NCBI GenBank assembly: GCA_022614805.1
Contig: JAKEHY010000026.1
Span: 1-40,100 of the forward strand
Length of the DNA stretch: 40,100 bases
DNA from: Candidatus Zixiibacteriota bacterium
Lineage (GTDB): Bacteria > Zixibacteria > MSB-5A5 > DSPP01
Reading direction: 5' to 3'
Of this stretch, positions 1-40,100 are shown in pieces. Every line of letters begins with the position of its first letter. Positions within the stretch are counted from its first letter, which is position 1. Under the pieces are notes generated by a model, which saw nothing but the letters and a program-made list of their open reading frames with translations, was not told the origin of the DNA and did not search any database. The position numbers and the translations under genes are program-made.

Positions 1-1
1 C

Positions 2-99
2 CTACCCGAAACCTTCCGGATCTGAACAGGCATCGTCGCTGTCTCCATTTAACCTCCTTGACCAATTATACCTGTCCAAATCTTAAGTGGGGCACGGCA
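2..99 (-). mobile_element. End of an insertion sequence, left copy
   Basis: These 98 bases are the exact reverse complement of 40003-40100. Read on the minus strand the element starts with TGCCGTGCCCCACTTAAG, carries a strong Shine-Dalgarno (AAGGAGG) and an ATG opening a frame MPVQIRKVSG or METATMPVQIRKVSG that runs out of the window. The terminal TG and the TTTGGACA block resemble IS3/IS481-type ends, but the transposase is not visible, so the family is a guess. It interrupts the TPR gene to its right. Since only the same end is seen at both contig edges, the contig probably stops where an assembler met a multi-copy IS. Confidence 0.75.
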
Positions 100-522
100 C
101 TTCAAAAGGCTTCCTAAATTGCTGTGTCCTGCCGCCTCTTCTGGATTTAGTCTAATTGCCTCTTCAAATTCTTTAATTGATTTTTCAAACTTATCTAAAT
201 CTACTAACAGCATTCCGAGATTATTGTGAAAAACACCCTTATTGGGAGATAGTGTAATGGCTTTTTGAAGTTCATTTATCGCTTCGTCGGGTTTTCCAAG
301 CCGTTTGTAAAGGTTTGACAAGAGAGCATGAGCTTCTGCTCGGATGTCCTTATTTTCCGCAAGCTCAATTGCCGCCTTAAGCTCGTTTTCTGATTCTGCA
401 AGAAGCCCCTCTTGCAAAAGAAAACCTCCCCAATTAAAGTGAGCTACTCCACTTGTTGGATTTCGTTCAACTTTTTCTCGGAATTCTTCCCCCATTTTTT
501 TTAGTTCATCTTGAGCGCTCAT
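100..522 (-). pseudogene. TPR-repeat protein, 3' end lost to an IS insertion
   Basis: About 141 native codons remain, from ATG at 520-522 to a lysine just before the IS end. The reading frame then continues 16 codons into the IS and stops at 49. The protein is helical with at least three tetratricopeptide repeats: the pattern LG..L...G+..EAI.E...AI.L.P recurs from about residue 25 to 141 (for example LYKRLGKPDEAINELQKAI and NNLGMLLVDLDKFEKSIKEF). TPRs mediate protein-protein contacts; the partner is unknown. No signal peptide or membrane segment is seen, so it is probably cytoplasmic. Its C-terminal part is missing, so the gene is either broken in the cell or cut only by the assembly edge. 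Confidence 0.7.
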
Positions 523-528
523 AGTTAA

Positions 529-557
529 AAGATATGAATTGTAAAGTTATTTCTCAA
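529..557 (-). promoter_or_regulatory. Sigma70-like promoter of the TPR gene, leaderless layout
   Basis: On the minus strand TTGAGA (552-557) and TATCTT (529-534) are separated by 17 nt. The -10 box ends 6 nt before the ATG at 522, so transcription should begin at or next to the start codon. No Shine-Dalgarno lies in the 6 nt between them. Confidence 0.45.
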
Positions 558-611
558 GTGAGAAGGACAATAGCCAGTCCCTATCTAAAACTGTTTTACG
601 TGAAAAAATTG

Positions 612-1808
612 TTACAATTCCCGCGCCAGCAAATGCAAAAACAGCCCCACGTCCGTAACCACCCCCCAGGCCTGGGATGAGCCGCGGTCGGAGAGTTTGG
701 TTACCACGGCCGGGTTGATGTCCACGCAGATGGTTTTGACCCACGAAGGCAGCATATTGCCGACAGCGATGGAGTGGAGCATCGAAGAAAGCATCAAAAC
801 TACGGTGGCGTTCTTTAAATACTTGCCATAGGCCGCCTGCGCTTCGATAAGGTCGGTTATCACCTCCGGCAGGGGGCCATCGTCTCTTAAGGAACCGGCC
901 AAGACAAACGGCACTTTCGATTTCACGCATTGATACATTATCCCCGACTTCAAAACCCCCTTGCGCACGGCGGGAGTGATGCCGCCGGCCAAACAAATGG
1001 CGTTGATGGCGCGCATATGGTGCTGGTGGCCATGCTCAATCGGCCGGCCGGTTTTGGTGTCCACTCCCAGCGAGGTGCCGTAGAGCGCTTCTTCAATGTC
1101 ATGCACGGCCAAGGCGTTTCCGGCCAGCAACGCTTTGACGTACCCTTTCCGAATCAGTTTGCACAAAGCCGGCCCGCCGCCGGTATGCACCACCACCGGC
1201 CCGGCGACAACCACCAATCGTTCTCTTTTGTCTTTGAGTATTTTGGCGATTTTTTTGACTGATAGTTCCACTTTTCGCTCGGAGGAAACCTCGTTGGACA
1301 TAAAAGAAAACTCCGAACGGTCGCGCGATTTCGCTTCCGGCACGATGCGAATTCCCTCGCGCCCCATCACCACCCAATCCCCTTTTTTCAAATCCCGCAG
1401 CTTCCGGCAGAAAGCTTTCTTGCCTTTGACCACGATGGCGGCGTCCATCCTTTGCTCGCCCACCTTGGCCCAGTTTCGGTCTAAGCGAACCCAGGTTTCG
1501 TGGTTGGTGGTGGAATAAAACCCTTCCGGCGCAGCCCCATCCTTGGGGGCTTTTTTCAAAACCACGGGGGCTTCCTCCGTCGGGCGGCAGCCCAAGTTGG
1601 AAAGCTCGGATAGAATAAACTCTAACTTCTTTTCGTTGGGGGCAAAGATCTTCAGCCGGGCGGCGCTTTCCTCCTCGTTGGTTTTTCCCATCCGGAAGGA
1701 GAGAATCTCAAAGTTACCGCCGGAGGTGACGATGCGGTCAAGAATTTCAGACATTATGCCGGAATCGACCAAATGCCCTTTGGCAATGATTTCTTTTTGC
1801 GTTCTCAC
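612..1808 (-). CDS. Ornithine cyclodeaminase, LOR/SDH (TIGR00300) family
   Basis: The 398-aa protein matches the LOR/SDH-domain family typified by archaeal ornithine cyclodeaminase and by the C-terminal part of cyanobacterial arginine dihydrolase bifunctional enzymes. The family uses NAD and converts ornithine to proline and ammonia. Recognisable stretches are GHLVDSGIMSEILD near the N terminus, GFYSTTNHETWVR about residue 96, VVAGPVVVHTGGGPAL near 200, and a glycine-rich GHQHHMRAINAICLAGG near 260. The C-terminal half looks like a nucleotide-binding fold. The start is GTG, six bases after the tolC-like stop, so the two are probably co-transcribed and translationally coupled. Substrate is assigned by family only; saccharopine or lysine chemistry is the alternative. 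Confidence 0.8.
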   Translation of the reverse strand: MRTQKEIIAKGHLVDSGIMSEILDRIVTSGGNFEILSFRMGKTNEEESAARLKIFAPNEKKLEFILSELSNLGCRPTEEAPVVLKKAPKDGAAPEGFYSTTNHETWVRLDRNWAKVGEQRMDAAIVVKGKKAFCRKLRDLKKGDWVVMGREGIRIVPEAKSRDRSEFSFMSNEVSSERKVELSVKKIAKILKDKRERLVVVAGPVVVHTGGGPALCKLIRKGYVKALLAGNALAVHDIEEALYGTSLGVDTKTGRPIEHGHQHHMRAINAICLAGGITPAVRKGVLKSGIMYQCVKSKVPFVLAGSLRDDGPLPEVITDLIEAQAAYGKYLKNATVVLMLSSMLHSIAVGNMLPSWVKTICVDINPAVVTKLSDRGSSQAWGVVTDVGLFLHLLAREL

Positions 1809-1814
1809 AGGTTT

Positions 1815-3110
1815 CTATTCAATTTTCACGCCGACCGCTTTTTCCAGCCGGGCTTTAGCAATAAGATAGCCGGAAACGGCGGCAAAGTAAGCGGTCTGGG
1901 CGGAAAGGGTTGAAAGCTCGGCATCCAGCACCTCCTGATTGGTTATCACTCCCGCCTCGTATTGAACGTTGGCAATTTCCAAAGCCTTTTGGGCCAAAGC
2001 TATATTTTCTTTCAAGGCGGTTGAGTTTTCAGCCGCCACTTCCAGCTCGTAAAAGGCTTGGCGGACTTCCTGCTCGATTTGGGATTCGGTTTCCTTAATG
2101 GTCAAATCCAAAGCTTTCCTCTGGTTTTCTATTTCCTCTACTTTGTAGCGGGAATGGAAACCGGAAAAGAGGGGAAAGGTTATCCCGGCGCCGGCGTTCC
2201 AGTCCAGCTTCCACTCTTTTCTGGCGTTAAAGGGATTTTTGTACTCGACGTTGGAAAATAAAGAAAGGGAGGGCCGGTTTTCGGCCCCGGCCAAAGTTTG
2301 CAAACGCCGCAGTACCTGCCTTTCAATCGCCAGCGATTTCAGTTCCGGGCGGTTCTCTTTCGCTTTGGCGGCCGCTTCCGAAAGGGTTATGGCTACGGGT
2401 GAGAACTCGAGTTGGCCCGAAAGGGAGAGGGTATCGCCAATGGGCAACCCCAAAAGATTTCGCAGCCGGTCGTAGAGTGTCTTCAATTGCGCTTCGGCCT
2501 CTTTGATGGGCACCCGGGCATTGGACAACTCCACTTTGGCGCGGAGCTGTTCGAAATTGGTGGCCTGCCCGAAGGCCAACTTGTTTTCCACCGTTTTCAA
2601 ATGCCGTTCCAGACTCTCGGCAGATTTTTTGCGAACTTCGAGATTTTTTTCCAAAGCCAAAGCCGACCAGAAAAGCTCACTTGTGGCCAGCTTGATATCC
2701 TGTTCCGATTGGGCCAGCTTCAAGCTTTCCACTTCCACCCGCTCCCTTTCGATTTGATACGGCTGGGAAATTTTTCCCCAGGTAAAAATCGGGGCATTGA
2801 GCGACAAGCGGGCAAGATAAGTATCCTTAAAGCCGGTAACAATCTCCCGTTCGTTTGGAAAAAGAGGAGGCATTGCGGGGATGACCGCGCCCGGGGCATT
2901 TCCCAATCGGGTGTATGTGGCGCTCAAGCCGAGCGTCGGATAAAAGGCCGAGCGGGCCTGCCCGGCCCGGGAACGCTGCGCCTCCACTTGGCTACGCCCG
3001 GCCTGCAACAAACGGTTTTGACCCAACGCCTGCTGGATGCACTCTTCCAAAGTCAAGGCATAGGATTTGGCCGACACGAGCAGGATTACGAAAATCCAGA
3101 GCTTCCTCAT
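1815..3110 (-). CDS. TolC family outer membrane efflux protein
   Basis: This 431-aa protein has a clear signal peptide (MRKLWIFVILLVSAKSYA) followed by TLEECIQQAL, the usual opening of OEP/TolC proteins. Two long alpha-helical coiled halves follow, rich in Q, E, A and N and with TolC-like segments such as SRAGQARSAFYPTLGLSATY and QVRQAFYELEVA-type helices. In this family trimers form an outer membrane beta-barrel joined to a periplasmic helical tunnel and export drugs or proteins with an inner-membrane pump. No RND or ABC pump or membrane fusion protein is adjacent, so the partner must lie elsewhere. A GGAGAG Shine-Dalgarno stands just before the ATG. The upstream OmpA gene is separated by a terminator. 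Confidence 0.88.
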   Translation of the reverse strand: MRKLWIFVILLVSAKSYALTLEECIQQALGQNRLLQAGRSQVEAQRSRAGQARSAFYPTLGLSATYTRLGNAPGAVIPAMPPLFPNEREIVTGFKDTYLARLSLNAPIFTWGKISQPYQIERERVEVESLKLAQSEQDIKLATSELFWSALALEKNLEVRKKSAESLERHLKTVENKLAFGQATNFEQLRAKVELSNARVPIKEAEAQLKTLYDRLRNLLGLPIGDTLSLSGQLEFSPVAITLSEAAAKAKENRPELKSLAIERQVLRRLQTLAGAENRPSLSLFSNVEYKNPFNARKEWKLDWNAGAGITFPLFSGFHSRYKVEEIENQRKALDLTIKETESQIEQEVRQAFYELEVAAENSTALKENIALAQKALEIANVQYEAGVITNQEVLDAELSTLSAQTAYFAAVSGYLIAKARLEKAVGVKIE

Positions 3111-3122
3111 CTTCTCTCCAAT

Positions 3123-3160
3123 AAAAAAAGCCCCGAAAAATAACTTTCGGGGCTCAAAAA
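3123..3160 (-). terminator. Rho-independent terminator after the OmpA lipoprotein gene
   Basis: A 10-bp stem (AGCCCCGAAA 3129-3138 with TTTCGGGGCT 3145-3154) is followed on the minus strand by a run of seven T (3123-3129). It ends the transcript of the OmpA-family gene and isolates it from the tolC-like gene, which therefore needs its own promoter or read-through. Confidence 0.85.
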
Positions 3161-3176
3161 AGCTACTGCGCGAAAC

Positions 3177-3809
3177 TTACGGGTAAACCTGCTGGGTCTG
3201 CTCCGGGGCGGAGGCCGTCGGAGGGCCCAACACGCGCAAAACCACCCGCCGGTTGGCGGCATTCCCTTCTCCAGCTTCCGAAGGAGACTTCAGGTTGCTT
3301 TCCCCAAAACTGATGGCATACATCCGGAAAACCGGAATCTGGTAGCTGCCCGAGAGGTAGAGTTGAACGGCCTGGGCGCGGTGCTGCCCCAAAGTCAGGT
3401 TGTACTTCTCCGAGCCGATGGGGTCGCAATATCCTTCGACTTCCAAAATGAGACTCTTGTCTTCCTTCATCCGCGGGCCGATTTCGTCCAAGAGGTTTTT
3501 GGTGACGTCGGAAAGCGCGAAGCTGTCAAAACGGAAGCGCACTTCCTTCTCCATAATCACCGTGTAATCGGCGAAAGCAGCCCGCATGGCGGCGGCCCGG
3601 GCGGCCTCATCTTTGGCCTCCGACGCCAGACGCATCGCTTCCGCGAGCCTTTCTCCGTGGGAAGTCTCCACCGAGGCAATCTTTTCTGCGTTGGCCCGGT
3701 CGGTCTCTTCCAGCACCTTCACTTTCTTGTTGACGTACCCGGTGGTGGCGCAGCCAAAGACAAAAAAGGAAAGCCCCAAAACCCCAGCCGCTGCTTTTAA
3801 AACACCCAT
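3177..3809 (-). CDS. OmpA-family peptidoglycan-binding lipoprotein (Pal-like)
   Basis: The 210-aa protein starts with a hydrophobic signal and a lipobox ending FFVFGC, so it should be lipidated at Cys20 and anchored in the outer membrane. Residues about 28-75 form an alanine/glutamate-rich helix that is probably a coiled coil. Residues about 90-195 form an OmpA C-terminal domain: VRFRFDSFAL, LEVEGYCDPIGSEKYNLTLG, HRAQAVQLYL and a terminal NRRVVLRV. This domain binds meso-diaminopimelate in peptidoglycan and tethers the outer membrane to the wall. No tol genes are adjacent. A strong SD (AAGGAGGA) precedes the ATG. A short linker rich in P, Q and T closes the protein. Confidence 0.9.
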   Translation of the reverse strand: MGVLKAAAGVLGLSFFVFGCATTGYVNKKVKVLEETDRANAEKIASVETSHGERLAEAMRLASEAKDEAARAAAMRAAFADYTVIMEKEVRFRFDSFALSDVTKNLLDEIGPRMKEDKSLILEVEGYCDPIGSEKYNLTLGQHRAQAVQLYLSGSYQIPVFRMYAISFGESNLKSPSEAGEGNAANRRVVLRVLGPPTASAPEQTQQVYP

Positions 3810-3879
3810 AAGTCCTCCTTTCTTTAATTCCTTATACTGATAACCCCGAAAAAAAGATGAATTTTTTGTTTAAAAAATT

Positions 3880-4443
3880 TTAACGGGGGGCGGCTTTGAC
3901 GTAGAAGGTGTTGCCGACCACCCGCACGATTTCAACGGCCGTGTTTTTGGCCAGCTCGGTGTCATCCATCGATTTGGCCGGTCCCGTATAGCGGCTCCCT
4001 TTGGAGACGTAGGTGATTTCCCCCACCCGGTCTTTGCTGATGGGGGTAATCACTTCGGCCATCGTGCCGACGAGCGCGGCCACCTCCGCTTCCGAAGAGG
4101 ATTGCGTGGCGGAATAGACCTTGCGGAAAATCAAAAAAGCGAGTGCGCCGAAGCCGAGACCGGATGCGGTCGCCACCATTACCGCCGGGAGCGCCGCCAT
4201 TCCCATCCCCCTGGCCGCCGCCAGCCCCCCGGCGCCGAAGGTGGTCACAAAAGTGGCGATGACCATCGGGCTCATCGGCGAAAAATGCACTTCGCCGGAG
4301 ATGCCGTGGCCGGCGCCGCCGGCATCCGTGCCGGAGGCATCCTGTCCGCCGGTGAAGGAGCCCAGAAAGACGGAGATGATGGCGTAGAAAAGCCCGGCCA
4401 AGAGACAGAGCAAAAAGAATCCGGAAAGAGAAATGGCTATCAT
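3880..4443 (-). CDS. NfeD-like membrane protein with C-terminal OB fold
   Basis: The 187-aa protein has an N-terminal membrane segment (residues 4-30), a glycine-rich loop, two further hydrophobic helices about 55-115, and a soluble C-terminal region (about 122-185) with VAALVGTMAEVITPI, RVGEITYVSKGSRYTGPA and NTFYVKA. This is the architecture of NfeD/YuaF-type proteins, which partner flotillin-like SPFH proteins in membrane microdomains. No flotillin gene follows in the window, so the partner is unknown. The ATG has no Shine-Dalgarno and is preceded by a promoter 9 nt away, suggesting a leaderless transcript. Confidence 0.65.
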   Translation of the reverse strand: MIAISLSGFFLLCLLAGLFYAIISVFLGSFTGGQDASGTDAGGAGHGISGEVHFSPMSPMVIATFVTTFGAGGLAAARGMGMAALPAVMVATASGLGFGALAFLIFRKVYSATQSSSEAEVAALVGTMAEVITPISKDRVGEITYVSKGSRYTGPAKSMDDTELAKNTAVEIVRVVGNTFYVKAAPR

Positions 4444-4452
4444 TGAGCGTGG

Positions 4453-4481
4453 AAGTTAGGAGGAGAGAGGGGAAGTGTCAA
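4453..4481 (-). promoter_or_regulatory. Sigma70-like promoter of the NfeD-like gene
   Basis: On the minus strand a perfect TTGACA (4476-4481) and TAACTT (4453-4458) are 17 nt apart. The -10 box ends 9 nt before the ATG at 4443, so the leader would be only about 2-3 nt. The -10 match is modest. Confidence 0.45.
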
Positions 4482-4501
4482 TGGATTTTGCAATTGAACA
4501 G

Positions 4502-4594
4502 CGTGGCGCAGGTTAAGTATCATCTAACCTGCGTAGTTTCCACGGAGACGCAGGATACGTTCCGCCTATGGCGGAACTTTATCCTGCGCCATGA
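4502..4594 (+). repeat. Two adjacent CGCAGGWTA-armed palindromes
   Basis: The first palindrome pairs CGCAGGTTA (4507-4515) with TAACCTGCG (4525-4533). The second pairs CGCAGGATA (4549-4557) with TATCCTGCG (4580-4588) and contains an inner perfect stem GTTCCGCC/GGCGGAAC. The same outer arms with a different core recur at 10841-10883, which makes this a dispersed REP/MITE-like family. It fills most of the gap between ispG and the NfeD-like gene. Confidence 0.75.
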
Positions 4595-4633
4595 AACTGA
4601 TGCAGAAATGGAAGGTGTTTTGTCGCAGAAGAT

Positions 4634-5743
4634 TTATACCGGTATCGATTCGGGAAGGGCCGCACTCTTCCCTTCAGCCAAGAAGGAATGCACCTCTTCC
4701 ATCAGCGCATCGAAAATCTCTTCCTCCTTGACTTTTTTGACTACCTTGTCGCCGCGATAAATAAGTCCGATGCCCCGCCCGCCGGCCACCCCCACATCCG
4801 CCACGGCCGCCTCGCCGGGGCCGTTCACCACGCAGCCCATCACGGAAACGCGGATGGGCCGGGAGATTTTGGCCATCTCGGCCTCCACCCGTTTCAAAAG
4901 GGGGAACATATCGATTTCGCAGCGGCCGCAGGTGGGGCAGGCGATGATGACCGGTCCGCGCTGGCGCAGGCCCAGAGATTTGAGAATTTCAAAGGCCACC
5001 TTCACTTCCTCCACCGGGTCCTCCGCCAAAGAAACCCGGATGGTATCGCCAATCCCTTCCGCCAATAACGTCCCTATGCCCACTGCTGACTTTATGGAGC
5101 CGGCAAAGGCCGAGCCCGCCTCGGTGATGCCCAAATGCAAAGGATAAATCGATTTTTCGGCGAAGAGCCGGTAGGCGGCCAAGGCCTCGTTCACGTCCGA
5201 AGACTTGAGCGAAACCACCACGCTGTTGTACCCCATATCTTCCAGGATTCCGCAATGGCGCAGGGCCGCTTCGACAATCGCTTCCGGCTTGGGGCCGCCA
5301 TGTTTTTCCCACAAATCCTTGGGAAGGGAGCCAGTGTTGACGCCGATGCGAATCGGGATGTTTCGCTCCGCCGCGGCCTTCACCACTTCGCGGGTTTTCC
5401 ATTCCGCGCCGATGTTGCCGGGATTGATGCGCAGCTTGTCGGCGCCGCCTCGGATGGCCAAAAGCGCCAGCTTGTAGTCGAAATGAATGTCGCAGACTAG
5501 TGGCAGATTAATTCGCTTTTTGATTTCTGGAACGGCCAAAGCCGCTTTTTCATCCAAAACCGCCACCCGCACGATTTCGCAGCCGTACTCCTCCAACCTC
5601 CTAATCTGGGCAACGGTCGCTTCCACGTCCCGGGTGTCGGTGGTGGTCATCGATTGTACCACAACAGGCGCCCCGCCGCCGATGATGACCTTCCCCGCCA
5701 CCGTAACGGGGCGGGACTTGCGTCGTGGAAAAGCTTGGTTCAT
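4634..5743 (-). CDS. ispG: 4-hydroxy-3-methylbut-2-enyl diphosphate synthase (flavodoxin/ferredoxin)
   Basis: The 369-aa protein is IspG/GcpE, the [4Fe-4S] enzyme that reduces methylerythritol cyclodiphosphate to HMBPP in the MEP isoprenoid pathway. The N-terminal TIM-barrel carries VVVQSMTTTDTRDVEAT, LVCDIHFDYKLAL and LRINPGNIG. The C-terminal iron-sulfur domain has CPTCGRCEID and VMGCVVNGPGEA, which hold the cluster cysteines. Length is typical of the short bacterial form without the inserted domain of plants. The ATG is chosen because a good -10 box lies 9 nt upstream and no SD is present. No other MEP gene is nearby. Confidence 0.96.
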   Translation of the reverse strand: MNQAFPRRKSRPVTVAGKVIIGGGAPVVVQSMTTTDTRDVEATVAQIRRLEEYGCEIVRVAVLDEKAALAVPEIKKRINLPLVCDIHFDYKLALLAIRGGADKLRINPGNIGAEWKTREVVKAAAERNIPIRIGVNTGSLPKDLWEKHGGPKPEAIVEAALRHCGILEDMGYNSVVVSLKSSDVNEALAAYRLFAEKSIYPLHLGITEAGSAFAGSIKSAVGIGTLLAEGIGDTIRVSLAEDPVEEVKVAFEILKSLGLRQRGPVIIACPTCGRCEIDMFPLLKRVEAEMAKISRPIRVSVMGCVVNGPGEAAVADVGVAGGRGIGLIYRGDKVVKKVKEEEIFDALMEEVHSFLAEGKSAALPESIPV

Positions 5744-5752
5744 AACCAGCTA

Positions 5753-5780
5753 ATTATACAACTTGAGAGACCTTTAGCAA
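5753..5780 (-). promoter_or_regulatory. Promoter of ispG, leaderless layout
   Basis: On the minus strand TTGCTA (5775-5780), a 16-nt spacer and a perfect TATAAT (5753-5758) precede the ispG ATG by 9 nt. Transcription would start about 3 nt before the ATG, with no room for a ribosome binding site. Confidence 0.6.
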
Positions 5781-5792
5781 GGGATGATTTGT

Positions 5793-6269
5793 TTAGTGTG
5801 CGTGTCCGTGGTGATGGTGCAGAACAGCGTGTCCCCAGCCCCGTTTAATCAGCTGGCGGTTGACGGGAAAAGCAGCCATCCCCGCCAGAACTAACGAAAT
5901 AAGCAGACTGCCCCAGAAAAGCGGCGCGCCAAGCCCGGCCTCCATCGCTCCCGGTATGACCAGCATTACGGCGTTGTCGGTGATTTCCATTATCGTGATG
6001 GAGAGCGTATCGGCCGCAAGGGCCAATCCCAAGGCGGTCGTCGCCGACAGCTTTGCGCGGAAAAGGGAGAGGAGGGTCAACGAGTAGCCGAAAATGAAGG
6101 CCAAAATAATCGAAAGAACGACCGTAGCCCAGTTTCCCCACCCGAAAGCCGTGCCAAGCACCATCCCCAGCACCTCCCCGATTGAACAGCCGGTCAGACA
6201 GTGAACCGTGGCGCTGAAGGCGAGCCGGTTCAGCCCCGGGATTTGAGCTTTGGGTTCCCTTTCATTCAT
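5793..6269 (-). CDS. DUF4396 membrane protein with histidine-rich tail
   Basis: From the ATG at 6269 the protein has 158 residues. It matches the DUF4396 pattern: ATVHCLTGCSIGEVLGMVLG, then several membrane helices, with LAADTLSITIMEITDN and a conserved PGAMEAGL, FPVNRQLIKRGWGHA. About four to five membrane segments are visible. The last residues HHHHGHAH and the paired HC..GC motif suggest metal binding, but the function of the family is not known to me. A longer frame opens with TTG at 6308; I reject that start because it lies inside the -35 box of a promoter that points at the ATG. Divergent to the gene at 6357. Confidence 0.75.
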   Translation of the reverse strand: MNEREPKAQIPGLNRLAFSATVHCLTGCSIGEVLGMVLGTAFGWGNWATVVLSIILAFIFGYSLTLLSLFRAKLSATTALGLALAADTLSITIMEITDNAVMLVIPGAMEAGLGAPLFWGSLLISLVLAGMAAFPVNRQLIKRGWGHAVLHHHHGHAH

Positions 6270-6279
6270 TTTTGAAACG

Positions 6280-6308
6280 TATATACCTTCATTTGATTCG
6301 GAGGGCAA
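6280..6308 (-). promoter_or_regulatory. Promoter of the DUF4396 gene, leaderless layout
   Basis: Minus strand TTGCCC (6303-6308), 17-nt spacer, TATATA (6280-6285), then 10 nt to the ATG at 6269. No SD is present. Its -35 lies only 13 nt from the -35 of the divergent plus-strand promoter. Confidence 0.5.
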
Positions 6309-6321
6309 GGCGGCTTTCGCC

Positions 6322-6350
6322 TTGACAGCCTGGATTTATATCTTTACGCT
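6322..6350 (+). promoter_or_regulatory. Promoter of the small membrane protein gene, leaderless layout
   Basis: TTGACA (6322-6327) and TACGCT (6345-6350) are 17 nt apart. The -10 is weak but the -35 is perfect, and the GTG at 6357 sits 6 nt after the -10, where transcription would begin. Confidence 0.4.
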
Positions 6351-6356
6351 TTGGCC

Positions 6357-6713
6357 GTGGCGGAAAAAGGTTCCCGGTGGAAATGGTATCTGTTTCTGGC
6401 TTTAATACTTATTTTTTCCCTCTTTTTCCTGCGAGATTCCTATTTGCAAACCACGCTCCCCGAACGGGAGTTTGTCGAGTTGTATGTTGAAGCGGTCAAG
6501 CGGCAGACTCGATTGGCCGACCAGCCGATGAAAGCCCGGTCGGAAACGAAGAAAATGCTGGACAGTGCCGGGGTAACCGAAGAGCAGGTGAACCGGTTTA
6601 TTGAACGGGTCAGCGAGAAGCCGGAAAAATGGGCGGAAATCTGGGAAAAGATTAATCGGGAACTGGCAAAAGCCAGCCCGGCCAGGGACACTACTCTTCC
6701 AAAAAATCGGTGA
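6357..6713 (+). CDS. Small single-pass membrane protein of unknown function
   Basis: I do not recognise this 118-residue protein. A basic start (VAEKGSRWKWY) leads into one membrane helix about residues 11-26 (YLFLALILIFSLFFL), followed by a charged, helical, probably periplasmic domain with EREFVELYVEAVKRQT and a C-terminal AGVTEEQVNRFIERVSEKPEKW. The size and layout suggest a membrane-anchored helical adaptor. The GTG start at 6357 is preferred over TTG at 6351 because of the promoter position. Its 3' end overlaps the convergent yraN by 23 nt. Confidence 0.6.
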   Translation: MAEKGSRWKWYLFLALILIFSLFFLRDSYLQTTLPEREFVELYVEAVKRQTRLADQPMKARSETKKMLDSAGVTEEQVNRFIERVSEKPEKWAEIWEKINRELAKASPARDTTLPKNR

Positions 6714-7050
6714 GATGAATGAATTCGGGCGGTTTTTGGGAGAAATCGATGCCGACAAAATCCCAGCGGAAGGAAGCATCCGCTATTTTCGCCCGCTCCA
6801 AATAATCATAGGCGGCTGCGATTAGCTTTTTCTTTTTGGCCGCCGTCACCCGTTCTTCCGGAAAGCCGAAGGAGTGTTCCCAAATGGCTTTGACCTCCAC
6901 AAATACCAGTTGTTCACCCTCCTTGGCCAGCAAATCGATTTCCTTGTGCCCGGCGCGCACCCGCTGGCCGATGATTTGAAATCCTTTTTCGATTAAAAAT
7001 TTTTCGGCCGCTTCTTCACCGGCTTTGCCTTTCTTTGCGGCGGAACTCAC
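6691..7050 (-). CDS. yraN: YraN/UPF0102 family predicted endonuclease
   Basis: The 119-aa protein has the UPF0102 pattern: GKAGEEAAEKFLIEKGFQII, then GHKEIDLLAKEGEQLVFVEVK, which carries the D and ExK residues of a PD-(D/E)xK nuclease-like fold, and a helical end with KKKLIAAAYDYLERAK. The biological role is unsettled. The start is GTG at 7048-7050, which overlaps the rnhB stop as GTGA; a longer frame from 7086 would run well into rnhB. It is the last gene of the ffh-rpsP-trmD-rplS-rnhB-yraN run, the same order as in many bacteria. Confidence 0.85.
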   Translation of the reverse strand: MSSAAKKGKAGEEAAEKFLIEKGFQIIGQRVRAGHKEIDLLAKEGEQLVFVEVKAIWEHSFGFPEERVTAAKKKKLIAAAYDYLERAKIADASFRWDFVGIDFSQKPPEFIHLTDFLEE

Positions 7051-7670
7051 TTGGCAAACAAGGCAGGAGCGGTGATATGGTCGCAAAAAGTTTTGCGATG
7101 AATTTCGGAAATCCCTTTTTTGACAACGATTGCCTTGTGCGCGGGAGTCGGGTAACCCTTGTTTTGGGCCAGATTCCAGCCGGGATATTGGGCGTCCAAT
7201 TCGGCCATCATCCGGTCGCGGGTGACTTTGGCCACGATGGAAGCGGCGGCCACGGAAGCGGAAAGCCGATCCCCCTTGACGATTGCTTTTTGGGGGAAAG
7301 TCAGCTTGGGGATTTGAAACCTGCCGTCCACCAAGACGATTTCGGGCAGGATTTTGAGTTTCTCGACGGCGCGGCGCATGGCCAAAAAAGAGGCCTGGTG
7401 AATGTTGAACTGGTCGATTTCGTTGTGGGAAGCCAACCCGGTCGTTACGTCCAGCGCCATTTCAAAAATAAGGCCGAAAAGCTCTTCGCGCTTTTCGGCC
7501 GTCAAAAGCTTGCAATCGTTGACTTTCAATCGGGTGAATCCGGCCGGGAAAATAACCGCCGCTGCCGCCACCGGCCCGGCCAAAGGGCCCCTTCCGGCCT
7601 CATCCACGCCGCAGATCAGCGAAAAGCCGGATTTCCAGAGCCCCCGTTCGGTGGCGTAGATGTTAGCCAA
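7047..7670 (-). CDS. rnhB: Ribonuclease HII
   Basis: The 207-aa enzyme degrades RNA in RNA-DNA hybrids and removes single ribonucleotides from DNA. The signature CGVDEAGRGPLAGPVAAAAV at residues 22-41 carries the DE-G pair of metal ligands. The second catalytic aspartate is in LVDGRFQIP, and ASIVAKVTRDR carries the conserved SIxAKxxRD block near residue 143. It starts with TTG at 7668-7670, one base after the rplS stop. The later candidates would delete the catalytic motif. Operon member between rplS and yraN. Confidence 0.95.
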   Translation of the reverse strand: MANIYATERGLWKSGFSLICGVDEAGRGPLAGPVAAAAVIFPAGFTRLKVNDCKLLTAEKREELFGLIFEMALDVTTGLASHNEIDQFNIHQASFLAMRRAVEKLKILPEIVLVDGRFQIPKLTFPQKAIVKGDRLSASVAAASIVAKVTRDRMMAELDAQYPGWNLAQNKGYPTPAHKAIVVKKGISEIHRKTFCDHITAPALFAK

Positions 7671-7671
7671 C

Positions 7672-8061
7672 TTACTCGGTCGGTACGGCCGCTGCCGGTC
7701 CGGAGGCTTCTTCCAGTTCCTTCATTTTTTCCTCAATCCGGGCCGATTTCCCTTTCAGGTTGCGCAGGTAGTACAGCTTGGCCCGGCGCACGTCCCCCGT
7801 TTTGACCAGTTCGATTTTGGCCACCGAGGGGGAAAAAAGGGGGAAAACCCGCTCCACCCCGACTCCGGCGGAAATTTTGCGCACGGTAAAGCTCTGGTTG
7901 GCGCCGCGTCCCCCGCGCGCAATCACCGTCCCCTGAAAAATTTGAATCCGCTCTTTATCCCCTTCCTTGATTTTGACGTGTACTTTAACCGTATCGCCGG
8001 GACCGAAGTCGGGCCTTTTGGCCTTCATCTGGCGGGCTTCAATCATCCGTATCAGATTCAT
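7672..8061 (-). CDS. rplS: 50S ribosomal protein L19
   Basis: The 129-aa protein is bL19, located at the 30S-50S interface. It has the family blocks [57 protein letters not shown] and [18 protein letters not shown]. The C-terminal 15 residues ([13 protein letters not shown]) extend past the usual end and are acidic and alanine-rich. It sits downstream of trmD, separated by a palindromic repeat, and directly before rnhB. Confidence 0.97.
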
Positions 8062-8074
8062 CTTGCCTCCTTAT

Positions 8075-8128
8075 TGTAGGGGTGAACCTTTAGGTTCACC
8101 CGGGCGAATCTGAAGATTCGCCCCTACA
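8075..8128 (+). repeat. TAGGGG-armed palindrome with two inner hairpins
   Basis: Outer arms TGTAGGGG (8075-8082) and CCCCTACA (8121-8128) enclose two hairpins, GGGTGAACC/GGTTCACCC and GGGCGAATC/GATTCGCCC. It occupies most of the trmD-rplS gap and would be transcribed in the operon. The same arms with other cores occur at least eight more times in the window. Confidence 0.85.
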
Positions 8129-8146
8129 TTATTTCATCAAGCCGTG

Positions 8147-8860
8147 TCAGGTTTCCAACAATTTCCGATCTTCTTTGGTCAATTCAACTTGGGCAAATAA
8201 GTCGGGTCTTAAGGCCCGCGTACGCAAAAGCGACTCCCGCTTTCGCCAGCGCTCCACTTCGGCGTGGTTGCCGGAGAGCAAAACTTTCGGGACGGAAAGC
8301 CCCATAAACTCCTCGGGGCGGGTATAATTCGGGTATTCCAAAAGTCCGGATGCGAACGAGTCGGCCCGGACGCAATCCTCGTTTCCCACCACCCCGGGGA
8401 TTAGCCTTACAACCGCCTCGGTTATCACCATCGCGGGCACTTCCCCGCCGCCCAAAACGTAATCCCCAATTGAAATGCAATCCGTCACCACTAATTGCCG
8501 GACGCGCTCATCCACCCCCCGATAGCGGCCGCAAATGATGATCAACTGTTCTTCATCCGCAAACTCCCGCGCCAGTTTTTGGTTGAACAATTTCCCCTGC
8601 GGGGTGGTTAAAATCACGCGCGGACTTCCGGCTCCCTTCAAGCTTTCGACGGCTTTCACCACCGGCGCTGGCAGCATCACCATTCCCCCGCCGCCGCCGT
8701 AGGGGGTGTCGTCGGTGGTGTTGTGCTTGTCCTCCGCAAAGCGGCGCAAATCCGTCACGGAAATGGCGACCAAATTGCGCGAAACGGCTTTTCCGAGCAC
8801 CGATTCGGACAAGAACGGCTCAAAAAGGCGCGGAAAAATGGTGATAATGTCGATTTTCAT
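8147..8860 (-). CDS. trmD: tRNA (guanine-N1)-methyltransferase
   Basis: The 237-aa SPOUT enzyme methylates G37 of tRNAs with SAM and prevents +1 frameshifting. It opens with [20 protein letters not shown] and has [44 protein letters not shown] and the trefoil-knot/RNA segment [18 protein letters not shown]. Length is normal. Only 23 bp separate it from the rpsP stop, and the rimM gene that usually sits between them is absent. Confidence 0.97.
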
Positions 8861-8883
8861 CGCTTTCCAACTAATCCGTTTCG

Positions 8884-9267
8884 TTATTCCGCTTTTTTCT
8901 CTTCCGCTTTGGGAGCTTCTTCCTTTTTGGACTTCTTGGCGACTTTCTTGGCCTTGGCGCTCTCCTTGATGCTGGTTTTCAAGACAAGGCCGGAAACGTC
9001 CTTGCCGGCCTTTTTGAAGGACAATTTCTGGGTCAGACCGGTATGTTTGAAAAGGGCTTTGACCGTGTCCGAGGGCCGGGCGCCGACCGCCAGCCAGTAG
9101 CCAATCCGTTCCTCATTCAAATCCACCACGGCCGGTTTGGCCTTCGGATTGTAAGTTCCCAAAGTTTCCAGAAAGCGCCCATCCGTGGGACGGCGGGAGT
9201 CGGCCGCCACCAGCCGGAAGAACGGCTTTTTTTTGGCCCCCATCCGGCGCAAACGCAAAACTACCAT
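8884..9267 (-). CDS. rpsP: 30S ribosomal protein S16
   Basis: The first 80 or so residues are bS16: [40 protein letters not shown], and [21 protein letters not shown]16 assists assembly of the 30S body. The total of 127 aa is longer than the usual 80-90: a Lys/Glu/Ala-rich tail of about 35 residues follows, a common lineage-specific extension in S16. It lies between ffh and trmD in the core operon. Confidence 0.97.
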
Positions 9268-9298
9268 AAAACCTCCATCGTTTCTTGTTTTGGCAAGT

Positions 9299-9365
9299 GC
9301 GGTTCGCGAACCGCCCCTACAATTATGATTTATATGCAGGGGCGCGGCATGCCGTGCCCCTACGG
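9299..9365 (+). repeat. Pair of GGGG-armed palindromes between ffh and rpsP
   Basis: A hairpin GCGGTTCG/CGAACCGC (9299-9314) is followed by CCCTAC. A second unit, AGGGGCGCGGCATGCCGTGCCCCT (about 9338-9361), is followed by ACG. Both belong to the TAGGGG family, the first as a half unit. Confidence 0.7.
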
Positions 9366-9367
9366 AA

Positions 9368-10693
9368 TTAAAATCTGCCTAACCTACCCAACAAATCGGC
9401 TTTGAATTTTCCCATTTTTGAAACCGATTTCATCATTTTCGCCATCTGCTCGAACTGGCGCAACAACTGGTTCACTTCCTGCACGGAGGTGCCGGAGCCT
9501 TTGGCAATCCGCCGCCGCCGGGAGCCGTCGATAATATGCGGCTTTTCCCGTTCTGTGGGAGTCATTGAAGATAACATCGCCTCCGTATGTTTCAAGCCGT
9601 TCTCGTCAAACCCCGCCTCCATCCCCCGGCTGAAGGCGGCCGGTAGTTTGCCGGCCAAAGAGTCGAGCGGGCCCATTTTTTTCACTTCCAAAAGCTGCTG
9701 GCGGAAATCCTCCAAAGTGAAGCTTTTTTTGCGCAGCCGTTCGGCCAGCTCCTCCGCTTTTTCTTGGGAAAAGGCCTCCTGGGCTTTTTCCACCAAACCA
9801 ACTATATCCCCCATCCCTAAAATCCGGGAGGCCATCCGGTCGGGATAAAACGGCTCCAGGTCGGCCAGTTTTTCCCCCACGCCGGCCAGTTTGATGGGAA
9901 CGCCGGTCACTTTGCGCACCGAAAGGGCCGCCCCGCCGCGGGCGTCGCCGTCCAGTTTGGTCAAAACGAGTCCGTCCAACCCCAATTTCTGATGGAATTG
10001 AGTTGCCACGTTGACCGCATCCTGGCCGGTCATTGCATCCAGAACCAGCAAAATCTCGGTCGGCTTCAGCTTGGTTTTCATCTTCGCCAGCTCGTTCATC
10101 AGTTCTTCGTCGATGTGCAGCCGGCCGGCGGTGTCGATGATTAAGAAATCCGCCCCGTCCTCCAGTGAGCGTTGGCGGGCTTCCAAGGCTCCGGCTACCG
10201 CATCCTCCCCGGCCAGATGGGTTTTGACGCCAACCGAATCCCCCAAAATTTTCAACTGCTCCCGGGCCGCCGGGCGCTGGGTGTCGCAGGCCGCCAGCCA
10301 GACCCGTTTCCCTTTATTTTTATATTGAAGAGCCAGCTTGCCGCAAAAAGTCGTTTTGCCGGAGCCCTGCAGACCGACCGCCATAATCATGGTGGGGGGC
10401 GCCCCGGCCGTTTTGATGAGCTCGGCGTTTTTGCCTAAAAGTTCGACCAGCGAATCATAAACGATTTTGACGAAAAGCTGGCCCGGCTGGATGGAGGAAA
10501 GCACTTCGGCGCCGAGTGCTTTGGTCTCAACATCCGCAAGGAAGTCTTTGACCACCTTGTAGTTGACGTCGGCTTCCAAAAGCGCCCGGCGGACTTCGGC
10601 TAAGGCCTCGCGGACGTTTTCCTCCGTCAACTTTCCGCGGCCGGAAAGCTTTTTGAAAATCACCCCGAATTTTTCGGTCAGCTGGTTGAACAT
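9368..10693 (-). CDS. ffh: Signal recognition particle protein
   Basis: The 441-aa GTPase binds 4.5S RNA and signal sequences and targets nascent membrane proteins to FtsY and the translocon. The N domain is followed by the G domain motifs GLQGSGKTTFCGKLA (P-loop), DTQRPAAREQL, DTAGRLHID and TKLDGDARGG. The methionine-rich M domain contains the RNA-binding SRRRRIAKGSGTSVQEVNQL and a short KMMKSVSKMGKF tail. Length and order are typical. It is the first gene of the minus-strand operon running to yraN. The SRP RNA gene was not found in the window. Confidence 0.97.
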   Translation of the reverse strand: MFNQLTEKFGVIFKKLSGRGKLTEENVREALAEVRRALLEADVNYKVVKDFLADVETKALGAEVLSSIQPGQLFVKIVYDSLVELLGKNAELIKTAGAPPTMIMAVGLQGSGKTTFCGKLALQYKNKGKRVWLAACDTQRPAAREQLKILGDSVGVKTHLAGEDAVAGALEARQRSLEDGADFLIIDTAGRLHIDEELMNELAKMKTKLKPTEILLVLDAMTGQDAVNVATQFHQKLGLDGLVLTKLDGDARGGAALSVRKVTGVPIKLAGVGEKLADLEPFYPDRMASRILGMGDIVGLVEKAQEAFSQEKAEELAERLRKKSFTLEDFRQQLLEVKKMGPLDSLAGKLPAAFSRGMEAGFDENGLKHTEAMLSSMTPTEREKPHIIDGSRRRRIAKGSGTSVQEVNQLLRQFEQMAKMMKSVSKMGKFKADLLGRLGRF

Positions 10694-10773
10694 AATTTTA
10701 CCGTTTTTGCGACACCCTGGTTTTGGCCTTTGGCCAAAACTCGGGCAGGCCTTACCGTTTACGCAAGACCCAA

Positions 10774-10802
10774 ATTATACCAAATTTTTCCCGGAAATCC
10801 AA
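10774..10802 (-). promoter_or_regulatory. Promoter of the ffh-rpsP-trmD-rplS-rnhB-yraN operon
   Basis: On the minus strand TTGGAT (10797-10802) and a perfect TATAAT (10774-10779) are 17 nt apart. The leader to the ffh ATG is about 75 nt, unlike the leaderless promoters elsewhere in the window. It contains two short near-repeats around TTTACG/TTTTTGCG that I cannot interpret. Confidence 0.6.
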
Positions 10803-10840
10803 CCGGTTTTTTGGGAGACTTGTGGCTTCGGCCCGGCGGA

Positions 10841-10883
10841 ACGCAGGATACGCCCCGATAAATCGAGGCTTTATCCTGCGCCA
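10841..10883 (+). repeat. CGCAGGATA-armed palindrome
   Basis: CGCAGGATA (10842-10850) pairs with TATCCTGCG (10872-10880), around an imperfect inner stem GCCCCGAT/ATCGAGGC. The outer arms match the unit at 4549-4590 while the core differs, which is the mark of a conserved-arm, variable-core family. Confidence 0.75.
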
Positions 10884-10921
10884 CTGTTCCGAAAAACCAA
10901 CGGTTTTTTGGCATCTTTCTC

Positions 10922-10969
10922 CGTAGGGGCGGGGTTTCCCCGCCCGGGCGAGGGGACCTCGCCCCTACC
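10922..10969 (+). repeat. TAGGGG-armed palindrome with two hairpin cores
   Basis: Arms CGTAGGGG (10922-10929) and CCCCTAC (10962-10968) enclose GGCGGGGT/CCCCGCC and GGCGAGG/CCTCGCC hairpins. Same layout as the unit at 8075-8128. Confidence 0.75.
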
Positions 10970-11028
10970 AATACGAAAATTCTTTCTTTTTCCGAATTTG
11001 TTTGTATAACCTATGTTGAAAAAAATGT

Positions 11029-11056
11029 GTAGGGGTTTGATTAATCAAACCCCTAC
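11029..11056 (+). repeat. Perfect 28-bp palindrome of the TAGGGG family
   Basis: GTAGGGGTTTGATT (11029-11042) is followed at once by its exact reverse complement to 11056. It ends 15 nt before the Shine-Dalgarno of the redox gene at 11085, so it lies in the leader or promoter region. A nearly identical unit occurs at 11826-11853 before the next redox gene. Confidence 0.9.
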
Positions 11057-11084
11057 GAAAGACAAACAAGAAAGGAGCGGTGAA

Positions 11085-11696
11085 ATGCGGTTGCGTTACA
11101 GCGGGGTGATTTTAGCTGCGGTTTTGGCTCTGGGGGCGTTCGCTCGGGCAGAGGAACTCCCCCTCGGCGAAACGGGACCTTCCTTCTCCCTTTTGGGCAC
11201 TGACGGCAAGACCTATTCTTTGGCCGATTACGGGGAGAAGAAGGGGCTGGCGGTGATTTTCACCTGCAATGCCTGCCCCTATGCCAAGGCGTTCGAAGAC
11301 CGCATCGTCAAGCTGGCCAAGGAATACCAGCCCAAGGGAATTGCGTTTGTCGCGATTAATCCCAACGATCCGGGACGGGTGCCGGAGGACAGTTACGAAA
11401 ATATGGTCAAGCGGGCCAAGGAGAAAGGGTTCGTTTTCCCCTATGTGTACGATTCCACCTCCGAAGTGGCGGCGGCATACGGTGCGCGGGTGACCCCCCA
11501 TCTCTTTTTGCTGGACGGCGACTTAAAGCTGGTTTATCGCGGGCGGATTGAAGACGACTCCGACCCGAAGAAGGTGAAAAGCTACGATTTGAAGAATGCG
11601 ATGGATGCCCTTTTGGCCGGCAAGAAGATAAAAGTGGCCGAGACCAAGGCCTTTGGCTGCACCATCAAGTGGCGCAAGCAGGCCTCGGCCGATTAA
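11085..11696 (+). CDS. Exported thioredoxin-like protein (AhpC/TSA-redoxin type)
   Basis: From the ATG at 11085, chosen because AAAGGAGC lies at 11071-11078, the protein has 203 residues. Residues 1-22 are a signal peptide ending ARA. The mature part is a thioredoxin fold: ETGPSFSLLGTDGKTYSLADY, VIFTCNACPYAKAFEDRI with a CxxC pair followed by proline, INPNDPGRVPEDSYENM, and the cis-Pro region ARVTPHLFLLD. The type is found as periplasmic or secreted redoxins with thiol-disulfide or peroxide activity; the exact substrate is unknown. A further cysteine (FGCTIKW) sits near the C terminus, as in relatives. The neighbouring genes at 11861 and 16406 are also redox proteins. Confidence 0.8.
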   Translation: MRLRYSGVILAAVLALGAFARAEELPLGETGPSFSLLGTDGKTYSLADYGEKKGLAVIFTCNACPYAKAFEDRIVKLAKEYQPKGIAFVAINPNDPGRVPEDSYENMVKRAKEKGFVFPYVYDSTSEVAAAYGARVTPHLFLLDGDLKLVYRGRIEDDSDPKKVKSYDLKNAMDALLAGKKIKVAETKAFGCTIKWRKQASAD

Positions 11697-11853
11697 CCTC
11701 ACCCTCGGTCCCTCTCCATACGATGGAGAGGGAAGAAAAACGAGGAGGGCTTTTTTCCCCTCTCCACTTTGTGGAGAGAGTTAGGGTGTGTAGGGGCGGG
11801 TTGCGAACCGCCTTTCCGGTTTTCTGTAGGGGTTTGATTAATCAAACCCCTGC
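11697..11853 (+). repeat. Cluster of palindromic repeats between two redox genes
   Basis: Three elements are packed here. An imperfect inverted repeat of CCCTCTCC/GGAGAGGG type covers about 11697-11788 with hairpins CCCTCTCCATACGATGGAGAGG and CTCTCCACTTTGTGGAGAG. Half a TAGGGG unit (GGCGGGTTGCGAACCGCC) follows from 11789. A 28-bp TAGGGG palindrome (11826-11853, one arm mismatch) ends 7 nt before the ATG of the lipoprotein gene. No coding sense is seen. Confidence 0.7.
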
Positions 11854-11860
11854 ATTTCTT

Positions 11861-12646
11861 ATGCGGGTGAGATTCGTTAAATTCCAGATAATCGTTTTCG
11901 CCCTCCTTTTCGCCTGCGCCAAGCCGCCGCAAAAAGTGCAGTTGAGTCCGATAGGGGATAAGGCGCTGTATGAGAACCAGTTGTTGCAGTTTAGAGTTTC
12001 TTCCAACAATCTGGCAGGCGCCGTGCCAAACCTTAAGGCCGAGAACCTTCCTATAGGCGGTACGTTTATCGATTCGCTCGATGGAGTAGGTTCATTTAGT
12101 TGGATTCCGGATTTTACCCAAGCAGGAAAATATGATGTAATCTTCATAGCCAGTGATGGTTCCTTTGTGGACAGTGAGTCAGTGACCATCACAGTCAATA
12201 ACGTGAATGGAATATCCGACGTACCAGTAAAGGTCGTTTCACCCTCTGGTTTGCGGACGGAGATGGAGCAGTTTGCTGATAAATCGGTGGTTTTGAACTT
12301 CTGGGCCACCTGGTGTGGGCCCTGCACCACCGAGATTCCGGACTTGGTAAAATTCTACCAGACCATCGACACCTCCAAACTGAAAATGATTGGCGTCTCC
12401 GCCGATTTCTTTGTGGTTGGCGATTCGGCCCAAATCGTCGCCAAGGTGGGGGATTTTTTGAGGGAGAAAAAAGTTTCCTACCCCAATTTCATCTACCGCG
12501 GCCCGGTGGACAGCCTGTCCAACCTGTTCAACCTTTCCGGCATTCTGCCGGAAACGATTATTTACGATTCCTCCGGCAAGGAAGTTTTTCGTCACGAGGA
12601 TTTGATCACGCTTTCGGAATTGGAAAAGGCCGCTCAAGGCCTGTAA
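11861..12646 (+). CDS. Lipoprotein with putative-Ig domain and TlpA-type thioredoxin domain
   Basis: From ATG 11861 the protein has 261 residues. A short signal ends with a lipobox LLFAC (Cys about 18). Residues about 25-115 form a putative-Ig/cadherin-like domain (ENQLLQFRVSS, GVGSFSWIPDFTQAGKYDV, FIASDGSFVDSESVTITVNN), a style frequent in Zixibacteria-like genomes. Residues about 120-261 form a TlpA/ResA thioredoxin domain with VVLNFWATWCGPCTTEIPDL and the proline region GILPETIIYD. Such proteins reduce periplasmic disulfides, for example for cytochrome c maturation; the Ig part may position it. The first half is A+T-richer than the second. A longer frame from 11669 runs through repeats and is rejected. 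Confidence 0.82.
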   Translation: MRVRFVKFQIIVFALLFACAKPPQKVQLSPIGDKALYENQLLQFRVSSNNLAGAVPNLKAENLPIGGTFIDSLDGVGSFSWIPDFTQAGKYDVIFIASDGSFVDSESVTITVNNVNGISDVPVKVVSPSGLRTEMEQFADKSVVLNFWATWCGPCTTEIPDLVKFYQTIDTSKLKMIGVSADFFVVGDSAQIVAKVGDFLREKKVSYPNFIYRGPVDSLSNLFNLSGILPETIIYDSSGKEVFRHEDLITLSELEKAAQGL

Positions 12647-12660
12647 AATCTCCAATGTTC

Positions 12661-12777
12661 GGTGGCGCACATTGGTTTTTGTAATGTGCGTGCAGCCCCG
12701 AATACGAAAACCATTCGGGGCCACCGGAAGAGGATTACATTCGGGGCCACCGGAAGAGGATTACATTCGGGGCCACC
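12661..12777 (+). repeat. REP-like element upstream of the RAYT gene, with 26-bp tandem copies
   Basis: The unit 12661-12725 begins GGTGGCGCACATT and ends GGGGCCACC. It holds two hairpins: GCACATT/AATGTGC and GCCCCGAAT/ATTCGGGGC. The last part is then repeated in tandem (12725-12750 and 12751-12776, 26 bp each). The whole unit is repeated in direct orientation after the transposase at 13336-13401. This is the arrangement expected for REP/BIME sequences mobilised by a REP-associated transposase. Confidence 0.85.
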
Positions 12778-12821
12778 GAAGTTGAGGTTGTGTTTGAAAT
12801 GCCGGCACGTATTTTGATACC

Positions 12822-13322
12822 GTGACCGACAAAAGTTCGAAACTTCAGCGGTATGAGCCGGAGGGGTATCCTGTCTTTATAACAACTTCCATATTCCAAA
12901 AGAAACCGATTTTCGAGGACCCATCACATTGCCAGGCGTTATCTACCTTAATTTTTGACCTGCGGGATGAACACAATGTGAAAGTTCTTTCATTTGTAAT
13001 AATGCCTGACCATATGCACTTGGTACTTTTCGCCCAAAAGCAGAAAGAAATAAGCCGCTATATGCAGGCCCTGAAGCGCCGAAGTGCCAGAATCATTAAC
13101 TTTGCCAGAAAGTCGCAGGGCAGCGTCTGGTTGCACCGGTACTTCGACCGAGCACTTCGCTCGGAAAGGGAACTGAAAAATGCTATTGAATATGTGCATT
13201 ACAATCCGGTAAAAGCCGGGATGGTTAGCGAACCGGATGGCTATCCGTATTCTTCGGCAAATGGGGGATGGAAAACCGACTTGGAAGAATATCTTACCGG
13301 TAAATTTCACGTTAATCTTTAA
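12822..13322 (+). CDS. REP-associated tyrosine transposase (RAYT, Y1/TnpA_REP family)
   Basis: The 166-aa protein has the Y1 transposase pattern: FITTSIFQKKPIF, the HuH metal motif in VIMPDHMHLVLF (HMH about residues 66-68), helix SRYMQALKRRSARIIN, and the RAYT C-terminal block RYFDRALRSERELKNAIEYVHYNPVKAGMV. These enzymes cut and join single-stranded DNA at REP hairpins; the nucleophile is one of the tyrosines in RYFDR or SRYMQ, which I cannot settle by eye. Start is GTG at 12822; the frame is closed by TGA just upstream. Direct copies of one REP unit flank the gene. RAYTs are usually single copy and vertically kept rather than mobile. Confidence 0.88.
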   Translation: MTDKSSKLQRYEPEGYPVFITTSIFQKKPIFEDPSHCQALSTLIFDLRDEHNVKVLSFVIMPDHMHLVLFAQKQKEISRYMQALKRRSARIINFARKSQGSVWLHRYFDRALRSERELKNAIEYVHYNPVKAGMVSEPDGYPYSSANGGWKTDLEEYLTGKFHVNL

Positions 13323-13335
13323 TACGCTCACCCTC

Positions 13336-13401
13336 GGTGGCGCACATTGGTTTTAGTAATGTGCGTCTAAGCCCCGAATACGAAAACCATTCGGGGCCAC
13401 C
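13336..13401 (+). repeat. REP-like element downstream of the RAYT gene
   Basis: A 66-bp direct copy of 12661-12725 with only a few changes. It keeps both hairpins (GCACATT/AATGTGC and GCCCCGAAT/ATTCGGGGC) and the same CGG.AGAGGA sequence after the final CCACC. Confidence 0.85.
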
Positions 13402-13559
13402 GGCAGAGGAGGAACGGGCCTCTCATAAAACTTTATACCAAAATTCCCATCAGCAAAATTCATACCGACTGATTGTTATCCACAACTTATCAACCACAAT
13501 ATTTTGTGGTATTTTTCGCAAAAAGTTCTTGACAAAAATGTCACAATTCGACAGATTGT
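13402..13559 (+). other. A+T-rich gene-free stretch with one perfect DnaA-box match
   Basis: No gene is supported here. TTATCCACA at 13476-13484 is a perfect DnaA box and is followed by TTATCAACCACA, but no cluster of boxes and no dnaA or dnaN are near. TTGACA at about 13530 could be a -35 element; the 17-nt spaced hexamer CAGATT is a poor -10. It may be the promoter of the putative RNA that follows. Confidence 0.35.
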
Positions 13560-13860
13560 TTCTTTGCCGACATTAGTCTGGCTTGGCCCAAAAATCCGCT
13601 TTTGGCGGGTTTAGGGGTCTTTCTTTCCCTGCTTAGACGCAGGGGAACCGGCGGCGTCTGCTTGAGCGCAATTTCAAGCAGTAAACAAGCGGGAGCTCGC
13701 CGGATTGGCCTTTCGGCCTTCTTATAGGAGGGGGAGGACCGAAAGGCATAGGCAATAATCAAAGTCCCCCTGCCCTTCGGGTCGGAGACCCCCTGGGTCT
13801 GCCGCCCGCAAATGCCGGGGGACTTGTCATCTTTGGACGAAAGGCTCGTAACCGAGGAGA
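13560..13860 (+). ncRNA. Possible structured non-coding RNA, strand uncertain
   Basis: About 300 gene-free bases form many nested stems. Examples are CTGCTTGA/TCAAGCAG (near 13658-13681) inside a larger CCGGCG/CGCCGG stem, a GGCCTTTCGGCC tetraloop hairpin (near 13705), and an AGTCCCCC/GGGGGACT stem (about 13761-13828) that encloses CCCTTCGGG and AGACCC/GGGTCT. The density and nesting exceed what the dispersed palindromes nearby show. I looked for tmRNA, RNase P, SRP, 6S and common riboswitch signatures and did not recognise any. A 73-codon minus-strand frame crosses it but looks non-coding. Function unknown. Confidence 0.35.
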
Positions 13861-13880
13861 ACGAACCTAACCCCTTTGTT

Positions 13881-14097
13881 CCCTTCCCGACACGGGAAGG
13901 GGAGGGTTCAACAGTGTTGAACCCCTACAAAAACGGGGTTGGACGGGAAGTTTTGTAACAACATTGTAAGGGCGAGGCATCCCTCGACTACGCTCGGGAT
14001 AAATGCCTCGCCTCTACGGAAGGCGTGAAAATTGGTAGGGGCGGGGTTCCCCCGCCCCTGCAACGACCATCGTAGGCGGCATTTTAATGCCGCTTGA
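13881..14097 (+). repeat. Run of TAGGGG-type and related palindromes before thyX
   Basis: Visible units are CCCTTCCCGACACGGGAAGG (13881-13900), AGGGGTTCAACA-type arms around 13903-13927, GTAAGGGCGAGGCAT to ATGCCTCGCCTCTAC (13967-14017) with the core TCCCTCGACTACGCTCGGGA, GTAGGGGCGGGG/CCCCGCCCCTGC-type at 14035-14061, and GGCGGCATT/AATGCCGC at 14074-14094. No gene is supported here. Confidence 0.75.
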
Positions 14098-14144
14098 GAT
14101 GAAGAAAAAAAGTTCGTCAGATTGAAGACAGAAAGGTTTATCTT

Positions 14145-14861
14145 ATGATAGAGGAGAAAACGATTTTGGAACAGCCAGAAAAGAAAGCCGAAACCATCAA
14201 ACCCTTGGGCGAGCTTTTGGTCACCTTGATGTCCATCACCCCGCAGGCGGAGCAGGTTATCGAGCAGGCCTGCCGCACCTGCTATCTATCCTTTCACCGT
14301 TTCAACCCGCCCGCCTCCACGGAGGAGTTGATTAAGAAAATTTTGAAGAAGGGGCATCATTCCGTTCTGGAGCACGCCCATGCCACCTTTCGCATCAAGG
14401 GCGGCTCGCGGGTTTTCACCCACGAGCTCATCCGCCACCGTTTGATTTCCCCTTCGCAGGAAAGCCAGCGCTACGTGCAGTACGGCAAAACCCGCCCGTT
14501 CGACTATGTCGTCCCACCCTCGGTAGCCCAGACGCCTTTCGCCGAGCGGTTTAAAGAGCTGGCTTCCGAAACGCAGCAATTTTACGAGGAAATGGTGAAA
14601 GGCGGTGTGCCGAAAGAAGACGCCCGCTACATTCTGCCCAACGCCACCACTTCGGAAATCGTCATTACCGCCAATTTCCGGGAGTTCCGGCATTTGTTCA
14701 CCGTCCGCTGCACGCCGTTTGCCCATTGGGAAATCCGCAAGGTTTGCATCGAGATGCTGAAAATTATGAAAAAAGAGGCCCCGATTAGCTTCTATGATTT
14801 TGTGGTGAACGAGGAAAACAACACGGCGACGATTCTGCCGCCGGAAGAATCGAAGGGATAG
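14145..14861 (+). CDS. thyX: Flavin-dependent thymidylate synthase
   Basis: The 238-aa protein is ThyX, which makes dTMP from dUMP using FAD, NADPH and methylene-tetrahydrofolate. The ThyX motif is present as RHRLISPSQESQRY (RHRxxSxxxxSxR) near residue 99. Supporting blocks are KILKKGHHSVLEHAHATFRI and NATTSEIVITANFREFRHLF with RCTPFAHWEIR near the C terminus. The SD AGAAAGG stands at about 14129. ThyX in place of ThyA fits an uncultured, possibly anaerobic lineage. The last 30 bases are partly duplicated 400 bp downstream. nrdJ, also a dNTP-supply gene, lies 2.5 kb away. Confidence 0.95.
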   Translation: MIEEKTILEQPEKKAETIKPLGELLVTLMSITPQAEQVIEQACRTCYLSFHRFNPPASTEELIKKILKKGHHSVLEHAHATFRIKGGSRVFTHELIRHRLISPSQESQRYVQYGKTRPFDYVVPPSVAQTPFAERFKELASETQQFYEEMVKGGVPKEDARYILPNATTSEIVITANFREFRHLFTVRCTPFAHWEIRKVCIEMLKIMKKEAPISFYDFVVNEENNTATILPPEESKG

Positions 14862-14876
14862 AAAAGGAATTTAAGG

Positions 14877-15230
14877 ATGGAGAGCCGGATGGAACGCGGG
14901 GAGTGGGAGGAGGTGGTGCTTTCGGCCGATTCGGAGCACGAACCGAATGTTTTGCTTCGCGCGCCGGATATTTCCGACCTTATTTATCCCGATTTGAAGC
15001 GGGTTTTGATGAACACCACCAAAAAAAACGTCCGTCTTTCGGTCCAATATCCCCTGCCCGTATATACGGGGGAGCTTCGCCGGGCGGCAAAACGAGTGAT
15101 AGAAGAAGACGGCATCAGAAAGGATTTGTGCCTTTTGGCGCGGATTAACGAAGGAAGCGGCGAAGTCGAGGTGGTTTATCCCGCGCCGGAGGAACCGCCG
15201 GTAGGGCCATTTTATGTGCAGCCGGAATGA
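14877..15230 (+). CDS. Conserved-looking small protein of unknown function
   Basis: I do not recognise this 117-aa protein. It is soluble and acidic, with no signal or membrane segment. A middle stretch (YPDLKRVLMNTTKKNVRL) is helical and basic, and the end is proline- and glutamate-rich (YPAPEEPPVGPFYV). Coding use resembles that of thyX, 15 bp upstream, so it is probably in the same transcript. Two ATGs are possible (14877 and 14889). Its stop codon overlaps an ATG (ATGA) that opens a 24-codon remnant of the thyX tail. Confidence 0.55.
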   Translation: MESRMERGEWEEVVLSADSEHEPNVLLRAPDISDLIYPDLKRVLMNTTKKNVRLSVQYPLPVYTGELRRAAKRVIEEDGIRKDLCLLARINEGSGEVEVVYPAPEEPPVGPFYVQPE

Positions 15231-15301
15231 ACAACACGGTGACGATTCTGCCGCCGGAAGGGGCTGGGCGTGCTGAACGCCCGGAAGAGCCGAAGGGGTA
15301 A
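15227..15301 (+). pseudogene. Partial duplicate of the thyX 3' end
   Basis: Bases 15230-15260 repeat 14817-14847 with one mismatch. After a 22-24 base insert with a GGGCGT/ACGCCC hairpin, the similarity resumes as GAAGAGCCGAAGGGGTAA. Read from ATG 15227 it gives MNNTVTILPPEG and ends in EPKG, a copy of the ThyX C terminus. Too short to act alone; it marks a past duplication or insertion event in this interval. Confidence 0.7.
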
Positions 15302-15316
15302 AAGGACTATATAAAA

Positions 15317-16063
15317 ATGATTCGTGGTTTCAAGGATGAAGACCCTGTAATTTCCAGATTTGTTGAATATTTACACAAGAAACGAGGAGAACATTGGGTA
15401 GTAATTGATGAGGATATACGCTGCAGTACAAAAGGTAAGAATTTCGACTATTTATTGCTTTGGCGGCACCCACTAAAAGTGCTGAATGAGGTAGAAATAA
15501 AGAGACTGTGCGATACCTACGATGGAATACCCTTTAAATGTTATAGTGACCGTTTTGAAAAAATTGAATCCGGGTTGTATGAAACGGCCAAAGGTAGGGG
15601 CTGGAAAGGTGCTCTTTTTGTCGAACCCTCAGATTTGTCTATGACCTGCAGGCAAGTCGAGTCTCAAAAAGGCATGGAAAGACTGATTTCTAACTTGGAA
15701 AGAGAAGAAAAGATAAGTAGAACAGGTAAATACGAAAAAGAATTCGTTCCATTCTTGACAAGTGGTACTCACAACATTGATGAACAGATTGAGCGGGGAA
15801 TAAGAAAAATTATAAAAGATGCAAGCCAGCAGCTTTCGAAAGAAACTTCGCGCAGAAGAACAATTATCATCGTTAACGAATACCCTAATGTGCGCGGTGC
15901 TGTAATTGACGTTGTTCGTCGAGAAGTGGCCGCAGCTATCGAGGCTGAGAAAATAGAAGCAAGCGTGGATGAAATATATTTCGATAATTCGGTTTTGTAT
16001 GATGGTGACGAAATTGAAGTTATTTACCCTACTCAAAACGGGTCGCAATCGGAGCTTATATGA
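15317..16063 (+). CDS. Uncharacterised protein with a possible PD-(D/E)xK nuclease core
   Basis: I do not recognise this 248-aa protein as a family. Residues 26-64 look like a restriction-endonuclease-fold core: strand HWVVIDEDI, then D44 in NFDYLLLW, then E60 and K62 in LNEVEIKRL. The rest is mixed alpha/beta with a basic, charged middle (FKCYSDRFEKIESGLYETAKGRGWKGALFVEP) and a C-terminal RRTIIIVNEYPNVRG. Its base composition is A+T-richer than the flanks, suggesting transfer. An AAAAGGA precedes the ATG. Its stop overlaps the start of the next gene (ATGA), so the two form a unit. A nuclease role is inference only. Confidence 0.5.
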   Translation: MIRGFKDEDPVISRFVEYLHKKRGEHWVVIDEDIRCSTKGKNFDYLLLWRHPLKVLNEVEIKRLCDTYDGIPFKCYSDRFEKIESGLYETAKGRGWKGALFVEPSDLSMTCRQVESQKGMERLISNLEREEKISRTGKYEKEFVPFLTSGTHNIDEQIERGIRKIIKDASQQLSKETSRRRTIIIVNEYPNVRGAVIDVVRREVAAAIEAEKIEASVDEIYFDNSVLYDGDEIEVIYPTQNGSQSELI

Positions 16064-16290
16064 CGGAAAACGCTGAGGGTTCACGAAACTGGAGGAAGAT
16101 TAACCCCTTGTGGGTAGTCGTTTTTCTACTTTTCCTTCTTGTTTGGCAAAATCGCTGGAAAGTACAAGCGATTGCCTTGCAACAGGAGGATGGTCGCACT
16201 CCTGCAATTTTTGTTAAGTTGGATACTTTTACAGGAGCGGTTTACTATTCACGTGGGGTTGGATGGTCGAAAATTAGAGATGTCCGTTAA
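16060..16290 (+). CDS. Small single-pass membrane protein
   Basis: The 76-aa protein starts inside the stop codon of the preceding gene (ATGA overlap). A polar start (MTENAEGSRNWRKINP) leads to one membrane helix (residues about 18-33, LWVVVFLLFLLVW). The remainder is short and ends VKLDTFTGAVYYSRGVGW, a form (LDTxTGxVY..W) seen in many small uncharacterised membrane proteins. It is probably co-translated with the putative nuclease-fold protein and could be its membrane partner; no function is known. Confidence 0.5.
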   Translation: MTENAEGSRNWRKINPLWVVVFLLFLLVWQNRWKVQAIALQQEDGRTPAIFVKLDTFTGAVYYSRGVGWSKIRDVR

Positions 16291-16405
16291 AGTAGAAAGC
16301 AAAGAGGGTATGATGATATCGGGAACAAATGGAGGATTTTTGGCGATAAAAATAGTAGGTGAGGAAAGTGTTATGAAGATACGCGACAGTAACAGAAGGA
16401 GAGTG

Positions 16406-17284
16406 ATGCGGCGAAACCTACTGCTTGCCGCCGGGGTCCTCTTTGGGTCGTCGCTGACTTTTGCCGGCGACAAGTCCAAAGAGATTTATCCCGAGCAAGG
16501 CCGAGGGATTGCCTGGCAGGATTACACCCAGGCCACTGCGACAGCGAAGAAGGCGCACAAGCCGGTCCTGGTCGATTTCTGGCGGCCGGGCTGAAAGTGG
16601 TGCGCGCGGATGGAGGAGTCGACCTACGTCGCCCCAAAAGTCATCCGCCTACAAGACCAGTTGGTCTTTGCAAAAGTGAACGGCTATGAGGATACGGCGC
16701 TGGCGCGCCAGTACGGGATTTCCGGCTACCCCACCATCATTTTGCTGGCTTCCACCGGGGAAGAGATTGACCGGCTGTGGGGCTACTTCCCGCCGGACAG
16801 CTTTCGCCAAACCGTCAACAACTACCTGGCAGGGGTGGGGACAATGCCTGCTCTGGAAAAACAGTTGGCCAAGGAGCCGGAAAATATCGGCTTGATGATG
16901 CAGGTGGGCGAAAAATACGCCAGCCGCAGCCGGTTTGAAAAGGCGGTGGAGCTTTACAAAAAGGTCATCGCCCAAGACCGGGAGAACAAAACGGGCAAAG
17001 TGCCGGAGGCCTTGTACAATGCCGGGGATGCCCTCTCCCGCGGGAAGAAATTTATGATAGCCAAACAGTACTATCAATCGTTAGTGGATAAATATCCGAA
17101 CGCGGAGGAATACAACGACGCCCTTTTGGAAATCCCTTACCAGCACGAGCAGATGGGGGATACGGCGACCGCCCTGAAGGGCTACCGGCAGGTGCTGAAA
17201 GAGCATCCGAACCACCCGGACACGGCTTGGCTGCAAAAACGGATTATCAAATTCACCGCGCCGGTTAAAGAGAGTGATAAATGA
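16406..17284 (+). CDS. Exported thioredoxin-TPR protein, probable selenoprotein with UxxC site
   Basis: The frame from ATG 16406 to 17284 is open except for one TGA at 16592-16594. That codon is residue 63 in VDFWRPG-U-KWCARMEEST, exactly the first position of the thioredoxin CxxC (Cys66 is the second). Relatives have a cysteine there, so TGA is best read as selenocysteine. The frame, codon usage and fold continue after it: VFAKVNGYED, cis-Pro in ISGYPTIILL, then about 130 residues of TPR repeats (VELYKKVIAQDRENK, AKQYYQSLVDKYPNA, ALKGYRQVLKEHPNH). Residues 1-20 are a signal peptide. The start is set by AGAAGGAG at 16394. A weak hairpin with a GGAGGA loop follows the TGA (about 16598-16627) and might be the SECIS. 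The alternative is a nonsense mutation in a pseudogene. Confidence 0.75.
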
Positions 17285-17350
17285 TTGAGGGATTGGCTTC
17301 GGGGAAAACGGAAGCCAGGAAATCTAAAACCAATAGGAGGGGAAAGGTAA

Positions 17351-20110
17351 ATGGATGAGAAACAAATGACAGAAACAACGGCACAAAGCGGATTGCGGCT
17401 GGAGCGATACTTTACGGAAGAAGGTGTTCATCCCTTCGATACCGTAGCGTGGGAAAAGCACACCGCCGTCATCCGCGGGGCGGACGGCAAAGTCGTTTTT
17501 GAACAGACGGAAGTGGAATTCCCCACATTCTATTCCCAACTGGCCATCAACGTGGTCGTCTCCAAATACTTCCGCGGCAAGCTGGGCACGCCGCAAAGGG
17601 AAACAAGCTTGAAACAGGTGATTTCCCGGGTCGTCAACACCATCCGGGACTGGGGGGTCAAGGACGGCTACTTTGCCACCCCCAGCGATGCGGAAATCTT
17701 CACCGACGAGCTGACCCACCTTCTGCTGTACCAAAAAGGGGCCTTCAACAGCCCGGTCTGGTTCAACGTCGGCATCGAGCCCACCCCGCAATGCTCCGCC
17801 TGCTTCATCCTTTCGGTGGAAGACACAATGCCCTCGATTCTGGACTGGATTAAAACCGAGGGGATGATTTTCAAGGGGGGCTCCGGCTCCGGCATCAATT
17901 TGTCCACCATACGCTCCTCGCGCGAACATCTAGCGGGGGGAGGGCTTGCCTCCGGCCCGGTCTCCTTTATGCGCGGAGCCGACGCCACCGCCGGGGCCAT
18001 CAAATCGGGGGGCAAAACCCGCCGCGCCGCCAAAATGGTGGTTTTGAACGTGGACCACCCGGACGTTCTCGAATTCACCAACTGCAAAGCGGTGGAGGAA
18101 CAGAAAGCTTGGGCTTTGGGGGCTTCCGGCTTCGATATGACCATCAACGGCGAGGCCTGGAAATCGATTCAGTTCCAAAACGCCAACAACTCCATCCGCG
18201 TCACCGACGATTTTATGAAACAGGTGGAAGCCGATGGGCCGTGGGATTTGAAAGAGATTAAGACCGGCAAGGTTATCGAAACCCTTCCGGCCAAGGAAAT
18301 TTTGCGCCAGGCGGCCAAGGCCGCGTGGCAGTGCGGCGACCCGGGAATGCAGTACGACACCACCATAAACTCCTGGCACACCTCCCCCAACTCCGGGCGC
18401 ATCAACGCCTCCAACCCCTGCTCGGAGTATATGCACCTGGACGATTCCGCCTGCAACCTGGCCAGCTTGAACATTATGAAGTTCCGCGGCATAGAAGGGG
18501 AGTTCGACCCGGAATCGTTCAAAAAGGGGGTGGATACCTTCATTCTGGCGATGGATATCATCGTCGATAACTCCAGCTACCCGACGGAACGGATTACAAA
18601 GAATGCCAAAGCCTTCCGGGAGCTGGGCTTGGGGTACGCCAACCTGGGGGCTTTCTTGATGAGCCGGGGCCTGCCGTACGATTCCGAGGAAGGGCGCGCG
18701 GTGGCGGCTTCCATCACTGCCCTTCTGACCGGCGAAGCGTACCGGATGTCGGCCGAAATCGTCGAAAAACAGGGGCCCTTCGCCGGCTACGAGAAAAACA
18801 AAGAGCCGATGCTGAACGTGATTGCCAAGCACAAAATTTCGCTCGACAACGTCGATGCCAAGCTGGTGCCGCCGCCTCTTTTCAAAGCGGCTGAAAAAGC
18901 GTGGGACGAAGCGTATGCATTGGGGAAAAAGCAGGGATACCGCAACTCGCAGGTCTCCGTCATCGCCCCAACGGGAACGATTGCCTTTATGATGGACTGC
19001 GACACCACCGGCATCGAGCCGGACATTGCCCTCGTCAAATACAAAAACTTAGTCGGCGGCGGAGTGATGAAAATAGTCAACCAGACCGTGCCGGAAGCGC
19101 TCTTGTATATGGGCTATCCAAAAGAGCAAATGGAGGAAATCGTCAAGTTCATTGAGGAAACCGGAACCATCGAGGGCTCTCCGCATCTGAAAGCCGAACA
19201 TCTGTCGGTTTTCGACTGCGCCTTCAAAGCCCAGGTCGGCACCCGCTTTATCCACCACATCGGGCATCTGAAAATGATGGGGGCCGTGCAGCCCTTCATC
19301 TCCGGCGCCATCTCCAAAACGGTGAATATGCCCAACGAGTCGACGGTGGAAGAGATTATGGATGCCTTCACCCAGGGCTGGAAGCTCGGCTTGAAGGCCC
19401 TCGCGATCTACCGGGACGGCTCCAAGCGCACCCAGCCGTTGGTCACCGGTCTGGAGAAGAAGGCCGAGCCGGGGCCGCGCCGCAAACGGCTGCCGGACGA
19501 GCGGGACGCCTACACCCACAAATTCTCCATCGCCGGCCACGAGGGATACATCACCGTCGGCCTGTACGGCGACGGCAACCCGGGGGAGATTTTCATCACG
19601 ATGGCCAAGGAGGGCTCGACCGTTTCCGGTTTGATGGACTCCTTCGCCACGGCCATCTCGCTGGCCCTGCAGTACGGCGTGCCGCTGCGCACGTTGGTGG
19701 AAAAGTTCATCAATATGCGCTTCGAGCCGGCCGGCTTCACCAACAACCCGGAAATTCCTTTGGCCCGCTCGATAATGGACTACATCTTCCGCTGGATGGG
19801 GAAGAAATTTTTGCCCCCCGACCAGCAGCCGGAGGGTTTGACCGTCATCCGCGTTGAGGAACCGGCGGACGGGAAGGGAACGGCTGCCCAACCCTCCAAA
19901 TCCGCAGGGGCAGGTTTTCCCTCGACTTCGCTCGGGACAGGCCAACCCGGCCGGGGCGGGGTGGAGGGGTCTGGCAGTGCGGGCCAAAAACAGGCCGCCT
20001 TCCAGAACCAGATGGACGCGCCGCTTTGCGCCGATTGCGGGATGATAATGGTGCGCAACGGTTCCTGCTACAAATGCCTGAACTGCGGCAGCACCTCCGG
20101 CTGCAGTTAG
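17351..20110 (+). CDS. nrdJ: Vitamin B12-dependent (class II) ribonucleotide reductase
   Basis: The 919-aa enzyme reduces ribonucleotides to deoxyribonucleotides with adenosylcobalamin and needs no oxygen. Recognisable blocks are FNSPVWFNVGIEPTPQCSAC, GGSGSGINLSTIRSSRE, ARRAAKMVVLNVDHPDV, the active-site NPCSEYMHLDDSACNLASLN near residue 356, and GTIAFMMDCDTTGIEPDIAL near 541. The C-terminal part is a TSCPD-like domain and ends with a zinc ribbon (CADCGMIM, CLNCGSTSGC) that holds the redox cysteines. The SD AGGAGGGGAAAGG precedes the ATG. The linker before the ribbon contains a dispersed palindromic repeat in frame (19903-19945). No B12 riboswitch was identified. Confidence 0.96.
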   Translation: MDEKQMTETTAQSGLRLERYFTEEGVHPFDTVAWEKHTAVIRGADGKVVFEQTEVEFPTFYSQLAINVVVSKYFRGKLGTPQRETSLKQVISRVVNTIRDWGVKDGYFATPSDAEIFTDELTHLLLYQKGAFNSPVWFNVGIEPTPQCSACFILSVEDTMPSILDWIKTEGMIFKGGSGSGINLSTIRSSREHLAGGGLASGPVSFMRGADATAGAIKSGGKTRRAAKMVVLNVDHPDVLEFTNCKAVEEQKAWALGASGFDMTINGEAWKSIQFQNANNSIRVTDDFMKQVEADGPWDLKEIKTGKVIETLPAKEILRQAAKAAWQCGDPGMQYDTTINSWHTSPNSGRINASNPCSEYMHLDDSACNLASLNIMKFRGIEGEFDPESFKKGVDTFILAMDIIVDNSSYPTERITKNAKAFRELGLGYANLGAFLMSRGLPYDSEEGRAVAASITALLTGEAYRMSAEIVEKQGPFAGYEKNKEPMLNVIAKHKISLDNVDAKLVPPPLFKAAEKAWDEAYALGKKQGYRNSQVSVIAPTGTIAFMMDCDTTGIEPDIALVKYKNLVGGGVMKIVNQTVPEALLYMGYPKEQMEEIVKFIEETGTIEGSPHLKAEHLSVFDCAFKAQVGTRFIHHIGHLKMMGAVQPFISGAISKTVNMPNESTVEEIMDAFTQGWKLGLKALAIYRDGSKRTQPLVTGLEKKAEPGPRRKRLPDERDAYTHKFSIAGHEGYITVGLYGDGNPGEIFITMAKEGSTVSGLMDSFATAISLALQYGVPLRTLVEKFINMRFEPAGFTNNPEIPLARSIMDYIFRWMGKKFLPPDQQPEGLTVIRVEEPADGKGTAAQPSKSAGAGFPSTSLGTGQPGRGGVEGSGSAGQKQAAFQNQMDAPLCADCGMIMVRNGSCYKCLNCGSTSGCS
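19903..19945 (+). repeat. Palindromic repeat core inserted in frame within nrdJ
   Basis: TCCCTCGACTTCGCTCGGGA at 19918-19937 differs by one base from the core of the intergenic palindrome at 13980-13999. It is flanked by CAGGGGCAGG on the left. It encodes PSTSLGT in the low-complexity linker between the catalytic body and the C-terminal zinc ribbon, where an insertion can be tolerated. Confidence 0.75.
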
Positions 20111-20117
20111 AAGGGGT

Positions 20118-20465
20118 ATGCAGGCCAAACTGCTTTTGGGGCTTTTGGCCGCTTTCGCGGCGATTGCCATAGGCATCTGGCAGGATGGCGCCCAAAAACC
20201 GTGGAACATTTTTCTTGGGTATTGGATGCCACTCATCACCTATATGCTTTATTTGCGGGTATCTGCCGACAAAAAGAAACTCCTGCTTTCCGTTTTCGTT
20301 CTGGTCACGGTTTTCTATGCCTTCATGGCGTTGATGGCCATCGGAATGGACAGGTTGTTTACGCTTGGAGGTCTGCTCATCGTTGTCGGTTTGATTGCCG
20401 CCGTCTGGATTCCGCTGGCTTGGTTGTGCAGAAAATCGATGGCGGTGGAAAAACCGGCCGGATAA
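20118..20465 (+). CDS. Small integral membrane protein of unknown function
   Basis: The 115-aa protein is almost wholly hydrophobic, with four predicted membrane helices: residues 3-19, 29-46, about 55-75 and 83-104. Short basic loops (SADKKK and CRKSM) suggest the orientation. The ATG lies 7 bases after the nrdJ stop, so it is probably translated from the same transcript. I recognise no family. A terminator 85 bases downstream closes the unit. Confidence 0.6.
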   Translation: MQAKLLLGLLAAFAAIAIGIWQDGAQKPWNIFLGYWMPLITYMLYLRVSADKKKLLLSVFVLVTVFYAFMALMAIGMDRLFTLGGLLIVVGLIAAVWIPLAWLCRKSMAVEKPAG

Positions 20466-20550
20466 CTTCGCGGCAGGGGATGCCCCGGCGTCAGGAGTCG
20501 ATAGGATTGGCCTACTAACACCTCGCCACCTCTTGACGCAACGCTCGCAA

Positions 20551-20578
20551 GCCCCGCCCCGAAAGGGCGGGGCTTTTT
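20551..20578 (+). terminator. Rho-independent terminator after nrdJ and the small membrane gene
   Basis: GCCCCGCCC (20551-20559) pairs with GGGCGGGGC (20565-20573) over a C-GAAA loop, followed by TTTTT (20574-20578). Confidence 0.9.
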
Positions 20579-20588
20579 GTTTGGCATT

Positions 20589-20615
20589 CGTAGGGGCACG
20601 CTGCAACGTGCCCCC
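20589..20615 (+). repeat. TAGGGG-armed palindrome
   Basis: GTAGGGGCACG with CGTGCCCCC around a CTGCAA centre. It is nearly the same as the unit at 21634-21658, so one unit lies on each side of the secreted-protein gene. Confidence 0.75.
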
Positions 20616-20736
20616 GCGGGTTGGCTTCAGCCAGTCCCTGGAGTGCCGATACAGATACCGGGGTCGCTTCTTTAGGGGGGAACATCCGAGGTCAGAACAG
20701 CTGGCGACCCCCGATGGGGAAAAAGGAGAGGAGCAA

Positions 20737-21636
20737 ATGCAAAAAAATCTAATGATTACGGCGCTTGCGCTGCTTTACTTGGCGTTATGCTGCACGTCTG
20801 TTTGGGCCCAGGTGGACCCGCGCGATTCGGTCATTCTGGAATCCAAGGCAGTAGCCCCTTCCGCCAATCCTCCGGATGCGGCTGTTTTGATGGGGGTTTG
20901 GATAACCAACAAAGACACCATCTCCGAATTCAAGCTGCCCTTGGATGAAACCTCGCTTTCGGGTGGCGCCTATCTTTTTCTCTCCTACCCGCGCACTTTC
21001 ACCGGAGTGGTCAATCCGCAAACCATAACCCTCCAGTGGTTAACCGATTTGACCAGCAATCAGTACGACGGTGTCTCTCCGGACCGGTTCACGCTCATCG
21101 GGGATTACAATCCCGGCGATTTGACCACGGCCGAGCCGCCCAATGCGGTGCGGAAGCTTTTCTGGCAGATAAAATTCGACACGGTGACCGTCTCCGGTCC
21201 TTCCGGGCAGGTTTTATTCGACTCGGTTCGCAACAACCCCTCCGACCGGATAGAATTTCGCGACCTGTCGGGGACCCGGGTTCAGGTGCATTTCCTAAAC
21301 TCGGTTTTTACCATAACCGCCAGCGACGTGCGTGAAATCCATACCGGCATTGTTCCGCGGGAATACGCCCTTTCGCAGAACTATCCCAATCCGTTCAATG
21401 CGAATACGCGGATAGTTTTTGCCTTGCCGGAAGCGGGGCGCGCCACGTTGGAAGCGTTCAACCTGCTCGGCCAAAAGGTCGGCACGTTGGTGGATGAGTA
21501 TTTGAGCGCCGGAACGAAAATCGTCAGTTGGAACGGGCGTGACAACCGGGGAGCGCCGGTGCCATCCGGGGTTTATTTCTACCAGCTTCGCGCCGGAGGT
21601 TTCAAAGAAACGAAAAAGATGCTGGTTTTGAAATAG
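20737..21636 (+). CDS. Secreted protein with FlgD-like/T9SS type A C-terminal domain
   Basis: From ATG 20737 (SD GGAGAGGAG) the protein has 299 residues. Residues 1-24 are a signal peptide ending VWA. The middle (about 30-205) is a beta-rich region without a recognised family, containing LMGVWITNKDTISEFKLPL and FTLIGDYNPGDLTT. The last 85 residues form the FlgD-like Ig fold used as a type IX secretion sorting domain: YALSQNYPNPFNANTRIVF, AFNLLGQKVGTLVDEYLSAG, GVYFYQLRAGGF and KKMLVLK. It should be exported and surface-bound. Its stop codon TAG is the first three bases of a TAGGGG repeat. Confidence 0.82.
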   Translation: MQKNLMITALALLYLALCCTSVWAQVDPRDSVILESKAVAPSANPPDAAVLMGVWITNKDTISEFKLPLDETSLSGGAYLFLSYPRTFTGVVNPQTITLQWLTDLTSNQYDGVSPDRFTLIGDYNPGDLTTAEPPNAVRKLFWQIKFDTVTVSGPSGQVLFDSVRNNPSDRIEFRDLSGTRVQVHFLNSVFTITASDVREIHTGIVPREYALSQNYPNPFNANTRIVFALPEAGRATLEAFNLLGQKVGTLVDEYLSAGTKIVSWNGRDNRGAPVPSGVYFYQLRAGGFKETKKMLVLK

Positions 21637-21726
21637 GGGCACGTTGCAACGTGCCCTTGCGAATCTGCCCACGCCAGTAGCCTCGACTTTAGTCGAGGGT
21701 TTTTCCGACACTAAAGTGTCGGCTAC
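21634..21726 (+). repeat. TAGGGG palindrome followed by a paired hairpin repeat
   Basis: TAGGGGCACGTT/AACGTGCCCTT covers 21634-21658 and overlaps the stop codon of the preceding gene. Two hairpins follow in one larger inverted unit, GTAGCCTCGACTTTAGTCGAGG (21677-21698) and CCGACACTAAAGTGTCGGCTAC (21705-21726), joined by GTTTTT. The GTAGCC/GGCTAC ends make the pair a single palindromic module. The first hairpin with its T run may also terminate transcription. Confidence 0.75.
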
Positions 21727-21797
21727 CATTGTGATCCCAAAAAGGCCCTGATTTCCCTCCCCTTGAGGGGAGGGGTAGGGGTGGGGTCAAATCCCGC

Positions 21798-21825
21798 TTG
21801 AAACAGCCGCTTCCCGGGGTATATT
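21798..21825 (+). promoter_or_regulatory. Promoter of the DUF362 gene, leaderless layout
   Basis: TTGAAA (21798-21803), 16-nt spacer, TATATT (21820-21825). The ATG at 21835 lies 9 nt after the -10; the alternative ATG at 21826 directly abuts it and would not be transcribed. Confidence 0.5.
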
Positions 21826-21834
21826 ATGCAGGGT

Positions 21835-22968
21835 ATGAACAAATCAACCGTATGGGTTTTGGAAACGCGGCCGGAAACGGTCGTTGCGGATTACGCCAAG
21901 TTGCTCCGCCAGTCGGGCTTTGAATCGGCCGTTTCCAAGGACAAAGAAACCTTAATCAAGCTGAATTTATCCTGGACCAAGTTTTTCCCCGCCTGTTCCA
22001 CCCAGCCCTGGCAGTTGGAAGGGGTGGTCAAATACATCTCCGACGCCGGCTATCCGAAGGAAAAACTCTGGGTGGTGGAGAACAAGACGGTGGTCACCGA
22101 CCCGCGCAAAGGGGCGGAAAAAAATCTGTGGATGCCGATTTTGGAGCGGTATGGACTCAAATTCAATCCCCTGCCGGAGCAGGAATGGCACGTTTACAAC
22201 TTCAAGTCGAAGCTTTTGAAGCTGCCGGAGCTTTTTCCGCGCGGGATTGAAATTCCCAAAATCTATCCCGGCAAACAAATCGTCCATCTGCCGACTTTGA
22301 AAACCCACGGCCATTCCACCACCACCGGCGCCATCAAGAACGCCTTCGGCGGGCTTTTGAAAGAGGTGCGCCACTACGCCCACAAGTACATCCACGAAGT
22401 TTTGGTCGATTTGGTGCTGATGCAAAAGGAGCTGCATCCTTCCGTTTTCGCCGTGATGGATGGTAGCGTGGCAGGGAACGGCGCCGGGCCGCGCACGATG
22501 GTGCCGGTGGAGGCGAATTTGATTCTGGCCTCGGCCGATTCGGTGGCCATCGATGCGGTAGCCGCCCGGATTATGGGGTTCGACCCGATGCAGATTCCCT
22601 ATCTGGCGATGGCGGACAAGATGGGATTGGGAAACGCCCAGAAAATCAACGTCGAAGTTATGGGCAAGGATATTTCCAATCTGAATCTGAACTTCAAAGT
22701 GGGCAAAAGTTTCGTCATCTGGGGGGACCAGATGTTGCGCAAAGGGCCTTTGCGTTTTCTGGAAAAGCCGGCTCTGCATTCGCCTTTAATGGTCTGGGCG
22801 CCGGCGGCTTCCAACATCTACCACGACTGGCTCTGGTATCCTTTGATTGGGCTTCCGCGGGTCTGGAAATTTATGAAAACCCCCTGGGGCAAGCTCTGGA
22901 AATCCTACCAGCGCCCGGTTCCCCCAACTTCCCAGCCGGTTTTGGAGCCAAAAGTCAAACCGGCATAG
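21835..22968 (+). CDS. DUF362 domain-containing protein
   Basis: From ATG 21835 the protein has 377 residues. It matches DUF362: TLIKLNLSWTKFFPAC, the block IVHLPTLKTHGHSTTTGAIKNAFGG near residue 150, VFAVMDGSVAGNGAGPRTM near 205 and SADSVAIDAVAARIMGFDP near 235. DUF362 proteins are often linked to iron-sulfur proteins, but no ferredoxin CxxCxxC cluster is present here and the biochemical role is unknown. The C-terminal 90 residues are aromatic and proline-rich. The shorter start is used because the promoter -10 ends at 21825 and no SD is seen. Confidence 0.8.
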   Translation: MNKSTVWVLETRPETVVADYAKLLRQSGFESAVSKDKETLIKLNLSWTKFFPACSTQPWQLEGVVKYISDAGYPKEKLWVVENKTVVTDPRKGAEKNLWMPILERYGLKFNPLPEQEWHVYNFKSKLLKLPELFPRGIEIPKIYPGKQIVHLPTLKTHGHSTTTGAIKNAFGGLLKEVRHYAHKYIHEVLVDLVLMQKELHPSVFAVMDGSVAGNGAGPRTMVPVEANLILASADSVAIDAVAARIMGFDPMQIPYLAMADKMGLGNAQKINVEVMGKDISNLNLNFKVGKSFVIWGDQMLRKGPLRFLEKPALHSPLMVWAPAASNIYHDWLWYPLIGLPRVWKFMKTPWGKLWKSYQRPVPPTSQPVLEPKVKPA

Positions 22969-22997
22969 AATTTCTATCCCAGTCGGTAGCCGCGACT

Positions 22998-24167
22998 TTA
23001 CTTGTCCCGACCGAAGTGGAGGGAGTCGCGGGAAAGTTTCCCTTCTAGCCGCTCTCTGCGGCGGGCAAAGTCGGCCTGCAGCCAGGAATTGGAAATCGGG
23101 GAAGATTTTGCCGCTTGTTGTGCGCAGGCAAAAGCGGTCGGATATTCCTTCTTGCGGTGCTCGTAAAACATCGCCAACTCGCGCAAACATAATAGCCGCT
23201 GCACCGGAAAAGTAGATTCCTCCGCCAGCTTTTGCCACAAGCGGCAGGCGGCTTCCCAATTTTGTTCTTTTTTGTAGGAAAGTGAAAGCTCGAAAGCGGC
23301 CCGGGCATCTTCCTCGGTTCTGATTTCCTTGGATTTCCTTTCCAAAACCGGCCGGGCCTTTTCCACGCTGCCGGCTTTCAACAAAAACCGGCCCAAAGGG
23401 CTTTCCAGCCCTGCGGCTTTCTCCGGTTTCTCGGCCCAGTGCGAAAAGAAAAGCCCCAAGGCGGCCGTGGCGGCCAAATCCTTGAGGTTGTGCGCCAGAA
23501 CCTTTTTCAGGGGGTACGGGTTGCCGGTAATCAAAAAGTCGAAATAGGTTTGCGGAATCAGCTCCCCCGGAATGTCGCCGACCCTCGGACGCTTGAGCAG
23601 TTCTGCTTCGAGATTGGAAAGGGAAAGGGGGGAAATGCTGTTTTTAAAAAGCCGTCTGGCGATGAATAGGAAATCGAGATGCTCTTCGGGCACTATCGGC
23701 CGCTGTTTGTTCAAAAGAAAACGGGTTTCCAAAAGAGGCCAGTCAAAAGCCCGGCCATTGTAGCTGCCCAGCAAGTTTCTCGATTTCAACTTTTCAGACA
23801 AATACGAAAGCAAAACCGGTTCGCAAACGAAATCGGGCAGGAAGATTTGCGTGAATTTCAAACCGTCGGCCTGAACTTCCGCCACCCCCAAAAGAAAGGC
23901 GAAGTTTCCGCTGCCTCCGGAAAGGCCGGTGGTTTCCGTGTCGATAACCAAGAGGTCTCTCCAGCGGAAGTTTTTGCTTTCGCAGAGGTAGAAAAGCTCG
24001 CCGGCAATGTTTTTTCCGGCATCAATTTCGTCCGGCGGGTTCTGCGGAAAGAAAGCCTGCTCGAACGAAAGGAACCGCTCAAAAAAGAGGGCTCCATCCA
24101 GCACCTCCCCTTCCAGAATCCCGGCCAAATCGGCGCTGGTGAGTTTTCGGGCAGTGGTAGGATTCAT
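22998..24167 (-). CDS. YprB-like DEDD exonuclease (RNase H-like) with helical C-terminal region
   Basis: From ATG 24165-24167 the protein has 389 residues. Residues about 70-240 form a DnaQ/RNase H-like exonuclease of the YprB type: LLVIDTETTGLSGGSGNFAF gives the DxE pair, NLLGSYNGRAFDWPLLETRF the next aspartate, and DFLFIARRLFKN and AHNLKDLAATAAL the rest. Residues about 260-370 look TPR-like (ARAAFELSLSYKKEQNWEAAC). It probably processes single-stranded DNA or RNA; the substrate is unknown. The start overlaps the stop of the CPBP gene as ATGA, implying coupling. A much longer frame from 24683 is only a shadow across the CPBP gene. Confidence 0.8.
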   Translation of the reverse strand: MNPTTARKLTSADLAGILEGEVLDGALFFERFLSFEQAFFPQNPPDEIDAGKNIAGELFYLCESKNFRWRDLLVIDTETTGLSGGSGNFAFLLGVAEVQADGLKFTQIFLPDFVCEPVLLSYLSEKLKSRNLLGSYNGRAFDWPLLETRFLLNKQRPIVPEEHLDFLFIARRLFKNSISPLSLSNLEAELLKRPRVGDIPGELIPQTYFDFLITGNPYPLKKVLAHNLKDLAATAALGLFFSHWAEKPEKAAGLESPLGRFLLKAGSVEKARPVLERKSKEIRTEEDARAAFELSLSYKKEQNWEAACRLWQKLAEESTFPVQRLLCLRELAMFYEHRKKEYPTAFACAQQAAKSSPISNSWLQADFARRRERLEGKLSRDSLHFGRDK

Positions 24168-24937
24168 TTTCCCAACGGCTGCAAAACCGGAGCGAAAACG
24201 TCCAGCAAAAAATGGGCAAAAATTCCCGGCACCAAAGATTTTCGCCAAACAAAAAGCAAAGACAAAAGAAACCCATAAATCGAAATCAACGCAATGTTGC
24301 CAAATCCCTGATACGCGTGCAGGGAGCCAAAGGACAGGGCCGACAGAATTGCTCCCCAGAGCCAGCCGCCGGTTACAAGTTGTAGCCGCGAAATAACATA
24401 GCCTCGATAGATAGCTTCTTCGCAAAAGCCGGCCGTGAAGGCCAGAAAAATCCAGGTCAGCCGCTCGGCGGGCGTTTTCGGGAGGATGAAATCCAACTCC
24501 TGATTCACCTTCAATCCGATGGCATCCAGCCCAAAAGTTAAAAGATAGGTGGCGAAAATCGAGGCAACCAAAAAAATTGCTCCGATGTTGAAGTTCCGCA
24601 CGGTAAATCCGCCCAAGCCGATGTCGGCCATCTTCAGCTTTTCCAGCCTCAAAGCCAGATACATAAAGGCCACCAGTCCCCATTGAAAAACCATCGTGGC
24701 GACGTAGGTGAACATCCGGTTGTCGCCAATATCCTTCTCAAAATCGGGCGGCAACCGGGTGCCGGTGAGTTGATACATCAACCAGTTTACAAATGGGGGA
24801 AAATTGACCACCGGCAGAAAAACGAGAAGAAAGAAAAGAAACAGAATGCTCCAAATTTTTAGCGGACGGCGCCCCGGCGGTGCCGGTTCGGCCGGAGCGG
24901 AGGAAATCGGAACTGGAAGTGGCGAGGTCTCTTCCAT
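24164..24937 (-). CDS. CPBP family intramembrane metalloprotease (CAAX protease-like)
   Basis: The 257-aa protein has eight or so membrane helices. The Abi/CPBP motifs are present in order: FCEEAIYRGYVIS (EExxxR), ALSFGSLHAYQG (FxxxH) and IFAHFLLDVFA (HxxxD/N), which bind the catalytic zinc and general base. Some family members process prenylated or small membrane peptides or act in bacteriocin self-immunity; the target here is unknown. The N-terminal cytoplasmic part is proline-rich. The gene directly follows the DUF5668 gene and overlaps the YprB-like gene by 4 bases. Confidence 0.88.
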   Translation of the reverse strand: MEETSPLPVPISSAPAEPAPPGRRPLKIWSILFLFFLLVFLPVVNFPPFVNWLMYQLTGTRLPPDFEKDIGDNRMFTYVATMVFQWGLVAFMYLALRLEKLKMADIGLGGFTVRNFNIGAIFLVASIFATYLLTFGLDAIGLKVNQELDFILPKTPAERLTWIFLAFTAGFCEEAIYRGYVISRLQLVTGGWLWGAILSALSFGSLHAYQGFGNIALISIYGFLLSLLFVWRKSLVPGIFAHFLLDVFAPVLQPLGK

Positions 24938-25147
24938 TTACAGCCCGGGGCCGGCGGTAGGTTTTTTGAAAACGGCGCCCAGAATCAAGGCCAGGCCGAC
25001 GACAATGAGAATCAAGGGCCAGGTGCGATGGAGACCGGGAATCCAGCCCATTTCGTTCGCCAAAAACAGGACCCCCATTCCCAGAACAATCAATCCGGAG
25101 ACTATCATCCCTTTTTGACTTTGTTTATCCTTTGCCTCTTGTTCCAT
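24938..25147 (-). CDS. DUF5668 (LiaI/LiaF-like) small membrane protein
   Basis: The 69-aa protein has two membrane helices separated by a short turn with WIPGLHRTWPLILIVVG, the pattern of DUF5668/LiaI-type N-terminal membrane regions. In Firmicutes such domains appear in cell-envelope stress systems; no two-component pair is beside it here. The SD AAGGAAG precedes the ATG, and the stop is followed immediately by the CPBP start. First gene of the minus-strand DUF5668-CPBP-exonuclease operon. Confidence 0.7.
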   Translation of the reverse strand: MEQEAKDKQSQKGMIVSGLIVLGMGVLFLANEMGWIPGLHRTWPLILIVVGLALILGAVFKKPTAGPGL

Positions 25148-25285
25148 CTTCGGCTTCCTTTCGCTTCAGGCGTTTTTAGCGCCGGTTTGGCTGCGCAGTT
25201 GCTCCATTTTGGAAGCAATATAGCTTTGATTTTGCCGGCTACAACTACTTTCACTTTCCCAAAGTGAAGCCCCGGGGAAAGCGGG

Positions 25286-25843
25286 GTGAAAGCCCCAATC
25301 GTACCTACCGGTATGTCTAAAAAACCAAAAGTGGAGTATTGGCCCCATTTGCCGGAATATCCGGCAGAGGAGGCCCCCGAGCCGGACTGGAAGGTGGACC
25401 GGGCCGTGCGCTGGGGCCTGCGGCAGTTGTCGTTTATGGAAGAAGAGGTGGTGGAACGCTACCACCTTTGCGGCCAGCCCGCCGCCAAAATCGCCGCCGA
25501 GCTGGGCCTTTCTGAACATCAAGTCCATCCGGTTCTGAAAGGGGCTATCCGCAAGCTGAAGAAACTTTTGGGCCGCTTCGTCCAAAAACGGTATGGAATT
25601 CCAATGAAGGCAACACCTTGCCGGATTTGCGATTCAAAAGAAAAGAAGAGTATCGAAGAGCTGTTGAAAACCAAAAAAGAGGAGGAGACATGGAAGAACG
25701 TTTTGCGGAAGCTGCGGGAGGATTTCCAAATGCGCACCAGTCCGCGGACCTTAACTTTGCACCTGAAAAAGCACCGGCCGAGGCCCCGGCGCCCGGTCAA
25801 AAGAAGACCCGCCGGGAAAAAATCCGGGGCGACCACTCCCTGA
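25286..25843 (+). CDS. DNA-binding protein with sigma-70 region 4-like HTH and zinc-finger-like region
   Basis: From GTG 25286 there are 185 residues, or 176 from ATG 25313; neither has a clear SD. Residues about 45-105 form a helix-turn-helix like sigma region 4: FMEEEVVERYHLCGQPAAKI, AAELGLSEHQVHPVLKGAIR. Residues about 110-165 follow the pattern CxxC ... RTLTLHLKKH, resembling small zinc-finger plus HTH proteins of the type CxICxS..R..IE. The end is a basic RPRRPVKRRPAGKK tail. A GGGG/CCCC hairpin and a palindromic leader lie at the start. No known regulator family is named; it probably acts as a regulator or accessory factor. The last 154 bp overlap the next gene in another frame. Confidence 0.5.
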   Translation: MKAPIVPTGMSKKPKVEYWPHLPEYPAEEAPEPDWKVDRAVRWGLRQLSFMEEEVVERYHLCGQPAAKIAAELGLSEHQVHPVLKGAIRKLKKLLGRFVQKRYGIPMKATPCRICDSKEKKSIEELLKTKKEEETWKNVLRKLREDFQMRTSPRTLTLHLKKHRPRPRRPVKRRPAGKKSGATTP

Positions 25844-26046
25844 ACGTTACCATCTCCTACGAGCTGAAAGGCCGGCTGGCGGCGCTTTCGGAAAAGTATG
25901 AACTGGCGCTGGCCGACGTCGTCCGGCAGGTCTTGAAGGCCGGGCTCCCCGTTTTCGAATCCCTGACGGCGGCCCAGGAAGAGCTTGTTTCCGGCTTTGT
26001 CCAGCTTAGACGCAGGGGCCGGGGAATGGGAGAGTTAAAAAAGTAA
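25690..26046 (+). CDS. Small ribbon-helix-helix-like DNA-binding protein
   Basis: From ATG 25690 (SD AAGAGGAGGAG just upstream) the protein has 118 residues. The N-terminal 50 residues are low-complexity (PEKAPAEAPAPGQKKTRREK). The C-terminal part has the ribbon-helix-helix layout: strand SLNVTIS, helix YELKGRLAALSEKY, helix ALADVVRQVLKAGLPVF, typical of CopG/Arc-like DNA-binding dimers. The first 154 bases lie inside the preceding HTH gene in a different frame. The strong SD supports it as real. It and the HTH gene may form a regulatory pair; no toxin gene is adjacent. Confidence 0.55.
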   Translation: MEERFAEAAGGFPNAHQSADLNFAPEKAPAEAPAPGQKKTRREKIRGDHSLNVTISYELKGRLAALSEKYELALADVVRQVLKAGLPVFESLTAAQEELVSGFVQLRRRGRGMGELKK

Positions 26047-26084
26047 CCCGGAGTCATCTTTCCCTTGAAAGGGCGGGACCTCGA

Positions 26085-26113
26085 TTGCGCTCTTTGGGCA
26101 AGAGAGCTATAAT
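26085..26113 (+). promoter_or_regulatory. Promoter of the cupin gene
   Basis: TTGCGC (26085-26090), 17-nt spacer, perfect TATAAT (26108-26113). The ATG at 26125 lies 11 nt after the -10, leaving a leader of about 4-5 nt and no SD. Confidence 0.55.
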
Positions 26114-26124
26114 TCTTGTCCGGT

Positions 26125-26487
26125 ATGGTAAAAAAGGTCAACCTGCAGGAAAAATTCGCCCGCTTTCAGGAATACTGGCAGCCGAAAATCGCCGGGGAAC
26201 TGAACGACTCCCACGTCAAACTGGTCAAATTCAAAGGGGAATTCGTTTGGCACCATCACGAGGCGGAAGACGAACTGTTTTGGGTGGTGAAAGGCCGGAT
26301 GGTTATCAAATTCCGGGATGGGGACTTGACTGTGAATGAGGGAGAATTCGTAATCGTGCCGAAGGGGGTTGAGCATATGCCCATGGCGGAGGAAGAGGTC
26401 TGGGTGGTTTTGCTGGAGCCGAAGTCCACGCTGAACACCGGCAACGTCCGCAATGAGCGGACGGTGGAAAATCTCGAAAAGATTTAG
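26125..26487 (+). CDS. Cupin domain protein
   Basis: From ATG 26125 the protein has 120 residues and is a single small cupin barrel. Motif 1 is WHHHEAEDELFWVVKGRM (H-H-x-E with the later glycine) and motif 2 is GEFVIVPKGVEHMPMAEEE, giving three histidines and a glutamate as likely metal ligands. Small cupins of this kind often bind sugars or act as isomerases, dioxygenases or sensors; the substrate cannot be told from the sequence. The downstream YbaK gene starts 6 bases after its stop and is probably co-transcribed. Confidence 0.88.
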   Translation: MVKKVNLQEKFARFQEYWQPKIAGELNDSHVKLVKFKGEFVWHHHEAEDELFWVVKGRMVIKFRDGDLTVNEGEFVIVPKGVEHMPMAEEEVWVVLLEPKSTLNTGNVRNERTVENLEKI

Positions 26488-26492
26488 ACAAA

Positions 26493-26972
26493 GTGGCCGG
26501 GTTGTTAAGCCCCAGCGCCCAAAAGGTTCAGGATGCCCTGCGGGCACATGGGTTGAACAACGAAGTGCGAGAACTTCCCGCCACCACCCGTAGCGCGGCG
26601 GAAGCGGCCGCCGCCATCGGCTGCCAGGTTGCGCAAATTGCCAAGTCGCTCGTTTTCAAAACCAAGACGACCGGAAAAGCCTTACTGGTCGTCGCCAGCG
26701 GCATAAACCGGGTGGACGAGAAAAAATTGGCCGGCCATCTGGGGGAGCCGATTGAACGGGCGGATGCCGATTTTGTCCGCGCAAAAACCGGCTTTTCCAT
26801 CGGCGGCGTGCCGCCAATTGGCCATTCCGAAAAGCTGGAATCCTTCATAGACGAAGACTTGTTGCAATACGGGGAAATCTGGGCGGCGGCGGGAACCCCC
26901 AATGCCGTGTTTCAACTTGCGCCTCCGGAATTGGTGCAATTGACCGGCGGCAAAGTCGTTTCCGTTTGTTGA
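26493..26972 (+). CDS. YbaK/ProX-type aminoacyl-tRNA deacylase
   Basis: The 159-aa protein belongs to the YbaK/EbsC superfamily, which hydrolyses mischarged tRNAs such as Cys- or Ala-tRNA(Pro). It shows the family blocks AKSLVFKTKTTGKALLVVA, GINRVDEKKLAGHLGEPI, KTGFSIGGVPPIGHSEK, and EIWAAAGTPNAVFQLAPPEL. The lysine in AKSLVFKT corresponds to the conserved catalytic lysine. The start is GTG; an ATG is not available upstream in frame. Paired with the cupin gene upstream. Confidence 0.9.
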   Translation: MAGLLSPSAQKVQDALRAHGLNNEVRELPATTRSAAEAAAAIGCQVAQIAKSLVFKTKTTGKALLVVASGINRVDEKKLAGHLGEPIERADADFVRAKTGFSIGGVPPIGHSEKLESFIDEDLLQYGEIWAAAGTPNAVFQLAPPELVQLTGGKVVSVC

Positions 26973-26984
26973 TTTCTCTTTGGC

Positions 26985-27012
26985 TTGATTTTGAGAGCAT
27001 TAAGGGTATATT
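26985..27012 (+). promoter_or_regulatory. Promoter of the rpmH-rnpA-yidD-yidC operon
   Basis: TTGATT (26985-26990), 16-nt spacer, TATATT (27007-27012), 28 nt before the rpmH ATG, whose SD-like sequence GAAAGGATAA follows at 27025. Confidence 0.45.
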
Positions 27013-27040
27013 AGTGCGCTTTACGAAAGGATAATCAGGA

Positions 27041-27190
27041 ATGAAAAGAACATACCAACCCTCTCGAATCAAGCGGCTGCGCGACCACGGTTTCCGCAAG
27101 CGGATGTCCACGTTGGACGGCCGGCAGGTGCTCAAGCGCCGCCGGGCCAAAGGCCGCAAACGGCTCGTTCCCACGGTTCCCGGCAAGTAG
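27041..27190 (+). CDS. rpmH: 50S ribosomal protein L34
   Basis: A 49-aa protein with [38 protein letters not shown] and [11 protein letters not shown], the full bL34 signature. The 49-residue length is near the usual 44-47. Its stop overlaps the GTG of rnpA by one base. It starts the rpmH-rnpA-yidD-yidC group, which is normally beside dnaA. Confidence 0.97.
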
Positions 27191-27546
27191 TGCTCGGTTT
27201 TCCAAAATCGGTTCGGCTCTCCGGCGACAAGCTCTTCGGCCTGGTGCTTTCCGAGGGGAAAAGAAAGGCTTTTCCGGGCGGGGAAATTTTTTGGCGGGAG
27301 AACGGCTTATCTTATGCCCGTTTCGGCTTTCGGGTTTCCTCCAAGGTGGGAAAAGCTCATCTTAGAATCGGCCTGCGCCGTCGGGCGCGGGAAATGGCGC
27401 GGAAAAATCAATCGCTTTTCAAACCGGGATTCGACTACGTGATAGTCATCCGGCACCCTAACGTTTTTCGCCAAACGCCGGATGAAAAAATGCCGGATTA
27501 TCTTTTTTCTCTGTTTGGCTCGGACGTCCTTACGCGGGTTTCATAA
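27190..27546 (+). CDS. rnpA: Ribonuclease P protein component
   Basis: The 118-aa protein supports the RNase P RNA in 5' processing of pre-tRNAs. It has KSVRLSGDKLFGLV, RFGFRVSSKVGKAHLRI, RRRAREMARKNQSLF and the strand FDYVIVIRHPNV. The conserved RNR motif is diverged: RIGLRRRARE replaces the usual RNRIKRLLRE, with isoleucine at the asparagine position. The start is GTG sharing a base with the rpmH stop. Order and fold leave little doubt about identity. Confidence 0.92.
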   Translation: MLGFPKSVRLSGDKLFGLVLSEGKRKAFPGGEIFWRENGLSYARFGFRVSSKVGKAHLRIGLRRRAREMARKNQSLFKPGFDYVIVIRHPNVFRQTPDEKMPDYLFSLFGSDVLTRVS

Positions 27547-27764
27547 TGAAAGTTCTGGTTTTCGCTTCCAGCGGGCTTATTCGCTTTTACCAAAACTACG
27601 TCCGCATCTGGTTTCCGCCGGTCTGCCGCTTTCATCCCACCTGCTCGGAGTATGCCCTGGAAGCGCTGAAGCGGCATGGTTTTTTCAGGGGAAGCGCAAT
27701 GGCCGTCCGGCGGATTGTGCGCTGCAACCCTTTTTCGGCTGGTGGCTGGGACCCGGTCAAATAA
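27546..27764 (+). CDS. yidD: YidD membrane protein insertion efficiency factor
   Basis: The 72-aa protein has the YidD pattern: LIRFYQNYVRIWFPPVCRFHPTCSEYALEAL, GFFRGSAMAVRRIVRCNPF and GGWDPVK, with the three conserved cysteines. It aids YidC in membrane protein insertion. The ATG shares an A with the rnpA stop (TAATG), and the stop abuts the yidC ATG. Confidence 0.96.
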   Translation: MKVLVFASSGLIRFYQNYVRIWFPPVCRFHPTCSEYALEALKRHGFFRGSAMAVRRIVRCNPFSAGGWDPVK

Positions 27765-29441
27765 ATGGACAAACGCACCGTCATCGGGCTGGTTTTAATC
27801 GCCCTCGTTTTTATTCTCTGGCCGGTTTATGTCCAGTGGATAAATCCCAAAAAACCGGCCCCCTCCCAGCCGGTGGCGACGGGTGGCGTCGATACTTCGA
27901 GAGGCGCCCTTCCCCTGCAGCCGAGTGCTCGACCGTCTGGCGCTGAAGAGAAAAAACCGGCCGCCGTTCAAGCCTCCGCCGTTTCGATTCCGGCGGAAAC
28001 CGTAGCGGTGGAAACGCCGCTCGCGAGCTACAAACTCTCCACCCGCGGGGCCACCTTCGTTTCGGTGGTTTTGAAAAACCACTACCTGGACGGCAAAAAA
28101 CCGCTGGAGCTGCTGCCTTCCGAGGCCGGTACCGGCTTCGAGATTTCCCTGCCCCACCAGGGCTTTTACACGTCCTCTCTTGATTTCAAACCGGATTCCA
28201 AAAGGCGGGAGCTTTCCGGCGACCAGAAGGCCACTTTGACTTTCAACGCCCAGACGGAAGGCGGCCGCGAAGTGCAAATCAGCTACACCTTTTCGGCCCG
28301 GAGCTACGCCATCGAAACTTCCTTTCTGGTCGATTCCATCGGCGACTGGGGGCGGGACTACCGCCTCGGCTGGAAGGGGGGGCTTTTGGTCACGGAAAAA
28401 AGGCGGCAGGATGCTTTGAACTACTTCGGCGCCTACGCCCGGATGGGGACGGAAGTCGTGCATCAGAAAAGTTTCAAAAGCGACAGCTTGAAAGAAGCCG
28501 CCTTGGGGGAAACCTATTGGGTCGCCTCCCGCAGCAAATACTTTGCGGCGGTAATCATACCCAAGGAGGCCCCCGGCACCGGTTTCTGGGCGGAAGGGGT
28601 GCAGGTGTACGATTCGGCCGGGCTTGCGGGCAAAAAAATTTCGGTTTTTCTCGGAGCCGCCTCCCGCCAGCCCTCCGCCGTGGGGGGGCGCTTTACCCTG
28701 TTCGTCGGGCCCCTAGACTATGGCATTCTCCGCTCGTTCGGAATCGGATTGGAGAAGCTTTTGGATTTGGGCGCCGCCCCCCTGACGCCGGACGTTTTGG
28801 TGGAGCCGATTGCCGTCGGAATGCTGTGGCTTTTCAAGGGTTTTTACAAATTTGCCCCCAACTACGGGGTGGTCATCATCGTCTTTTCCGTTCTCATCAA
28901 GCTGTTGACCTTGCCTCTTTCGCGCAAATCGGCCAAATCGATGGCGCGAATGGCGGAAATCCAGCCCCGGCTGGAGAAGCTGAAAGAGAAGTACAAAAAG
29001 GACCCGAAAAAACTGAACGAAGAGACGCTCAAGCTGTATCGCGAAATCGGTTTCAATCCGTTTGCCGGCTGTCTGCCCTTGCTTTTGCAGTTCCCGCTTT
29101 TTATGGCCCTGTATGCCGTTTTGTCCACCGCCATAGAGCTGCGCCAGGCACCCTTCGTTTTCTGGGTCAACGACCTTTCCGCCGCCGACCGGTTTTTCAT
29201 TTTGCCGATTCTGATGACCGTTTTGATGTTCTGGCAGCAGAAACTCACCATCCGCGACCCTAAGCAGAAAATGATGGTATATCTCTTGCCCGCGATTTTC
29301 TTTTTCTTCTTTTTTCAGATGCCCTCCGGCCTCGTTTTGTACTGGACCTTGTTCAATTTGTTTTCCGTTCTCGAGCAGTACTGGGTCAAAAAGCAAATGG
29401 TCCATCCGGCTCCGGCCGCCCCCCCCCCCGTTGCCCAGTAG
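27765..29441 (+). CDS. yidC: Membrane protein insertase YidC
   Basis: The 558-aa protein inserts membrane proteins, alone or with Sec. Residues 5-22 form the N-terminal membrane anchor, followed by a proline- and alanine-rich linker and a large periplasmic beta-sandwich domain (about 70-330). The conserved 60KD_IMP/Oxa1 core follows: YGVVIIVFSVLIKLLTLPLS, the coiled-coil loop EIQPRLEKLKEKYKKDPKKL, FNPFAGCLPLLLQFPLFMAL and FFFQMPSGLVLYWTLFNLFS. It ends in a run of prolines. Length is typical of Gram-negative YidC. Confidence 0.96.
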   Translation: MDKRTVIGLVLIALVFILWPVYVQWINPKKPAPSQPVATGGVDTSRGALPLQPSARPSGAEEKKPAAVQASAVSIPAETVAVETPLASYKLSTRGATFVSVVLKNHYLDGKKPLELLPSEAGTGFEISLPHQGFYTSSLDFKPDSKRRELSGDQKATLTFNAQTEGGREVQISYTFSARSYAIETSFLVDSIGDWGRDYRLGWKGGLLVTEKRRQDALNYFGAYARMGTEVVHQKSFKSDSLKEAALGETYWVASRSKYFAAVIIPKEAPGTGFWAEGVQVYDSAGLAGKKISVFLGAASRQPSAVGGRFTLFVGPLDYGILRSFGIGLEKLLDLGAAPLTPDVLVEPIAVGMLWLFKGFYKFAPNYGVVIIVFSVLIKLLTLPLSRKSAKSMARMAEIQPRLEKLKEKYKKDPKKLNEETLKLYREIGFNPFAGCLPLLLQFPLFMALYAVLSTAIELRQAPFVFWVNDLSAADRFFILPILMTVLMFWQQKLTIRDPKQKMMVYLLPAIFFFFFFQMPSGLVLYWTLFNLFSVLEQYWVKKQMVHPAPAAPPPVAQ

Positions 29442-30024
29442 CCCGGTTTTCGTTCCGGCTCGGTCTTCCCAATTCGAGCTAAGGGAAAAAGCTTCCCGTT
29501 TTAAGGCCGTTGTTTTTCCGGTTGGGTCGGTTTCCGAGGCAGAGGAAAAACTTTTGGCATTGAAGAAGGAATACTTTGATTCCTCGCACATCTGTTATGC
29601 CTGGGTCGTTGGCGTTGGAAAAGAGCAAAAGACGCGCAACGCGGATGCCGGAGAGCCGAGGGGCACGGCCGGGCTGCCGATTCTGGAGGCCACCCGGAAA
29701 GCGGGCGTAACCAACGTCTTGGTCGCCGTCGTTCGCTACTTTGGCGGCACCAAGCTCGGTACGGGCGGCTTGTCTCGCGCTTACAGGCAGGTTACGGTGG
29801 AGGCGCTTGCACGGGCGGGTAAAAAGGAATTGATGGAAGAAATTCGACTCGCGGCCCCGCTTGCTCTGACCGACCGGCTTTTGAAATTATCCAGCCGGTT
29901 TGAGGCGGAAATAAAAGAGAAGAAATTTGCATCTGAAGTCTCGCTGACTTTTTTGGTTCCCTCCAGCCGCCGGGAAGGTTTTCTGAAAGAGGCCGAAAGG
30001 ATAATAGGCCGTGCGTCCGGTTGA
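29431..30024 (+). CDS. YigZ/IMPACT family protein
   Basis: The 197-aa protein starts with TTG at 29431, overlapping yidC by 11 bases. It has the UPF0029 N-terminal domain: SSQFELREKASRFKAVVFPV, HICYAWVVG, the signature NADAGEPRGTAGLPILEA and VVRYFGGTKLGTGGLSRAYR, then a ferredoxin-fold C-terminal domain. IMPACT homologues regulate translation stress in eukaryotes; in bacteria the function is unclear. Part of the yidC operon. Confidence 0.9.
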   Translation: MPSSPVFVPARSSQFELREKASRFKAVVFPVGSVSEAEEKLLALKKEYFDSSHICYAWVVGVGKEQKTRNADAGEPRGTAGLPILEATRKAGVTNVLVAVVRYFGGTKLGTGGLSRAYRQVTVEALARAGKKELMEEIRLAAPLALTDRLLKLSSRFEAEIKEKKFASEVSLTFLVPSSRREGFLKEAERIIGRASG

Positions 30025-30057
30025 CGGCGTTTTCGGCCCATCATTATCTTTGACGTG

Positions 30058-30636
30058 ATGAACGTGATTGTCGACTTTCTCTCGCAATTGGACGCCACGC
30101 TTTTCTACTTTTTCAACGTCCAGCTGGCCAATCCGGTCTTCGACCGGATAATGCCGATTGTTACCCAAACCGCCAACTGGCGGGTGATTATGGGGATGGT
30201 CGGGCTTTTTTGGTTCTGGAAGGGGGGGAACAAGGGGCGTTGGGCGATTTTGTATGCGGTTGTCGCCTGGGGCGGCTCCGACCTTTTCAACTCCAACATC
30301 ATCAAGTCGATTTTCGAACGCCCCCGCCCCTGTTTGACCCTGCCGGACGTCCACCTTTTGGTCGGCTGCGGGAATACTTTTTCCTTTCCCTCCGGGCACG
30401 CCGTCACCAGCTTTGCCTTGGCTGTTTTTTTGACCTTCGTATACCCCCGCGCCCGGTGGGTTCTTTTCTCATTGGCAATTCTTATTTCTTATTCTCGCAT
30501 CGCCGTGGGCGTTCATTACCCGTTCGACACCCTGGCCGGATTGGGTGAGGGGGCTTTCTTCGGCTATCTCTTTTACCGGCTTTTTGTCACCCAGCAAAAT
30601 TTTTGGCAAAAGAAAGGCTGGCGTGGCGGCTGGTAA
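30058..30636 (+). CDS. PAP2 family phosphatase (undecaprenyl-diphosphatase-like)
   Basis: The 192-aa membrane protein has five to six helices and the complete PAP2 signature: KSIFERPRPCL (KxxxxxxRP), NTFSFPSGHAVTSFAL (PSGH), SYSRIAVGVHYPFDTLAG (SRxxxxxHxxxD). Members dephosphorylate lipid diphosphates or lipid A on the outer side of the inner membrane. It might recycle undecaprenyl diphosphate, but the substrate is not fixed by the motif. ATG 30058 is preferred over GTG 30055. Overlaps the macro-domain gene by 14 bases. Confidence 0.9.
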   Translation: MNVIVDFLSQLDATLFYFFNVQLANPVFDRIMPIVTQTANWRVIMGMVGLFWFWKGGNKGRWAILYAVVAWGGSDLFNSNIIKSIFERPRPCLTLPDVHLLVGCGNTFSFPSGHAVTSFALAVFLTFVYPRARWVLFSLAILISYSRIAVGVHYPFDTLAGLGEGAFFGYLFYRLFVTQQNFWQKKGWRGGW

Positions 30637-31153
30637 AAAATTCGGCGCCGTGGAAATCGAACTACGAATGGGAGACATCTCCGAAGTTGCGGCGGATGCC
30701 ATCGTCAACGCCGCCAACAACCATCTTTGGATGGGTTCCGGTGTCGCCGGCGCATTAAAGCGGAAGGGGGACAAGGAGATTGAAGAGGAGGCGGTAAAGA
30801 AAGGGCCGATTAAGGTCGGTCAGGCGGTCGAAACAGCCGCCGGGCGGCTGGCGGCCCGCTGGGTGATTCATGCCGCCGCAATGGGGCAGGATTTGATGCC
30901 CAGCGCTCGTTCGATAGAAGACACCACCGAAAACTCGCTTACCTTGGCCGATAAGTTGGGCGCAGTCTCCATCGCCTTTCCCGCTCTGGGCACGGGCGTA
31001 GGTGGATTTTCTGTTGAAGAATGCGCCCGCATAATGCTTGAAAGAGTGCGAGAGCTGGCCCCCAGGCTCGCAACCGTCAAAAAAGTTTACTTTGTTCTTT
31101 TCGACCCGGTCGGTTATAAGGCCTTTGAGGAAGAATTAGCCAAAATCCCGTAG
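30623..31153 (+). CDS. Macro domain protein (ADP-ribose metabolite binding)
   Basis: From GTG 30623 (SD AGAAAGG at 30611) the protein has 176 residues. It is a single macro domain: IELRMGDISEVAADAIVNAAN, NHLWMGSGVAGALKRKG, GQAVETAAGRL, WVIHAAAMG and IAFPALGTGVGGFSVEECA. Macro domains bind ADP-ribose or hydrolyse O-acetyl- or protein-linked ADP-ribose. A longer frame from 30545 lies within the PAP2 gene and is rejected. The stop codon TAG is supplied by a TAGGGG repeat unit. Confidence 0.9.
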   Translation: MAAGKKFGAVEIELRMGDISEVAADAIVNAANNHLWMGSGVAGALKRKGDKEIEEEAVKKGPIKVGQAVETAAGRLAARWVIHAAAMGQDLMPSARSIEDTTENSLTLADKLGAVSIAFPALGTGVGGFSVEECARIMLERVRELAPRLATVKKVYFVLFDPVGYKAFEEELAKIP

Positions 31154-31212
31154 GGGTTTAATATATTAAACCCCTACACCCCTATTGTCATTCCGAGCGT
31201 AGCGAGGAATCT
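31150..31212 (+). repeat. TAGGGG palindrome and a CATTCCGAGCG-type repeat
   Basis: GTAGGGGTTTAATA (31150-31163) is followed by TATTAAACCCCTAC (to 31177), a perfect 28-bp palindrome that overlaps the macro-domain stop codon. GTCATTCCGAGCGTAGCGAG then GAATCT (31187-31212) is a second palindromic element, built on ATTCC/GGAAT around GAGCGTAGCGA, a motif that recurs in many environmental genomes. It lies between two convergent genes. Confidence 0.8.
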
Positions 31213-31230
31213 GGGGGGGGGTTGGGTCGG

Positions 31231-32595
31231 TTACGACACCTTCAGCGTATGCCCTTCGGTTTTGGCAATCACCGCCGCCGCCGTCAAATCGCCGGTAACG
31301 TTAACCACCGTGCGGCACATATCCAAAATCCGGTCCACCCCCAGAATAATCCCGATTCCTTCGCCGGGAATACCGACGGCGGAGAGCAAGAGCACGATGA
31401 AGGGCAGGGAGCCGCCCGGGACCCCGGCCGTGCCTATCCCGGCCAGAATAGATGCGAAAATCACCGTCACCTGCTGGCCGAGCGACAAATCGACGCCGAA
31501 AAACTGGGCCAGAAACAGCACCGTAACCCCCTCGTATAAGGCCGTGCCGTTCTGGTTGGCGGTGGAGCCCAAGGTCAAAACAAAGCTGTTGATTTCCCGC
31601 GGCACCCCCACCTTTTCCTCCGAAACCCGCAAAGCGTCCGGCAGGGTGGCGTTGGAGGAGCTGGTGGAAAAGGCAATCGCCATCACCTCGTCAATGGAGC
31701 GGAAGAATTTGATAGGACTGACTTTGGCAATGAACCGTAAAATCAAACTGTAAACCCCGAACTGGTGCAGGGCCAGACCGAAAAGCACCACAAAGACGTA
31801 TTTCCCCAAAGTGGCCACGACTGAAAAGCCGAGCCGGGCGGTGACGGAAAATATCAAGGCCGCCACGGCATAGGGAGCCAGCTTCATCGCCAGCCGGATG
31901 ACCGTCATCACCACCTCGAAAACCCCTTCCAGAAAACGAATCAGAATGCTCACCTTGTCCGATTTGGAAAAGGAGAGGGCAATCCCCAAAAAGATGGCGA
32001 AAAACATCACCGCCAGAACCCCGCCCCCTTTGTAGTTATCCGAAAAAATGCCGGCCATATCGGCAAAGGGGTTTTTGGGGATGATATCCAAAAGCGTCTC
32101 CGACCAGCTTTTCGCCTCGGCCGCCTGCTCCAGCGTCTTTTGCGTTCCGCCCGCGCCAAAGGTTTGCTCCAGTTTAGCCCTGTTTTCCGCGGAAATCCCC
32201 TCCCCCGGTTTGAACAGATTGACCAGCGTTATGCCGATGATGACCGAAACGGTCGAAACCGCCACGGTATAGGCCAAAGTTTTTGCCCCTATTTTACCCA
32301 GTTTGCGCAAGTCCCCCATTTCCGCCGTTCCCAAAGCGAGGGCGGAGACGATGAGCGGGATGACAATCATAAAAATCAGCCGCAAAAAAATCTGGCCGAA
32401 GGGGTAAATCAGATTCTTAATCAGCCATTCGAGCTGGGGGCTGCCGCTCCAAAACAGGTTGGCAACGATTCCCGCCGCCGCGCCCACACCCAAACCGATT
32501 AAAATTTTGGTATGCTGGGGAAGCCTTTCTTTCGGCACGGGGCGAATATGGCCGACCGGCCGCCTTCTTGTCAATGCATCCGCAGGGATGCCCAA
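31231..32595 (-). CDS. Dicarboxylate/amino acid:cation symporter (DAACS family)
   Basis: The 454-aa membrane transporter resembles GltP/DctA and takes up glutamate, aspartate or C4-dicarboxylates with Na+ or H+. The hairpin motif is AFSTSSSNATLPDALRV (SSSxxTLP), followed by STANQNGTALYEGVTVLFLA (the NMDGT motif here reads NQNGT), AGVPGGSLPFIVLLLSAVGIP and GVDRILDMCRTVVNVTGD. NQNGT in place of NMDGT changes the usual aspartate that helps bind Na+, so its coupling may differ. The start is TTG at 32593-32595; the true start may lie a little further in. Convergent with the macro-domain operon. Confidence 0.88.
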   Translation of the reverse strand: MGIPADALTRRRPVGHIRPVPKERLPQHTKILIGLGVGAAAGIVANLFWSGSPQLEWLIKNLIYPFGQIFLRLIFMIVIPLIVSALALGTAEMGDLRKLGKIGAKTLAYTVAVSTVSVIIGITLVNLFKPGEGISAENRAKLEQTFGAGGTQKTLEQAAEAKSWSETLLDIIPKNPFADMAGIFSDNYKGGGVLAVMFFAIFLGIALSFSKSDKVSILIRFLEGVFEVVMTVIRLAMKLAPYAVAALIFSVTARLGFSVVATLGKYVFVVLFGLALHQFGVYSLILRFIAKVSPIKFFRSIDEVMAIAFSTSSSNATLPDALRVSEEKVGVPREINSFVLTLGSTANQNGTALYEGVTVLFLAQFFGVDLSLGQQVTVIFASILAGIGTAGVPGGSLPFIVLLLSAVGIPGEGIGIILGVDRILDMCRTVVNVTGDLTAAAVIAKTEGHTLKVS

Positions 32596-32602
32596 AAACT
32601 CC

Positions 32603-32630
32603 TTGACAACCGAGTGAATAAGCGCATATT
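32603..32630 (+). promoter_or_regulatory. Promoter of the STAS gene cluster
   Basis: A perfect TTGACA (32603-32608) and CATATT (32625-32630) are 16 nt apart, leaving a leader of about 47 nt before the first STAS gene, which has its own SD (AAAGGAG). Confidence 0.5.
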
Positions 32631-32683
32631 TAGGCCGAATTTTTTAATGATTTCGAAAGCGAGAAAAACAAAAGGAGCCGGGT

Positions 32684-33025
32684 ATGAAGTTTAGCGTTCG
32701 GGAACAGGATGGAGTGACCATTCTGGCCCCCAAAGGAAAGATTATGGGGGGGCCGGACTCCACCGAGCTGCAGGAAAAATTGCGCGATTTGATAAAAGGC
32801 AACACCAAACGGGTCATCATTGACCTGGCCGAAGTGGACTGGATGAACTCCACCGGGCTGGGCATTATGATTGCCGGCCTGACCACCATGCGCACCGCCG
32901 CCGGCGAACTGAAGCTTTCCCGGGTGACCGACAAGATTCAGTCACTTTTGGTCATCACCAAACTGGTCACCGTTTTCGAAAGCTACGATTCGGTGGACGA
33001 AGCCATCAAAAGCTTCACCAAGTAG
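32684..33025 (+). CDS. STAS-domain anti-sigma factor antagonist 1
   Basis: The 113-aa protein is a single STAS domain of the SpoIIAA/RsbV type. It has VTILAPKGKIMGGPDSTELQ, RVIIDLAEVDWMNSTGLGIM and LKLSRVTDKIQSLLVIT. The expected phosphoserine is in NSTG; the residue before it is Asn instead of the usual Asp. When unphosphorylated such proteins bind and sequester the anti-sigma kinase. The first of three closely spaced paralogues. Confidence 0.9.
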   Translation: MKFSVREQDGVTILAPKGKIMGGPDSTELQEKLRDLIKGNTKRVIIDLAEVDWMNSTGLGIMIAGLTTMRTAAGELKLSRVTDKIQSLLVITKLVTVFESYDSVDEAIKSFTK

Positions 33026-33042
33026 TCTTTGTATTCTTTGAA

Positions 33043-33417
33043 ATGCGGGTGGCGGTTGCAGAACAGAACGGGGTGGTCGTTTTTGCCCCCAAAGCCGTGG
33101 TTATGGGAGAAGACGAGTCGACCGAACTGCACGAGCGGGTTCGGGAAAACGTCAAAGCCGGGAAGAGTCGGATGGTGGTGGACCTGTCCGGCGTGGAATG
33201 GATGAACTCACGGGGGCTGGGCTTTCTGATAGCCGCTCTTTCCACCGCCACCTCCGCGGGCGGGAGTTTGAGGCTGGCCAAAGTCAGCCCGAAGGTGCGG
33301 CAGCTGTTGGGGATGGTCGGTTTGATTGCCAGCTTTGAGATTTACCCAACGGTGGAAGAAGCGGTCGGCGGCTTTACCCACCCTTCTCCCGGCGGCCGGA
33401 AGAGGAATTTGGAATGA
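33043..33417 (+). CDS. STAS-domain anti-sigma factor antagonist 2
   Basis: The 124-aa protein is a SpoIIAA/RsbV-type STAS domain with VVDLSGVEWMNSRGLGFLIA; the predicted phosphoserine is in NSRG, again with Asn before it, and an Arg after. A C-terminal extension (THPSPGGRKRNLE) goes beyond the domain. The ATG follows the first STAS gene by 17 bases; its stop overlaps the start of the third by 4 bases (ATGA). Confidence 0.88.
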   Translation: MRVAVAEQNGVVVFAPKAVVMGEDESTELHERVRENVKAGKSRMVVDLSGVEWMNSRGLGFLIAALSTATSAGGSLRLAKVSPKVRQLLGMVGLIASFEIYPTVEEAVGGFTHPSPGGRKRNLE

Positions 33418-33761
33418 ATTACGAATCGAAAGAAAAAGAAGGGGTTGTCATCATCACCCCCAAAGGAAAGATGATGGCGGGGCCGGACTTGGAAAAATTG
33501 CACGACAAAATCAAGGAACTGGTGCGCATCGGCGCCCGCCGGATGGTCATCGATTTGGGGGAAGTCGAGCTGATGGATTCGCGCGGGCTGGGGATTTTGG
33601 TGGCGGGCTTGACCAGTTTGCGCAACGTAGGTGGAGAGCTCAAGCTGGCCCGCATCACCAACAAAATCGAGTCTCTTCTGGTCATTACCCATCTCTCGAA
33701 GGTTTTTAAGACTTACGGTTCGGTGGACGAAGCGCTGAAAAGTTTTCAAACCGGAAGCTGA
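33414..33761 (+). CDS. STAS-domain anti-sigma factor antagonist 3
   Basis: The 115-aa protein has the STAS pattern VVIITPKGKMMAGPDLEKLH, RMVIDLGEVELMDSRGLGIL and ITNKIESLLVITHLSKVF; the phosphoserine is in DSRG with the canonical Asp. It resembles paralogue 4 in IKELVRIGARRMVIDLG, so those two may be a recent duplication. A terminator follows. Confidence 0.9.
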   Translation: MNYESKEKEGVVIITPKGKMMAGPDLEKLHDKIKELVRIGARRMVIDLGEVELMDSRGLGILVAGLTSLRNVGGELKLARITNKIESLLVITHLSKVFKTYGSVDEALKSFQTGS

Positions 33762-33783
33762 AGCCCGGTTCCATTGCAGCTTT

Positions 33784-33812
33784 AAAAAGGCGGGTTCCTC
33801 CGCCTTTTTTAT
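33784..33812 (+). terminator. Rho-independent terminator after the third STAS gene
   Basis: AAAAAGGCGG (33784-33793) pairs with CCGCCTTTTTT (33800-33810) over GTTCCT. The fourth STAS gene therefore needs its own promoter. A possible weak one is TTGAAA at 33837; its -10 is poor. Confidence 0.85.
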
Positions 33813-33930
33813 TTCCGACCACAGAAAAAAATTTTGTTGAAACTCCGCGGCTGGTTGCCCGTAAACGAAGGCAGGGTTAGTGAACTAACTTCCGAGGTCT
33901 TTGCAACTGCCCGTAAAAAGAGGAGGTCGT

Positions 33931-34278
33931 ATGAAGTTTAAAACCGATGAGAAAGACGGGGTCGTCATTGTCACCCCCAAAGGTAAAATACTGGACGGTT
34001 CGGACACGAACAAAATGCGCGACAAAATCGAAGAACTCGTGCGCATCGGCGCCCGCCGGATGGTTATCGACCTCGGAGGAGTGCCGCACATGGATTCGAG
34101 CGGGATTCGGATTTTGGTGGCGGCTCTGAACGGATTGCGGAAGGAAGGGGGGGAGCTGCGGTTAGCCCGCATTACTACCAAGGTCGAAGACCTGATAGCA
34201 ATAACCCAGCTGACGGGACAATTCAAAACTCACCCGTCGGTGGAGGAGGCGGTTCGGGGCTTCTCCTCCCCTAACTGA
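33931..34278 (+). CDS. STAS-domain anti-sigma factor antagonist 4
   Basis: From ATG 33931 (SD AGAGGAGGT) the 115-aa protein is the fourth STAS domain. It has VVIVTPKGKILDGSDTNKMR, IGARRMVIDLGGVPHMDSSG and RLARITTKVEDLIAITQLTG; the phosphoserine motif is DSSG as in SpoIIAA. It stands apart from the first three, between two terminators, and may be transcribed on its own. Its leader (33842-33930) holds an 11-nt GTTAGT/CTAAC hairpin. Confidence 0.9.
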   Translation: MKFKTDEKDGVVIVTPKGKILDGSDTNKMRDKIEELVRIGARRMVIDLGGVPHMDSSGIRILVAALNGLRKEGGELRLARITTKVEDLIAITQLTGQFKTHPSVEEAVRGFSSPN

Positions 34279-34301
34279 CTCACCCTTTGAAAGGCCGCCA
34301 G

Positions 34302-34326
34302 AAGGCAGGGAAACCTGCCTTTTTTA
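34302..34326 (+). terminator. Rho-independent terminator after the fourth STAS gene
   Basis: AAGGCAGG (34302-34309) pairs with CCTGCCTT (34314-34321) over GAAA, followed by TTTTT. Confidence 0.85.
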
Positions 34327-34465
34327 TTGCATACGTTCCGAGGGGCGGTATATTGTCAAAACCCGGCAGGACTTCGGCCGTACTAAGAATGGTAGAGCGT
34401 ATGAACTCGCGGGCAGGCACCGAACATCCTTTGCGCATCGCAACCCCCTTTTTCGCCAAGTAGGC

Positions 34466-34897
34466 ATGGCCAGGCGGCTTTCCAAAATCCCCCACGGCGT
34501 CGCTTTTCCTTCCGATCAAAAGTTTTTGGCCGCGGTGGACCGCTACGTGGAGCAGGAGTTGAAAAAAGCCGGTTTTGGCAAGGATGTCATCGCCGACGTG
34601 GCCATATCGGTCTCGGAGTTCGTCAACAACGCCATCCTGCACGGCAACCGGCAGGACGAATCGAAACTGGTACGGCTGGAACTGTATCACGCCCCCGGCC
34701 AAGTGACCATCTGCGTGGAGGATGAAGGGGAGGGGTTTGAGCCGGACAAAGTTGCCAGCCCCCTCGAGGGGGAAAATTTGCTGAAGGAAGTGGGCCGCGG
34801 AATTTTCATCGCCAAAATGCTGGTGGATTCGGTGGAATTCAGCCGCGGCGAAAAAGGCGGCACGCGGGTCAAACTGTTTAAAAAATTGCCGGTATGA
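34466..34897 (+). CDS. Anti-sigma regulatory factor (RsbW/SpoIIAB-like serine kinase)
   Basis: The 143-aa protein is a GHKL ATPase domain of the RsbW type: VISVSEFVNNAILHGNRQ-like N box (EFVNNAILHG), VTICVEDEGEGFEP (G1 box) and EVGRGIFIAKMLVDSVEF (G2 box). It would phosphorylate the STAS proteins on serine and otherwise bind a sigma factor or other target. The ATG has no SD. Its stop overlaps the start of the phosphatase gene (ATGA). No sigma factor gene is in the cluster, so the output target lies elsewhere. Confidence 0.9.
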   Translation: MARRLSKIPHGVAFPSDQKFLAAVDRYVEQELKKAGFGKDVIADVAISVSEFVNNAILHGNRQDESKLVRLELYHAPGQVTICVEDEGEGFEPDKVASPLEGENLLKEVGRGIFIAKMLVDSVEFSRGEKGGTRVKLFKKLPV

Positions 34898-37125
34898 GCT
34901 GGTCGGCTCTGGGAACGGGCATTTACCTGGCCTGTTCGTTTTTTCTTTTCCTTTTGGGAATGGTAATCCTGCGGGAAAACTTCCGCTCGCGGGTGAACCG
35001 CACCACCGCCCTGATGCTGTTCTTCGGCGGTCTGGGGGCCCTTTTCGCCGCCGTCGGCACGACCCTGGCCCGCACCGGCGGGCTGGCCCCCGGTTCCGAG
35101 ACCGAAAGCTGGTACAACCTGTTCTACCTCTGGGAGCTTTTCTTTCCCGCCCTTTTGCTGTTTGCCCTTGTCTTTCCCAAGGAAACCGATGCCGTCCGGC
35201 GCTTCCGGCTTTTGCGCTACGCCATTTTTCTCCCCCATCTTTTTCACGTCTTCTGGGTCAGCTTTCTTTCCAGCCCGGAAAAGTTGTCCGGCTGGTTTTC
35301 CGTCGAAGAGATGGGCCCGCTGGCCAGGGTGCTGCTTTCCCCGTTTAGCTATGTGCTCCGGGTGGCCGCTCTCTTTTTCGCCGTGGCCTACAAGTTTCAC
35401 GTCCGCTTCTTTTCGCTGGTCAACTTCAGCTACGCGGCAATGGCCATTGCCCTTTTGTTTTTCCGGCAGGCCTCCCTCCCCAATCCCCGCATTAAAAGCC
35501 AGGTACGGCTGATTCTTTCCGGCCTCGGGCTGGCGATGACCCTTTATACGATTGCTTTCATTCTGCCGGCCCTGTTCGGCTTTTCCCTGTCGGACCCCTG
35601 GCTCTACGCTTTGACCATCGGAGCCTTGGTCATCGGCTGCGGGGCGGTCGGCTGGGCCATCCTGCGGTACCAGTTTATGGACGTGCGCGTGATTTTCCGC
35701 CAGAACCTGGTCTATTTCCTTTCCACCGGTTTGTTGGTGGCCGTCTACATCTTGGCCGCGGCCCAACTGGGGCGCTACATCCGCAACACGCTGGGGGCCA
35801 AAACGCCGGCTTTGGAAATCGGCTTCATCCTTTTGGCCTTGGTTTTCTTCCAGCCGGTGATGGAAAAGCTGGACGATTTAATCAAGCGGCTGTTCATCCG
35901 CCAGCGCTCCGATTTTCGCAATCTCTTGGAGCGTTTTTCCCGCGAACTGGTTTCGATTTTCGATTTGAACCAGATCTCCGCCCGGGTGACCGAGCTTCTG
36001 GAAAAGGAGCTTTTCATAGAGCGGGCCGTTCTGCTTCTGGCCGAAAGCGACGCCGGGGGGACGCTTGTGACTTTCTCTTCCGGCAACGAGGTTTTGGCGC
36101 AGAGTGTCTCCGGCGAGGACCCGCTTTTGAAAATCCTTCTTTCCCGCAAGCAGCCGACCTATCTCGAGGCCGTCTGGCCGGAGCGCCCCGACGAGGGATT
36201 GGCCCGTTTGTTGGCGGGGGTGGGGGCGAAGGTGGCCGTGCCGATTCTGGACGAAGGGCGCTTCGTCGGGATTCTGGCGCTGGGAGAAAAATTCTCCGGC
36301 TTCCGTTACAGCCCGGAGGACATCACCCTTTTGGGGGTTTTGGCCAACCAGCTTTCCATCGCCACGGCCAACGCCCGGCTGTACGCCGAAACTTTGGAAA
36401 AACAGCGGCTGGAGGAGGAGTTGGCTATGGCCCGCCAGATTCAGCAGAACCTTTTGCCCGCCCGGCTCCCCTCTTCCGCCGAGTATGAATTTGCCAGCTA
36501 CGTCCGCCCCTCCCGGCAGGTGGGAGGGGACTTTTACGACTTTTTATGGCGGGAGAACCAGCTCGGTTTCGTTTTGGCGGACGCTTCCGGCAAGGGAATG
36601 CCGGCCGCCCTTTTGGTTTCCTTTCTGCAAGCCACGATGAAAGCCGAGCACCGCTATGCCCGGCCCATCGGGGAGTTCATCTCCTCCATCAACGAGCTCT
36701 TGGTGGCCCATACCTCGCCGGAGAAGTTTGTGACCCTCTTTTACGCCCTGTTCGACCCCCGGGAGAAAAAGCTTTTTTATTCCAATGCCGGGCACAACTA
36801 TCCCATCCTCGTGCGTCAAGATGGCCATCTGGAGTTTTTGAAAAAGGGGGGGACGGTGGTCGGGTGCTTCGAGTGGGCCCGCTACGAATCGGATTGCATG
36901 CCGCTTTTGCCGGGGGATACGTTAATCGTCTATTCGGACGGGCTCACGGACGCCTCCAATCATGACGAAATGTTCGGGGAGGAACGGCTAATCAAACTGG
37001 CGGCGGAATGCTGTCACTTGGATGCGGAAGGGGTCAAGAACAGAATCGTGGAAGCGGTGGAAGCCTTCACCGGCCCGGTTCCCCCCTTCGACGATATGAC
37101 CCTTTTGGTTATGAAGGCGCGCTGA
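34894..37125 (+). CDS. Membrane-bound SpoIIE/RsbU-type serine phosphatase with GAF domain
   Basis: The 743-aa protein has about eight or nine N-terminal membrane helices (residues 1-330), a GAF-like sensor domain (about 345-505), a coiled linker (LEKQRLEEELAMARQIQQNLLP) and a PP2C/SpoIIE domain (about 525-743). The metal residues are in RQVGGDFYDF, VLADASGKGMPAALL, VIYSDGLTDAS-type (IVYSDGLTDAS) and PPFDDMTLLV. It would dephosphorylate the STAS proteins upon sensing a membrane or ligand signal and so free the target of the RsbW-like kinase. It overlaps the kinase by 4 bases and the Nudix gene by 1. Confidence 0.92.
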   Translation: MSWSALGTGIYLACSFFLFLLGMVILRENFRSRVNRTTALMLFFGGLGALFAAVGTTLARTGGLAPGSETESWYNLFYLWELFFPALLLFALVFPKETDAVRRFRLLRYAIFLPHLFHVFWVSFLSSPEKLSGWFSVEEMGPLARVLLSPFSYVLRVAALFFAVAYKFHVRFFSLVNFSYAAMAIALLFFRQASLPNPRIKSQVRLILSGLGLAMTLYTIAFILPALFGFSLSDPWLYALTIGALVIGCGAVGWAILRYQFMDVRVIFRQNLVYFLSTGLLVAVYILAAAQLGRYIRNTLGAKTPALEIGFILLALVFFQPVMEKLDDLIKRLFIRQRSDFRNLLERFSRELVSIFDLNQISARVTELLEKELFIERAVLLLAESDAGGTLVTFSSGNEVLAQSVSGEDPLLKILLSRKQPTYLEAVWPERPDEGLARLLAGVGAKVAVPILDEGRFVGILALGEKFSGFRYSPEDITLLGVLANQLSIATANARLYAETLEKQRLEEELAMARQIQQNLLPARLPSSAEYEFASYVRPSRQVGGDFYDFLWRENQLGFVLADASGKGMPAALLVSFLQATMKAEHRYARPIGEFISSINELLVAHTSPEKFVTLFYALFDPREKKLFYSNAGHNYPILVRQDGHLEFLKKGGTVVGCFEWARYESDCMPLLPGDTLIVYSDGLTDASNHDEMFGEERLIKLAAECCHLDAEGVKNRIVEAVEAFTGPVPPFDDMTLLVMKAR

Positions 37126-37691
37126 TGTCGGCCGCAAGGAAAAAACTTTCCGAAAAGCTGGCCCACTGGGCCGAGGATGAGTCGGCTTGGTACCGTTTTT
37201 GTCCCCGCTGCGGCAGCCAGCTTTTGCCGGTGGAACTGGACGGCCGGGAGCGGCGGGTCTGCCCCAAGGCGGATTTCGTCCAGTACCGCAATCCGGTCCC
37301 CGCCGTCGGCGCCTTCGTTCGCAAGGACGCCAGGCTCTTGATGGTTCTGCGCAAATTTCCCCCCCGCGCCGGGCTTTGGACTCTGCCGGCCGGCTTTATG
37401 GAATACGACGAGGCCCCGGAGGAGACCGCCGTCCGCGAAGTCAAGGAAGAGACCGGCTTGGACACAGCCGTGCAAAAGCTTTTTTCCGTTTACCGGGCCG
37501 GGGACGACCCCCGCACGCGGGTGGTTTTAATCCTCTACGAAGCCGAAATCGTCGGCGGCCGCCTGAAGCCGGGGGATGACGCCTTGAAGGCGGAGTTTTA
37601 TCCGCTCGACAACCTGCCGGAGGAGATCGCCTTCTCCGCCCACCGCCGGGCCCTTTCTGACTACTTGGCGCGGGAGAAAAGAAAAAAGTAG
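37125..37691 (+). CDS. Nudix hydrolase with N-terminal zinc ribbon
   Basis: From ATG 37125 the protein has 188 residues. A zinc ribbon (CPRCGSQL ... VCPKADF, with three cysteines visible) precedes a Nudix domain: GLWTLPAGFMEYDEAPEETA, then REVKEETG, completing Gx5Ex7REUxEExGU. NudC-type NADH pyrophosphatases have the same order but a second full CxxC pair. The substrate is not fixed. The one-base overlap with the phosphatase gene suggests co-expression, although a role in the partner switch is not implied. Confidence 0.88.
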   Translation: MSAARKKLSEKLAHWAEDESAWYRFCPRCGSQLLPVELDGRERRVCPKADFVQYRNPVPAVGAFVRKDARLLMVLRKFPPRAGLWTLPAGFMEYDEAPEETAVREVKEETGLDTAVQKLFSVYRAGDDPRTRVVLILYEAEIVGGRLKPGDDALKAEFYPLDNLPEEIAFSAHRRALSDYLAREKRKK

Positions 37692-37757
37692 GTTTTTCTG
37701 CTTTCTTGAGTGTATTGTTTCCAGACTTAGCCAACACTTTTTGCGTCCATACAATGA

Positions 37758-37884
37758 TTAGCCCAGGGGCTTCCGCCCCTGGGAAACTAACTCTCCCCGG
37801 CGGAAGCCGGGGGGCTAAGCGATATGGGGCATCCATTGAGAAAAAGCACAATGTTTAGCCCAGGGGCTTCTGCCCCTGGGAAAC
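37758..37884 (+). repeat. AGCCCAGGGGCTT-type palindromes, two copies plus a variant
   Basis: Units at 37758-37787 and 37854-37884 share TTAGCCCAGGGGCTT, two or three bases, then GCCCCTGGGAAAC, each a stem of nine or ten pairs. Between them CCCCGGCGGAAGCCGGGG (37796-37813) followed by GGCTAA forms a third hairpin of the same style. This family is different from the TAGGGG one. Confidence 0.75.
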
Positions 37885-37962
37885 CAAACTTCAAAAAATT
37901 GGTTGAGTAAAAAGAGCCGAGGTTGTACATTCAAACCGGATGAAAAATCGCCGGAACGAACG

Positions 37963-39630
37963 GTGAAGAGAAAACTCCGCTTTTTTCTTCTTTTGGGGGT
38001 TTCTTTTCTTTTTCCCGCTTTGTTGGCTGCGCAGAAAACCAAGCTTCGCCTTCTTATTGAACCGGAAAAAGTCGCTTTTTACACCCTCGACGGGCGGGAC
38101 AGTCTCGTTTTGACCCCCTACAACTCCATTGCCGACAGCGACGGGGTCTGGCTGGACACCACTTTGGTCATTTCCCCCGCCGGGGTTCTGGTCGGCGGCG
38201 GCTGGCAGCCGGCTGCATCGATTGAAAGCCTGACGGTTTTCGTCGGCTTCAACGAGACCGCCCCGATTCAAAAATCCCAGGCCATCGGAGCGAACGACCG
38301 GCTTGCCCTCCTCCAACCGGCGACCGTTGATGCGGGGGGGTATCTGAAAGGGGATTTGGTTGCCATTGGCGCCGATGCGCAGGTGGAAGGGGAAATTGGC
38401 GGCGACGTCATCGTCTTCTTGGGCTCCTGCTGGCTCGGAGCTGAAGCGGTCGTCCACGGGGACGTGATTGTCATCGGCGGGGAGCTGGTCCAGGAGGATG
38501 GCGCGGTCATTTACGGGCAACTGGCGCGCGAAAGCCAGGCGGAGCATCCTAAAAGGCGCTACTTCGAGGAGCCGGAGCTGGGGGCTTTTTCCTTTTCGGG
38601 GGCCTACAACCGGGTGGACGGTTTCAATTTGAACGTCAAAGTCGGCTACAAGTCGGGGGATTTGAAATCCCGGCTCTGGGCCGGCGGGGGGCACGCCTTT
38701 TCCCGCGACCGCTGGCTCTACGACGTCGGCTACTCGCAAAAGCTTTTCAACACTCACCAATTCTCCTTCGGTGCCTCCGCCTTCCGCCAGACCTGGTCGG
38801 CCGACAACTGGATTTTGGGGAAGGGGGAAAACAGCTTCGCCACTCTTTTTCTGCGGGCCGATTTGATGGATTACGTCGAAAAAGAAGGAGTTTCCGTTTT
38901 TGCCGGGCAGCAGTACCGGAAGTTCCACGAGCTCAAAGTCACCTACACCGTGGATGAGTATAAATTACTTGCGCGGAAAACCCACTGGTCGCTCACGCGC
39001 GGCCCCAGGCGCTTTCGCGAAAACTTTTCCACCCTGCCGGCGGAGACCTTGACGGCTTACGCCGCCGATTTGGATGCCGAAGTTGCCAGCCTTACTTTCG
39101 GCTACACCTTCGACACGCGGGACGACCCGAAAGACCCGCAAACGGGGTGGCTGGGAAAAGCGGAGTGGGAGGTGGCGGGGGGGATTATGGAAAAGGAGCG
39201 GGACTATTCCCGCATCGTTTTGACCTTGGAGCGGATTCAACCGATAATGCCCGGGCACACGGCGCTTTTGCACGTCCTCTACGGCACTTCCATCCACCGG
39301 CTGCCGGTGCAAAAACTTTTCTTTTTGGGCGGCATCGGGACTTTGCGGGGATACCGCTTCAAACAGTTTTACGGCGACCGGATGATTCTGGCGAACCTGG
39401 AATACCACGCCCGCGTAATTGACAAGATTTTTGCCCCCACTCCCGTCCTCTTTTTCGACTGGGGAAAGACCTCGCCGCGCTCGGGCGACCCGGAGTTTTG
39501 GAGCGGGCGGCCGTTCAAATTCAACGCCGGGCTGGGGTTCAAATACGGGAGCTTTTTGCGTTTCGATTTGGCCAAGGCGTTCGACGGCCAGCCGGTGCGC
39601 TTCACCTTCCGGTTTTCGAGGAATTTCTAA
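37963..39630 (+). CDS. Outer membrane Omp85-like barrel with bactofilin-like N-terminal region
   Basis: From GTG 37963 the protein has 555 residues with a signal peptide (KRKLRFFLLLGVSFLFPALLAA). Residues about 100-190 are a short right-handed beta-helix of the bactofilin/hexapeptide kind: KGDLVAIGADAQVEGEIGGD, VIVFLGSC and HGDVIVIGGELVQEDGAVI. From about 205 to the end is a beta-barrel with alternating aromatic strands, the Omp85 L6 motif GGIGTLRGYRFKQFYGDR near residue 455, and a terminal phenylalanine (FRFSRNF). It lacks POTRA repeats. A longer frame opens with TTG at 37903 but hides the signal peptide. Function unknown; maybe export or anchoring at the outer membrane. Confidence 0.75.
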   Translation: MKRKLRFFLLLGVSFLFPALLAAQKTKLRLLIEPEKVAFYTLDGRDSLVLTPYNSIADSDGVWLDTTLVISPAGVLVGGGWQPAASIESLTVFVGFNETAPIQKSQAIGANDRLALLQPATVDAGGYLKGDLVAIGADAQVEGEIGGDVIVFLGSCWLGAEAVVHGDVIVIGGELVQEDGAVIYGQLARESQAEHPKRRYFEEPELGAFSFSGAYNRVDGFNLNVKVGYKSGDLKSRLWAGGGHAFSRDRWLYDVGYSQKLFNTHQFSFGASAFRQTWSADNWILGKGENSFATLFLRADLMDYVEKEGVSVFAGQQYRKFHELKVTYTVDEYKLLARKTHWSLTRGPRRFRENFSTLPAETLTAYAADLDAEVASLTFGYTFDTRDDPKDPQTGWLGKAEWEVAGGIMEKERDYSRIVLTLERIQPIMPGHTALLHVLYGTSIHRLPVQKLFFLGGIGTLRGYRFKQFYGDRMILANLEYHARVIDKIFAPTPVLFFDWGKTSPRSGDPEFWSGRPFKFNAGLGFKYGSFLRFDLAKAFDGQPVRFTFRFSRNF

Positions 39631-39642
39631 CGTTTTTTCCCG

Positions 39643-39718
39643 TTCCCCTTCCCGCATCGGGAAGGGGCCAGGGGTTAGGTTGCCTTTCGTAGGGGCAATC
39701 GCTCTGTGGTTGCCCTTT
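39643..39718 (+). repeat. CCCCTTCCC palindrome and a TAGGGG unit
   Basis: CCCCTTCCC (39645-39653) pairs with GGGAAGGGG (39659-39667), and GTAGGGGCAA (39689-39698) pairs imperfectly with TTGCCCTTT near 39710-39718. The whole of 39631-39825 has no supported gene and the sequence turns A+T-rich after 39720. Confidence 0.6.
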
Positions 39719-39825
39719 AAGGTTTTATCCTCATATATTCTTTGTCGAATTAATAATGAACCTAAAGATTGACCGATATGTTTATGAGGGATAAACAACG
39801 TAGGAATAACTGATCAATTTTGCCC

Positions 39826-39854
39826 TTGACATAAAAAAATGATTTGTATACTAT
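39826..39854 (+). promoter_or_regulatory. Promoter of the DNA methylase gene, leaderless layout
   Basis: A perfect TTGACA (39826-39831) and TACTAT (39849-39854) are 17 nt apart (or TATACT at 39847-39852 with 15). The ATG at 39863 is 8 nt after the -10, with no SD. Confidence 0.65.
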
Positions 39855-39862
39855 AGTTAGCG

Positions 39863-40002
39863 ATGAAAATTCTGAATCAAGAAATAAATTCTCCTTTTCG
39901 ATACGCGGGCGGTAAGTTCTACGCTCGAAAACTGATTTTGGAGCATATTCCGGTACATTCCTATTACGTGGAACCTTTTGCTGGCGGGGCATCAATTTTC
40001 TT
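39863..40002 (+). pseudogene. D12-class DNA adenine methyltransferase, cut by an IS after 46 codons
   Basis: The surviving start reads MKILNQEINSPFRYAGGKF, then LILEHIPVHSYYVEPFAGGASIFFA. FRYAGGK is the SAM-binding start motif and YVEPFAGGAS is motif I of Dam/D12-type N6-adenine methylases. The IS end begins at 40003; its sequence reads on to a stop at 40036. The catalytic DPPY and the recognition domain are lost. A+T-rich composition differs from the core region, as usual for restriction-modification genes. Confidence 0.8.
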
Positions 40003-40100
40003 TGCCGTGCCCCACTTAAGATTTGGACAGGTATAATTGGTCAAGGAGGTTAAATGGAGACAGCGACGATGCCTGTTCAGATCCGGAAGGTTTCGGGTAG
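40003..40100 (+). mobile_element. End of an insertion sequence, right copy
   Basis: Exact inverted copy of 2-99. Read on the plus strand, the terminal TGCCGTGCCCCACTTAAG and GATTTGGACAGG are followed by an AAGGAGG SD (40044-40050) and ATG 40054 opening an ORF (METATMPVQIRKVSG) that leaves the window. The reading direction is outward at both contig ends. Confidence 0.75.

Follow-up and report, generated by a model that had tools for sequence, protein, structure and literature searches.

The window examined here, a stretch of 40,100 nt corresponding to contig C26 of a 2.56-Mb Zixibacteria MAG (93% complete), carries a thioredoxin-like gene whose frame is interrupted once, by a TGA at codon 63 (context VDFWRPG-U-KWCARM). 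This raises the question of whether the codon ends translation or is read as selenocysteine (Sec). The frame was as the first-pass annotation had described it: its 293 codons comprise 292 residues, with the TGA read as one of them, and a terminator that is also TGA, and no other internal stop is present. An alternative in-frame ATG lies at 16373, and the 388-codon frame around the gene contains one TGA. When other in-frame TGAs in Cys- or Gly-like contexts across the window were judged by eye, no further convincing case was found, and a search of the window against Rfam gave no matches. The features of the locus are listed in Table 1.

Table 1. Features assigned to the proposed selenoprotein gene and its mRNA, in window coordinates.
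Feature	Position	Strand	Basis or remark
Shine-Dalgarno-like AAGGAG, 4 nt upstream of ATG 16406	16396..16401	+	Read directly from the sequence
Selenoprotein CDS	16406..17284	+	292 aa and TGA stop
Predicted signal peptide, residues 1-20, MRRNLLLAAGVLFGSSLTFA	16406..16465	+	By eye
Thioredoxin domain, ca. residues 33-142, active site UKWC	16502..16831	+	Pfam, AlphaFold, structural/profile matches
Sec-UGA codon, residue 63, first position of UxxC	16592..16594	+	Homologues have TGA or Cys (TGC/TGT) in the same alignment column
Candidate bSECIS hairpin, loop GGAG (16615-16618), 20 nt from UGA	16599..16634	+	Agrees with the bSECIS constraints, as do 50 of 100 synonymous shuffles; enrichment at family level
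Longer alternative stem, GCGGAUGG/UCAUCCGC, with a small hairpin inside	16606..16648	+	Possible in the congener too
TPR domain, ca. residues 147-284	16844..17257	+	PF13174 and other TPR models; AlphaFold helices

Pfam placed thioredoxin families at residues 47-137 (PF13098, E 7e-12; PF00085, E 7e-11) and TPR families at residues 147-276, and homology thus runs on across the TGA. The best match, PF13098, scored 46 bits against a curated cut-off of 27 with U in position 1 of CxxC, in agreement with the original placement of the TGA in the thioredoxin active site. An AlphaFold model from 26 family members (mean pLDDT 91, mostly >95 within the thioredoxin domain) gave a thioredoxin fold followed by TPR-like helices, residues 147-284 forming consecutive antiparallel-type helices. 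The thioredoxin domain matched DsbD-gamma, DsbH, and thioredoxins, and the TPR part matched YbgF, CTPR, and BamD. These results bear on the possibility that translation does end at the TGA and that the locus yields two products, one a short fragment and the other a protein of its own initiated at ATG 16610. Although the ORF 16610-17284 does begin with an ATG six codons past the TGA, such a break would cut the thioredoxin fold at its active site, the Cys-type homologues are single proteins spanning the site, and both flanks of the TGA have a low dN/dS, as given below. Two products are, in our estimation, very unlikely.

Homologues of the gene (E <= 1e-20) were present in 120 of 132 genomes of the class Zixibacteria. 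Among the 128 homologous matches in the 132 class genomes (a tally of rows), 69 had exactly one in-frame TGA and 59 had no stop, and neither TAA nor TAG occurred inside any of the frames. The 69 distinct TGA proteins extracted from class genomes and public contigs all had the TGA as the first residue of UxxC, and all retained the resolving Cys. Homologues without the TGA had Cys (TGC or TGT) at the site and rarely Ser (one Ser), which settles the proposed check on whether C or U stands at residue 63. The orthologue in the congener G001 is 79% identical and has the same TGA; relative to it, dN/dS was 0.16 for the 28 codons 5' of the TGA and 0.12 for the 228 codons 3' of it. No relatives of the gene were found on viral contigs.

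A pseudogene, in which the TGA would be a random nonsense mutation in a once Cys-type thioredoxin-TPR gene, would fit both the Cys present at the site in many relatives and the end of the frame at the TGA under table 11. This reading is refuted by the joint conservation of the TGA and the downstream frame: the TGA column is common to 69 distinct relatives with TAA and TAG nowhere, purifying selection 3' of the TGA is strong (0.12), the gene has no other lesion, and Sec machinery is encoded in the genome (see below). The low dN/dS on both flanks excludes a decaying gene, and a pseudogene is, thus, hardly credible, as the first-pass annotation had argued from the improbability of a nonsense mutation at this codon. 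A sequencing or assembly error that turned TGC or TGT into TGA has still less to be said for it: the TGA is one base away from a Cys codon, but the same-site TGA was present in the independently assembled G001 and in dozens of other MAGs, and these independent genomes refute the reading.

The Sec machinery was then sought in the host genome, as had been suggested, and selA, selB, selC, and selD were all present in the same bin. selA, selB, and the tRNA-Sec gene are contiguous (G000:C12:49081-52383), the anticodon of the tRNA-Sec is UCA, and selD scored above the cut-off and itself has an in-frame TGA in the context ARSGGUAGK (locus L193, G000:C32:15000-22000, about 3734-4960). With tRNA-Sec(UCA), selA, selB, and selD in the host, the organism is expected to make and insert Sec. 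A wider change of the code, in which TGA encodes Trp or Gly throughout the genome, would also account for an in-frame TGA tolerated in the gene; however, TGA terminates this same gene, homologues lacking the in-frame TGA have Cys there and not Trp or Gly, and the Sec apparatus with tRNA-Sec(UCA) is complete. The use of TGA as a terminator together with the Cys homologues refutes this reading, whose probability we consider negligible. One relative runs counter to the selenoprotein reading: in G019, whose completeness is estimated at 100%, a copy of the gene with TGA (L178, G019:C101:985-1746) occurs with selA undetected and selB and tRNA-Sec below the cut-off; this shortfall perhaps reflects an assembly gap or a recent loss of Sec.

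Because of the machinery, the orthologues, and the selection, recoding of the UGA as Sec is shown computationally, and we assign it a probability of ca. 0.97. The claim as a whole, that the gene is a genuine selenoprotein gene with Sec predicted in its protein, is only slightly less secure, and the initial suggestion of a probable selenoprotein is, thus, strongly supported by the machinery, the homologues at the site, and an intact gene under selection. SelB would bring Sec-tRNA(UCA) to this UGA with the help of a hairpin in the mRNA immediately 3' of it, and the product would be an exported thioredoxin-fold protein whose active site reads Sec-Lys-Trp-Cys and which ends in a TPR domain.

The bSECIS model requires an apical loop of 3-9 nt with a G within the first two loop positions, located 16-37 nt after the UGA, and a folding energy no higher than -7.5 (2026 review). 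The weak hairpin with a GGAGGA loop noticed earlier just downstream of the TGA does exist (Table 1), but its strength does not exceed that of shuffled sequence: its energy of -9.6 kcal/mol was matched by dinucleotide and by synonymous shuffles, and 50 of 100 synonymous shuffles were bSECIS-compliant, as the hairpin is itself. In the alternative stem, 16606-16613 pair with 16641-16648 (z of -1.4 in the window and -2.8 in G001), and the apical loop is CUAC, which is without the G of the bSECIS model. Either of the two structures is a candidate for the SECIS of the window.

Across the family, 56 of 69 Sec genes satisfied the bSECIS model. Among Cys genes the figure was 11 of 43, and among synonymous shuffles of the Sec genes it was 86 of 276. 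The hairpin energy relative to synonymous shuffles (30 nt from +9) had a mean z of -1.85 in the Sec genes, whereas the value for the Cys genes was -0.41 (p 5e-9, a value that is overstated since related sequences are not independent). In a first set of 24 Sec genes, 11 kept at least five pairs of a six-pair stem round a UGGAY loop with differing sequences; this stem showed covariation (AACGC/GCGUU, GGUUC/GAAUC, and CUCGC/GCGAG), and none of 10,000 arm permutations was as good. L063, a member with TGT (Cys) that is nested among Sec members, keeps their strong hairpin (UCGAUAC/GUAUCGA). This combination is what a recent change from Sec to Cys would leave, and the hairpin is likely a fossil SECIS. 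The support for a SECIS is, thus, at the level of the family and does not come from the window's own hairpin.

The states Sec, Cys, and Ser at the site required about 10 changes on the tree as compared to 19.7 with shuffled labels, Sec and Cys being intermixed; the tree came from a quick search with 60 members and the Sec column left out, and many of its deep forks are open. A phylum-level search for relatives gave class members only and no outgroup. Five genomes (G003, G012, G019, G026, and G130; family f3) have two copies each, one stop-free (Cys where read) and one with Sec (UGSC/UGGC), which suggests specialised paralogues. Altered active sites, SAYS without any Cys and CPWS with the resolving Cys gone, were seen in L025, L015, and L029 and suggest that the function has changed in some lineages. 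In addition, a Sec form with a clear UGGAU-loop hairpin was found in L049 (CP070758.1), a record named Gemmatimonadota, which would mean transfer, a wider distribution, or a naming problem.

Both the signal peptide and the TPR tail, described as intact at the outset, were recovered, the TPRs by Pfam and the signal peptide as a prediction by eye and hydropathy, on which the predicted export is based. Of 112 homologues, 111 had a hydrophobic N-terminal stretch and 40 had a lipobox-like motif, and because of these a periplasmic or lipid-anchored location of the protein is most likely. Its proposed activity is that of an extracytoplasmic thiol-disulfide reductase or isomerase, and the TPRs would hold client or partner proteins. 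In thioredoxin chemistry, Sec63 would be the attacking nucleophile and Cys66 the resolving residue. The proteins that its thioredoxin domain resembles, DsbD-gamma, DsbH, and thioredoxins, are all thiol-disulfide reductases. The role that we favour, with some reserve, is that of an extracytoplasmic thiol-disulfide reductase.

The genomic neighbourhood was also inspected. A gene for a vitamin B12-dependent ribonucleotide reductase (17351-20110) starts 67 nt past the selenoprotein stop on the same strand. A functional link to it was rejected because the congener neighbour is unrelated and the selenoprotein is predicted to be exported. The neighbours in the congener are 2-oxoacid:ferredoxin oxidoreductase-like genes; as the gene neighbours differ between the two, they offer no operon clue to function. 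Two adjacent ORFs for ResA/TlpA-like thiol-disulfide oxidoreductases (11013-11696 and 11669-12646) lie ca. 4 kb 5' of the gene in the same orientation, and 20395-21636 of the window encodes a protein that carries a type IX secretion sorting domain at its C terminus.

By analogy, the selenoprotein might instead be chaperedoxin-like, a TPR holdase that keeps the cysteines of its clients reduced and would be an extracytoplasmic analogue of CnoX. YbbN/CnoX (PDB 3qou and 3qdn), in which an N-terminal thioredoxin is likewise followed by TPR helices, were the top Foldseek matches over both domains (277-288 columns), the phmmer matches include a chaperedoxin entry, and Caulobacter CnoX combines reductase and holdase activities (PMC6282202). 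On the other hand, the TM-score of 0.28 and rmsd of 22 indicate that the domain orientation differs, identity is 17-18%, and the active site has Sec in place of SxxC/CxxC. CnoX, moreover, passes its clients to cytosolic GroEL/DnaK, whereas the present protein is predicted to be exported or lipidated. We did not file it in the CnoX/YbbN chaperedoxin family, which is cytosolic, given this predicted export, and a chaperedoxin-like role appears doubtful beside the extracytoplasmic reductase role.

The protein resembles several other known systems in part. UxxC selenoproteins of PF13098 and PF00085 have already been catalogued (PMC9312934, PMC13188914), and a thiol:disulfide interchange selenoprotein family was listed in Syntrophus and Geobacter by an earlier survey (PMC1794560). 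The latter family (example WP_011366075.1) shares the PF13098 thioredoxin and Sec at position 1 of UxxC, but the TPR tail sets the present protein apart, as judged by the catalogue descriptions. The selenoprotein thioredoxin (PF00085, UxxC) has the same fold and the same active-site substitution; unlike it, the present protein is predicted to be exported, has about 140 extra TPR residues, and scores below the cut-off of the thioredoxin model TIGR01068. The C-terminal domain of DsbD and DsbH are exported thioredoxin-fold reductases and good matches to the thioredoxin domain, but here the DsbD transmembrane domain is replaced by the TPR tail and the scores fall below the NCBIfam cut-offs.

Neither TPR nor tetratricopeptide is mentioned in the selenoprotein catalogues PMC9312934 and PMC13188914, and we did not find the exported Sec-thioredoxin-TPR combination in them. 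The idea that a UxxC thioredoxin fused to TPRs was undescribed, thus, holds for the exported Sec form but not for thioredoxin-TPR proteins as such, which are known from CnoX/YbbN. A search of the open-access literature for Zixibacteria with selenocysteine or selenoprotein gave a single paper, which deals with Deltaproteobacteria, and an earlier description elsewhere is possible. A broader picture can be offered only tentatively: the gene may belong to an uncatalogued, nearly class-wide Zixibacteria family of exported Sec-thioredoxin-TPR proteins that would act as extracytoplasmic chaperedoxins and undergo repeated Sec/Cys exchange, with the SECIS kept or lost.

In about half of the Zixibacteria that carry the gene, standard annotation would truncate it at its active site, and a redox protein that is nearly universal in the class has, thus, probably been missed or mis-called. 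The family supplies a well-sampled bSECIS alignment from a lineage in which selenoproteins are scarcely mentioned in the open-access literature. Moreover, Sec and Cys have been exchanged several times independently at a single catalytic position in this class, and some genomes hold both a Sec and a Cys copy, which makes the family a useful natural collection for studying why selenium is retained.
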